Assembly: GCA_947034885.2 (NCBI GenBank)
Contig: OX344749.2
Coordinates: 52,853,682-52,917,681, forward strand
Direction of reading: 5' to 3'
Origin: Thuidium tamariscinum
Taxonomy: Eukaryota > Streptophyta > Bryopsida > Hypnales > Thuidiaceae
Length of the DNA stretch: 64,000 nt
Every line of letters starts with the position of its first letter. Within the stretch, counting starts at the first letter, position 1. This document shows positions 1-64,000 of the stretch, in pieces. A model generated the notes under the pieces. It searched no databases. It saw nothing but the letters and a program-made list of their open reading frames with translations, and was not told the DNA's origin. A program made the translations under genes and the position numbers.

Positions 1-197
1 AATACAAAATCAACTTTCTTGGTTTCTTAAATGATCTCCTAACAATCACACATCATTTTATTTCGTAGCTATCCTTTTTCTTTTCTTTTTGGCACAAATG
101 AAATAAGATTTCATTGTAGATAGCTACCTTTTAGATTTGTCAATCTAAAATAGGTGTTGCATTTAGGTACTTCTACTTTATGCGTGTTTTCACCCTA

Positions 198-715
198 ACT
201 AGTGTGCCCTATATTGTCGCCACAACCAAAACTAAAGTAAAAGTAATTTTCCAAATTTTTAATCCATTAAAACTTTGAAATTCAATAACTTTATTGCCGT
301 AAGTTGGAATGCCACAAAACCTAGCCCATGCACCCCTCCTCGCTAAGAGCTTTCCAACAGTACTAAGCGCACAATCAACGAACGCACGGGTTGGGAGATC
401 TCAACATGACAAACAAAACAAAACAAAACAAACTACCTATCTTAAGGTATAGACTAGTGTGCCTTGTGGCAATGCCACAATCATAACTAAAGTAAAAGTA
501 ATTTTCTAATTTTTGAGAACCATAAAAACTTTGAAATTCAATAACTTTCTTGTCGTGAGTCCAAATGCCATGAAACCAAGCCCGTGCACTTTTCCTTGCC
601 AAGAGCTTTCTAACAGTACCAAGAACGCAGCCAGGGGACGCACGAGCCAGGAGATCTCAACAAGACAAACAAAATGAAACAAACAAAACAAACTACTTGT
701 CTCAAGGTATAGATT
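198..715. repeat. Two-unit tandem duplication, about 255-bp period
   Basis: The unit starting ACTAGTGTGCC at 198 recurs at 453. Both units share the order: AACTAAAGTAAAAGTAATTTT, a CTTTGAAATTCAATAACTTT block, an AAGAGCTTTC..AACAGTAC block, GAGATCTCAACA, a run of ACAAA repeats, and AAGGTATAGA. The copies differ by many substitutions and small indels, so the duplication is not recent. A minus-strand frame reads through parts of each unit, but in different frames, so I do not call a gene. Confidence 0.8.
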
Positions 716-1299
716 GATGTGGAAATTGAAACCAAGGACTTTGTGTAGAGGACAAGGACATTGAATGAAGTGGTTCTAATGGGACATGGACTATTTTCGA
801 TCAAGAGTTTCTAAGGTAGGAGGTCCTGAAATGGAGCGGGCATTAAGAATGGACCCTACAAATGGTGGTTGAATGGACTGGATGTGATTACTAAATTGAC
901 CTACGTAGTCATTGAATGAACCAAGAAAAATATTATTCATTATTCTAAGAGCCAATCATTTCCCTTGCTTTTCCCATTTTTCTCTGGAAGCTGCAGTGAA
1001 CACTTTAAGAAGGACCTAGGATCATAAATAGGGACCTACGACACATCTCGTTTGAAAATTCATAACTAATTCAAAAATGATCCAAAAAATGTAAAACAAC
1101 TTGGGTTAGATCCCAATTCCCCTTGTATTTCAATAAAAATTTACTGAAAAATATTTCAAAAAGTTTCACCTGACCGAAATTCAGATTCAGTGCTAGATGA
1201 TTCAGGACCTTTTACCTTAGTGGGATGGACTGATGCAGGGAGCAAACTACTGTAGGATACAGTGGAAGTTATCGCATATTCCCCGAGAGCTGGAAGCTC

Positions 1300-1665
1300 G
1301 GCTACAATAGAGGGGCCGGCAGAGTGGCCGACCCAGGGCGAGGGAAACTCGCTAACCCACATTCCGACATTTAGTGCAGGGCAGGCCCGAGCCGCCAGAG
1401 ATGGCGGAGGGCGGAGGGCCGAGGCCGAGCCGCCGAGGGCCTGCCCAGGGTTCTGATGCCCAGCTGCCCGGCGGGCCAGCAAGCAAGCAAGCCAGGGCCC
1501 AGGGCCGGCAGGCAGGCCGGCACGGGATCTTCTTCTTCCACGAGCTGCCCTTGCCCGTCTGGCCCCGGCCAGCCACACGAACAGATGGCCGCATACGTCT
1601 GCCCGCTTGCCGGCCGGGGCCCGGGGCCATCCAGGCCAGACGACTTTCTAAACTTCGGTCAGTCA
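1300..1665. other. GC-rich island in AT-rich DNA
   Basis: About 365 bp are strongly GC-rich, with repeated GCCGGC, CAGGCAGGC and GCAAGCAAGC words, and low-complexity frames open on both strands (Gly/Ala/Arg/Pro-rich). This pattern fits an unselected GC-rich repeat or CpG island better than a gene. It lies just left of a TIR-element end at about 1725. Its origin is unknown. Confidence 0.5.
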
Positions 1666-1724
1666 GTTGAGGGACCTTTTCAGGCGAATGCTCACTCACA
1701 ATAAACCCAGACACGCTATTTATG

Positions 1725-1860
1725 GCGCGGGGGAACTGACCCCCTGGCTGGCTCGCTCGGCCACTCGGGAAAACGCTGAAATTTTTTATTTTCCACACAT
1801 GAACACATGAAAAAATTTGCAATCCCTGATTTCATATTTGCAACCAGAGGCCCCAAATTT
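1725..1860 (+). repeat. Partial copy of the GAACTGACCCCC TIR family
   Basis: GAACTGACCCCC..GCTCGGCCACT..GGGAAAAC is followed by a TTTTTTATTTT tract and a CATATTTGCAA stretch. The same order occurs at 11030 and 22383, which have inverted matching right ends. No right end is evident here, so the copy looks truncated. Confidence 0.6.
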
Positions 1861-2744
1861 ATGTAGAAGGGAGGAGGCTCAGTAATGGACCATCTACGGG
1901 AAGAAGGTTCTCTGTGTGGAAAAGGGTGGTAGCTGAGAGTTTGGAAAAATATGGCAGGGAAGGAGGAATTGAAGAGGATTTAGAGCAAATTTTCAGCATA
2001 TTTTTCTGAGTCACAATGATTTTTTAAAGCATAATCAAAGTTGAACTACTTTAGGTCCCTATTAGTGTTCCCAAACAAGAGCAATAATGAAAACCGAGAA
2101 TGATGTAAATAGTGCAAGTGAGGTCCACAATGCTTCAAGAATGAGATTTTTACACTACATATGGTTATTTTTTTGACATTTGCATCTTACATCATCCAAA
2201 TCACATACCTACCAAATTTCAAAAGTAATAAAGGAGTTTTGCAAAAGTTGCCTGAAGTTGCCTAAACTACTTAGAAAATTTAGGACAATATAATTTTTTA
2301 TCTAGGCATCCAATTGGGAAAAAATTAGATTCATTAGAAGAGTTTTGAGGGCAGTGGAAGACTATTTCAAGGTTGTTCTCAAAACTGAATTCCTGAAATT
2401 GTTGGTTGCTATCAGGCTAGTAGTTATCAGACAATTACCAAAAAAATAAAATCTTGAAATGCAAAAAAAAGTCAAAAGAAAAATTTCAATTTTTTTTAAT
2501 GACATGGCACTCTCTTGACTACATAAACTCATTGTATTTCTGTGTTCACACAATCCAAGAACCTGCACTCTTCCAATGCCCTCAAAAATCTTCTAATGTT
2601 CATGAGAAGGGTATATGTTTATACATTGTGTCCAAATTTCAAGAACATATGTCCAAAAATGACTTTGTAGAAACCTACTTAAGATTTTTTGCATATGTTC
2701 AATGGTCATGTAGTGCTTTAGGGGTTAAGCTTTGAAGGTTTCAT

Positions 2745-3041
2745 CTAGGGGAGGACACTTCCCGTTTTTTAATAACCTACATGCGGCGGAAGATAGGGTA
2801 CATTTAAATAATCTTGGGTAAAATTTATAAGAAATTTATATATAAAATAGGGTATATTAGAAAGACAAAGTGTTTTAAAAATAAAATAGGGATGATAATA
2901 TGGCTGATTTTTCCGCTTTATGGTAAAATAGGGGATCTTTTAATGTTGCCAAGTAATGATTAGAAGTAATTGATAGCCCCCCTAAAAATACCCTACCGCC
3001 GCACGTGGGTCCCCAAATACACAAGAAGTGTCCTCCCCGGG
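2745..3041 (+). mobile_element. MITE, family 1, copy A (297 bp)
   Basis: The ends are inverted: left CTAGGGGAGGACACTTC and right, reverse-complemented, CCCGGGGAGGACACTTC. A second inverted block (GCGGCGG followed by AGGGTA) lies about 40 bp inside each end. The element is flanked by the direct repeat GGTTTCAT at 2737-2744 and 3042-3049. It has no coding capacity. The 8-bp duplication suits a hAT-type non-autonomous element; a Mutator-type one is possible because copy B could have 9 bp. Confidence 0.88.
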
Positions 3042-3099
3042 GGTTTCATTGTTTACATGGGAGACAACTGATAGATTTTAGTTAGATTACTACAATTTC

Positions 3100-3760
3100 A
3101 AAACTCTGAATTTTGTCATGATTTTTAACCTTTAAATGCCCAAGGCACCAAAATCTAGTATTTGCAAACTTTGAAGTTGAATAAAACCTAACCAAGTTGT
3201 TGTTTTCAATCTTTTTTATTTTTGAAAATGTTAAAAGTTTAATTTAAGCATAAAAAAATTGACCTTGAAAATGATTGATTGTAATTTTTTTATTCAAAAT
3301 TTTGTGCAATGGTGTTCATTGCAATCTTGAATTTCAATAGTACTAAAGGCTCTAGAAAATGAGCCTCAAATATACTAGATCTTCGAGAAAAAATCACATT
3401 AAATTCATTTAAAAATTTGTAGAGTATTTTTTGAAAAGCCATAAATTGTTTCTAGTTATGCATGTTAGGTATTTTAACCTTGTATTTTTTCGTGGCCAAC
3501 TTTTTAGATTTAACATGTTTAAAAAAAGATCAAAAGACTTCAAGTTACTTTTTTAGTTCTAACACGCTCATGATCAAACATTATAATCTTTCAATCTATA
3601 AGTAATATGGTTGGATTTTTTGTTGTAAGTGATCTCTAGTATGTCTACTTGAATTTGTACGGTTATGTTTCAAAAATAATTGATAGAGTTTATCAAAATG
3701 TTGGCTTTTTGTTCAATTTAGAACAAATTCCTAAAAGCTCAAGAAAGGCCTATAGGCATT
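3100..3760 (+). repeat. Dispersed repeat, partner at 48550-49170
   Basis: Long blocks are shared in the same orientation with 48.55-49.17 kb: GCCTCAAATATACTAGATCTT, CTTTCAATC.ATAAGT, GAATTTGTAC.GTTATG, and ACAAATTCCTAAAAGCTCAA. No terminal repeats or coding region were recognised. The identity of the element is unknown. Confidence 0.7.
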
Positions 3761-4895
3761 TAGAGGTTTGAAAGATAGAAAAATACATATTAAACTTTTG
3801 GAGAATACATTTTTTTATTTGAATTGGTGGAAAAGAACAAAAGCTATGAAATACTCTAAGTCTAAAATAGGATTCATCAAGTAGTACCAAAACAAATTTA
3901 AAAATTTAAAAATTAATCCAAAATTGTCATTTCTATCAATGTCTTGAAAGAACTAGCAGTTAGTTCATTGTTAGCTAGTGCCTTTTGAGAAAATAAATAG
4001 TTGGAGTGTGATTTAGAGGATTTTAAACCATATAGAAAAATGATAGAACCAACAACCAAGTAGTGTACAAAAATGAATGGTAGATATTTAGTTGCAAATT
4101 CTATGAAATTGTCAAATTTAAATTGCTTACAATTAAGAATCTAAGGCAAATACCTAGGTAACTAGATGCAAGTGTTGCTTCTTCATGAAAAAACTTCCAA
4201 GATGTACACAAACATTGTATCTTTGTCCAATATTCAAGACTCACCTATTATGGAGGTGGTTGAATATTAGAGTAAGAATATTACATGGTTTTGAAGTAAT
4301 TGTGAAGAAGTTGTCCAATTTTTAGGAGGAGCCAAATCTCTTGAAGATGAAGGTTTCTATTGATTCCATGTAGTATTACAAATTATTATTTGCTTGTGCC
4401 TTTTACCATAAAACCCATAGTCATTTGGTTGGATTTAAGATTTGTTTTGTACTAATGCTAGTTGTGTGGTTATTACACTTCAATTAGTGATGATGTTTGA
4501 GTGTTAATCTCAAAGTTGGATTTTAGCAACATGACAAAAAAAACATCAATGATCTATAAGTTGTACAAGTAGTCCTTGCAAAACTTGTAGATCAATGTTG
4601 AAGCTATGCCAAATCAAGTTTTAGGAAAACTTCCTTGTTGACATCAAGTTACAAGAGCAATTTGACTAGACAAGAGTTGATAAATTTGTAACATGTGAAA
4701 AGAAGACTTAGGTAAGAACAACAATAGTTTTGAACTTGATTGCCATGACAAATGGTCTATTTCCTACTTATATAGAGGTTATATTGTAGACTTTTCAAAT
4801 CTAAAGTTGAAGCAAATTAATTGCTAAGAATTTGATACTAGATGAAATAAATTGGGAGATTTTTATAAGGAGAGGATGCAATTGGTGCCCTTAGG

Positions 4896-4918
4896 AAAAA
4901 AAAAAAAAAAAAAAAAAA
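4896..4918. repeat. Poly-A tract of 23 bases
   Basis: An uninterrupted run of about 23 A lies in non-coding DNA. It could be the relic of a retroposed transcript tail or simple slippage. No gene-like sequence ends at it. Confidence 0.9.
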
Positions 4919-5684
4919 CTTCTACAAAGAAGATGATAACAATCAAGGCAACTAAAAAAAATTCCCGAATGTTGTTCCCTATAGAGAGCGTTTTTATCTA
5001 CATGGAAATATTTCATTCATTCAATTTGGAATAGTAACGAAAAAGTATAGACAATTTTGTTTTGGAAGCAATCTAAACATTTTTTTGGAAAAAACACTTA
5101 ATGGATTGATATTTTTAATATAATTTTTACATTTTATGAAAGAAAGATTTTGACAAAGTTCAATTCACTTTCTAGAAGAACCTCACCAGTGAAATTATTA
5201 TGTTTCAATTGAATCTTAGACCTACCAATGATTTAGTTCTTCCTCCTATCTCATTCTTGCTTCCACTCAACAACTTTTTAAAGAATGAAAATCAATTGAG
5301 TGTTGTTGAATTTTTTTCCTAAACTTCTAATTGAATAATTCAAAATAATTTTCTTCAATTCAATAATGGTAGTACTCAAATTTTAAGCTACGAAGAATCA
5401 AAGCTTTAAAATCTAGTCAATCAAGGTGCAGAAACAAAGTGGAAATATCTTTAAATCCATGAAGTCAAAAATTTTGAATTTTTTTTGTACATTCTTATAT
5501 TAATCTATCAAAAATGTGCAAGATATAAAGACAATTAGATATACAAAAAAAGAATTTCTAAGTTTCTTCACACTTTACAATAGAAATGGACATTTTGATT
5601 CAATTTTGATGAAAAAGATCTAGGTGCTATTGGTATTGGTACTAGAAATGGTAGTTTTTGACCATTTTTGGAGTAAACATAATT

Positions 5685-5982
5685 ATAGGGAGGACACTTC
5701 CCATTTTTTTAATAACCTACGTGCAGCGGAATATAGGGTACATTTAAATAATCTTAGGTAAAATTTATAAGAAATTTACATATAAAATAGGGGACATTAA
5801 AAAGGCAAAGTGTTTTTAAAATAAAATAGAGATGATAATATGGCTAATTTTTCCGCTTTATGATAAAATAGGGACTCTTTTAATGTTGCCAAGTAATGAT
5901 TACAAGTAATTGATAGCCCCCATAAAAAAAAACCACCGCCGCATGTGGGTCCCCCAAATATACAAGAAGTATCCTCCCTGGG
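5685..5982 (+). mobile_element. MITE, family 1, copy B (298 bp)
   Basis: This is a full-length relative of the element at 2745, sharing ends AGGGAGGACACTTC and GAAGTATCCTCCCT, the internal CCGCTTTATG block and the GCCGCA.GTGGGTCC block. It is flanked by its own direct repeat ACATAATT (5677-5684 and 5983-5990, possibly 9 bp with the next A). Two copies with different target duplications show real transposition rather than segmental duplication. Confidence 0.9.
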
Positions 5983-6185
5983 ACATAATTAAAGGACTTA
6001 AGGGATCAAGGGATAAATTCATATTTGGAATCTAATACCCTAAAAAGAGAGAAGCTTCAAAAAATAGAAAATTAGCCATTTGATGAAGAGATATCTAATT
6101 ATTAAGATTTTATTTTATTTTTTTAGAATTTGAACAAACCGTTATGGACTTCACATTTGAGAATTTTCAAAGTAATCTTAAACAA

Positions 6186-6448
6186 TTGAGTTATTTGTAA
6201 AGTACCCTAAACCGGGGTTTAAACCCATGAGTTTTGTGAAAAAGCTGGTTGAGTTAAAAAAGTCGAAATAAAAGTGGGTATGAAACTTATTTTTCCATCA
6301 AAATGGTGCCTAAAAAAGTTTGGTCCCTACTTTTATAGTCATGTGACATAAGTATCTTGCAAAAAGGTTCGACGCTTCAACTATAGTTGCCTTCTCAACT
6401 TCAAAAAAAGTCATGCCCAAAGTGGGGTGGACTTTACAAATAACTCAA
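6186..6448 (+). mobile_element. MITE, family 2, copy A (about 263 bp)
   Basis: Left end TTGAGTTATTTGTAAAGT is matched inverted at the right end (ACTTTACAAATAACTCAA). A highly similar copy lies at 54127-54387. It is non-coding. I could not fix the target-site duplication. Confidence 0.85.
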
Positions 6449-6909
6449 ATATCTCCTAATTATTACTTCATTATAATTTAATTTTTTAAATTCAAAGCAT
6501 TTCAATAAAATCTTGCAAAAATTTTGATGTGGCAATTTTATTTTAATATCAAAGCAAAGAGCTAGAAGTGTGTTTAAAAATTCCATTCTAGATAATAAAA
6601 TGAAGGTTATAAAGAGTTTTATTTCATAAGCAATGAAGGTAGAAGAAAATACAAAGTTGTTTTTTATTTAACTTTTGAAATTTCAAAATAGAAGCAAAAA
6701 TATCTACATAATATTATTTCATATAATATGGTATAATATTATATAATATAATGTAGTTCTAATTTTGTATACCAAAACATTTTGATGACTAAAATTTACA
6801 ATTCTCATTTTTTTCCAAACCAAATAATAACAAAAAGAATTTCATCATATACAACCTTTCACTTTATCATTTGGAGGGGGGGGGGGCACACATCATTTTT
6901 TTTCAAGTA

Positions 6910-8004
6910 CTAACCTCTTAAGTTCTTTGACTATGTTTACTCCAAAACTAGTCAAAAATTGCCATTCTAGTAGTAGTACCAAATTTTCAAAAAACATTGG
7001 TTTTTTAATATTTGTAATTGTAGGATCTTGTTGTAAATCGGTTTGAAAACACGAGAAATTCTCTTAGAGTTTTCCACCATGTCAAATACAAAATATTGGC
7101 ATTTGGATGCTCAAAAATCATTTTTTTCACCTTACAAAAAATAAGGTAGTTGTACTTCAAAAGGTGACAATTATATGAAAAATGGTGCAAAAGAGTGGTG
7201 CTTCATAGGATTCATTGTTGAGACCAAGTAGGATACTTACCTAAAAATTTTTATATTATTTCAAATTGTACAACATATAGGAAATAAATAGTAAGTCGAA
7301 AGAAATAGCAAATGATTTAAAATATAAAATTGTTCATAATTTGTTTATAGAATTGGAAAATGCCAATTTCAATGGTTGCAATGTTGTAATAACAATCTAC
7401 ATCCTATGATATTATTTTTCCAAGAGATATTGAAATAAAGGACTTCAAAGTTAATTTTAGAGTAGGGAATCTATAATTGTCCATAAACAAAAATTCGTCA
7501 TAACTTTTGACTTAATGATCGAAATGGAATGATTTAAATCTTTTTACACATACAAATGAAGAAAATCAATTTCAAATTTCATATATATTTTTTTAAAAAG
7601 TGATTTTTTGAATATGCTTGAACTATGTATTTATAAAAAAATATATTATGTCATAACTTTTGACTTATATTTCCAAATGTCCTAAATTTTAGTGCATATG
7701 AAAGGTATTCCTTGTCCTACCTTCTATTAAAATTTGGGCCCAAGACATAGGAGTCTTTAGTGCACATGTACATGTTTGACAATAGTGCTAGTAAATGAGC
7801 ATGAAAATGAGAGCTTGTGAGCTTTGTGTGTGTGTCTATATATATAATAATCATAGAAGATTTCTTTAATAAAGACACTTGTATTATAGGTGTACAGACC
7901 TCTAGGCTCATAGGCTCACACTTATAGGCTCACATAATAGCATCCCTCTTTGTCCGAAATCACTATTTTGCCAAATTCAGTAGGTTGGTCCTTTAGAAGT
8001 TAAC
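6910..8004 (-). mobile_element. TIR element, family 3, copy A (about 1.1 kb)
   Basis: The left end CTAACCTCTTAAGTTCTTTG and the right end GGTCCTTTAGAAGTTAAC are imperfect inverted repeats. The interior matches the element at 51060-51993 in opposite orientation, including GTCATAACTTTTGACTTAATG and the block around AAGGACTTCAAAGTTAATTTTAG. A G-run (6876-6887) lies just outside the left end, as it does beside the second copy. No transposase frame was seen, so it is probably non-autonomous. Confidence 0.65.
7835..7945 (-). repeat. Short dispersed repeat, partner at 62175-62400
   Basis: Read on the minus strand, this segment (TATGTGAGCC.., a TATAATA.AGGTGT block, CTTTCTATGATTATA-like) matches 62175-62330 on the plus strand. 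It contains TATAGGTGT palindromic words. The function and element type are unknown. Confidence 0.5.
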
Positions 8005-11000
8005 AACCTATTTTCAAATTTTGCCTAAATACGAAGTAAAACAATGCAGTTTTGTTTTTTTTCACTCTCAATACAAATATTTTATAATTTGCATGGCTAA
8101 AGTGTCTAAATTTTTTTATCTTCATAAAACATAGCCATGGATCTTTACATACTTAAGTAGAGCACCTATTTCTATTACATTAAACAACTCATCAAACCTC
8201 TAAATACTAAGATTCATATAGCAAGATGGATTTTATTTTACATTCAATTTGATATAATTAACCCTAAAGCACTTTGACATCCAATTTTTTATTTTCATGT
8301 TCTTTCATTGAAGTTAGTTGAAAAATATTGGTAATGACTTTTTAAAATTTAATTGTCAAAATATGTAGGAAATATCCATGTATGGATATTTCATTTAAGA
8401 ATTATCTCCAAAAAATTTGATGATTCCCTCTATAGAAATTATGACACCTCAAATTCAACTATTTCTAGATTATATTTATGTTACTCAATGAAATGTTTTT
8501 TAATATGAAAGATGTGTGTATGGATGTTTCCTTCATAATTATCCAGTCAAAAAAATTTCAAATCATTATTAATTATTTTCAATAAACTATTTTTTACACC
8601 ATGAAAATCAACTTAAAAATTTGCCAAGAAATGGAATTTTTCTTTTTGTAAATTGAAATTTGGTATGCTTCAATAGGATTGCAAACGAATTGAATGCTAA
8701 TTATGAAAGACTACAATTTCCATTCTTTTCTATACTATGAAAAAAAATTTAATGTTGCAACACACATTTTGTAAATGAATTAGACCCCTCTCTACATAAT
8801 CCTAAGATTGGTTTAGAGATGGATGTCTCTCTACCTTAAACTCATTTGTATATGAAGCCAATACTTAGTATGAATGTTCCATAAAATTTGATTGGCAATT
8901 GAAGAAGATTCTACCTTATTCAATCATGCATCATTTGGATGATAGCATCAATAATTTATGATTAAAATTAATAAATTATACATAGGTATTCCTTGAAAAC
9001 CAATTCCAAATTTTTACAAGTTCTTATATTCTCATTTTGTACAATATAGTAAAACTTCTATAAAGTGGAGTCCTATAAGCCATTAAGTTGTCTTAAAAGT
9101 CATATTGTTCTTTCAAATGCATTGAAGATATATAAAATAATTTTTAAAAAAAATACTTTTATTGAATCTGAAATTTAGATGTTACCTTGGTTAATGTGAC
9201 TTTAATCTAAGATTATTATGAAATTGCAACCTATTAAAAAATCTTTAAATGTCATCATCAATGTTGTAGCCCCTCTATAAAGTAATAACTTTTCTAATGT
9301 AATCTTCTCTTTTCTTCTTAGGTATATTACCTCTATTATGAATATTCTATTGTACTTGTTGTGTATTGTATCTTTGGATTAGATTCGGCACCAAGGTGAC
9401 GTCAAAATTCTTAAATTTTGACATTTAAACAATTCAATAATTTGATCCAATTTTCTTAGCTTTCAACACAACACTCTTTCAATTTTTTTGACACTCAACT
9501 TTAGATGATTGATTTTTCCTAATTGTGTGTTTTTTAAAAAGAAAAATTCTTGAGAATAGTTATTTGAATATTCAAAATCAACAACATGGAGGATATTTAC
9601 ACCTTCTTCATTGTTCAAAATTCTCTTGCAAATGGGGATATGACAAATTTGAATTGGCTTTCTATGGCTTTCCATAGTGAAATATTCTACTTCTGTAAAG
9701 AGTTCTCTATGTCAATTATTCTCTTCTAGGAATGAATATCAAACACGGAGAATTCTTCACAAAAGAAGAATATTTTGCCACCCTGGCTTTCACTTCCTCA
9801 TTACTCTTCCTTTAGTTCCTTGTATTACACGCTGTTATTTTTGCACTAGTTTTGGCAGTGTTTTCTTCTTTAATTTTAAGAGAATCTGGATTTGGGCTCT
9901 AGGTGAAAAATAAGTGGTTGAGGTTAGGCAACACTCAAATTTACTTTTGGTGCAAAATTTGGCTCCAAGTTAGAAATTAGTGTAAGCTATATGGCTTCAA
10001 AACAAAAAAACATCTTCACCAAATAGGACTCTTAGATTGGTGCAAAATAGGGCAACCATATTTCAAAGAGTGGTGCAAAATGGGATGCTCATGAATTATG
10101 AAAACTACGGCTCACATATGAACTACAACTCATTCATATACTTGGGCTTCAAAGTTCAATACCTTCCTAATTCATATGCATGAAGTTTTAAATGGTTTCT
10201 ACAACAAAAATGCAACCTCAAAGATTGCAATTGGGAGGAAAAGCCAAATAAAATTGAGAGCAAGAAAATTGTAGCTTCAAAGAAAGTGACAGAATCCAGT
10301 GATAGGATGAAGGTGCTCTTTATATGTGGCTACAGTCTATACCTATATCTGCAACTTTGGTATATTTTAGGCGACTAAAGATGAAAAGTTGTTGAATCAA
10401 CATTTGGATAGGTGACGAGAAGGTAGAAAATCCTAGTAGTCATTGTCAAGGTAGTAGCTAATAAGGTGTGATTGAAAATTTACATTTAGCTTTTTTAATT
10501 TTTTTTTCCTCTAAATTTTTCTAAGGGCTTGGTGCAAAAGATAATTTTTTGATGCTTTAGGGATTTTCATCGCCTAAAAAAACCCTTAAGTTTCGGTGTT
10601 TGCTCATAGATTCCTGATTTCTACACTCTCTTCGTAAATAGAGGGTGTCACACCTTTTGCACAAATTCAAGCTCACCGTTCACTCTTCACATTTTCTCAT
10701 TTTTTAGAGAATTTGCAAGTCATAAACAAACCCGTCCTGAAACTTTATTGGCTTTTCAGAAATAGTGGTCCAGTTTTTCATATTTAGACACGCTCCCCAT
10801 TTTGCGCTCGTTATTTGCACTCCTGCCCTACGTGTAGGGTAATCCCTCCCTCGATTTTCGTGTCGCTTTTGAGTTGCCATGGACAGTAGGTTGGGGCAGT
10901 GATGATTGTGGGTGCACGTAGCTTAATGGCCCTGCCAGCAGGCCGCCCGTGCCTTTAACCTCTTGCTTATTATTAGGGCCCCACCCACCTTCCCTTGCCT

Positions 11001-11029
11001 CACTGCCTCAGGCCCCTAACTCCCCTATT

Positions 11030-11275
11030 CCGGGCAGGGAGAGAACTGACCCCCTCGCTCGGCCACTTGGGTAAAACACTGTAATTTTTTATTTTTCACA
11101 CTAATTTTTTTTTTGCAAATTTTGAATTCATATTTGCGATTTAGAAACCCCGAATTCGATAGGGGTGAAGAAAGGAGGTGTGATCACGGCCCAAACTAGG
11201 TTTTTTTTTGTTTGGATTACACCTCTGGTAAATAAGACATGGTAAGGCCGAGCGAGGGGGCCAATCCACCCGGAT
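11030..11275 (+). mobile_element. TIR element, GAACTGACCCCC family (about 245 bp)
   Basis: Left GAACTGACCCCCTCGCTCGG is matched inverted on the right by CCGAGCGAGGGGGCCAATCC. The interior is AT-rich with a TTTTTTATTTTT tract. Relatives lie at 1725 and 22383. It is non-coding. Confidence 0.7.
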
Positions 11276-12640
11276 CCCTATTCCCCTCCAGTGGCCCCCA
11301 GCTAGGGCCATTGGGCAACCCAATTTAGGGGTATTCTAGGCAGACCCCACTCACCCCAGAGGAGTCTTTCGCCTTTCCCGGCCCTTCTGACTTGGTTTAG
11401 AAATTTCGAAGCTCCCCCTCGTGCTCCTCTTGGTGCTTGTCAGTGCAAATCGGAAGAAGGGATTCCTTGCCCTATTTGGATGGATCCATGTGTCCAGAGC
11501 TCCAGATCTGTTGTTTTCCACTTTTTTCTTGGGGCTTCCGTCAGTTGGGGAAAAGGGAGGGAGTGACAGGGTATGAGTGGGAGTAATAAAATAAAATTAA
11601 AAAAAACAACCCCCAAAGTCCCAAACCCAGAGAACTAACACAGGCAACTCGGCTAAGTAAAGGCCACTTGTTTTTGCTATTAATCCTTTTCCCACATAAC
11701 TGAAGATTTCATTGCAATAAAGAGCCAGACCCCCTGCCAGTGCAACTGACCCACGCCAAGTTGTGCTGTCCCGAGTAAAAGAGATCAGTGAAACGTACCT
11801 TACTGCAAGTGAGCCAGTTAAGTTAGTGGGGACTGGGCAGCCTTCTGTCTCAAGTAAAAAAAGAATTCCGCGTTTTTAACTCGAGCAGAGCGTCCGGGCA
11901 GGCGGGCTGGTTCCCCCTGCCCCCCGAAAAGTCAAAAGCCGCTGCACATGCTACTGCAAGGTCGATGATAAGAGGCCCGCACTTCGATTGGAACATGCTA
12001 ATCCGGGACCCTGACACCAGAGGGCCGGGTCGGGCAGCAGCCCAGTGGAACAGAAATTAATAAGTTAGCGCAACCCAGCCAGGCGGCATCCACGAGATCG
12101 AAGTTACTATGCCCACTCACAAGATTCTACCCTGCTACAGTATTCCGTTCCCATGCTCCCATGCCCATCATCCACCAGACATCATCCGTCAGGCATTACC
12201 TGCCGTGAGCAAGGTCCTTCTGCCCCAGGATCGGGCAGCGGGCAGCCCCCTTCCAGGAGAAAGTCGGAAGGAGCATCTACCAGATCCAAGATTGCACGGG
12301 TGGATGGATCCATGATCCACCCGGCCACCCATCCACCCACCCTGAACCGCTAGTGGCGCACTACTCTAGAGGGATCCAGCTGCCTATCTCGGTTCCTACT
12401 AGGGGCTAGGGCCTAGGGGTCCTCCAACGGATCATAGGCACCTGCTTGCGCGCTGCGGATGAAATTCATCCGTAAATCGTCCCATTTGCACATACTGTAC
12501 TGTACTGTAGTGGTTCCGTCAGTCCCGTCCTCTCCGTTGCTTTTCATCTTCGCCTCGATTCGTCCTCGTCTCGCGTTCTTCGCATTTCTTTCCTGCGAGC
12601 TATGGCGGAGATCCTGATGACCGTGACGCTCCCGCCGCAT
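11276..12640 (+). promoter_or_regulatory. Upstream region of the OCTOPUS-like gene
   Basis: Base composition rises to about even GC with CT-rich and CCACCC-rich patches (12150-12360). I see no exon with a recognisable product. This is probably the promoter and the start of the 5' leader of the gene whose CDS begins at 13706. A start site cannot be fixed from sequence alone. A likely first leader exon ends near 12698, where GGGTTAGC could act as a donor. Confidence 0.4.
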
Positions 12641-12998
12641 GCTTCTCCAGTTGCAGCACCTCCTCTTGGCCTCCAACGTTCGATTTGCTTCTGCTACGGG
12701 TTAGCCTCTCTTTTTCTCAGGAAGCCGGCAAGGGGTTGTTGAACTTAGTCTCGCGCTGGACGGTTTGTTTAGGGTTCTAATGGTAGGAGCGGCTTGTCAG
12801 AAACTTATGAGCGACTTGTCAGAGCTCCTTGCAACCTCATTTCTGGTTGTTGTTTTTCGGATTAGGAGTGCGTGGTGAGCTTCAGTATCTCGCAAATCTA
12901 CAGCAACGGGAGCTCGTGTTGAGGGGGACATGGGAGTAATGGTGTCTGGTGTGTCATGTGGGGGGTGCGTGTTGACAGCGGGTGGTCGTGATTGCAGT

Positions 12999-13132
12999 TG
13001 GATTCGGGCATGAACTTCAGTAAGGGCGGGAGAGCGATTCTCACTATGGAGAAGGTGGTGGACTCCGTCGCTAAGGAAGCACATCTCGCTCGCCAGTTCG
13101 GGTTCAAGACCGCATTCGACGGAGCAGATGAG
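12999..13132 (+). other. Coding-like leader exon candidate
   Basis: The segment is bounded by an acceptor (TTGCAG, ending 12998) and a donor (GATGAG|GTTCGT). From an ATG at 13011 it encodes about 41 residues with an amphipathic, basic-to-acidic pattern (..MEKVVDSVAKEAHLARQF..). No in-frame partner exon was found before 13706. It may be a non-coding leader exon or upstream ORF of the OCTOPUS-like gene, or an exon of another transcript. I recognise no family. Confidence 0.35.
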
Positions 13133-13705
13133 GTTCGTCTTTCTTCACTGTCTTATCTTTCACAAGTTTTAGAGGATGAGGTTCATCTTTTAGGTTTCTA
13201 GCGACGGTCTTCTGGCAATGTGAGCTGTTTCTAGACTCAGAAGCAATGTTCGAGTCATTCGCATCGCTGACGCTGTGGTGACTTGTGTCGTCAAACCCTA
13301 GAAATGGCCGTGATCTAGGACTGCAACGAATTTTCTGGTTTGTTTCGTGCTCTGTCGATGTCGTTGTCGCTTCTGTTGCGTATCCTTTGGAATTGCACGT
13401 TAGTTTAGAGCCCGTTGAGGAATAGTTGGAGATTCTGGAAGATCAAAGTAATTTCAGTACTGACGATAGTATAGCCTGCTTTGTTAGGAACTGATTATCT
13501 ATGTTTCGGATTGCTCCATTAATCTATCCTCGGACTTTGTGCAGATTTGGTGTCGGTGAAAAGCAGTGGGTTGATTCTCATGTAGAGAAGGCTGAACTAG
13601 AAGCTAATTACCATCAAGATATATCCCATCCAAAAGGCTTTCCTGAGCGGTCTGTGAATCTGTGTCGTTTCTGTCAATTAGTCGAGCTCTAAAGGTTGAG
13701 TCACA

Positions 13706-15199
13706 ATGACGGTGCTTGGTTGCAAGTGGCATCCAAGCGCCGACAACGTCGGCGTATGCGCACACTGTCTCCGCGAGTCCCTTTCCCGGCTCGCAGTCTA
13801 CCAAGATGAAGAGGACGACTCCATCGATCTGGAGATTTTCCCCCCGAGCATGCCATCATCCAGCATGCCCGCAGGCTCCCAAAGAGCGCAGTTCATCCTC
13901 GTCCAATACGACGGAGACGGGAGCAACCGTGGAGGCGCACTAGCAGGCAATAATTCGGATTTGTTCTTCCCGGGAGTGAACAGGAAAACCATGGGCGCTG
14001 TAGTCAATCCGCAACAGAAACCCTACATCCCGAATGAGCCCACCGACCTGAACCTTGATGGTGCCGACATGCAGGGGGAGGTCAGCACATCCGAAGACAG
14101 CGGTTCTGGAGGGCAAGACGAAGGGGCTGCTCAACATCACGCGCCTCCTGGAGTAGTAGAATCGAACCGCAACAAGAGGAAACTTCAATCCTCAAGTGGC
14201 AGACGTAAACCCAAGTCATGGGGATCAGCCATGACGAAAATGGTTGGGTTTCGAACCCTGAGCGTGCTTTGGAAATCAAAGAAGAAAACGGAAGCAAGCT
14301 CATCGAGAACAAAGCTTGAGGACTCTGGAGCCGCTGCTCATGATCAGATGTTTACGCCAGCTCGATTTTCAGTATCATCTACTCTTGAGCAGACTACACC
14401 GCATCGGTTCTCGGTTTCATCGCAATGGGAGCAAACCACCCCTTCGAGATACAAAGACCAAGTCACCCCTGCTAGATATTCAGGCGCATCTCTCTTCGAC
14501 ATAGAATCTATGGATTCCCGAAGATCGTCCACCAGCAGCCGTGGCAGCCCCTTCACTAGGCATGTGGTCAACGGTGAAAACTTCAGTGCTGCCTGGAGGG
14601 CAAGCAAATCTGACGCGCATGGTAGGAAGATGGGAGTGTATGAGGAAGGCAAAGGATATGATCAGTACTCTCTTGGGAAGTCTCCTATGAAGTCTCCCAT
14701 GAAGTCTCCATGGAAGTGGTTTGCTTCCTTCAAGTCGGCGGCTACCAATCCTAAGGAGGATAAAAGGCGGAAGGCTGTTGCGGAGGTAGTTCCGGCTGCT
14801 CCTGTCAGTCCATATCAGGAAAGGAGGAAATCAACGTCTTCAGTGCCCGTGAACAAGTCAAGGGAGAATCGACCTCCGCAACCGCTAACTCCAGTGCTGA
14901 CTTCGAAGAAAAGCGCATGGTGGAAATCCTCTCCCATCCCTAGAACCCCGAAGAAGAGTCCTCTCACGGTTTCTATTAAAGCCAAGGACGTGGAAGTGGC
15001 TACTGATTCTCAGGACGATACTCCTCATAGGCTCTCTTCTGCTAGCCCCATGGTGGGCTACTCACGGTCGAGTAGCAATGGAAGCTCCTGCTTCACCACT
15101 CCACGGTGGAACAACCGAACCGGACGGCCGCAGCATGGGAACCTCCGGGGTTTGGCAGTTCATGAGAGGGAGCATGAGATCTCCCACCTGGCAATCTAG
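13706..15199 (+). CDS. OCTOPUS / DUF740-like protein, 497 aa, single exon
   Basis: The start at 13706 opens a 497-residue frame. Residues 6-29 hold C-x2-HP...GVC-x2-CLRESLSRL, the Cys/His pattern found at the N-terminus of plant OCTOPUS-related (DUF740/UPF0503) proteins, with C6, H9, C18 and C21 as possible metal ligands. The rest is low-complexity and Ser/Pro/Lys-rich: a QTTP-type repeat near residues 215-255, a KSPMKSPMKSPWKWF repeat near 326-340, and many SP/TP sites suited to kinases. No membrane segment is visible. Family members known from angiosperms sit at the plasma membrane and affect vascular patterning; a moss protein need not do this. The leader appears to contain introns (acceptor near 13543). 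The family assignment rests mainly on the N-terminal motif. Confidence 0.85.
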   Translation: MTVLGCKWHPSADNVGVCAHCLRESLSRLAVYQDEEDDSIDLEIFPPSMPSSSMPAGSQRAQFILVQYDGDGSNRGGALAGNNSDLFFPGVNRKTMGAVVNPQQKPYIPNEPTDLNLDGADMQGEVSTSEDSGSGGQDEGAAQHHAPPGVVESNRNKRKLQSSSGRRKPKSWGSAMTKMVGFRTLSVLWKSKKKTEASSSRTKLEDSGAAAHDQMFTPARFSVSSTLEQTTPHRFSVSSQWEQTTPSRYKDQVTPARYSGASLFDIESMDSRRSSTSSRGSPFTRHVVNGENFSAAWRASKSDAHGRKMGVYEEGKGYDQYSLGKSPMKSPMKSPWKWFASFKSAATNPKEDKRRKAVAEVVPAAPVSPYQERRKSTSSVPVNKSRENRPPQPLTPVLTSKKSAWWKSSPIPRTPKKSPLTVSIKAKDVEVATDSQDDTPHRLSSASPMVGYSRSSSNGSSCFTTPRWNNRTGRPQHGNLRGLAVHEREHEISHLAI

Positions 15200-15435
15200 G
15201 TTTTTGTGCTCTTTGGATGTTAGTTTCTGTTCTCCACCACCTCATTGTGTGTTTGGACTTTCAAATAGTTGAAGTTGTAGAATAGCTATTTTAAGCAGCT
15301 GGTATTCATGATTGATAGTGTCAAATCCTGTTGCGGTTGAGACAGGATTCGCGGGATCCATGTCCATCAAATGTATAAAAACTTTATTGCTCTATAAATT
15401 TTTTATTGCTGTACTGTTACACTTTGTGCTATGAG

Positions 15436-16123
15436 ACCTATCTGGTGCCGGCGTGAACCTCGACGAAGCGGGCAGAGACATTGACGTGCTGCAGGCGCTG
15501 AGCAACGAGACCTTGGTGGGCCTAAACCGCAATCGCGTCTCGGAAGCTGTTCTCTTTACGTGCGAGAGAGTTTCGGACGACGTAATGTGCGCTGTGGGAA
15601 TGCTCGAGTTGTTTTTTCTTGTTCTTACTTCAAAAGTGCATTGCTTTATAATTCGGAATGTTTGGAGTGATTCTTTCGGAATGTGATGCTTTGGGGGACT
15701 TGGCTTGCTTTTTATCAATTACTTTTTGTTTCCAGGAATCAGTGTTTTTTGCTTAATACTGGTTCGCCTGGAGTCGTAGACTTTTTCAGTTAGCACACCT
15801 TGAGAGGGTACGTGAAGCACGTGTCTTTGGGTGTTGATCCTCTCGATAACTTCATTGGGTATTTTCTGATTTATTAGATAGTTCTCCGCTTCATTAGAAA
15901 TTGCTTGATGTGGTGAGTTTGAGATTCACATGGCAGGTATTAGTACAGTAGTTGCCTTCTTTTGCATATTTCCTTTAAGTGTGAAGCTGCTGATTATCGT
16001 GGATGGTTCAAGGAGCGGAGTTCAGTGCTCGAGGGAGACGCACCAGGAATGATGAGAGACGACGATCAGGACCAGTGCTTGTGCAACGCTCGTCTACGTG
16101 CGCTATACAAACTTAGTCAATGA
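15436..16123 (+). CDS. Candidate last two exons of a small unrecognised gene
   Basis: Exon B, 15436-15581, follows acceptor CTATGAG and ends GACGAC|GTAATG. It encodes 48 residues including NLDEAGRDIDVLQAL and GLNRNRVSEAVLF. Exon C, 15980-16123, follows a pyrimidine-rich acceptor (CCTTTAAG) and encodes 47 residues including DYRGWFKERSSVLEG before TGA. The two join in frame (phase 0), giving an uninterrupted 95-residue C-terminal segment with ordinary coding composition. The 5' exon supplying the first codon base is not identified. The segment lies downstream of the OCTOPUS-like stop, so it could also be an alternative 3' end. No family was recognised. Confidence 0.35.
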
Positions 16124-17473
16124 TCCACCAGTTTGTGATCCACATTCTCTATGCAAACTTTTTGCTTTTTGCTTTTCAATCGTTTAATTACGATATCTAC
16201 TTTTGAAAATCCTCTGTTATTGGTTCTCTTTTGGAATTGGATTCGCTTTTCGTGTGATCTATTAATATTGCTCTGAGTGTTGCGTTCTCGTGGTTCAGTT
16301 GTTCCACAAATTTCTGTAATAAAATATTAATTCATTTTTATCAATGTTTTTATATAGGGACTATAACGAGACAAGTGATCACTGCTAAGTTTAATTTTTT
16401 AGTAATTGTTTGTCGTACTCATGATATCGATTGACAGAGGTGGCTTTTGCTTTCTAGGATTTAGTAGCTACTTGAAATTTTGTGTAAAGTGTTGGCTTCT
16501 AATCCTGTATGGGTGCTGAAGACTAAAGTCATTCTTACAGGGTTAGAGCATTCCCAGCAGTGCCCGTTCAAAATGACATGTCAGAGGAGATTGAGCGGGC
16601 GTGGTGCGGTGAAGGCCAAAGCAAATTCAGGAGACCCCCATTTCCCTCGCACTTCCAAACTATAACCCCACCTCCTCAAACCATGTGTCTTCTTACACTG
16701 CTTTAGCACCAGCTGCTATGTCCCCTCCCAAAGCAAGCATGCGGACAAAGTTTGACAACAAGGATCTTCGCAATTTGTGATAATGTGTCACTTTGAGAGG
16801 GCTTGCTATTGTTGAGTGATCGGGTTCATTTTTCAAATGGCTGCTTTGTAAGAGGATGTTGCAAGAGTGATGGTGGGGAGAAAAAAACTAAATGTGCACG
16901 TTGGGAGTTTTTGAAACACTTGCAATGCGCGTTGGTGGCCATGTTGTTAAACAAAAGATTTTTCTATGTAATACAAAAGTACGTATGTTCATCCTTGGTT
17001 TGTACAAAAAGGAAGGTCTTACACAATAGTTTTGACTTTTGATGAGTATTTTTTTTCAAAGTAGATAAATTCTACTATGACTAGTCCATCCTTATAGGGT
17101 TTACTCTAAAAGAATAAAACCTATCATTGAGGAATTTTGCTAGAAATGCTATGATTTTTGAACCAATAGGTGCATTTTTCATTTCTACAATGATTTAGAA
17201 AGTCATTCATTGGAACCATCACTCATTAGCTACTCTTTGGTTGTAGTATTCTTATATGGTTAAAATGGTGAGTAGAAATCTTAAATTGATATTACAACAT
17301 TCTGTGAAAGCTATATTCTATTTTTGTTCTACTCCCTCTGTTTTATGATGCAATTTTTTTTTTTCATTTGTCATGAATTACTTATCCCATTAGCATATAC
17401 TTCAAACTTGGTTTTAGTATTGAAGATGATTTTTTTTGTTTTTGACTTTAACTAATGTAATGAAATAGGATGA

Positions 17474-18186
17474 TTGCAAAAAACACTTGTCCTATTTTTT
17501 GTCCCCTTGGCCTTTCAGAGGTGGTTTCTTACTCATAACTTTTGTGTCATTTGTCCAATTCACACGAAACTTGAAATTAAGGGACACATTAAAGTCCCAA
17601 ATATAATGTAACTTTTTGAAATTATTTTACTATTTTTAAACAACCCCAGATTGGATGTCTACCTTGGCCAATTCGGAAGGTGGGGGTGGTTTAGTCCTAT
17701 TTTGACCTAAATATGCAAATTTTAAGCTCAAAATTGATAAGATAAGACACTTGCTAAATTTACACAAGATTACAAAGAAATTTTCTAGAAATAGTAAATT
17801 TCCACCTTCCACATGTGTTCAAAGTGCAATACCAAGGTACACTTGTAAAGAAAACAAATTTTTTTTCTCAAAGATAAAAATGGTTGAAGAAAAGCATCTT
17901 AAGGTTAGGAAAAATGGGATTTTTTATTTGATTTATTTGAATTTTTTTACTATTTAAAAAAATCAGACATCAAAGTGTCTATTTTCATTGTATTTTTCAT
18001 TGAGCTTTTTTTGTGCATAACTTTTAGAGTTAAATTTTATTAGGTCTTAATTTTAAGACACACAATATTCTCATTGCTCTTCAAATTATCCATATTTTGT
18101 TTTATTTTAAGAAAATTATTCCAAAAGTCATAGGACTCATCAAAATAGGCCATTTTGAGATAAAACTAGTAAGTGTTTCTTGCAAC
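17474..18186 (+). repeat. Divergent GCAAGAAACACTT-family element
   Basis: The left end TTGCAAAAAACACTTGTCC and right end AAGTGTTTCTTGCAA are inverted. The first part carries the family's CATAACTTTTGTGT block. It is about 710 bp, much diverged from the copies at 43933 and 52588, and has no coding region. Confidence 0.55.
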
Positions 18187-19389
18187 GGCCCAGTACCAAA
18201 AATCTAGTTTATTTTCCATTTTCACTTCTATTTTGTAGATTAAAAATTATGAAAAATGATTTTTATATAGCAATTTGAAGTTGATTAGGTCAAAGACTAA
18301 AGACATTGAACTTTTCTTTGAAGTTATTGAATTCAAAGCTATTCTTGTGCATATCTAAATACATAAAGAGGATAATTGAAGTTAGTTGTACAAAAAGTCT
18401 TCTTTCTCCATAAAGCCTAATTTTATTTATTTGTAGAACTTTGTGTCTAATGTAACCTCCTATTTTTTGTTCTTTCTTTGATTGCAATTAAATATCATGT
18501 TCACTTGTTTTGCACTTGAAAGGATACAATTCACACTCACTATAGAATCATTTAGTTATAACATGCATTAAAAAATTATTGCCAAATCCTTAATATTTTC
18601 AACTCTACAAAAATGATTAGTATTATGGGATAGAAGGAATATCCATTTAGTGATCAAGGCACATTGATGACATATGGTACTTGAGGTTCTAATCTTAATT
18701 ATCATTAATTTACAAAATTAGAAATATTCTTTTTTTAAAGCAAACTTTTAGTTTAATTATATATTTGTAGCAAATTCAAGGCCATTGAAGTGTACTCCTA
18801 GGCTTTTGATGGAGGCATGTTTGAATTAGGTTGAACATCAAAAGCTTGAGCTCATTTTTTATATTATGCCAAGAAAGATGTAGCATGTTACCAATGCTTG
18901 TTACTTTTGAATGGATAGTAGATAGTAATAAATTTTCATTTTTCATGAAACTACACATGATTTATTAAAGGGATACACATGTCATTTTTCCATTGGTTGT
19001 AAAACTTTTACAAAAATCTTGAAGGGATATTCAAATTTCATTTTCCATTAAATGAAAAACTTTTACTTTTAAAAATTCTCAAAGGAATATAGTCTGTTTT
19101 TTTTTAAAACTTCAAAATTTTCGTCCTAAATTTTTTTGTCAAAGCTAAAGTAAGTACTTCTATTCAACTCTTAAATCTTTGCATATAACGATGTTGATAA
19201 ATATCCTTTTACTTTGAGCACCTTCAAAACTATGGAACAAACTTAGAGCTACAAAACATGACATGCATATTGCTTTATTGACCTTATAAAAAACAACTAG
19301 CTTTTGGTTTGGCTTCAATGACTATTGGAGTGTGTTGATTTATTTCTAGGCCCAACTTACACAAATTTTTAAGGTTGAATGGTGGAAAG

Positions 19390-19850
19390 TGATTGTAAGA
19401 AACCTTGTCCTATTTAATGTCACACGATGTATGCTGATTTGTTTCTTGGTCATAACTTTTGTATTTTGGCTTCAAATGATTCAAGATTCTAAGAGAAGGT
19501 ACTCATGACTATCATATACGTTCTCTAATTTTTTCATGATTTTCAAAAATAATTTACTATCCAATAATAGACCTCAATTGAATGTTGCACTATGCACTTT
19601 AGGGATTTTTAGTACTAAGAAGTACCTTTTTTTTTAATGATTTTGAGATGAAATTTGGATGAAATGGTCTTCTAGTAGACTTCTAGCTTTCTAGGGAATG
19701 ATTTTCAAAAATATTTAATTTTATGTGGTGTAAAAGTGTACAAAGTGAGCTTCTTTCTACTTGTATTTTGAAACATTTAAAATATTATTTTGGTGGGTTT
19801 TTTTGGCACATGACCATCTTCATAGAGTTGTTGCAAATGGAATCTATGAC
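19390..19850 (+). repeat. Left part of a GCAAGAAACACTT-family element
   Basis: This stretch follows the same order as 43933-44390: GTAAGAAAC, GTCACAC, CATAACTTTTGT.TTTTGGCT, CAAATGA.TCAAGATT, GGTACTCATGACTAT, and the ATTTGGATGA.ATGGT block. A right end was not found, so it is probably truncated. Confidence 0.55.
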
Positions 19851-20599
19851 CTTGATTTGAAATGCTGTCGTGTTTGTGATAGATGTGCATCTGGTATAAT
19901 TGATGGACATTCTATTGCAATGGATATTTTGACAAACCCAGAATATAGTGTGTGTAGTGTGAGGATTCTGTCACTGTCCTTGTTGTTTGCCAACTTGAAG
20001 TCTATTATCTTGATGCCAAAATTGATAGTTCCACTTGTCATCTTGTGTCATATGGTCATGGTTAGGGTTTGAGAGCGTCTAAGTGTTTGGTATTTCAATT
20101 CTTCGGAAGGAGTTTGGATTCTCTGAATGAGTTTTGTCAATGTGCATTAATTCTTGGGACCTTAGTACGCTCACCACTCCTGCAGTGGAACTTGTATCAA
20201 TCTAGTCCCGTTGATTATGGTCTCTAATCATTAGAGTATACATAGTTTCCTTCATTGCTAGGTTTGAGGTTATTAATTTCTTTTTTTGTTTCTAAAGGTC
20301 AATAGGATGTGAGCATTTTAGGATGGGGAAGAGCTAACTTGAGAGAAGGGAGAATTTTTAGATTTGGGTTTGTGAAAGGCCTGTGGTTTAGTTTTAGTGA
20401 CGTTTGCTTGGCTATGCCATTTTGTTCTTTAGCAATTGGGTTTTATTTTTACTCAATGGTAGTGTTGTTTGGATGTTATTCACTTGATGATATTCAACCC
20501 CTATTATTTTGCCAAAACAAGTTCATGATGGTTGGTTGGTTTGATGTGCAGATAGTAGCATGGCATGACTTGATAATGGGGAGTCCTATGGGTACTGGT

Positions 20600-21760
20600 C
20601 TCATGGCAAGGGCAATCTTCTAAGTGATTATGAGATTTCTTGCTCTCACCCGTTTAGAAGCTTGCATTCTTTCAAGAAAATTTGTAGCGACTTTTATGAG
20701 GACTTGGTGGGGGGACATGGAGGAGAAATTTCAATACCTAGGATTTACTCATGTGGAGATGAGGGATATCTTGAACATTGATGAGATCTGGAGAGACATC
20801 CTGAAAATGATTTGTTCTATATGACTTTGATGAGGAGGTTTTGATCATGAAGTTCATGGTGGGTGTAATCCATAATTCATGCGCTAGAATGTTGGGTAGT
20901 ATTTTGCATAAAGTTGTTGCAACTTGGACTAGTGATGACTATTCTATTATTCCTAATGGATCGGGTTGCATGAGAGGTTTACGTAGAATGAAGGAGGCTA
21001 ATGAGGCCTTCAAGCCATTTTTTCAAACCCTTTCAGCCAATTGGTCTAGCATTACTTTTGAGGTGTGTGTGTGAAGGTCTAAGACAATTGCAACAAGATG
21101 CTCGATTTTGGCTTGAATGTTTTGGAAGACAGACACGTATTGTGATTATTGCCAAAGTTTATAAGACAACAAGGAGTATTGTAATCGAGAGGTGGCAGGA
21201 TGGTGGATTGCAACTAGCTCCATGACAACAACCAACTTGAAATATGAATGCTCCAAATCCGTATGCTCGAAATGTTTTTCCAACCTTTGTTCAAACTTTG
21301 ACTTGGAGGAAGGACAAATATGTGTTGGTGCATCTCTTACTATCCCAGCTACTTTAGTTTATGATGTTTTCCCTCGTGTACAAGGGGCACCATTTGGGCC
21401 AAGTGACTTTGAAATAACTGTTACAATGCTCAATTGCTTGAATGAGAGTTTTTGGGGTTCAATGCAATAGGTTAGAAGAGGTTGTTGGTGAGGTAGCAAG
21501 ACTATGGTTCTAACTAATCCACAAGTGTAGCAAGGTTGTATATCTAGTATGGTGGACATAGAAGATATGGTTGGCTTCAATTTTCAATGTCATGGTTTAC
21601 CTTGCCAATTTGGAAATCACTTGAAGATTTCTTACTTATGGGCAATCAAGATTGAATTGAATATGTCTTGAATTTGTAGTTCCAATTGCAATTTGAATGA
21701 TATATTGTTGATGTAATAAAGTTATCTTTAGCCTTGTGTCAAATGATGGTCCTCACCTTG
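20600..21760 (+). repeat. Decayed coding-like repeat, copy A
   Basis: Broken frames run along the plus strand. One segment, 21292-21470, carries the wording FGPSDFEIT near its end. The same segment, diverged, lies on the minus strand at 50456-50704, and the flanks (GTCAAATGATGGTCCTCACC; CAGTCTTGATTG-like blocks) also match 49320-50760 inverted. It is probably a decayed transposon gene or a spreading gene fragment. No transposase motif was identified. Confidence 0.55.
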
Positions 21761-21892
21761 TGTTAGTAGAAAGGGAAGATCAATCTAGAATCGCCCAACA
21801 AATTGGTGGGCCGTGATTGAACTTGCGGTTGCTGGCAAGAGTTTTTTGGGGGTCGTTTTGCCTTTCCTTAGGAAAATAGGGTTGAAAACACT

Positions 21893-22140
21893 GTGACTCA
21901 AATTTGTTGCCTCGACTTAGTCTGGCATCCCTATCCGAAGAAGTCGCTGGAGAACAGGGGATTCCCAGAAGCCAGCCAAGGCCGAGGGGATGGTCCTTCG
22001 TGGGGGAAGCTCTGTCATTCTCACACGCCGCTCGTCCTCGTCTGCCCTTCAGCTGCCATATCGATCTCAGCTACCTGTGGTGAGTCGATCTGCCAGGCCC
22101 TCCCATTCTGCTATTTTGAGATTTTGGTTCCTTGAAGGTT
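21893..22140 (+). other. GC-rich island, possible orphan first exon
   Basis: About 250 bp of even-GC sequence with a donor-like CTGTG|GTGAGT near 22080 sits between repeats and the 3' end of the XBAT-like gene. It could be the first exon or CpG island of an unseen plus-strand transcript. No recognisable protein is encoded. Confidence 0.25.
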
Positions 22141-22382
22141 AGGTTATAATTTGTTGACCAATTTATATTTAAGCAGATTTTGGCTGCAGTTTTCCATTCA
22201 CCAACGTATCCATTTGAACGGGATGCTGTTGGACATGACGAGAAACCGTGCTTGAGGTTTGAATAGTTGCAGCGATGCAATTTTGTGGTTTCCATGGAGG
22301 ATATCTTTCGCTTCGAAGTTGCCAAGAACGTGTGTTAATTCTTTAGCTAGCTGTTTTGGCCGAGGGTCGCATGAATGTTGAG

Positions 22383-22490
22383 AAGGGCCAGGGTGAACTG
22401 ACCCCCTTGCTCGGCCACTTGGGAAAAGGCTGGAATTTTTTATTTTTTGCAAATATTTTTTTGCGAGGGGGCCAGTTCACCCCGACCCTT
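22383..22490 (+). mobile_element. 108-bp miniature TIR element
   Basis: The ends form a 27-bp inverted repeat with few mismatches (AAGGGCCAGGGTGAACTGAC / AAGGGTCGGGGTGAACTGGC, then CCCCCTYGC). Only about 55 bp of AT-rich DNA separates them. It is related to the copies at 1725 and 11030 and is probably an internal-deletion derivative. Confidence 0.75.
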
Positions 22491-22936
22491 GTGAGCGGCT
22501 ACACTGGTCCTCCTTTTCACGTACTTAGTGGTTACTGCTCAAAAGTAGGAAGATATTGAAGAGAATCTGTCTATTCAGATATAGTTGCACATGTAAACTT
22601 GAATGCTTTTCTTGGTACTAATAAGTAGAGAAAGGCTCTTCTGAATGGAAGGCCAGGCATTTGAAATGCCTACAACTTGCAGCAGCTAGAGTCAAACGAT
22701 TATCCAGCCAACAGATGGGCTGATGCTGCGTTGAGTGCCACAACTGGCCTGGCAAGGTATTCCAAAATGCACAAGGGTACGCCCAAAGAAAAAACGTCCC
22801 AAAATACATAGTAGCTACTACGGAGTGAAACACCTACATGGAATCAAATGAGACAGTCTACTCTACTCATACAGCTACTTTACAAAACAGATATGCAACA
22901 ACCAACCCGAATGACGAAGAGTTGTGCACAATACCC

Positions 22937-25900
22937 TCAAACAGCATACACCTTGACCACCTGCTGAATGGGAGCGCGGCACACAGGGCAACCCCAATCC
23001 TTGGCCTTGATCTCCGCAAGGCAATCCATGCAACCTGCCAAATGGCCGCAGGGGATGCACACAGCTTCTGCTTTGGCATCCCAGCAAACCACACATTGGC
23101 CTCCCCTCTCCTCAGGGGCAGCAGCATTTGGTGTCGGTGCAGAAGAAGAAGAAGAAGATGCCGGTGGGGGTACCTCGTCAATCACGATTGGTGATGTGTC
23201 AATTGGGGGATAAAAGATTGGACCACCATCTTGGTCAAGTGGAATCGGTGGAGCTGATGGTGCCGAGGGAGCTGATGGTGCCGAGGGAGTTGGTGGTGCC
23301 ACGAGAGTTGATGACGAAGTGGTGGCCGTCTCAGTAATCTGGTCGTATGTGGGCAGCTGCGATTTCTCGAATTCAGGCACATTCTCACGTTCAGACACGG
23401 GAGCTTTTCCTGGCGTGCTACTTGGTCCAGCTTCAGCAGTAGACGAGCCCCATCCATTGAAATCTGAGCTGGACGCTTTATCATCATCTCCCCACCCTCC
23501 AAGCTTCTCAGTGTCCACCTTCGGATAGCTCCCGTCTTCGGCAGCCGTTCTGAGAGGCTCGTCCCTTGAACCCTCGGAAGGATTCTTGAGCTTGCCAGTA
23601 CTGGGACCACTCAAAGCACTTGGAGTTGGGGGTGCCTGGGCTGCTGGGCGAACCAGCGCAGCCATTCCTTGCAGAGCAGTTGACGATGGCATACCAGCAG
23701 GAGCCTGCAATACAGGTCTGCTACATGAGAATGCCGCACATTTTTGTGCAAGGCATAAATGCCTCACAGAGGTCAATTTATCCGTTTCTCCCTTGTGAAA
23801 AGCGTGTTTAAAACTTTAGGAACTTTCAGTAGAGTTTGTTTTCAGGAACTTTCAGGGAGCATCACAAAGAGAACCTCGTCCAAGGTTCATGGGGAGATCT
23901 CCCTAAGATCCGAGTGGTCATTTCCCTCCTATGTATCTAAAAGCTCTCACTGTCTAGATTTACAAAAATTATTTTGTAACACTACGTGCATGGTTTTGAG
24001 TAATAAAGGTGAACTTGATGATAAGTCATGCATCTTGTATCGTGAAATGGGATAGGCCGTACCTGCTCAACGCCTTTGCAAGCCCTGTAAAACCGCTCAA
24101 TCTGAGCTTTATCCCCAGGTGCCTCTGCCAGGAACTTGTACTTCGTATCTGTACCATACTCAAATTAAAACAGGCTCTTCTTAATGCAGGATCGACACTT
24201 CGCTACAAAATATTTTGCCCATGAAATGAGCACACTCAGAAGAAAGATACAGGCTAAGGAAGAATATGCGCTGGAGAACTTACTTGTTTTCTTGTCTATC
24301 AAAACTAAAACTGGGTCAGGCACGTTGAACTTGGGCTCCTCCACCTCAACTCTTACTAATGGAATGAGAGTACGAGGTAAGGGGTGCTGATACGAAGAAC
24401 AGCAGCGATTGGTCAGGTTCAAATATTTCTTGGCAACCAATAATTCAAATCTCTTCAAGACCAAACCCAAACCGGCAGCCTTTCAAACACTGAAAGTAGT
24501 GGAATTACCTTTGGAGACATGTAGATAACCAGCTCACATTTGACAGGTCTTCTAGAGCCAGATTCTATGGGTACCACTACAACCCAACTGTAATACAGCA
24601 GAAGGAAAAGAGAACACATGTCAATACATATAATGCCTCCCAACACCTACTGAATCCATCATCATCATATGCTTGCATAAGCCCCGCAAGTGAGTCAAAG
24701 CCCTATGGGTTTACAACAGAAAGAACTTCAGCTCAATCGTACTTAAAACACCATGATACGTCCGCCTACTCCACATCTGAAACCTACAACAGCAGGAATC
24801 TTTGACGACTTACATCTTCTTTGTGACCCATGGACGTACAAATGTTTCAAGAAATCCAAATCCTGACAGCTCTCGCAGCATGCCACTAAATATAGCAATC
24901 CGATCCTGTGCAGCGGCCAAGGGAGCAATGTCAAACACGCTTTAGATGATAGAGAATTTATCAAGCAATGCTGGCACCTCCAGACTGTTCACTCGAACCT
25001 CAATAAATCAACTCAGCGAAACAAACTTTGTCTCATCTCCACTGACGGCTCAATTTTAACAGAGGATCAAACAAAACCGCGACCTCGTTTGCATACTTTC
25101 ATCGTTTCAACCCAAAACAGTGAAAACACCACAAGATTCAATACATGAGCAAATTATGCCATTGCACACATTTTGTAAAATGTTCATTGCAATATCTACC
25201 AGAAACATAAAACATATCAAGCATGTGTATTACTTCAACAAGAAACACCCACTCAAACTAACTAGTAGAAATTTCAACCCGCAGAGGTATCGTAGAGAAC
25301 CTGGCCGCAATAAAGAGCAAGGTTTAAGTTGAAAACTGCTTAAAATGGAGTTACGATTGACAAAATATTACGCGGTTAATTTGGGAGACTTTCACCACAG
25401 TAGTGATTCTGCTTTTACAGCGGGCGCAAAATGATCATGGGCAGGTTGAGAACATCGACGTACGAAACAATCGCGGTTTGGTGGTACAAGAATATACGCG
25501 TAGATATACCTCAATCATGCGTACAACATTGAGATGACCATGATTGCGTGCCAAGTCCAGCGGCGTCACAACATCGTCATTTACAGCAAGTGGATCCGCT
25601 GCAGAACATGAAACACTTGCTGTTAAGAATTGTGAAGGATATGGAGAACGATTTCTTAAATAATCAGAATAAGTATCAATAGACAGGTGTACAGAGACGA
25701 CTAACCTCCACGGTTTAGCAATAAGAACGCGGTTCTGTCTAGACCAAACTTCGCAGCCTGGTGAAGTGGTTGGCCTCCGTGAGACCCTGAATTCAAGAGC
25801 AAAATTCCTCCCTCAGATCAGATTCAAAAATATGCTCAAATTTCCTCACATCGTTGAGTTATTTACTGAGAATAACTGCATCAGAGGAGAATTAGTAGTT

Positions 25901-26923
25901 ACATTTGTACATCTAAAATGAAAAATTCTCAGTCTGAAATATTATCAACTAAAGCAAATATTGAATAGCTTTTTCCTTGAAAGGTGTGTCACTCCTCTTT
26001 TGAACCCATTTAAAATGTACTCAACCAATGAGCCGGTATCCAATTATTTGATTTTGAGCAAAAGGCAACCAATAGAACACTGCAAATGTTCTGGCAATAC
26101 TTGAGGTACAAAAAACTTTCCCACTCTCAATTTCGGCTCAAAGTTTCAAGGTTAAGACCAAAACCCCAATTTGGGGAAGAAGACACCCCAACACAACGTT
26201 ATTCATTTGGTAACACAAATATCTGAATTACAGGACGTACCAGGTTGGTAGGCGTTTACATTTGCCCCTATATTGAGAAGCGTTAGCACCATTTCAAACA
26301 AATCGCCCCTTGAGCATGCTAACATCAATGGAGTACGGCCTTCTTTATCCACGAACTGCATGAAAGTATTAATTTCAGTAAATCACTTCACAAAAATGTC
26401 ATACTCCAAACCAGATGAATTTCCAGACGCCAAAATGCATCTCGACTACATTCTACAACCCTTGGTCTTCCTCATGCTTGAACAAAGTCCAGGCCTACTA
26501 TGCAGAATGCCATTGCAACTCAACGTCACCAGCAAAGATCCCCTCGTTAAAACAATAATTTTTAAACCCTGAAGGACCAAGGATTCATGAATATAAATGC
26601 CCATTGTAACTACAATGGGCCTAAGTTGTATGTCGCAAGTATCAATGAAAAACACGGCAGTGATAAATAAATAAAATTGAACAGAAGAAGTCCCCATCTA
26701 AACTACTCAAAAACATAAGAGACCGTCTACTTAGGGGTTGATATTCAGTCACCAATTCTATAATGCAAGAGCTAGCGATATTCAATCAAGGAACTATGAG
26801 CAACAATTGTCAAATGATCACCTCTAAAGATACTCCCTCGTGCTGTAGAGCCTTAACAGCATTTGTGTTTCCATTTTGCACCGCTTGATACAGCTGCTCT
26901 TCCCTACTCGCTCCGTTCCCCAT
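22937..26923 (-). CDS. Ankyrin-repeat RING E3 ubiquitin ligase, XBAT34/35-like, 504 aa
   Basis: Nine exons on the minus strand: 26923-26822, 26355-26241, 25786-25706, 25598-25510, 24905-24814, 24587-24509, 24386-24284, 24148-24063 and 23704-22937. All introns are GT-AG and every phase matches. Residues 1-6 (MGNGAS) fit N-myristoylation. Ankyrin repeats span about 35-130 (DKEGRTPLMLAC, HGGQPLHQAAK, TPLDLARNHGHLNVV). A conserved middle region follows (GFGFLETF, KKIWVVVVP, EVEEPKFNVPDP, QIERFYRACKGVEQ), then a Ser/Pro/Ala-rich linker. A C-terminal C3HC4 RING has C453, C456, C468, H470, C474, C477, C488 and C491. The order matches Arabidopsis XBAT34/35, RING ligases that transfer ubiquitin from an E2 to substrates; XBAT35 is linked there to ethylene responses and cell-death control. 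The substrate here is unknown. The gene is divergent from the RAB3GAP2-like gene. Confidence 0.95.
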
Positions 26924-29065
26924 CTCAACCTCAAATTCTCAAAATTTATGAAAGACCTCTCTGATCAAATAACAATTAGATGGATTAGTCGATGCACCGC
27001 CTTCAAGAGATTTTCTTATTACAACCAAATTATCTACTAAACACTCTTGAATCCTGAAAGGAAAACATGCCTGAATCCCCGACAGAGAGATTAATTGCCC
27101 AAACGGAATCGGAAGAACACCTTCAAGCAAGAATCAAAGCCAAACAGCAAACCCCAGGATCTTGACCTAAGCCCATACCAGGACCCTAACAACCGGATTT
27201 GTCCCCATTCCAGGCCTCCCCAACCTCAACCAGGACCGGAGAACACTTCAAAAATTCCAAAACTCTCTCACCGGTGATTCAGCAATCCAGCGCCCTCTCC
27301 AGGATCACCCGAAAATTCCGTAATCACCACCAATTACGAAGAATCTGCTCCTCTGCGCGATTCTGCCTCAAAATCGAAATCCGTTGGACTTTAAACTGTA
27401 GAATCGTGAGAAATTCGGATTCTGGGTGTATTCCAGAGTTGTGAGACGAAATCTCCCCCAAATTGGCCCAAATTGACCAAAATTAAATCCGTGGGACACT
27501 CCAGTCTTTCTGATTCTTCGACACACGAGATGACGAGACGCGTCAAAGGTCGGTTTAAATGAGCAGTGTCAAATAAATTTCTCTTCGCCAGGGAAACCGA
27601 AGCCGGCCTCTGGAATTGCTTCGGCGTCACGAAATTCTGCAGCGAAAAATCCCTTCGCGAAGAATCAGAAACAGCGTTCACCGCAGGGCCGGTGGGCGGA
27701 GGTATCTTCGCCACTGGAACCTGGACATGGGGACACGTTCTTTACTATGGGAACTTGTTTTATTGATGGGCACCTGTCTTCTCGGGAAACCCTTGCTCTC
27801 GTAGTCGGGCACTTGTCCCTGCGAGATTAAACTTAGGCTACATTGCTTTTCGTCAGTTCGAGCTCCCTGTCGTCGCGGTCAGTGGGACAGTTTCATTGCG
27901 GTACACTCCCGGCCCATCCTGTTATTTGCTCTTCGGTTTTCCGCCAGTCTTTTTGGGAAGCTTTGAGAGAATTTGTGCTCAATTTGATGATGATCGGTTG
28001 CGGCTTTGCTTCTTTGTTGACCCGAGCTGAATGTCGCAAGTTGATCACTCGCCCCTGTTCAATTCACTAACTTTCTTGTTTCTCATACGCGAATTAGGAC
28101 GTGAGTGGTGATGATGACCTAATTCTGAGTATTGTCATTATACCCGTGAGTTTTTGCGTTATTCGCAGGTAATGAATTTAATTTCGGAATATTCTATCTG
28201 TCTGTTCTGTTTAAGATTTCTCTTGTGTATGCCATTTGAAAAGAGTGTTCTAAATTATTTGAGAGCTTGAGCTTGCGGTATTAGGCGTTGCAAAATTAAT
28301 CATGGCAGTGTTTGAGCTGTTGATTTAGTTGCAGTGTTCTTGGATCCCCATCGCTGAGGTATTCATTTCTCTTGCAATGGGAGTGCTCGAATACTTCGAA
28401 TTAAGCGTTACTGGAATAGTAGGACTAAGTGACTTGTGCTGATAGAAAGTGATGTCTCTCCGAGTTGCAGAGACACTTTCTGTTTCTCCCGTGCAAATTA
28501 GGGTGTGAGTGATGACGATGATCTAATTTAGTGATGCTATTACTGTATCGACAGTAATCGTGAGCGCCGGCTTAGTTTCCAGGTATTTGATGTAATCTGC
28601 TAACTGCTATCTGCGACCGTGTCTAAGATTTCGCTGGTTAACGTCATTTGGAAGATTATACTAAATCAAGTGGAGCCTTTCGATTGCAGGCAATGCAAAA
28701 ATTAAATTTATGGTAGTGTTGAGCTGTTGATTTAGCTGAGGCGTTCATGGATCACTTAGGATTACTGGAATTGGAAGATAAAGAGACTTGATAGAAATTG
28801 ATTGAGTGTTGATCGAAATTGATGGTTCTTTGAGTTGCAGACTGTACAAACTCTCAAGAGCTCTTTGTGGATTATGCTTTAAATGATTTAACACCAGAAA
28901 ACTCTTTTCATCTGGGCCAGTCTTTACTAAAATGTGATTGGATGCCCTTTCAACTCAGATTTTCTCATATTAAATAGCCTGTAATTATTTACATCTTTCA
29001 AAGATTGAATTGTTTGATGTTCTCTGTCTACAGCTCTAACGTGACGCACCACATTTGTTGAGAGA
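26924..29065. promoter_or_regulatory. Divergent promoter and 5' leaders
   Basis: About 2.1 kb separates two start codons pointing away from each other (XBAT-like, minus, at 26923; RAB3GAP2-like, plus, at 29066). GC content is raised from about 27150 to 28050, the likely shared core. From 28070 the plus-strand leader includes repeated donor-like (GTGAGT) and acceptor-like (TTGCAG) sites, so the RAB3GAP2-like transcript probably has non-coding 5' exons. Start sites cannot be fixed from sequence. Confidence 0.5.
28070..28855 (+). repeat. Degenerate tandem duplication in the 5' leader
   Basis: Unit 1 (about 28070-28474) and unit 2 (about 28475-28855) share, in order: TTCTGTTTCTC-like, AATTAGG..GTGAGTG, GATGA.CTAATT, CGTGAG, CTATCTG, GTCTAAGATTTC, CATTTGGAA-like, GCA.TGCAAAA.TTAA, GAGCTGTTGATTTAG, GTTC.TGGATC, and end GAGTTGCAGA. 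Each unit has a GTGAGT donor-like and a TTGCAG acceptor-like site, suggesting a duplicated non-coding exon-intron unit. Confidence 0.7.
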
Positions 29066-32000
29066 ATGGCTCTTCAACCAGGCGGTTCGAGAGGTTTACA
29101 GCTCTGTGGACGCATCGCCTCCAACGAGCTTGAGGCTATTGGTGCTGAGAAAACCAGATGGCTTGACAATCCAGCCATTCTAGTCGCCATGACGCAAGAA
29201 CATATGGCTGTGGCCACTGAGCAGGTCATGGTTATGCGATTATCGTGGAAGCAGCAGGTGACTAGATCACTCCCTTAATCCCATTGTCAACATTAGCATT
29301 AAGATGGGAGTCATCTGCAAGGACCATTTCGAATTTACCATATCTCTGGTGGTTCGATTTGTAATATTTGAGTCAAGTTTCTGACGTCTGCTGAAGTACA
29401 AATCTCAGTGTCTCAACGTACGATTGATCATGACAGCTTGCACAATGTAAGGGTTTATTTGTAGAATGCAGTGTGCTCTGTTTTAACTGTATCTTATGGA
29501 TTGGTATTTGGGTATTATGGTCAGAAAGCTATTTACACAAGGATGTGCAAATGAAAATTAGTTTCGAATCTTGACTCGTTCTCAAGTCGAAAGAGTTGAA
29601 ACTTTCGCAATTTCTCACAAAGGTCTTGGTGTTGGCACGGAGAAAGCAGGGAGAGATGGACGGCAAATCTTTCGTGCGTAAAGTGGGAACCTGTCTAGAG
29701 CCAGAGGAGAAGATGACTGCAATGGAATGGCTGGTTTTTGATGGCGCAGCTCTATTGGCTGTGGGGACCTCATTTGGGGCTTTGTTACTTTTTTCACAGA
29801 AAGGCACCCTCCTGTTAAAGCAGGTACGATGTTGCCTTAGTTTGGACTGGAAATAGATGAACAAGATGATGTTATCATTATGTTTTATTTTCATAATGAA
29901 GGGAATATACGATAGCATTGTTCTAATCAACTCTCTAAGACTTTCAACCCAGTCACTATGACATTGTTCTAGGATGTTTAAGTATAATTAAACCTAAAAC
30001 CAGGTCATAGACCAGGTGTAGAGCACTTTCTGGGTACGGTCCCTGCTCACCAGGATTTTTCGTGGAGTTTTCCAGAATGTTGTCTGAGAATTGCATTGTG
30101 TTGCAGTTTTTTCATTCCGATCCTGTTCTCAAGCTTCGTGTTCGAAGTGAACCGGTGGGAAGTCTAGGAAACGATTCTTCTGAGGATCTTTGCATCATAT
30201 ACCCGAAGTCTATTGCTCGAATCGATGCTACTGATCTCAAGGTTAGCCTCCTCTGTCACATGGTGAATGATCGCTGTCCTCTATCAATGCACGGTCTCTA
30301 TTGCTAGTCAATCTTTTTTCTAAGAAGTGATCATCGTCAGTGGCTAGTAATTTCTTAGTAATTTCTTCGCCTCAGTTCTGTGATTTCATGTCAATCTTTG
30401 AGTCTATCTTTTTGAGTTGGAAGAACAGGTTCTAGCACACAGGAAACTGCGGGAAAGAGAAGGAGCGGAGGGAGAAGGGCTGCTTGGATGGAGAGTTGGA
30501 GGGGACTCGCAAGACGGCGAGGCGGCCCCTAACCGGCTGCCGTTTTTGATGTGGAATGTAAATAGGACGGCTGGAGCAGGAGTTTGTGCTGATGGAGCAT
30601 TGACCGGCGTAATGCCGCCTCCGCTGTTGGAGCAGCAGGTGGTTTACATTTTCAACGATTCAATTTTGTTTCAAAAGTATATTGAATCATTCTTTCCTAT
30701 TTTTAGATTACTGGAATATCCTAATAGGTGCTTACGTCCAGATGGGATTGTGTTTGTGACAGGGAAAACGACATTACTGCGCTCTAACTGTGGGACCCGA
30801 TTGCACACTAGCAGCTTTCAGGTATCAATCCAAGAGATGGTTGTCGATCTTCGAACTGGTCTTTCAGGAATCTTATGAGCCGTTCTTTCGAAATTTTAGT
30901 GTTTTTACTAGGCGTTTGGTGTACCGATGAGGCCTGAAGAATGGCGTCGTCAAGGTATATGCAGCTCTTGCTTTTTTGCAATGCTGTGCTTTAGAAACTT
31001 GATGCACCTCCTCAATCGGGCAAGGATTTGGTTTGGTTCAGGGTATCGGGAGATAAACAGAGCAGCTTGGTGGGTGCAATTATGGACAAAGTGATGCCAG
31101 CGACTGTGACAAAAATTTCGAACTTAACCAAACGATTTTGGCAGAAAGACGAAAATTCAGAGTCGAACAGGCCAACGGAAGTTAGCCCTCAAACCTTTTC
31201 TAGAGGTGAGGCCTTTGAGTTTAGACTCTCTAAGTTCTCATCTGGCTGTCACTAGAACTTACGGCTGAAGAAACTGAGCCTCTTGTAGTTCTTCGAGGTT
31301 GTTTTTATACATCATGACTGTTGACGACTTTGGTAATGATCTTTCGTTTGGACAATGATGCAGCATCTATTATTACGAGTCTGAAGGACAACATGAGAAA
31401 AGGCGAGAGGCTCACAGTGGCTCCTGGTGGCTCCTTAGCTGCCATTGCAGACTCTTTGGGTCGTGTGCTGCTGGTTGATGTGAATGCTGTTGTAGTTGTT
31501 CGTCTCTGGAAGGTAATTTTTAGGATGTACTTCTCTACATTTCTGCCAATATATCGTTACAAGAATTGAACTACTAGCTCCCTTGTCGTTAGCGCTTCTG
31601 ATCTACAATTGTACTATATTTACTTCTCCCTTCGAACCACAGTTCTATCCTGCCGGTCTGATGATTTGTATTGTGGAGTGTTCATGTAAATGCACTATTG
31701 ATGCTATACCCATAGTGGATGAAATTGAAATTCAGAAAGTAGGAAAACATTCTTGCAGGGATATCGAGATGCTCATTGTCTTTTCCTGGAAGCTCCTGTG
31801 GATGGCAGTGCCAATTATGCAGACCCGCAAAAAGAATACCTTCTCTCTCATAGGCGGAAAAACTTTCGATTGTGCTTAGCCATCCATGCTCCCCGGCGAG
31901 GTGTAGTTGAGGTTGGTGTCTCACTCTAAGCATGTTAAATTTGCTACTTTTGGTTACTGGAAACGTTTGTGTTCAACAATTGTCACATCGTGTCTGTATG

Positions 32001-32280
32001 TTGTGTGAAAAGCAAGTGTTGCAGTAGCAGGAGTACCCAGTTTTTATGATTCTTCTGTGGTCCTCAGGTCTGGCAAGTGCGACATGGAGGAAGAGTGGCC
32101 GTTATAAGGGATGGTGAGAGCTGTCGGTTGTTACAACCAGCTTGCAAGCTTCGAGCTGTCTCTTTGGACTTGGACACCCCTGACCAGGAAGATGAGACAT
32201 TTGAGCCAGCCCGAGTGTATTTCTTACAAGGAGAGAGTTTATCTTTGATCAATCCCTTCATGCCAGTCAATAAGAGGTGA
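29066..32280 (+). CDS. RAB3GAP2-like (Rab3GAP regulatory, non-catalytic subunit) protein, 491 aa
   Basis: Nine exons: 29066-29257, 29623-29823, 30107-30241, 30429-30638, 30763-30821, 31042-31205, 31364-31512, 31759-31911 and 32068-32280. All borders are GT-AG and in phase. The product matches the N-terminal beta-propeller-like domain of the Rab3GAP non-catalytic subunit as seen in plants: EWLVFDGAALLAVGTSFGAL, FFHSDPVLKLRVRSEP, GALTGVMPPPLLEQQ, HYCALTVGPDCTLAAF, SLVGAIMDKVMPA, RKGERLTVAPGGSLAAIADS, LGRVLLVDVNAVVVVRLWKG, FRLCLAIHAPRRGVVEVWQV. In animals this subunit pairs with a catalytic partner and acts on Rab GTPases (Rab3, Rab18) in membrane traffic and autophagy; the plant role is less clear. 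The catalytic partner is not in this window. It is much shorter than the animal protein and ends soon after the propeller region (..FMPVNKR). A donor-like GTGATG overlaps the stop, so an alternative C-terminus is possible. Confidence 0.93.
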
Positions 32281-35080
32281 TGCATGCTACAGACCTGAAA
32301 TATGACAGTTGTTACGTGATTTAACATGTGATACTTTTTGAAATTTGCTCTGGTGCTCTCTAAACAGGGATACATGTTTTGGACATTAGTGACTCATTTG
32401 TACAGGATAGTGGGTAGCAGACCCATTGACAGGCAGAGCTCTTATGTCGACTTTTTTGGTTCAATCCTGCTGATTTTTGAACTCACTAGTATACTTCCCC
32501 ACAGGTGCTCTTCTCGGAGTGAGGAATGAGATTTTTTACTCGTAGTGAAGGTTTTCGAAATAGCAGCTTCGTATGTATTTTGAAGACTGATAATTGCCAT
32601 TTATTGCAGGATGAGTTAGGGAATTTGGACTTCGAAACGTCTTCCCACTTTTTGTTCCATTTGAGCTTTCCATTTCGAACAGGTGAATTACTCTGGCGCT
32701 TGGCATGAATGTATATTGGTTCTGGTTCCGAGACTTAAACATGTGCCTCATGGTTAAGATTATCTTTATTTGTTATGTGCTGTACAGCTGTGATACAAGG
32801 TGCCCTTCTGTGATAAACACGCAGACCGCATTTTGGGATGGCGATGAAGTTTGAAGTGTATTTTCTTGGCTAGTAATACTATCTTTGAATCTACAGGTGA
32901 AGGCTACCTTAGAATTGTACAAAATTCAAGTCATGAATTTATCAGACCTTGTTCATAGTCTGCACTCATATTTTCTTTGTGTGGTGAACTCTTTTGGACG
33001 GACTCTTGAAAACTTGGGTGGAGATATACAAAGTCAATTTTGAACGGATGTTCTCAGTTTTTTCGTCGGAGTGAACTTTCATACTTGGGTCATACAAAGT
33101 CACGGATGTTCCCAAAATTTTGACTATAGATGAGAACATTCACCCGTATCATCGGAATTTTTTTTAAAACTTGGTCAGATGCTTAGATCCAAAGTTATGT
33201 TGTTTCAAAAAATCTGGGCAATTCAAGTTCTGGCATATTCTTGATTTGGAATTACTTTAAAAATTTGGCATGTAGATAGATGACATGATATAGTATGCAA
33301 TTGTAAAATAATGCTATATTTGGCACACAAATTCAAACACTATAATCTTCAAATTTGAGATTTCAAAGTTCTTAACCCTTAAATGTTTAGGTGGATGTTT
33401 TATGTCCAATGAATGATAGAGAATCTCTTAGTGTAGGAGAGAAATACAACTATTCATCATTGGAATAGTGTTTAGAAAGGAGAAATCTTCTACACTACTT
33501 TGACTTCTAGTGAGTACTTTTTATTTTTTTAAGATCAATGATTCCCACAAAGTCAAAATGCATGATTTTCATGGTCACTAGTTTGTCCTTTTTCTACATT
33601 CCAAATGTTTGTCTTTAACTTTTCACCATTTGGTTTTCAAATTAAGAAAAACTTGTTTGTTGGATAAAGAATCATTAAAAAAAAATTAATATATCATTTG
33701 TTCAGTTAACCTCTTTATATTGTAGGGTGATTTAGAGTATATTGAATTGTATATTTACTTTTGAATTTTACATGAATGTACCTAAGAAGATTTAGAATTC
33801 AAAAGGGTTCAAAGCTTGTTGATCCTATTTTGTAAGAATGAAAAGTTTTTTTCTCACCTCAAATATTATAAAATAAACTTGCCAATTGTTACATAGACAA
33901 AATTCAAATCCTTTTCCACATATATATAGAGAGAGAGACTTGTATGTTTTGAATTTTTGGGTGATTATTAAATGCCATGTGACAATTCACCTTCAAAAAA
34001 CAAAAATGCTAATAAATTTCTTTCTACAAATTTTATTGCAATTTGAAGGCAACGAAGTCAAAATCTAGTTAAAAATTCCTTGCAATCCTTTACTACAAAA
34101 TATATGGTCATTGGGCTGTAATGCAAAATTTTGTTCATATTGCAATTGAATTGATAGTTGAATTATGTCATTATTACCAAATAATTCAGGAATGGTTGTT
34201 GTCAGGTTTTGAGAGTTGTACAATAAATGGTAGGTTTATTCTAGTCATTCACTCTATGTAGAACTACTTTCATCCATTTTGATGTTGAAGCAAGTATCTT
34301 AATTTTCTACATGGTTGTAATGGTAATCTAAAAAAGGTCCCTCAAGATTTGTGATTGAATCTTTTGAATTGAAAATTAGAAATGTAATTGTCAATCTATG
34401 CAAATGAGAGTAGCTTCGATAAATTAAAACTTGTACTTCATGAAATTCAATTCATTAGTTGAGACTAGATTTTTAAGGAAATCATATTTATGGTTTTAAA
34501 TTTACATGAAAATCAAGGATCTTAAGCAAATGATTTAGGTAGAAAAGTCAAAATAAACCATGATGAGTGAAAAATCAATTCCATTTCCAAAAAATACATT
34601 CAAGGAATTCCTCCCAAAAGTATTAGATGAAAAAAAAAATTCCCATTTTTAAAAGCCTCTTTGAAATCATCCAAAAGACACAAAACATCTTTTCAAGAGT
34701 TTCAAGTGTAAATTTGACTCAATATGCCCAAACAAACTTTTATCACTATTTATACTTCAATTCATACATCTTCTATGTTAAACACAAATACAGTAACAAA
34801 AAAATTACACCATATCACCACCATAATTGGACTTCCCATACTCTACTTGGAAGAGACAATTAGGATTTAAAACTACAATGGCATTAATTTGTCCTACTAG
34901 TGTTTGGGACCCTAATTTACCAAACTCATAAAATAATTAAATTTAAAAAATGTCACATGAAAAATACAAATTTGTAGTGACGCTCAATAATAGAACAATC
35001 CAGTGTACTCTAGAAATGCCCATTTTTTGCCACCCGAAACGTGAGCTAAGTTACTGTATGTGTCAGCCTGCTTCTTCTTC
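32281..35080. other. 3' region of the RAB3GAP2-like gene, then AT-rich intergenic DNA
   Basis: Up to about 32950 composition stays gene-like and contains possible acceptors (CCCCACAG at 32505, ATTGCAG at 32609), consistent with a 3' UTR that may be spliced. Joining any of these to the last coding exon soon meets a stop. From 33000 to 35000 the DNA is AT-rich and repetitive: 33600-33880 matches 46670-46970, and 33520-33600 resembles 63885-63960. No coding exon was recognised. Confidence 0.55.
33600..33880 (+). repeat. Dispersed repeat, partner at 46670-46970
   Basis: Shared blocks in the same orientation include GGTGATTTAGA/GGTTGATTTAGA, a TTTTTGAAATTTT.CATGAATG-like run, and TTTTGTA.GAATGAAA..TTCTCACCTCAAA. 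The element type is unknown. Confidence 0.6.
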
Positions 35081-35089
35081 TTCAGGTCT

Positions 35090-36128
35090 AAGTTACTCAC
35101 GTTTTTGCAACTGTCACTCACTCCCCACATTCGAGTTGTTTCTATTTCCGCTCTACCGATTCCGTCTCGCAGTCGTCTCCGTTGCTTTCAGAAATAAACG
35201 ATTTCGACGCCGACGGCGAAGCACGCGTACTCGCCCGCTCGCGCATGCTCTCCGTCTCTCGCATTTCCTCCTTCTCTCCAGATTCTTCCGATTTGGGTCG
35301 TTGCCTCCGGCTGAACGATCGTCTCTATTATTGTATCTCCCTTTCGCACAGATTCGCGCTCAAACCCTTGCCCTGGCTCTCGACGCTGGGAGTGCATTGG
35401 CGGGATTTGGTAGGGACGCACGCTTTCTTTTATTTTATATTTGTTTGTAGACGCGCTTGCGTATTCTTCGCAGTAGATTAGTGGAAGTATTTAGTCGGTA
35501 GTTCGGTGTCTTTCTGATTTTGCTTTTTTTTTTCTGGTTTCCCCCCTGTTTTGGTTTCTGGTGCGATTTTGGTTCTGTTTTGGTTCCTTTGCTGTGCTCC
35601 TCGTGGTGCTGGAATCAGCGTTCTCCCTTTCTTTCCCCGGCGTATTATTTGCCTATTTAAGAGCGAAGGGGCTTTCTTGTCGTCTTTCTTCATCTTCTTC
35701 TTCTTCGACTTCGACTTGTTCTTGTCTTGCGGCAGCAGCGTAGCCGGCCTTGGCTTCCAAGCTGCCAGTGTTGTTCTTGTCGTCTCATTGGTGGCGCCTC
35801 GAATTGCTGCTCTGAAGAATTGCAGGTTGGACCTACTCTCCACTTTTAATACCACAAGAAGCCTTGGAACGTTACGACAATTTGCTGCTGATCCGTAGCC
35901 CTAATCTTTTGAATCTTTTCAAGCCTAATCGTTGCCGACAGTTGCTACTCTGTAGTGTTTATGCTTTGGGAGTACTTCCGACGATTGCAGTTTGACTGTT
36001 GTGTTGTCTTTTAAAGGAAAAAGAGGCTTGGTTGAGGAATGCTCTGCGTCTGTGGGGGATGTAAAAGGAGCGCACATGCAATTCGGGAGCGAAGTGCCAT
36101 GTGAAATCGTTGTCTGGACACGCGAACA
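35090..36128 (+). promoter_or_regulatory. Promoter and 5' leader of the UBTD-like gene
   Basis: The region turns GC-richer and CT-rich abruptly at about 35070 (CTTCTTCTTCTTC, CTCTCC), as is usual around plant start sites. It remains transcribed-looking up to the ATG at 36129. Frames that are open here (35551-35898 plus; 35478-35855 minus) are low-complexity consequences of the TTC/TCT runs, not genes. Confidence 0.5.
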
Positions 36129-37778
36129 ATGGGTTGTGTAGGATCAAAAGCAGTCAAAGGCGTCGATCGTAAGCACTCTAATCCTATTCATCTCCTCTCC
36201 AAAAGCCTTGGGTTTGGCTTTACTCTGTATAAATTCAAACACCTCCTGGCAAAAGCGCATTCATTAGGGTGGTGCAGTGAGGGGTCATTATTCGGGTCGC
36301 CTGGCTTGCTGTGATGATAACACGGCAGGAACTTCCACGAGGGCATTAAGGTCTGTGTAGTACGATGTATCGTCATTTATGGTCCGACATTCGTTGTAAA
36401 TGACGCGATATCTGCTCGCGTCTCGTTTACAATTAATGTCGGAATATTAATGACGGTGGCCTTCTCAAAAGTGTACACGGCACGCGTGATGAAAATCAGA
36501 AGATGGAGTTGCATTGTTTGAGTCTTCTTCTGGTGCTCTGAGGTGTAAGGTAGCCGACCTATTTCCGATCACTTAAGCAATTACACATAGTTGGAGTGCA
36601 GTTTTTTTTATTGCAAAATTTTTCCCATGTATAGAAATAGAGTTTGGAAGTATAGCATATTTTTTTAGAATTTTATTACACAAAATGTAATTACTATGAA
36701 TTTTTTAGTAGAAGATTCTTCTTGACCTATAATGGTAATATAGACTTTACAATTTCTGACCATAGGCTGATTGCAAAATCCACCAAGGGCTGATTGCATT
36801 AATGAGAGCCTTACAACCAATCCTAATGTGCCACAATTGCTTTGGGAGATGCACCACAATTTCACGGAAAAGAAGCAGCCTATAGATTGGAAATAGGTAG
36901 GTGATCGGAAATGGGTTGGCTACCTTAATTCATAGTCGTGTACTCACTTCGTAAAGGCCACCGTGCAACATCTCTCACTGTCAGATACCTGACATCTGGC
37001 CCGAAAGCATTGTATCTCCACGCTGCTTTTGATCTTTATCTTCCGGAACTGCGGGCAGTCTACAGATGGTTATACTGTTTCGGAGGAGGAGGAGGATTCT
37101 GACATGTTACAGCTGTTCAATTCTCTGTCAGGGCATCAAAAGAAGATTAAAAGGCCGAAGCCGTGGAAACACACGGAAGACATTGATCGTGCACAGCTAA
37201 AGCAGATGAGGGATGAATTTTGGGATACAGCTCCTCACTATGGTGGAAAGAAAGGTCGGTACACGTTATGAAACTAGCAGATATATACCTTAAAATACCC
37301 TATCTCGCGTTTTGATGCATCCCGATTCCTTAGTCTCTGACTCCCTTGTTGGATGTGCAGAAATTTGGGATGCTCTCAGAGCAGCAGCAGAAGCTGATAT
37401 TAACCTGGCACAGTTAATTGTTGATAGTGCTGGAATTATTGTTCAATCCGAAGACTTGTCTACCTGCTATGATGAAAGAGGTGAGCTTCATACCTTGTGA
37501 TTGCTTTTTCGCCTCTAAGGCGATGCCTGGTGCGAAATTCTGTGATCGTTGTCTTCCACGAAGATTGATATTGTTTCCTTTAGTTAGAATGTTGGTTGAA
37601 GTATTCCTTAGCGGTCACTTCGGTTTGCCTCCTAGAGGCGTACTGAAATCGCTTGGCCAGGAAGGCTTTTGTAGACCATGGGTTTAGGTCTTGCTGATGC
37701 TATGTGTGCATGCCAGGTGCCAAGTATGATCTACCCAAGTATGTGTTAAGCGAGCCAACAAACATCAAAGACGACTAG
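36129..37778 (+). CDS. UBTD-type (DC-UbP N-terminal domain) protein, 136 aa
   Basis: Four exons: 36129-36168, 37066-37254, 37361-37480 and 37717-37778, all GT-AG and in phase. Residues 1-6 (MGCVGS) fit N-myristoylation at G2 with a palmitoylatable C3, so membrane attachment is likely. An acidic patch (about 19-26) precedes the UBTD domain: KRPKPWKH (42-49), QMRDEFWDTAPHYGGKKEIW, DALRAAAEAD, IVDSAGIIVQSEDLSTCYDE, RGAKYDLPKYVLSEPTN. This matches the N-terminal domain of human UBTD1/UBTD2, which binds E2-type ubiquitin enzymes. Like plant homologues, it stops before the C-terminal ubiquitin-like domain of the animal proteins. Exon 1 codes only 13 residues plus one base and intron 1 (about 900 bp) contains a TIR element. 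Confidence 0.95.
36548..36925 (+). mobile_element. TIR element in intron 1 of the UBTD-like gene (378 bp)
   Basis: Left end AGGTAGCCGACCTATTTCCG and right end, reverse-complemented, AGGTAGCCAACCCATTTCCG continue into ATCAC.TA, about 27 bp of inverted repeat. TA flanks both ends (36546-36547; 36926-36927), as expected for a Tc1/mariner-type (Stowaway-like) MITE, although the ends are not the classical Stowaway sequence. A degenerate relative lies near 62420-62775. Confidence 0.8.
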
Positions 37779-39050
37779 CACACTGTCACAGCCGTGACGG
37801 TTTCTTGCTCCCAGTACATCTTGAACAGCGGCCGATGGATACGTCTGTAAGGAGCCGTGCAAGTTCAATGTCAGTATTCATGTTGCGATTTCAAACCGTC
37901 ACAGATTGAATCGCCCGTTTGATTGTGTTATCGTTCTGTAACCTTTTGTGTGCCTTTAGAGAGCCCCATAAGATGTACTCATTGTATCATTCTTCAGTTC
38001 TATCTGTTGCTGATTTCTTACAAAACATCATGTATGTGATTGCCTAGTGAGTGTTACCTCTCTACCTTCGCAGAGTGCTACCCTGTTATTCCATGGGGTT
38101 AGTAGTTTTTAGTTCAATTTGAAACTGCCACGCCATCCTTGATTAAGGAAAATTGTAGAGTTAATTATAGCGAATTCTCCATTTGTATTACTCGTGCCAT
38201 CCTCGTTTTTAATGAAAGATTTTCATCAGCAGCATAGTGAAGCCAGGTTTGGCAAGCTTCAGTGCACGTCCTTGTAATTTATCCAGTGCAATTGCGATTC
38301 TACCTTCGTACATCGGATTTCAGCAGGGTTTGTCTTGAATCGCAATAATTTGGTCATGGCTGTTATGATCATGGAAGGTATGTCAACTGTTCATGGGAGG
38401 CTCTGGCTTGCTGCGGGTCAACCTCGCTTCATCAGAGGAAGTCTATGTTTCAGGTGGCTTTTTCTCTCCCTCAGCTCCTGAAGCCATGAACGATTTTCTT
38501 CTACATAGAATTTTGAGTTCCGATCATAGTTTCAGTCTCGAGCTGTGATGCACGATTGAGCAAGAGGATTGCCCATGGTTACTTGTGCGACATCACTGAC
38601 ACCATAGTTGCAGCGAAGGTATCGGACCTTTCTAGATAAAAAATGTGTCATCGATGGAATCACTTTTTTCCCTGAGGAAGAGAATAGGCAGATGTAGTCA
38701 AAGTAACTCAGTGGAATCACTCTCTTTTTTGAGGGAGAATAGGCGGATTGGAACTTGGTGGAATCAGCTTCAGTAGCAAAGCTGAACTAACAGCACCTCT
38801 AACAACATGTTTGAACAGTCATTAGAAGAAAGGACCCGTATGGTGCATTTCCAATTAGTCACATGCAGTGTAATAAGATCTGGTCAGTCCTCGTTGCAAA
38901 CATTTCCGAAAGTCCACGAGCGTATTATTAGTGCGATTAGAATCACCTCACTTTACGTAAACGTCGGTGCTGTAGTGCTGTAGTCCCTCCCCCCGGCCTT
39001 TTACTGTGCTGCAGAGAAGACCCGGAAAGTATCATATCAGGATAACGTGC
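37779..39050 (+). other. 3' UTR of the UBTD-like gene and downstream DNA
   Basis: Composition remains gene-like to about 39000 but I find no exon with a recognisable product. 37779-38230 is probably the 3' UTR. The rest may include further UTR or an unannotated non-coding transcript. Confidence 0.4.
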
Positions 39051-39053
39051 AAA

Positions 39054-39266
39054 TCATTTAATTGAACATTTGTCAGCCCATTTGATGACTTGGTATCCGG
39101 CTGAGCGGCCATTCTTGAGAAGAACTCGGATTGCTGTTCCATCAATGATATGGATTAGATGCCAGTCGGGAAGTACCTTTGGAGCCACATCAGCCTTTGG
39201 GGAGTTTTCCACAGCAACCAGTACCGTTCCTCTTTTCCAGAAGTTGACTTGGCCCATGTATCGCAT
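39054..39266 (-). pseudogene. Orphan coding-like stretch, 70 aa, probable gene remnant
   Basis: A minus-strand frame from ATG at 39266 to TGA at 39054 encodes a protein-like sequence with balanced composition (GQVNFWKRGTVLVAVENSPK, VLPDWHLIHIIDGTAIRVLL, KNGRSAGYQVIKWADKC). It is GC-richer than its surroundings. An in-frame stop sits just upstream of the ATG with no acceptor between them, so it cannot be the internal exon of a longer gene as it stands. The surrounding DNA turns AT-rich at 39300. I read it as a C-terminal fragment of a broken gene. The family was not recognised. Confidence 0.4.
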
Positions 39267-39299
39267 GAATCAGCTAGAGCCTAGTGTTTGTAACTTGGG

Positions 39300-42200
39300 T
39301 CAGTCCAAAGTTTGTAACACAGAATTTCACTTGGATTTTCTCCTTCAAATTTCTATACAACCTGTTTCAAATCCTCACATTAACATTTCTATTTGGTTGA
39401 AATCTTAAATTTCAACTTGAAAGCTGGTTAGCATGCAATTATAATTTCCTTGGTAGGATTTGAATTTGGCAATCCACCAACCATTTGATGACCATGGATT
39501 CACCTTGCTAACATACCAAGCCCTCCTTAAAATGAATGAATTTGGTATATTAAAAGGGTTTTCTATGTATACATTACATACAAAAACTCTTAGGTTTTTG
39601 AAAGGTCATCAATTGCAATATCAACATCTAAATTGCCAATAAGATATTGGTAAAGGTTAGAAAATAAATACTAAAACTTTGTAGAGTTCTTCTATAATGC
39701 TATTCCCTCCACTAAGATTGGCCGAACGTCACATTTTTTACCCTCATGTGCAAGCCATACAACATACTCCAAGTTCCTTATTTCAACCTATTAATGCATT
39801 TTAGTCCAATCTCAAGGGCTATAATTTGCTATAATTAATGTAAAAAATTCTTGTAGCCCTTTTAACAAGTATCCTAATAGTGTATTTATATACATGAAAT
39901 GAATATTCTTTTAGGACAATAATAGTATTAAAAATTCAATTATATGAATTTTTTTAATACTCTTATTATAGGACATGCTACCTAAGTTTGGAGACTTTTC
40001 AATAAAAATTTGATTTTAATTGAAGGGAGCTTCTTGAATATTTTTTAAAAAAAACTATGTATAGGTGTTTCAATACTTCATATATATTTTGAGTTTTTTT
40101 TCTAATATGTATGCAACTTAGAGTTTTCTACATTCAATTTACTTTTAATTTGGTCTTTAGCTAAACTTTTGATATTTTCATTTGATATAATTTTATCAAA
40201 AGCCATCCTCTAACTTTATAAGCCATAATACCAACGCCCCCTATGCATAATACAATAATTGTGTACTTGGGGTAAAATAGCATTTATAGTTGAAGAATTT
40301 TTGTATTGATGATAGATCCAATAGCTACCACATCCCCAACTTCACTTGAAAAAAACAATTTAACATAGAAAGACAATGTAAAATGTCTACAAAGAAATAA
40401 AGACAATAAGAAAATTCCTCATCTTTGTATACAATGAACAATGATTGTAGTAATGTCAACAACAAACCCCATCTTCTAACTCATCAAGGTGATTGCAAGA
40501 AAGGCCTCCCATTTTTTGTTTTGTTTTGGAATAATATTTTTTTTCAAGAGTACTTTAAAAATAGAAAAACAATTTTTTTTTAAATGAAAAATATGTTCAA
40601 TGTATATTTCTTGAAGAAGAAGGTACCCTAAGAAGGAAAAACGAAGGAAAATTTTCTAAGTAGGTGAACTGGACAAGTGGAAAATATCATGAAAATGAGC
40701 ACTTTTACATTTTTTTTTTCAATAATTTGTAAAAAATAGGAAAAAAAAAATTTTTAAGTAACAATTGGAAATTTTAGAAGGACTAATGGTGATGATATTT
40801 CACCAAAAGAATGATTTTGAAACCATTTTCAATGTTCAGAATTGCATGTGTAAGAGGTTCCTATTTGCATGAATGTAGAGGATATAAAATAATGTTTTTT
40901 CTAATTCTTTTTGGTGGATACATGAATCTCTAGTGTAGAAATAGACCACATAAATTTCAATTCTACATCACTAATTTTGGATACTCCACAGTACCCTAAA
41001 CCCCTAAATCGCAAAGTGTGACAAATTAGCTAAATTAAAATTTAATTAGAAAATGATTTTTGAAAATTTCTGAAAAATAATGAATCTTATTATTATTAAG
41101 TTGTCCATCTTCAATAAAAATTTCAAGTACATTGGCTTAATTCCCCAAAATTTATAACCAATGGCATGAAAATCACTTGGATTGTAACGCAAAATAATAC
41201 ATCCCTTTCTTGCAACCACCCATTGTGGAAAAAAACAATTATGGATTCTAATGAATCACACAAAGTAGTAACCATTTGTTAATATGACAACCAATGAACA
41301 TTTTCATACTTTTACATGAATTTCTTTGCATCATTCATCCTTCTTTACAAAGCTTATGATGCAATTTTGCATTTCAAAATTTTCTTTGAGAATGCAGCTA
41401 CATTATTTAGCATAGCATCTATATATTTATACATCTTGGCATACATGTAGCTTTTTTGCAACTTCAAGTACTACAAGATTGTTTCTATATTCTATGCAAT
41501 TAACAAAGACAAGGATAGGGTACAGCTTTTCTTTTAACCATGCTACCCCTCTAGATTTGCAACCAACCATTGCATTTGTATAGTCAAATCTATATAAATC
41601 ACTTTGCAACTTTTAACCTCGACTATTTTAACTTCTAAATGACAGAGGCCATTATTTTGTTAGAAACCACTTAGAATTGTCATTTCTACTATTTCATCCA
41701 AAAAAACAAAACATTTTCTTAGAGATTAACCATAGGATCTTGTACGTAACTTGTTTAAGATCATGTGGTAAAAAGTTCATGATGTTTGACTATATGGATT
41801 GGAAGATATGAGCATTCAAAGGTTGAAAAAAAAAGTTTTTTGGAACTATGGTGTGCAATTTTAGATGACTTTGACTACCATTTGTAGAAACATTTTGTAC
41901 TATAGAATTTGAATTAAAATAAATTTGTATTAAAGAATTGAATTGATATTTTTAGAGAAAAAATTTTCAAGAAAATACTAGAATTTTATCCCTTTAAAAA
42001 ATGTTAAATAGAAGTACATGTAAGATTAAAAGAAAAATTAAATGGTTAATAGCTTTCTAAGGTGAGATTGAAACACAATATTCACAATGGTGAGATTGTT
42101 CTAGAAAGTAAATATAAGCTTTTTCAACAATTTTTTTGAAAAACTGTGAAAATTACATCAAAAAATGAATCATGTAAGTTATTTTTTCTAAGAGATGTTC

Positions 42201-43180
42201 AGATTGCCCAAAAAACAAGATTGTCCTTCACTTTCTCTTTTCTAGTCCAAATAGAATTATTCAAAGCTTCACATGTAGAAAGAGATACATTAGTTCAGAA
42301 AAAGGAAAATTTAAAATTTAATTTTGATTTTTTGTAAATTTCTTTTGCTACCCAACAAGATTAGTTTTAGACTTTTTGTGGTATATCTTTTGCTTTCAAG
42401 CACCAATTGAAATAAAAATCATATTCATACAAAACTAATTAGTTTTTCTATCTTATGAGAAAGTTTCAAAAAGTTTCACCAAAAATTGAGGTGATAGGAA
42501 TTTGTCCAAAATCCATTTTGTCCCTTGAAGGAACAATGGTCCTTTATTATGGATTAAACTAGTACAAAAGGTCTCCAAATTTAACAAAGTTTGTATTTTA
42601 CCATCTCAAGGGGGTCACTCTACAAGAGGTTCTAAAAACCACATGCAACAAAGAGATATTATTGCACAAGGTATTTTGAAGTCTTGGAGTGATTTTAATG
42701 GTCCCCATTATTACCTTATATTCCAAATTATAGTATTTTGTACCCTTGTATTAGTACTTACAATTGTAAAGGGTAGATAATTTTAGAGCCCCTTCTTTTG
42801 TTATAATGAAATAAAATAAAGTAAAGAAGGCCAAATGGGAAGATGAGAGACAAAGTGATTGCACTTTAAGCTAGTTCAAAGACTAAAAGGCACGCTTGCA
42901 TTTGGGAAATTTGAACATGAATACAACATATGAAGAAACTATACACAAAAATTAGGCCACAATAATCATGAAACAATGCAATATCACAATTTTCAATGCA
43001 AGTTCCATGGGCAATATAGAACACCTTGAAAGACAATGATGCACTTAAAATCTAGAAGAACCACTACCTCTTGTCAACAATGCCCACAACAATGATAAAG
43101 GCAAATTGAACCTACTTGGTGAAAGCAAACCATAAAATACTTGAAACTAGTAATATAAGAAACTGTGCATGCACAGTTGT
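39300..43180. other. AT-rich gene-free stretch
   Basis: Nothing recognisable is present: no exon-like island, no clear terminal repeats, only AT-rich sequence with short shared words found elsewhere in the window. Confidence 0.7.
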
Positions 43181-43189
43181 ACACCAACT

Positions 43190-43460
43190 GGAAACTTTGG
43201 AGGGTAGCCAAAAATAATAGTGTTTAGGTTCAAAACACTTTTCCATCTAAAATCATTGCATGTTTGCAAAAAAAAATGGTGTATGTATGTGTATGTGTGT
43301 GTTGAAGACTCCTTTCGTAGCCAGAATCACAGTAAGGTAGCCAAACAAGATGGGATGTATTGAAAACACCTTTTCCAACTGGAATCACAGCAGAGTAGCC
43401 AAAGAAAATAGTGTATGTGTTGAAGACACCCTTCCCAACCGAAACCATAGCAAGATAGCT
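43190..43460. repeat. Minisatellite, period about 60 bp
   Basis: About four diverged units contain GTGT.TGTGTTGAAGAC.CC.TT, then a CCAAC..GAA.CACAG stretch, then AGTAGCCAAA. A TATGTGTATGTGTGTG microsatellite lies inside the first unit. A related unit recurs at 43800-43890 (TATATGTGTTGAAGACATG), so the array once extended further or was interrupted. Confidence 0.65.
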
Positions 43461-43932
43461 AAAAAAATAGGTTGTGATGAAGAGAGCTTTCTAGCTCAAT
43501 AGAAAAATGCCCCATCCTTTGCTTCCTACTTGGTGTTGATACACAAAAGACTACAAAAATCTAACTTTAGGGTGAGACAATAGTGGAAACAAGAAACATG
43601 ATACAATAAATATAAATAATACAATACCAAAAATTCTAGTATCAATTCTATGCATTCAAACATGGTAGGCAACACATTCATGAATTTCAAACTCAAAAGA
43701 ACTAATGTCAAGCTTGAACAGTAGAAAATCACAATCCACATAAATTCATGTATGTATTTGCAAAGCAGGGTAACAAATAGTCGAAACCAATAATATACTC
43801 ATACATGTGTCTTTTACAATACAAATTATAGTAGGTTACAAAAAACATAGTATATGTGTTGAAGACATGATTTTCAATACAAAATTGCTTCTCAAAGGGA
43901 ACAAGGTGCAAATACTCAAAAATTGACGCTTA

Positions 43933-44646
43933 GGGTGAATGCAAGAAACACTTGTACTGTTTTGTGTCACACAATATGTGTTGATCTATTTTTTGGCTAT
44001 AACTTTGTGTTTTGACTCTAAATGACTCAAGATTTATAGGGAAGGTACTCATGACTATTATACATCATGCCTAATTTTTTTTAATTTAAAAATAATTAAC
44101 TATTTAAAAATTGACCCCGATTTAATGTCACAAATGTCAATTTGGAAGTTTTTAGAATTGTTTTAGCACCCAAAAAAATGAATTTTGAGTTCGAATTTGG
44201 ATGAGATGGTATTACAGTATAGTTGTATCTTTTTATAAAAGGAATTTCAAAAAAAGTTATTTTTGTGTTGTGTAGAAGTCCACTAATTGAACTTTCTTTT
44301 GTATGCATTTTGAAACATGTAAAAATTAATTTTGGTGAGTTTTCATAGTAAATGACCATATCCATAAAGTTCTTGCAAATGGATGATTTTTATTTTATTT
44401 TTTAAATTAAAAAAAATTAAAACATTAAAACATTAAAATATGTATTTTCTTTATGTTTGGCACTTTTCAAGTTCTCCTACTTAGAGATTTTTTCACAAAT
44501 TTCCTTCAGTGGTTTTCTTCATTTTAAAGGTATATACATTAGTCATATTTTTTATATTTTAAAAAAATTATTTTTCTAATTATAAAGTATTCCCAAAAGA
44601 ATTGTGCAAACACAACAAATAATACAAGTGTTTTTTGCATTCACCC
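43933..44646 (+). mobile_element. GCAAGAAACACTT-family TIR element (714 bp)
   Basis: Left end GGGTGAATGCAAGAAACACT and right end AAGTGTTTTTTGCATTCACC are inverted. The first 450 bp follow the left arm of the palindrome at 52588 block by block (CATAACTTT, CAAATGACTCAAGATTTATA, ACTCATGACTATTA, TTTTGGTGAGTTTT). The rest is unrelated AT-rich DNA. It is non-coding. Confidence 0.75.
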
Positions 44647-44649
44647 CCT

Positions 44650-47600
44650 ACAACTTCAAAGACTTTGAAAGCAATCTAAAGTTGCAATCAAACCTATCGA
44701 CAATAAAGTCATCCTAAGAGACACCATTGTTGCAACTTGCCTCCATAAAATGATACTCTGCCAAACATTAGGTATAAATTTGATAGACAGTCACTAACAG
44801 GTGCCACTCTTTTGTTGGCACTAACCACTCATGGGACCATCCTCAGCCAACTTGATCTCCATCCATTTTCCTTGCCAATCTTGTTTCATAGATCTATGCA
44901 TGCTACAAAACCTTGCAATACACAAGGAATAATGTGGTTGATGGTGACAATGTCTATACACTTGCCCCAATCCATGCATCCACAATCAATAGAAGAAGAC
45001 AACTAGAACACTAATCACATCCTACCACAACAAAGAAATTGTGGAAACAAGCAATAGGCATCCTACTAGATGCAATGAGATTTACGCTAATCCTAGCATG
45101 GTTGAAGACAAGAAAAAAAACCAAGAGAATTCTACAGTCCAACAAATTTAAGTGGTATTCCAATATGACAAGCGATTAGGCAAATTTAGCATGTGATTTA
45201 TATAAACTAAAGATCTATTCAATATAGCAATTAACTTTTTCTAGGGCTACAATCAAAATACAAATTAAAGTTAGTGGCATACCTATTTAAGATGAATAAA
45301 ATATCATTTGGAAAGGCAAGTAGCCATTGATGGAGAAGATCTCTCAAATTTCTTCTAAGAGCTTCTTCATTTCTATCTCTATTCTATAAGGGAATCTCTC
45401 ATGGACATCCCTCAACTTCTCTTAAAGACAAAAACATATGCTACAAGGAAGCATACACTTGTTTGTGTCAAAGGTACACATAACTTATACAATTCAATAT
45501 TCTTTTAATATTATTTATAATCAAATATAATCTCTAAAAGTTCAAATGCAAGTACCAAAAAATATAATTTAGAATCATCTATAAATTGTATCAAAACCTA
45601 TCCTAACGTATATCTTTCAACCTTCAAGATGGTCACACACACTCACACATGCATATAGCCTAGCATACACCCATCATTCTTCACCAACATTAGGATCTAA
45701 TAGTAAGATTTTTTTGCAATAAACAAGTACTATCAAGTTAGAACAAAAACAAACTCAAGTTGGAATCAAACATTTTAGCTATACAACAACAATTTGAAAC
45801 AAAATTTATATTAAGATCATAATTAGACTTACATTTTGTTAGCACCTTTCACTAGTTGTAAAATATGTGGGGAGATCATTCCTTGTAATTTAAGGTATAC
45901 GTCTGAATTAAAAGGGTATTTCATGTGGGGTTAATTACTTTAATTCTTGTATTTAAAGTGACCATATTTGTACATAAAAAGCTATGAAGGGCATATTTCT
46001 GATACTTTATAGTTTTTGTAAATTCATTCTTGTGGGTTTTTAAGTAGGGCTATCTTACATGTAAAATTTAACTGTCTAATTTTTTCCTACCTCCACCTTT
46101 CTTTACAAAATTTTCTTTTCTTCTCTTATATATATGTATAGGATAAACACCATGAAATCAACAACAATTCATTCAATTCAAGTGCCATCGACAAAGTGGT
46201 AGTTTTTAACCTCTAAAGGCCAATTGTTCATTGATCATACAATTGAAAACTTGAATAGGTTCCAATAATTCAAAAGTGAATTTTGATTGGATGTGCATAA
46301 AATTTTGTGAGAAGATGATTGTAAACATGTATGTCTTTAAGTGAAAATATAATTTTTTCCAAATAGGGATCCAAATCAAAGTTATGCTTCCCTAAATTTT
46401 CTTGGTAGGTTGGGCAATTTGGGCATCTTTGGTACATCTTTTGCAAAAACACTCATTGACTTTTGAAAATTTTCATATATGAAACTAATAAAATATGGCA
46501 TTCAAGTATCCTAAAAAATTTTAATTTTAAATTTACACTCTAAGAGATGTCAAACTTTGTTAGCTATATTGGGGCAACTTCAAAAAAGACATTTTCTTCT
46601 AACTCCATATTAGACTATTATTTTGCAACCTATGAAGTCAAAGTTCTTGAAATTTTTCCCATGTATTCCAAATGTTTTTTATAATTTTATTAAATTTTAA
46701 TTTCAAATGAAAAATTTCTTCATTGCACAAAAAAAACATCAAAAAATGACTAGAATATTGCCAATGGATTTAACCTCCTTTCATTGAAGGTTGATTTAGA
46801 ATAAGCTAAATTCCATATTTGTTTTTGAAATTTTTCATAAATGAACCTAACATGAATGGTCACAAATTTTATTTTGAAAAGGCTTGAAGTTCATTGCCCT
46901 TGTTTTGTAGGAATGAAAGAAAATTCTCACCTCAAACATTGTAATTTTTCAATCTACAAGGTCAAATGAATTGAATGTTTTTCAAGACATTGCCTTACTT
47001 GTTCAATAAATTTTTTGTATGACTGAAATTTTAAAAAAATTTAGACAATGCATCTAAAAGTGGCTATTTTACTTTTTTTTTCTTCCAAAACACCCTTTGT
47101 GTTTTAGAGAATAAGAAGAAGTTTAACACTTAATACTTCCACAATCTCCATCAAAACTCTCCCGTAAACATTCAATTCAATATAAATTGTATATAACATA
47201 TATGGATTCAAATATTGAAGTTAAATGGACCATAAATTTTGTCCACATGTTGTGCAATTTAGTTTGTTGAATCCACTAAGGCAAATTCCCTATTCATACT
47301 AAATGAGGCAATTTCTATCACTTAGGGTCAATGTATACTTAATTTTTAATTATGCACATTATTGGAACCATGGTAAAATTTTATTGCAAACTACCCTTCA
47401 TTGCAAATTCCTTAAGCTTGATTGTATTCATTTTTGTCATCTACATGAAATTATCAATCCACATCTATACTCATTGTACAATGAAAAATTTGTATAATTT
47501 CTATTTTTTGAGGCTAATTTATTAATAAAAATTTCTACTATTAATATGATGTTTTTACATAGCCTAATTTATATATAATAGAATGCATAGCATTTCATAG

Positions 47601-48540
47601 ATCCTATAATAGTTCTACATATTATATAAATATTTTCTCCTTTGAATTAAATGGACCCTATCTTTTAACTCAAGTAGTTTTCTAAAATACCAAGAGTAAT
47701 CCCTCCGAGAAAATATGCTCCAAAATTTTTTGAAATAGTCACAATTTCTCTAGGTGGGTTGATTCAATAGATGGCAGGATGGGATATAATGCTAAACAAA
47801 CATGTATTTCGTCCGATTGAAATATCTATTTTTATACTAAATTTTTTCATCTTTTGAAAATAAAGTTTGATTGTTGTAAAGTATTAATGGAGAAATTACA
47901 CCACCTTTAGTATCCTATAAAGAGATAGTAAGAGATTTAGAAAATGACACATCATGCATTAAAAATTGATTTCAAGTTCAAGCCTAGGAAACCAATCATT
48001 CATTTGCATATAAACCAAAACTTACTTGCATCTATTTCCACCAATTTATTGTTCTAGGAGTTGAATTCACCTTCTCATCTATAGTCAAATTCTTAGGATT
48101 TGAATATTTCTCAAACCCTTTAGCTACAATAGGAAAAGAGAACAAAGACCCTAAAGCATTAATACAATCTTAGTAATGTAATATGTGCCCTTGAATAAAT
48201 TCTTGTTTTCAACCATCTGGTGCAATTAAGAGATTTTGTTCTTAGCTATCAAAATCAAATAATCAATAGTTGATCTTATTGCCACATCTTCTAATTTAAA
48301 GTTTGGATGAAATAGAACTTGATTGAACAAAATATTTATCTCTCTTATTGATAAATGGCTATTGTTTTTGCAAGTATGTATCTAATGTACCTAATTGAAT
48401 GTAGGATCCAAAAATGCCTTAAAATCGTCTTCTTCAAAGATGGAAAAATCACCTTTAAGTGACTCAAATACAAGAGGGCTTAGGTCAATTTAAATTGTGA
48501 CCTTTAGTCGGACTTTTTGGCTTTTTAGATCTCCATTTCA
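44650..48540. other. AT-rich gene-free stretch
   Basis: No exon was recognised. 44800-45470 is slightly less AT-rich but encodes nothing familiar. 46670-46970 is the partner of the repeat at 33600. Otherwise I see nothing. Confidence 0.65.
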
Positions 48541-48549
48541 AATATCTCT

Positions 48550-49170
48550 TGTGAGCACCAATACTTTGAAGTTAAATAAAAGCAAACCATATTTCTATTT
48601 TTAATATTCCATGTTTTTCAAAAATCTTGTTTGATGGCTTGTTTTAACATCAGAAATCCAATTTTGAAAATGATTGAATATGATTTTTCTATCAAATATT
48701 TTGTATAAGCTTGTCCATTGCAATCTTGCCTTTCTATAGTGTTGAAGGCTCTTAGAAATGAGCCTCAAATATACTAGATCTTGGAGGAAAAATCACATTT
48801 GAAACTCTTTTAAAAAAATTGTAGAGTAGATTTTGAGAGGCATAAATTGATTGGGATTATGCATTTAGGCCCTTTAACCTCATATATTTTTGGTAATCAA
48901 ATTTTTAGATTTGACATGCAAAAAGAAAATTGAAAGACTTCAACTCACTTTTGAAATTTTAACACCCTCATCATCAAACAATATAATCTTTCAATCCATA
49001 AGTGATATTGATGTTTTTTTGTTTTTCTTTCTATGTGAACTCTAACATATCTAGTTTGAATTTGTACAGTTATGATTTGAAAAATTGATACAACTTGTTA
49101 AAATGTTGTCTTTTGTTGAATGCAAAACAAATTCCTAAAAGCTCAAAGAAGGCTCTATACATTTACGGAT
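48550..49170 (+). repeat. Dispersed repeat, partner at 3100-3760
   Basis: This is the second copy of the repeat described at 3100, colinear and in the same orientation with many substitutions. It starts to match near GCACCAATACTTTGAAGTT and ends near ACAAATTCCTAAAAGCTCAA. Confidence 0.7.
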
Positions 49171-49319
49171 TAGAGTCAACCTTTGAGTCATAGTATTTTC
49201 AACTCTATATTTCTTAAAAAAGACAAATCAAACCCAAGGAATTCTTGCTAACATCTACAAACTCAATGAGACCTACCAATTTGTTGGACAATTCTTGATT
49301 GATCTTATTTTTCTACTAG

Positions 49320-50760
49320 CATAAGGTGAGGACCATCATTTGACACAACGCTAACAATAACTTTAATACACTAGCAATATATCATTTAAAATTGCAAATC
49401 AAGACTTATCCAATTCAATCTTGATTGCCTATAAGCAAGAAATTTGTAAGTGATTTCCAAATGGAATCATTAATTTTCAAAATTAGCATAGTAAACTATG
49501 TCATTGAAATTTTAAGCCAACCATGTCTTTTTATACAATGGGCTTGTTTGGAATTACCTGTGACTAGTTTAGAGATAATGTATTTTTTTCTTCCTAGTTT
49601 GTGCCAATTTCTATATTTTCCTATGCTTTAATGTCATCATTATAAAAGGGATCTTCAAAGAATTCATATACACAAAGAAGTTGTTGGTTTTCTTTGCAAG
49701 GATTTTTGTAATTTCTCTCCAAATCCCTTGTTTGCAATCCAAATTGGTAGATTTTACAAAACATCGACACATCTTACATTTCAGTGTTGTTTCCATATAA
49801 TATTTGGTAAACTTTACAAGTTGCAATTGTGCCATAGTGATTGTCACAGGTAGTGTGAAGTAGAACACATATGAGTTGTTAGTTGTCAACCTTTGAGATA
49901 TAGACTTATTTCAATTACAAAAATCTAGAAATGCTAGAAATTGCTTATTCTAAAATTTGAGACATTTTATACGAAATAAAATTTTAAAATGTTTGTAGAA
50001 TTGAAATCTATGTATTACTAGTATTTTGAACTCTTGACATCTAGAAAAGGTCTACATTAAAAAATTTGAAATATACAAATCAATGAGATTCAAAATCTAC
50101 TTAACAGATGGATTTGAGTCTTCAAAAGCTATAAATCATATACATTTTATACACCAAAATTACACTAAGGTTATATTTTAGAGGCATATATCTACATTTC
50201 AAACGATTGAATTTTTAAAATTGAGTTGATTTAGAGGTAGAAATATCTTCACAAATTTTTTGTCTCACTTTTTTTTGTAATGGCTACATTCCTTGTGCTC
50301 AATAAAACAAGCTTAAAAAAAGTAGTTTTGGGAGGGAGTTAACATTATTTTGCTTGTAAAGAATACTAGAGATGCTCCTTGTTAGCTATGTCTACCTTAC
50401 TAGGAACTACAGACTTACTATGATGTAGATTAGTTAGAATTATAGTTCTCCTACTTCACCAACAAGCTATTCTACCCAAAGACAATATTCTCCAAAAGAC
50501 TTTATTCAAATAATTGAACATTTGACCAGTTATTTCAAAATCACTTGGCCCAAATGTTGTTCCTTGTATAATTTTCAAAACAACATAAATTAGAGGAGCT
50601 AGAACAATTAGAGATGCATTAGCATAAACTTGATCCTCCTTCAAGGTCAAAGTTGAAATAAAGGTTGGAGAACAATTTTGGGAATACAAGTCAAGAATGT
50701 TCATGTTTTAGGTGGTTGTCATCATGGCACATTGTGCCACCTCTATTAAATTATTATTAT
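49320..50760 (-). repeat. Decayed coding-like repeat, copy B
   Basis: This is an inverted relative of 20600-21760, carrying the same FGPSDFEIT-containing segment (minus strand, 50456-50704) and the GGTGAGGACCATCATTTGAC end. About 49560-50380 has no counterpart in copy A and is probably a later insertion or lost from copy A. Confidence 0.5.
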
Positions 50761-50792
50761 TTTCTTGATTGTCTTGTTGATACATGAAATAA

Positions 50793-51030
50793 CACTATAA
50801 GAAAATCATGTTTTAAATGATAGATTTTACTGATGTCCACCATAACAAACCATGTTTTTATGTCAACAATAATGTCTACTATAACATCAAGATGTTATAG
50901 TGGACATTACTATTGGCATAAAAACATGGTTTTTTATATTGAATGTCACTTAAAATATAAAAGACATCAAAATATTATGGCAAGCATTGCTATTGACATA
51001 AAAACATGATTTGTTATATTGTATGTCATC
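50793..51030 (+). mobile_element. CACTA-type terminus with subterminal repeats
   Basis: CACTATAAGAAAA at 50793 matches the CACTA (En/Spm) end motif. Behind it are repeated AACCATGTTTTTATG and ATGTC words in both orientations, including a hairpin with 42-bp arms (50847-50932; loop about 2 nt). Only one end is recognised, so this is either a solo end or an element whose other end has diverged. Confidence 0.55.
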
Positions 51031-51032
51031 AT

Positions 51033-51060
51033 GGAGGGGGGGGGGAGGGGGAGGGGGGAG
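51033..51060 (+). repeat. G-rich tract, possible G-quadruplex
   Basis: Nearly pure G with a few A, directly abutting the left end of the TIR element at 51060. A shorter G-run lies next to the related element (6876-6887). Confidence 0.85.
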
Positions 51061-51993
51061 TTAACCCCTAAAGGACAAAAGTGTTTTTTTGGCAATATAG
51101 TGATTTTGGGCAGGTACGTGTGACTAGAGATTTCTATATTTTGGAACCAAAATTTAATAAAAGGTGTGGACAAGGAGTATCTTTCAAGCCCAACAATTTT
51201 CATGACTTTTGACTACATGGTTGAAAAGTTATTGCATAATATGTTGTTTGTTTCTCAACTCGGGCAGTTTGGGCAGATAAAAAAAATCACTTTTTTTGGA
51301 AAACAAAATTTGAAATTGGTTTTATAGATTTATATGTACATAGAAAGCTTTGAATCATTCCATTTGGATTAATGAGTCAAAAGTTATGAAGAATTTTAGT
51401 TTGCAGGTAGTTATGGATTCTCTACTCTAAAATAAACTTTGAAGTCCTTTATTTTACTCAATTTTCAATATTTTTGAAAAAAACAAAAAACATTGGGTGT
51501 AGAATATTTATTACAACATTTGAACCATTTAAATTGTCATTTTTCAATTCAATAAATAAATTGTTAAACATTTAGTGTTTTGAATCATTCTCTACTTCTC
51601 TCTACTTACTATTTTTTTTGTACATGTTGTACAATTTGAAATGATTTGAAATTTTTTGAGCATGTAGCCAACTTGAATTGAAGAATTAATCCAAAGAATA
51701 ACAATTATTTTGAATATTTTTTCATACAAATGTGGCCTTCTGAAGTGTAGCCGCCTGGATTTCCGTAGTGATAGAAAAGGGATTTTTGTAACTTCAAACA
51801 CTATTATCTTGCAATCTACATGGCGGAATTTTTTGAAATTTTTTGTACATGCTCTCAAAATAGTGCACTCTAAGATCCTACGGTTACATTATTCTAAAAA
51901 TGTTTTTTTTTCTAAAATTTGATAGTTATCCTAAAAATGACAGTTTTGGAGCAATTTTGGTGAAAACATAGTCAAAAACCTTTAGAGGTTAAT
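51060..51993 (+). mobile_element. TIR element, family 3, copy B (about 934 bp)
   Basis: Left end GTTAACCCCTAAAGGA is inverted at the right end as CCTTTAGAGGTTAAT. The interior matches 6910-8004 in opposite orientation (GAGTCAAAAGTTATGAAGAAT; AAATAAACTTTGAAGTCCTT). No transposase frame was seen. Confidence 0.65.
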
Positions 51994-52254
51994 CATTTCT
52001 TTTGGGTGGGTAGTGAGGCATCATGCCTCACTCACCCTATTGGTACTAACTATCCAAAGGTAGTTAGGACGAATAGGGAGTAGTGCCCCCACCAAATGCT
52101 TAGACATGGATGGAAGTTCTATCCCACGTCATCAAATGATATGCTTAGTGTCTTGTAGAAATTAAATGTTGGATTAGAAGTGTTGGAAGCTATAGAAGGA
52201 TGGAGAACCCTATGACTAGAGTTGAAATAATTTTCATTATAAGAAACCTCCATT

Positions 52255-52587
52255 TTAGAAATCATTGACATCCAATGAATGATTTGGGGAAATAATGACA
52301 TCTAGTGGATATGATAGGTAAAGTCATTGACATTGATTCAATATGATAAGCAAAATCATTAGAATTTAGTAAATATGATAGGTAAAGTGACTAACATCTA
52401 ATAAACAATAGTATAAATTACAAATCAACATTTAATAAATTTGATAGGTTTTGCAATTATGCATCAATTGATGCACTTTCAATGGAAGGCCCTTTATAGA
52501 CAAATTACATTACATAGAGTCACATCTTCTATATAACAAATTAATAGGGGAGTCACTAATATCAAGTGAATTAATGGAGGGAGTAAT
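52255..52587. repeat. Minisatellite (ATGATAGGTAAAGTCA type), left part
   Basis: Diverged units of about 30-40 bp contain ATGATAGGTAAAGTCA.T.ACAT and CTAATAAA. The array continues on the other side of the palindrome at 52588-53667 (to about 53960), so it was split by that insertion. Confidence 0.75.
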
Positions 52588-53667
52588 GGGTGAATGCAAG
52601 AAACACTTGTACTATTTGTTGCGTTTCGTCACACCCTATTTTTTTCTTTTTCTTTTAGCCATAACTTTTATGTTTTAGCTCCAAATGACTCAAAATTTAT
52701 ATGGAAGCTACTCATGGCTATTATGTATCTAAAATGAATTTTGGAGATTTTTCAAAAATAATTTATTGTTTTTAAATAGCCCCAAAAATTTCTCACAGTA
52801 CTCAATTTAAGGATTTTTAGCACCCCATTTCTCCAAAAAAACGAATTTTGACCTAAAATTTGGAGAGCATGGTCTCCTAGTAGACTTTTACCTACTATCG
52901 AAAGGAATTCTAAAAATACTTGTTTTTAAATGTCGTAGAAGTCCACAAAGAGAGCTTCACTCTGCATTTTTTTCCAAAGGTATAAAACATTATTTTGGTG
53001 AGTTTTTTGTCAAATCTCATCACCAAAAAGTTTTTTCAAGTTTTTTATTTTTATTTATATTTCAAAAAAATAATACTGTTTTTAACAAATAAAAATGTTA
53101 CAAGTTGTATTTTCTTCACCGGAACTTTGGACATAGAATTCCGGTGAAAAAAATACAACTTGTGACATTTTAATTTGTTAAAAATAATATTATTTTTTTG
53201 AAAAATACATAAAAATGAAAAACTTGAAAAAACTTTTTGTTGATGAGATTTGACCAAAAAACTCACCAAAATAATGTTTTATACCTTTGGAAAAAAATGC
53301 AGAGTGAAGCTCTCTTTGAGGACTTCTACAACACTTAAAAATAAGTATTTTTATAATTCCTTTGGATAGTAGGTATAAGTCTACTAGGAGACCATGCTCT
53401 CCAAATTTTAGGTCAAAATTCGTTTTTTTGGAGAAATGGGGTGCTAAAAACCCTTAAATTGAATACTGTGAGAAATTTTTGGGGCTATTTAAAAATAATA
53501 AATTATTTTTAAAAAATATCCAAATTTCATTCTAGATACATAATAGCCATGAGTATCTTTCCTATAAATTTTGAGTCATTTGGAGCTAAAACACAAAAGT
53601 TATGGCTAAAAGAAAAAGAAAAAAGTAGGGTGTGACAAAAGGCTTTAAGTGTTTCTTGCATTCACCC
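52588..53667. mobile_element. 1,080-bp foldback element (near-perfect palindrome)
   Basis: The ends are GGGTGAATGCAAGAAACACT and its inverse. The two arms, 52588-53124 (537 bp) and 53139-53667 (529 bp), are reverse complements along their whole length with few differences. They are separated by a 14-nt spacer and closed by TTCACCGGAA/TTCCGGTGAA. TAAT flanks both ends but may be chance. Each arm corresponds to the left part of the element at 43933. It is non-coding; a transcript would fold into a long double-stranded RNA. Confidence 0.9.
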
Positions 53668-53960
53668 TAATTGACATTTAATGAATAATAGAAGGAGACT
53701 TTGACATTTGATAAATATGATAGGCAAAGTCACTATCATTTAGTGAATATAATAGGTAAAGTCACTAACATCTAATAAATATGATAGGTAAAGTCATTAA
53801 CATCTAATAAATAATAGGGGCAATCACTTACATTTAGTAAAATCAATATGATAGATAAAATCTTTGAAACCTAATCAACATGATAGGTAAAGTCATTGAC
53901 ATCTACTGAATAATAAGCAGAGCAGTGATATCTAATGAATAATAGGGGGGTTCATCATAT
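53668..53960. repeat. Minisatellite (ATGATAGGTAAAGTCA type), right part
   Basis: This continues the array at 52255, with clearer units here: ATATGATAGGTAAAGTCA followed by TTAACATCTAATAAAT and variants. Confidence 0.75.
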
Positions 53961-54126
53961 TGTTTAGTAGATATTAACAATTCTAGTAGTCTAGTACTAT
54001 ATATTTTATCATTCTTAGACTTTCTATATTTTCTATATTGAATTTAGCCTTTGAAGAATATTTCAATTGAATTTGACTACAATTGATACAACAAAGTTGA
54101 TCAAGTTTAGTTTTTGATTTAGATAA

Positions 54127-54387
54127 TTGAGTTATTCATAAAGTACCCTAAACCGGTGTTTAACCAATGAATTTTGTGAAAAAGCTGGTTGAGTTAAAAA
54201 AAGTCAAAATAAAAGTGGGTATGAAACTTATTTTTCCATCAAAATGGTGCTTAAAAGTTTGGTCCCTACTTTTGAAGTCATGTGACATAAGTATCTTGCA
54301 AAAAAGTTTGACACTTCAACTATAGTTGCCTTCTCAACTTCAAAAAAAGTCATGCCCAAAGTGGGGGGGACTTTACAAATAACTCAA
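54127..54387 (+). mobile_element. MITE, family 2, copy B (about 261 bp)
   Basis: The inverted ends TTGAGTTATTCATAAAGTAC and ACTTTACAAATAACTCAA frame an interior nearly identical to 6186-6448 (GAAAAAGCTGGTTGAGTTAA, TATAGTTGCCTTCTCAACTT). Confidence 0.85.
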
Positions 54388-54693
54388 ATAACTCTCAAAA
54401 ATTCCAAGTTGAAAAAAGTTATTGCAATAGCAAGTTGGATATATAGAAACATGGTTATAGTTAAACTCATCTAATTTTCTAATATAAACATGAAGGAACC
54501 TAATGTTCTTATTGAACTCATTCTGTAATCAATTTGAATTTTCTTGACCTGAATCTTCAAAATAATATGGTTATTTTACACTATCTTTGAAAAATATAAG
54601 ATAATAACTTTTGTTCATTTTATGATGGCCAAAATGAAGACAAAACCAAAGTTTGACACACAGATAGTGTCCCAATTAGGGTATGATTATCAG

Positions 54694-54791
54694 CCAAGGA
54701 TGCAACTCCATTGAGAGTTGACAGTCCGGAGTACGCTAGACTTCGTGCCAGTGCTTTGCAGGACACTCTGGTAGTGCAGCATTCCAATTGA
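54694..54791 (+). other. Orphan terminal-exon candidate
   Basis: After an acceptor-like ATTATCAG, a frame of 31 codons runs to TGA and is protein-like (DATPLRVDSPEYARLRASAL..), in a small GC-richer island. No upstream exon was found and the family was not recognised. It lies 169 bp beyond the PPR stop codon, so it may instead be just the 3' UTR of that gene on the other strand. Confidence 0.25.
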
Positions 54792-54960
54792 CGAGGACAC
54801 TTGGGAACCCAGGAAAATGAGTCCCACTATACATACATTTGGGCCTCTCATGTTGTGACAAGATTACCAACATTTTCTCTACACATCGATGCAGAAGCTT
54901 GTGTTATGAATATTCTCTACAAATCTTGTCACAATAGGTTATTCAAATTGAAAAAATCAG

Positions 54961-57462
54961 TCACCAGTAATCTTTACAAGAACACAGACCATCTTTGAAG
55001 TGATGGAATCGATTCGCATCCCTAACTACAATCTCTCTTCTAGTCACCTTGGAGATAAATTTTGTTGCCGTATGACAGTCTGAACACACCCGGAGGTTCT
55101 TGTAAACACGAATTATTTGACTACTAGGTACGCAAATATGTCCATATGCAATAGCCAACTTCTCGCTATGAGAGCACAGAACAAATTCTTTATCCTTCTC
55201 GTCAATATTACGCAACACGAGCTGGGTATCAGGAAGGTAACCTTGCTCCTTGATTTTTTCAGTTAATCTGCTCAACTCAGCATATATCTCCTTCTCTTCT
55301 GGGTGAGATGTATCCCCTACAACGAACTCATGGATCTTGTTGTCAACTGCAATCCAGCTACGCCCTGGTTCCTTGCGTATACCTCTCTCCTGCATCATAG
55401 TGCGCATTAAAGACACCTCCTCCCACTTGCCAGCTGCAGCATAGATGTTGGAGAGGAGCACATACGTCGAGGCCTGCATGGGTTTCAACTTTATCAGCTC
55501 TTTCGCTGCAAGCTCACCCAACTTCACGTTACCATAGGTTCGACAAGCACCAAGCAAAGCTCCCCAAGTTGCTTCATCTGGTTCCAGTGGCATATTACCG
55601 ATGAAGAGCTTGGCTTCCTCCAAATGCCCTGCTCGCGCAAGAAGATCCACCATGCAGGAATAATGAACGACATCAGGTTCAGTGCCATAATCTTGCGCCA
55701 TAAGCAAAAATAATGTGCGGCCCTCATCAACAAGGCCTGCGTGACTACAGGCCGATAACACTGCTGCAAGTGAAAGAGCATCAGGTTTGACACCATCTGC
55801 ATTCATTTTCCTGAAGACCTCTAGAGCTTCATACCCACGTCCATGTTGTGCAAGTCCACCAATCAACGCTGTCCATGAGAATACATCCCGTTCCTCCATG
55901 CTGTCAAAAACTAGTCGGGCGTCATCAATGCTGCCACTCTTGGCATACATGTGAACAAGCGCATTGCCCAAACGCAAATCCGACGCAAGTCCTCCTTCCA
56001 GAACATGGCTGTGAACCTGCTTCACCCACTTCAAAGACCCTACGCTTGAGCACGCATTCAGGATGCTTGTATAAGTGAATGCATCTGGTTTGAATCCTTC
56101 CTGCTTCATCTGGAGAAGAAGACGATACGCTTCCTCACCACAACCACTTTCTGCATATGCGCCAATCATCGCAGTCCATGTGATTACATCGCGTTCCTTC
56201 ATCCTGTCAAAGACTAGTCGGGCATCATCAATACGTCCACTCTTTGCATATGCGCGGATCATCACAGTCCCAGCAATTACATCACGTTCCTTCATCCTGT
56301 CAAAAACCTGTTGCGCATCATCAATACTGCCACTCCTTGCATACATCTGCACGAGCGCGCTGCTCACACGCAAGTCCGACTCAAGACCCGCTTCCAAGAC
56401 ATGGCTATGAACGTCCTTCACCCATTGCAAAGCCCCCGTACTTGCAGATGCATTCAAGATGCTCAGAAAAGTGATTGCATCTGGCTTGAAGCCCTCCTGT
56501 TTCATTTGGAGAAACAATCGATATGCTTCCTCACCGCAACCACTATCTGCATATGCGCCAATCAGCACAGTCCACGTGAATACATCGTGTTCCTTCATCC
56601 TGTCAAAAATTTGTTGCGCATCATTAATACTGCCACTCTTCGCATATTTGTGTACGAGTGCACTGCTCACACGCAAGTCGAACTCAAACCCCGCTTCCAG
56701 GACATAGCTATGAACCTCCTTCACCCACTCCAAAGCATTTGCACCTGTAGGTGCATTCAGGATGCCCAGAAAAGTGATTGTATCTGGTTTAAAGCCTAAT
56801 TGTTTCATTTGGAGAAACAGCCGATATGCTTCCTCACCACAACCACTATCTGCATACGCTTTGATCATCACATTCCAGGAAATCACATTGCGACTTGTTA
56901 ACTTATCAAAAGTTTTCCTTGCCTCCTTTATGCACCCACACTTTGCATACATCTGAACAAGCGCAGTCCCTACACGCACACCTGACTCGAGGCCACCACG
57001 TCTGATACACTCATGAACCTCTTTGCCCCATTTCAGAGTTGATGGGCTGCCACATGCCTTCAGGATGCTCACATATGAAACCTCGTCTGGCTGGGCCCCT
57101 TCTTGGCGCATTTCATTGAAAAGTTCCATTGCATCTTTACCGAGGTTGTGCTGAGCATAACCTCCAATCATAACGTTCCAACTAATAACATCCTTCTTCA
57201 CAAGTTCATCAAATACTCTTCGGGCATCCGGCAATCTACCGCATCTGCTATACACCATCAATAGGTTGTTCGCCACATATAGATTTTGGTCCATTTTGCT
57301 CCGCACAATGTAGTCATGAACTTGCTTGGCTGCAATAAGGTCTTTCTGCTTCAAGCACCGCTTTAGAACTTCAACGTACATGTATGAGTCTACAAAAATG
57401 CCTTGTTGTAGACGATTCTTCAAAACAACAAGTGCTTCACTTGTGGTTCTTGCACTTTGCAT
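54961..57462 (-). CDS. PLS-class PPR-DYW protein (organellar C-to-U RNA editing factor), 833 aa
   Basis: A single open frame encodes about 18 PPR motifs (residues about 28-635) in P-L-S order, then E1/E2 motifs and a DYW cytidine deaminase domain. The domain shows HSEKLAIAYG (zinc ligand and catalytic Glu), CSDCHTATKF, and the terminal HHFKDGLCSCKDYW. Such proteins bind single-stranded organellar RNA and deaminate one C to U; the signature is the C-to-U type. Three P-L-S triplets are near copies of each other (ADSGCGEEAYRLFLQMKQ), and one extra S-like motif (DVIAGTVMIRAYAKSG..) breaks the triplet rhythm. No clear targeting peptide follows the ATG at 57462. The frame is open 17 codons further upstream to an acceptor (AG at 57515-57516), so the true N-terminus may come from an upstream exon. 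Wording resembles moss PPR-DYW proteins. Confidence 0.95.
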   Translation of the reverse strand: MQSARTTSEALVVLKNRLQQGIFVDSYMYVEVLKRCLKQKDLIAAKQVHDYIVRSKMDQNLYVANNLLMVYSRCGRLPDARRVFDELVKKDVISWNVMIGGYAQHNLGKDAMELFNEMRQEGAQPDEVSYVSILKACGSPSTLKWGKEVHECIRRGGLESGVRVGTALVQMYAKCGCIKEARKTFDKLTSRNVISWNVMIKAYADSGCGEEAYRLFLQMKQLGFKPDTITFLGILNAPTGANALEWVKEVHSYVLEAGFEFDLRVSSALVHKYAKSGSINDAQQIFDRMKEHDVFTWTVLIGAYADSGCGEEAYRLFLQMKQEGFKPDAITFLSILNASASTGALQWVKDVHSHVLEAGLESDLRVSSALVQMYARSGSIDDAQQVFDRMKERDVIAGTVMIRAYAKSGRIDDARLVFDRMKERDVITWTAMIGAYAESGCGEEAYRLLLQMKQEGFKPDAFTYTSILNACSSVGSLKWVKQVHSHVLEGGLASDLRLGNALVHMYAKSGSIDDARLVFDSMEERDVFSWTALIGGLAQHGRGYEALEVFRKMNADGVKPDALSLAAVLSACSHAGLVDEGRTLFLLMAQDYGTEPDVVHYSCMVDLLARAGHLEEAKLFIGNMPLEPDEATWGALLGACRTYGNVKLGELAAKELIKLKPMQASTYVLLSNIYAAAGKWEEVSLMRTMMQERGIRKEPGRSWIAVDNKIHEFVVGDTSHPEEKEIYAELSRLTEKIKEQGYLPDTQLVLRNIDEKDKEFVLCSHSEKLAIAYGHICVPSSQIIRVYKNLRVCSDCHTATKFISKVTRREIVVRDANRFHHFKDGLCSCKDYW

Positions 57463-57957
57463 GTGTATGTTGCCACTGCCACCCTGTCCAATTCGTACAT
57501 TGCCTTTGGGTAACCTGAGTCATTAACACATTTTTATAAGAAAAACCTTCATAAAGTAGAAAACTTTAATCAGATATTTCAATGTACACATAGTTACTTG
57601 GATGCATCGCTGCAATCCATCTGAGAAAGTCATCACAGTGTAGTGCACCTAATAAACACTTAAACAGTGAATATCATGAAAAAAAGAGAAGTGCATGTTG
57701 CTTTGAAAACCAATTCCTCTAAGTGGCTCAAATCACAAAATTCAAGCTGCAACTACATTGATAAAATAAATCGGCAAAGCACAGTGCTTGTGTGGGTCGA
57801 ACTGCACGAAAGGAATTCCTAACATGACCTACTCCAAAACCAGGAGACAAAGGGTAACTAAGAAAAGATTTGCAGATAATGGAGTTGGTACCTGCGAGCT
57901 TAATCGTCCGCTTGCATGATGCGAACCGCAAACATGGGTAATGGATTGTACACTCAC

Positions 57958-58521
57958 CGTGCATTAGGTTGCTCAGCACCATTTGTAACCAGGACAAGAT
58001 CACCTGCCACAGGAGGTGGCCTCCCCACCACTTTGTCCACGGCACCACAGTACACCATGGGATTGCCGGTCCGGAACAACTGTGTCTTCCCTTTCTTCGG
58101 AGCCACTCTGGCCACGTCTGCGAAACGATTCTGCCAATTCAACAAAACTTCCACTTCACCTCAAACCCTAATTCTTGAACCCTAAACCCTAAACCTTAGG
58201 CATGCTCTTGAACTTTTGAGAGCTCTCACCCAAGTTATCAGAAGGATATCCAGTGGCAATGATTCCAGAGAATCACATATTCTAAGGGAGAAAACATGGG
58301 CCTCATATTTTGAGGTTTAAGAACATACTGGAACGGTCTTTCGCAGTATGCCCACCGACAGGCTTTTGCATCTCCTTGACATGTACGTCGACAACCTTGA
58401 CTGGAGATGCATGCGTCCGAGGGAGTCGAGTGTGGGGACTGCTCCGGGTTCTGCTCATTCGGGGGCTCTGAAATAGGGATGTTTCCGGCACTTGAATTTC
58501 TGGCCATTGCATAGCACCCAT
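57958..58521 (-). CDS. Two exons with an RlmI-type PUA domain; 5' part of a broken or fused gene
   Basis: Exon 1, 58521-58329, begins with ATG preceded by an in-frame TGA and encodes 64 basic, Ser/Pro-rich residues, possibly a targeting peptide. Exon 2, 58117-57958, encodes VARVAPKKGKTQLF, GNPMVYCGAV, VVGRPPPVAGDLVLV and GAEQPNA. These match the N-terminal PUA domain of RlmI-like 23S rRNA methyltransferases, including their plant relatives. Exon 2 ends with CG before a strong donor (GTGAGT), in the position where the family continues with R-G. The SAM-binding domain that should follow is absent downstream on this strand. The next in-phase acceptor is the one in front of the PPR frame. Either the gene was truncated, or it is the 5' end of a PUA-PPR fusion. 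Confidence 0.75.
58164..58197 (-). promoter_or_regulatory. Telo-box cluster (AAACCCTA)
   Basis: The plus strand reads AAACCCTAA, then GAACCCTAAACCCTAAACC. These are short plant telomere-type repeats, known as telo-boxes in promoters of translation-related genes. They lie in intron 1 of the PUA gene just upstream of exon 2, or near an internal start site. Confidence 0.55.
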
Positions 58522-59700
58522 TGTGCAATTTGCTCAACAAAGAAAGAATGAAAACCCAATGCAAAGACTGCCGGAAAATATAAGCCAAGCATACGAAAGA
58601 AGAAGAGTGCGTAAACCTGTCCATGTCGAAAGCATGGGATACTCAAAGCAGGACGCGTACAGTTAAGCAAGCGATCCTTCAGGGACAACATCGTTCTTCC
58701 CAAGAATTGAAATTGATACTGCAATCACAAAATATTGCAAGAATTCTCATCAATTAAAACTTAAGGCCTAGAAGGCCCAAAACGATCAACTAGAACGAAG
58801 AAACCATGCCCTACAATTTTGATAATTTTGGAAGTTAATATAATTGAACATGAGCTTTAAACTTTCTGTTCAAGCAACAAGTGGCTAAACCAATGCCTCA
58901 AAAAGCTCCTAATCCACCCAAAAAACACAATTCAGACAAAAATTACACAACCCGAGTGAAGCTCGAGTTTGAGGTACGTAGACTGCTGTGAACCCAGTAG
59001 CAAGAAAGATAATCGATGAGAATTTCAGACTTTGGGGTAAAAGTTCGGAATCAGTGTCAGAGAACCCTAAGCATACACTACCAGTTTCTAACTTTACGTC
59101 TCACAAGCATGCCCCTCACGGCCCACACAGGCAAGCTCTGTCTTGTGTGTTAAGAGAATTGCCTTAACAAAGTGAGAAATGCATGCTGCACCCCTGTTGC
59201 AGCAGCTGACATTTGTGTACAGGAAGCCCTCTCATATCGTCCTGCAACCTGAAAGTCGAACAAGAAAGTCCTCTAACTTGACCAACAATGAAACGCGATG
59301 TAGAAACTCTTCCTGTAAACTACCGGCGATGAGCACACTGAGAATAACAGATGCTCAACTGTTGCCCTATTTCTGCCGAGGCAAACTTCAATCGTCAAGG
59401 CTTTGAAGATGTCCCTTTAAACCATTTCCTAAACATGTATAAATTCTAAGTTTCTCCACATGCGCTGCACCCTGAGCAAACGAAGTCCATCACTTCGTAA
59501 ATTTGTATAGCCTCCTCAAGCTTTTCAAACGAAGGCCTGCAATTGCTAAGAGCATCCCCACGGCTTGACTCAGAATTGGACTCAGTATCAGGCCCTCTTC
59601 AACTGTGGCCGGCCAAGTGTGATAATGATCTACCCCACCACTGAACAGTGGAGGCAACCCTGTAAAAGGGACAAACATTTTTACCAAGGATTTTAATTCA
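58522..59700 (-). promoter_or_regulatory. Upstream region of the PUA gene
   Basis: GC content is moderately raised, consistent with promoter and 5' leader on the minus strand. No further coding exon was recognised. A GAGCATCCCCACGG word at about 59548 resembles some MITE ends but no partner was found. Confidence 0.4.
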
Positions 59701-62700
59701 TTTTGCCTTAAATTTGAACTTCAAAAAAATTGGTTTCCTAATCTTTGAGGTCTCTCTCCTTGTTTGAGGGTTTTCAAATAGTAATGAGTTTATAACAGGG
59801 CAAGACTCCTTATACCCACATGGGATGAGGGGAGGTACTCCAATCCATCCAGGACAAATGAATTTGAACAAGTTTGAACCAATAAGAATTCCCACTACCT
59901 CAAGATGATGTAGCAAGCTCCACTACTCACATGAAACCAAGAAAGACATGTTCCATATCATAGAGTGTTCTTATTTGGCACTTCTTCCTTTGCTCCAACA
60001 TGATCTCTTTCCAAATGTTTTATATTTTTTAAATTAATATTGCAACACCGTAGTCATAGGCTAAGATCAACAAAAAAAAAACTATTATTATCAAGAATAC
60101 CAATAAATAAATAAAATGAAAAAAAAAATTGAATCTAGCAAAAACTAAATGACCAAGTTGCTATAAAAAAGAAAAAGGAAATGTTCAATGTAAGTTGGAA
60201 AGTCTAAAGTACAATTGACGAACTATCTACCATTACAAAAAAATTTGATGGAAAAGTGGAGGAATTTCTACATTGACAGTAGTGAGAATGAAGGGCTAAA
60301 GAGGTCATTTTTGTAATGAAATCCATTGTCTCTCATGAACCTTCAAAAGATATGGGATAATTTGAATATGAAAGCTTCATTGCTTATTGTTAAATTAAAT
60401 GTAGGCATTGGATTTAAAGTAGAATTTCAAACCTCATTTTGGATTTTTGGCATAATAAGATAATTTTTTTCAAAATCAAACTAATTTCATTTCATCTCCA
60501 AAAACCTATGATTTTTGAGTCTCTTAATACTTAACTGCTTAAGCAACCATATACAATTGCTTTGAAATTTTAGGCTCAAATATGAATAGGCATTTAAATT
60601 CCTTTGACCATTTAAAAAAAATGTATGAAGTTTTTAGGGCTAAATATTGAAAACTTTCATTTTTGACACAAAAAATAAATATTTGATTATTGAAAGTCTT
60701 CAAAGGCATGTATGTAACATTAGTAGAAAGTAAAGCTTGCTAATTTTACTTGAGTTTTCAGTTTTGTACACAATTTGCCAACTTCACTTGATTTGAGATC
60801 TAAGAAATTGTACTAATCCAAATGCTTTGAAAATGGTCTTAGTAGAAAGAACAAAGTGTTTTCATGATTTTTACCATTGAAAATTTAAACATGCAAGTGT
60901 TGATTTGAAGATGTTTGCAATTTCTAGTTATATAACAAATATATATTTCAACAATTTCAGGGTGGATTGTATAATGAATTTGAGAGCTTTTCAAGTGAAA
61001 TTAAGTTTTTTGAAAGTACATTTTAGTGTCCTAACACTACTTGTAGTTATTCATGTCACCGTTGATGCCAAAAAAAACTTTAATATACAAATTTCTAAAA
61101 CATTGTGGTAAGGGATATTATACAAAAAAAAACAAAAAAAAACAAAAACATTTCTTTTGTTATAGTCTCACAATTCCTTTGCAATTTTTCACTCAAAATT
61201 CATTTGTATACTAATCTACAAGCTTTCAAAACATCTATGTGTCTTATTGGTCTTTGAAAAAAGAAAAATTTGATTCATTGAAGATTACTAAAAGCCAATG
61301 CTCTTTTTTCATAAGAAAAACACACTTGCCAAGGTTTGGGCATTTACAGGTTAAATAAAAGTTATGATCAAAATTTAGAGGGGATGTTGAAATTTTCCAA
61401 AAAAATATTCCTTCAAACCCTTCTCGAAGATTTGTTTGTAACTTTTTATTAGAGTCTTAAAATTTCAAACAAATTTTTGGAGGTTAAAGTTAACTTGTTT
61501 TTTCTATATTAATTTAGTTTAAAAGTTTAAAAAAAATTATTCTACGTGACCTAAATGAGGTATGAAATTCTTCATTGATCACAATTCTTGCTCTTATTAA
61601 CTTAACAATAAGAGGTTGAACTCTTACTTATCCTAATTCCAATTACATATCTCATTTGGTGGGTTGTTCTACCATCCACCACCCTAATTTGTGTATGAAA
61701 AAATTATCTTGGTCTTTCATTTAATTCCACACATCTATTCATATGGCTTTTGTAGCTAGCCCTACCAAATGTTTTGAAATTTGCATTATGTATAATGCCA
61801 CATAATTTTTAAAAACTAAACTTGAAAGTACTAAAAATACTTCAAGAACTTTAATTAATTATTTGGTATCACTGTGCCAACCCCGGGGCCAACCCACCTT
61901 ATAAGTGCAATATACTTTCTAGTCTATATACGTCGTTCCTAAATTTCAAAAAACCTTGCTTGGCAATGCCTCCTTGGAATTGAAACTTGAATAGAAAAAT
62001 ATTAAATATTATCATTTCTAAATATATATTTGTTGATGCTTTGAATAGATTTGAGTGATTAGACACTTTAAGAAATTATAATTTAATAAAATATTGATAA
62101 ATTTCAAAGTTTTTTCGACACCAAATGAAGTACCTTAAGTATTTAGAGGATGAAGAGTTTGTTTTTTTAAGACTGAAGGTTGCTATCATGTGAGCTCAAG
62201 AGTGTAATCACATGAGCCTAAAGACCACATACCTATTGTATAGGTGTATCTATAATAAAAAACTTTCTATGATTATAGTGCAACTATGCTATAAATACCT
62301 ATATTATAGGTGTCTATATCATAATCACCATCAATGGTTATTGTGTATCTACTCATATATATACTCAAGGTTCACAAATAGTTGCATCTTCATACTCTCA
62401 TACTAAGATAAAACCACCTATACCAGATCACTTAAGCAACTGTGGAATAAGTCATGAGGAGTTTAAGGCTATGCAAATTTTTACTATAACTTTTGGAAGC
62501 TAAAAAGTGCATTGAACCCATAGCCAATGTCTAGAGTCTTCCAATTTGGATCATAGCTAAGACTACTTTCCTATTTGATACTTCCCACAAACTTTAAGAC
62601 ACTTTGGGACATGTGTCATGATCTTATTAGTGCCAACCTTGAAAATAGGGAAAAAGTACATTCTAAACTTTAATTGCAAATCTCTTAATTCTCTTCTAAC

Positions 62701-64000
62701 GTCGATTGGAAATAGCCGCATCCTATAGATTGGATATGGGTCCTTGATTAGGAATAGGTAGTTCTACCTTAGCATCATTGTTTTAAGACCATGTGCCAAA
62801 GCCCACATAATAGTGCTAGTAAGTATACAAATTAAATATAAGAAACACCATTACATCACCAAGGAGGTTTCAATTGGTGATTTGACTTACTTACTTTGTG
62901 AATATGCAATGTGGTAGTTGAAATTTTTCATCTAAAAATAATCTGCACTGGATACCGCTACAAGTGAAATCAAAATTTTCTACACATACCGTACATGTAC
63001 ATGTAGGTTGGTTTCATAAATATCTCAGGAAAATTTGGAAAATGTCAAAGTTTAGAAAATTATTTATAACTATTACTAAAATATTTGAAAAAATTGTTCT
63101 TGAGAAAGATTAAAAAAAGGAAAACATTTATGCATAGTTAGAAAGAATCAATCCAAAATTAGAAGTATCCTTATAAAGAGTCAAAAATTTTAAAAATTCT
63201 TATTTGTTTGTCAAGTTGTCAAATTGCAAAAAGTAGACTATTTTGGCATGAACTACCAAATCTAACCTACGCATATGGTAATTGCAATTTCTATAAAGTA
63301 TTTTGTACCAAAAATACAATGCCTCAACAAAAATGGTGTAAATGTGCAATGATCTTCATTATAACATTGAATATTTGTATGAAAAGCACTTGAAAGATTG
63401 CTTATAAAGCACCTTCAATACTATTGAATATTGATCAATCAAAATTTATTGACAACTATATGCCCTAGGTCCTATCCTATGTAGTAATATGATATCATAT
63501 ATAGATGTAGGTTTTCAATATGGATCCATGTATATATGGTTAGAGATACAAATACATATGCATGTTCAAGTGTCTCCACAAGCAATTCCAACCAACAACA
63601 TGCAATACTTAACCCATTCAATTTTCATACCACTTTTTGGTATTAGATGAAGTTTATTATATGGGTGAGGGAATTTTCATAAAGTATGATGAACTAGGCT
63701 AAGCTAATCCACTAGTAAACCTTCATCCTATAACGTGACCATGAGCATTAAGCGTCTGATGGATGACAATGAATCCTTCTACATAAGACAAAAGTCCAAG
63801 ACATTTGTCAAGAAGGGCAATCATTGTTCAAAACACACACCAAGGACTGTAGTTTGACCTCCTATGATGCTCCTAGTGTGTTTTTCAAGCCAATGATTCC
63901 ACGATACCAAAATGGATGATTTCCACTATGACCAGCCCAACGTTCTAAGGTTAATTTGTAAAATATACTCTCCTAAAACTAAATTCGAAATAGCGAAAGA
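59700..64000. other. AT-rich repeat region at the right edge
   Basis: No exon was recognised. 62175-62400 matches 7835-7945 inverted. 62420-62775 is a degenerate relative of the TIR element at 36548. 63885-63960 resembles 33520-33600. The remainder is AT-rich DNA in which I see nothing. Confidence 0.65.
62420..62775 (+). repeat. Degenerate relative of the element at 36548
   Basis: ACC.GATCACTTAAGCAA at the left and TATAGATTGGATATGGGT..GGAATAGGTAG.TCTACCTTA at the right follow the ends of the UBTD-intron element. The interior is diverged. Confidence 0.5.

Follow-up and report, generated by a model that had tools for sequence, protein, structure and literature searches.

A putative 5′-end swap placing the front of an RlmI-like gene before a moss PPR-DYW gene

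Comparison of a 64-kb stretch of the Thuidium tamariscinum genome (positions 52853682-52917681 of contig OX344749.2, here C1, in a 363-Mb genome of 19 contigs; hereafter the window) with the rest of that genome revealed RlmI-derived exons lying in frame with a PPR-DYW gene, which confirms the overall observation of an earlier note on this DNA. We moderately favour a history in which the 5′ end of the PPR gene was swapped by partial duplication, with the seam between two phase-2 introns, because the locus combines a copy of an RlmI-like front with an intron, an acceptor and an exon that are the PPR gene's own, and because the native exons are missing as far as the window extends. In the proposed mechanism, a 1.19-kb copy of the RlmI-like front would have replaced the native 5′ exons (leader-like and PDF-like) of the PPR-DYW gene; the PUA exon would have decayed after the swap, a single mutation producing a stop and, with it, a new and stronger donor that lies 66 nt upstream from its predecessor; splicing from this presumed donor would hold the frame open; and purifying selection would have kept the PPR-DYW part, the RlmI-derived leader then having to carry the import signal. 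The product, in our reading, would be a working editing factor with a leader, and perhaps an import signal, from a methyltransferase gene. That the joined protein is made we consider somewhat less likely than not, and the whole reading, namely a functional chimeric editing factor born of an intron-to-intron swap, with its frame rescued by a donor that arose with a stop and a PUA remnant at its N-terminus, is put forward tentatively. The earlier interpretation thus held in part: the in-frame junction and the occurrence of RlmI exon kinds elsewhere in the genome stood, while a native donor, a PUA N-terminus and a broken RlmI gene did not.

The joined frame and the copied front of an RlmI-like gene

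The three minus-strand pieces 58521-58329 (193 nt), 58117-57958 (160 nt) and 57514-54961 (2554 nt) were found where the earlier note had placed them and join, from 58521 to 54961, into a single open frame that runs uninterrupted through 969 codons, counting the terminal stop. At the splice borders, GTATGT follows exon 1, GTGAGT follows exon 2, and AG precedes exons 2 and 3. A DNA search over the genome with window positions 57463-59600 returned 19 matches, comprising the query itself, one long match on C2, four hits in the vicinity of other PPR genes and 13 of just ~50 bases that belong to a repeat. A candidate coding gene at 59600-59450 was rejected, as an alignment of 14 places showed this region to contain the terminus of a short dispersed repeat. 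The long match joins window 58955-57769 (minus strand) to C2:7468689-7469868 (minus strand) at 84% identity (1007/1197) with nine gaps, and this alignment identifies the minus-strand segment as a duplicate, limited to the 5′ end, of an RlmI-like gene located on C2.

The copy contains, all on the minus strand, the promoter-side flank (58692..58955; 45/262 sites differ from C2), exon 1 (58329..58691; 19/161 and 32/193 sites), intron 1 (58118..58328; 36/207 sites), exon 2 and the 5′ part of intron 2 (57769..57891; 19/123 sites). Exon 1, whose ancestral ATG at 58691 is frame-shifted, carries gaps of +1 near 58599, +9 near 58532 and -5 near 58490 relative to the C2 gene. Exon 2, which encodes the PUA domain, falls into the part kept in the fused frame (57958..58117; 12/160 sites) and the remainder of the ancestral exon (57892..57957; 7/66 sites), which ends at the old phase-2 donor GTACCA. 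Between copy and C2 gene, the exon 1 tail gave dN 0.243 and dS 0.248, showing no constraint, and exon 2 before the new donor gave dN 0.053 and dS 0.131; this divergence is consistent with a copy that has been relaxed while the gene stayed under constraint. From the non-coding parts (100/592 sites), the age of the copy was placed at ~0.095 changes per site on the window side, a hand-worked half of the Jukes-Cantor distance that assumes equal rates.

In the C2 gene, exon frames are open for both the PUA and the SAM-methyltransferase parts; joined by eye, they scored 45.1 bits against PUA_3 and 55.8 bits against Methyltrans_SAM. The gene looks full-length, with approximate exon borders and leaving the last exon aside, and so provides, elsewhere in the genome, the remaining kinds of RlmI-like exon that the earlier note had listed for a search. 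When the genome was searched with the PUA exon and E values as high as 1 were admitted, only two places were hit, C2 and the window. The absence of a SAM domain, noted earlier for one strand, was borne out on both strands of the 64-kb window: tblastn with five C2 exon peptides gave a best E of 0.096, compared with 7e-37 for the PUA peptide used as positive control.

The RlmI exons stand directly upstream of the PPR gene, an arrangement that had also been read as an RlmI-like gene broken by insertion of the PPR gene. We give this reading almost no credence, as only a 1.19-kb 5′ copy is present at the locus, the 3′ RlmI exons were not found in the window, and a full-length-looking RlmI-like gene exists on C2. 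Among the matches listed, moreover, what the window shares with C2:7458001-7482900 (24.9 kb) beyond the 1.19-kb copy was judged to be repeats, and no second copy turned up of one neighbouring window gene (13700-15199); these two observations also led us to reject an origin of the RlmI copy by whole-genome duplication. An assembly artefact joining two loci is very improbable as well: nothing positive speaks for it, and the RlmI part differs from the C2 gene by 16% and has mutations of its own, so that it cannot simply be a stretch of that gene put in the wrong place.

The seam and the PPR gene family

The piece that follows the copy has a different origin. Homology to C2 stops at 57769 and the PPR side adjoins, with the fit to PPR paralogues starting at 57753 by BLAST and at ~57767 by eye, which sets the seam at 57767..57769. 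Over the 250 bases that precede the acceptor, the sequence matches introns of other PPR genes and not the C2 gene; accordingly annotated, 57515..57768 (minus strand) is the 3′ portion of the last 5′ intron native to the PPR gene, 66-73% identical to the introns of paralogues L030-L032, with shorter matching pieces in L033. Exons 1 and 2 of the C2 gene together hold 584 coding nt, which leaves a remainder of 2 and, with borders set by hand, a phase-2 donor for intron 2, and the acceptor of the PPR family is likewise phase 2. The swap would therefore have been in frame at birth, and the phase match, given earlier a one-in-three chance of being accidental, is accounted for by the two parent introns.

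Twelve PPR loci were compared, four reached through DNA matches to the upstream part of the window and eight chosen by open-frame length from 150 scored matches, so that the sample is not random. Eleven of them share the same exon start, preceded by a WEEYF...WWD exon and a PDF-like exon, and in six of the 12 a leader-like first exon stands in sense; the remaining locus, L046, is without the conserved exon start, the WWD exon, the PDF-like exon and the leader-like exon and looks to be a different PPR gene. The nearest paralogue seen, L030, is ~80% identical to the window gene over 679 bases at the 5′ end. The family-conserved start of the PPR exon (57463..57514, minus strand), with its acceptor and phase, upholds the proposed acceptor (57515) and the 17 codons by which the frame extends ahead of the internal ATG, since the same TCAG|G acceptor and frame recur in those 11 loci. 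None of the native 5′ exons was detected in the window, where the best matches were scattered and short (E of 0.10 for PDF, 0.49 for WWDN and 0.046 for the leader).

Downstream of the internal ATG at 57462, the PPR exon encodes a PPR (PLS)-E-E+-DYW frame of 833 codons (54961..57462, minus strand). Profile searches matched PPR_2 (1.2e-102, 11 stretches), E and E+, and DYW_deaminase (2e-40, 93/93 positions), the last at 54964..55242 (minus strand; residues 741-833). The DYW domain holds the HSE and CSDC motifs, which agree with HxE and CxxC, and the exon has the tandem PLS-type PPRs of a DYW-type editing factor, the PLS triplets being judged by eye. The PPR-DYW part probably still edits an organelle transcript from C to U.

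Decay of the PUA exon, the new donor and selection

The PUA piece as drawn scored 16.8 bits against a Pfam cut-off of 22.6 (model positions 4-44 of 64), and searches of NCBIfam and PDB with it gave no match. In the open frame, PUA_3 reaches 19.3 bits and covers positions 4-45 of 64 before a TGA (57956-57954), which is followed by a TAA (57902-57900); past GTGAGT the PUA frame reads stop-VYNPLPMFAVRIMQADD-stop. When X was put at these two stops, the score rose to 28.0 bits and the coverage to 4-62 of 64. The PUA homology thus runs past GTGAGT, and this donor lies inside the exon and is not its native end. The C2 gene reads GCA TGG GGA GTG where the window reads GCA CGG TGA GTG, so a single change, GGA to TGA, creates both the stop and a GT that the C2 gene lacks at that place; at the site of the TAA, the C2 gene reads GAG. 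The new donor matches 7/9 consensus positions and the old one 6/9. Since the introns from the old donor (from 57891) and the new one (from 57957) begin 66 nt apart, both donors share the same phase. The neighbouring change of W to R may be tolerable, as E. coli RlmI has ARGAY there. An intact PUA RNA-binding domain at the N-terminus, as supposed earlier, did not survive this comparison: since the match breaks off near model position 45 of 64, a working PUA domain in the fusion is unlikely, and, judged by sequence profile, the complete PUA fold expected of a PUA-PPR fusion is not present.

The start at 58521 was not upheld as the original one, the ancestral start being the ATG at 58691, which now reaches a stop after 78 codons. 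Between 58955 and 58521 there are seven ATGs leading elsewhere, among them the ancestral one and an ATG at 58624 that opens 137 codons in the spliced frame and has good context. Four ATGs are in frame for the fusion (58521, 58512, 58458 and 58371), and the N-terminus read from 58458 (MSRTRSSPHTRLPRTHASPVK...) has, by eye, the look of an import peptide; the RlmI-derived N-terminus is, also by eye, rich in Arg and Ser. The decay of exons 1 and 2 and the several upstream ATGs would equally suit a gene in which the RlmI copy serves merely as untranslated leader or promoter, with translation from the internal ATG at 57462 or from an unseen upstream exon, and three of the four aligned paralogues have an ATG at the place of 57462. 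We regard this reading as rather unlikely, yet a serious competitor: the native genes have leader-like and PDF-like exons upstream, none of which was found in the window, and a start at 57462 would therefore leave the protein with no such leader.

The evidence that the PPR-DYW part has functioned comes from substitution rates. Over 300 C-terminal codons, the window branch had dN of 0.051 or 0.049 and dS of 0.31 or 0.28 (ratio 0.17), as estimated with L030 assumed to be the sister from BLAST identity and with L031 or L032 as outgroup. The bootstrap range of this dN (0.034-0.074) lies below the ~0.095 expected under neutral drift since the copy, which shows purifying selection on the C-terminal part as inferred from these alignments and, provided that seam and RlmI copy date from the same time, argues for function after the swap. 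For the N-terminal 150 PPR codons, the window-branch dN was 0.067 with a bootstrap range of 0.029-0.109, inside which 0.095 falls. In neutral simulations with settings of our choice (0.095 changes and 0.005 gaps per site), the PPR frame was kept in 0/3000 runs at the age of the copy and in 8/3000 at about one third of that age.

The last figure, together with the decayed 5′ part and a seam that is itself undatable, would leave room for a dead locus, in which the PPR part came only recently to lie behind an RlmI fragment that was old and already decayed, and is silent. Such a history appears improbable, given a PPR-DYW frame open across 850 codons, the low dN/dS of the window branch in the C-terminal part and an identity of ~80% to the nearest relative seen. 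A fused frame with at least 100 codons before the seam survived neutral decay in 10.8% of 20000 runs (10.0% by the old donor and 0.9% by the new strong donor), and the open frame alone therefore proves little.

Comparison with known systems

Chimeric genes can arise by exon shuffling between introns of equal phase. The locus agrees with this scheme in that its seam lies where a phase-2 donor meets a phase-2 acceptor and the frame was kept from the outset, and departs from the classic form in that the incoming domain has since decayed, so that the front position alone may matter. Set beside genes for RlmI-type (YccW) rRNA methyltransferases with PUA and SAM parts (E. coli rlmI and the C2 gene), it retains exons 1 and 2 with ~2/3 of PUA_3, whereas it lacks the methyltransferase exons, its PUA exon is interrupted by two stops and its exon 1 is shifted.

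Physcomitrium has several DYW-type editing factors, including PpPPR_56, PpPPR_65, PpPPR_71, PpPPR_77, PpPPR_78 and PpPPR_79 (PMC9459714), and in the table rows up to PpPPR_81 no extra domain is given for the eight DYW members (PMC9459714). The window gene is like the moss PLS-class DYW factors described there in its PPR array, E, E+ and DYW domains, HxE and CxxC, but unlike them in that its native 5′ exons have been replaced by the front of another gene. Among the papers searched, also with a focus on Physcomitrium, none mentions pentatricopeptide or PPR together with DYW and a PUA domain.

The locus offers a well-delimited case in which a nuclear gene for an organelle-type RNA protein lost its own front and took that of another gene, while genes of both source kinds persist in the genome. 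Should the fusion protein be produced, it would show how an editing factor can acquire a new leader, a new promoter and perhaps a new organelle at a single stroke, and how a mutation to a stop can rescue a frame through the splice donor that it creates. The conserved upstream exons of the 11 loci are of interest in themselves, since they carry what we take, from the sequence pattern, to be a PDF-like motif; Pfam gave no match for the PDF-like exons. In the one paper found to mention both the PDF motif and pentatricopeptide, the two places on PPR deal with mitochondrial RNA polymerases. The motif itself is described for the organellar ssDNA-binding OSB proteins (PMC6963530, PMC4166229).

Upstream exons of the PPR paralogues

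Comparison of twelve PPR loci of the same genome, four chosen by DNA match to the upstream part of the window's PPR gene and eight by open-frame length, revealed two kinds of upstream exon, one carrying WEEYF...WWD and the other PDF-like, common to the PPR genes L030-L033 and L039-L045. The PDF-like exon presumably resembles the PDF motif of organellar ssDNA-binding (OSB) proteins; in the literature searched, a single paper mentions both the 'PDF motif' and pentatricopeptide, and its passages on these draw no connection between them. A leader-like first exon was identified in sense at half of the loci compared (6 of 12). At L032, a leader-like exon (5891-5968) lies in the orientation opposite to the PPR gene, which points either to inversion or to an additional, divergent copy. 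The L033 paralogue, located on another contig (C8:21231215 region), looks like a pseudogene, since a stop and a frame shift near its position 5271 precede the DYW domain.

Recurrent lengths of PPR open frames

The PPR-matching open frames of this genome recur at 736, 837, 938, 1039, 1140, 1241, 1342, 1443 and 1544 codons, and further sizes are also present. The spacing of these recurrent sizes is 101 codons, as if entire P-L-S triplets had been gained or lost.

Repeats in the window

Directly upstream of the chimeric gene, in which the minus-strand PPR-DYW gene follows the copied RlmI-like 5' end, the terminal part of a dispersed short repeat (..GGTGGGGATGCTCTTA) was located at 59545-59596, and similar ends were aligned from 13 further places. 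A large inverted repeat occupies 52621-53643, with arms of 389 nt that are 95% complementary and are separated by 245 nt, and this 245-nt middle itself holds a second inverted repeat with arms of 122 nt.
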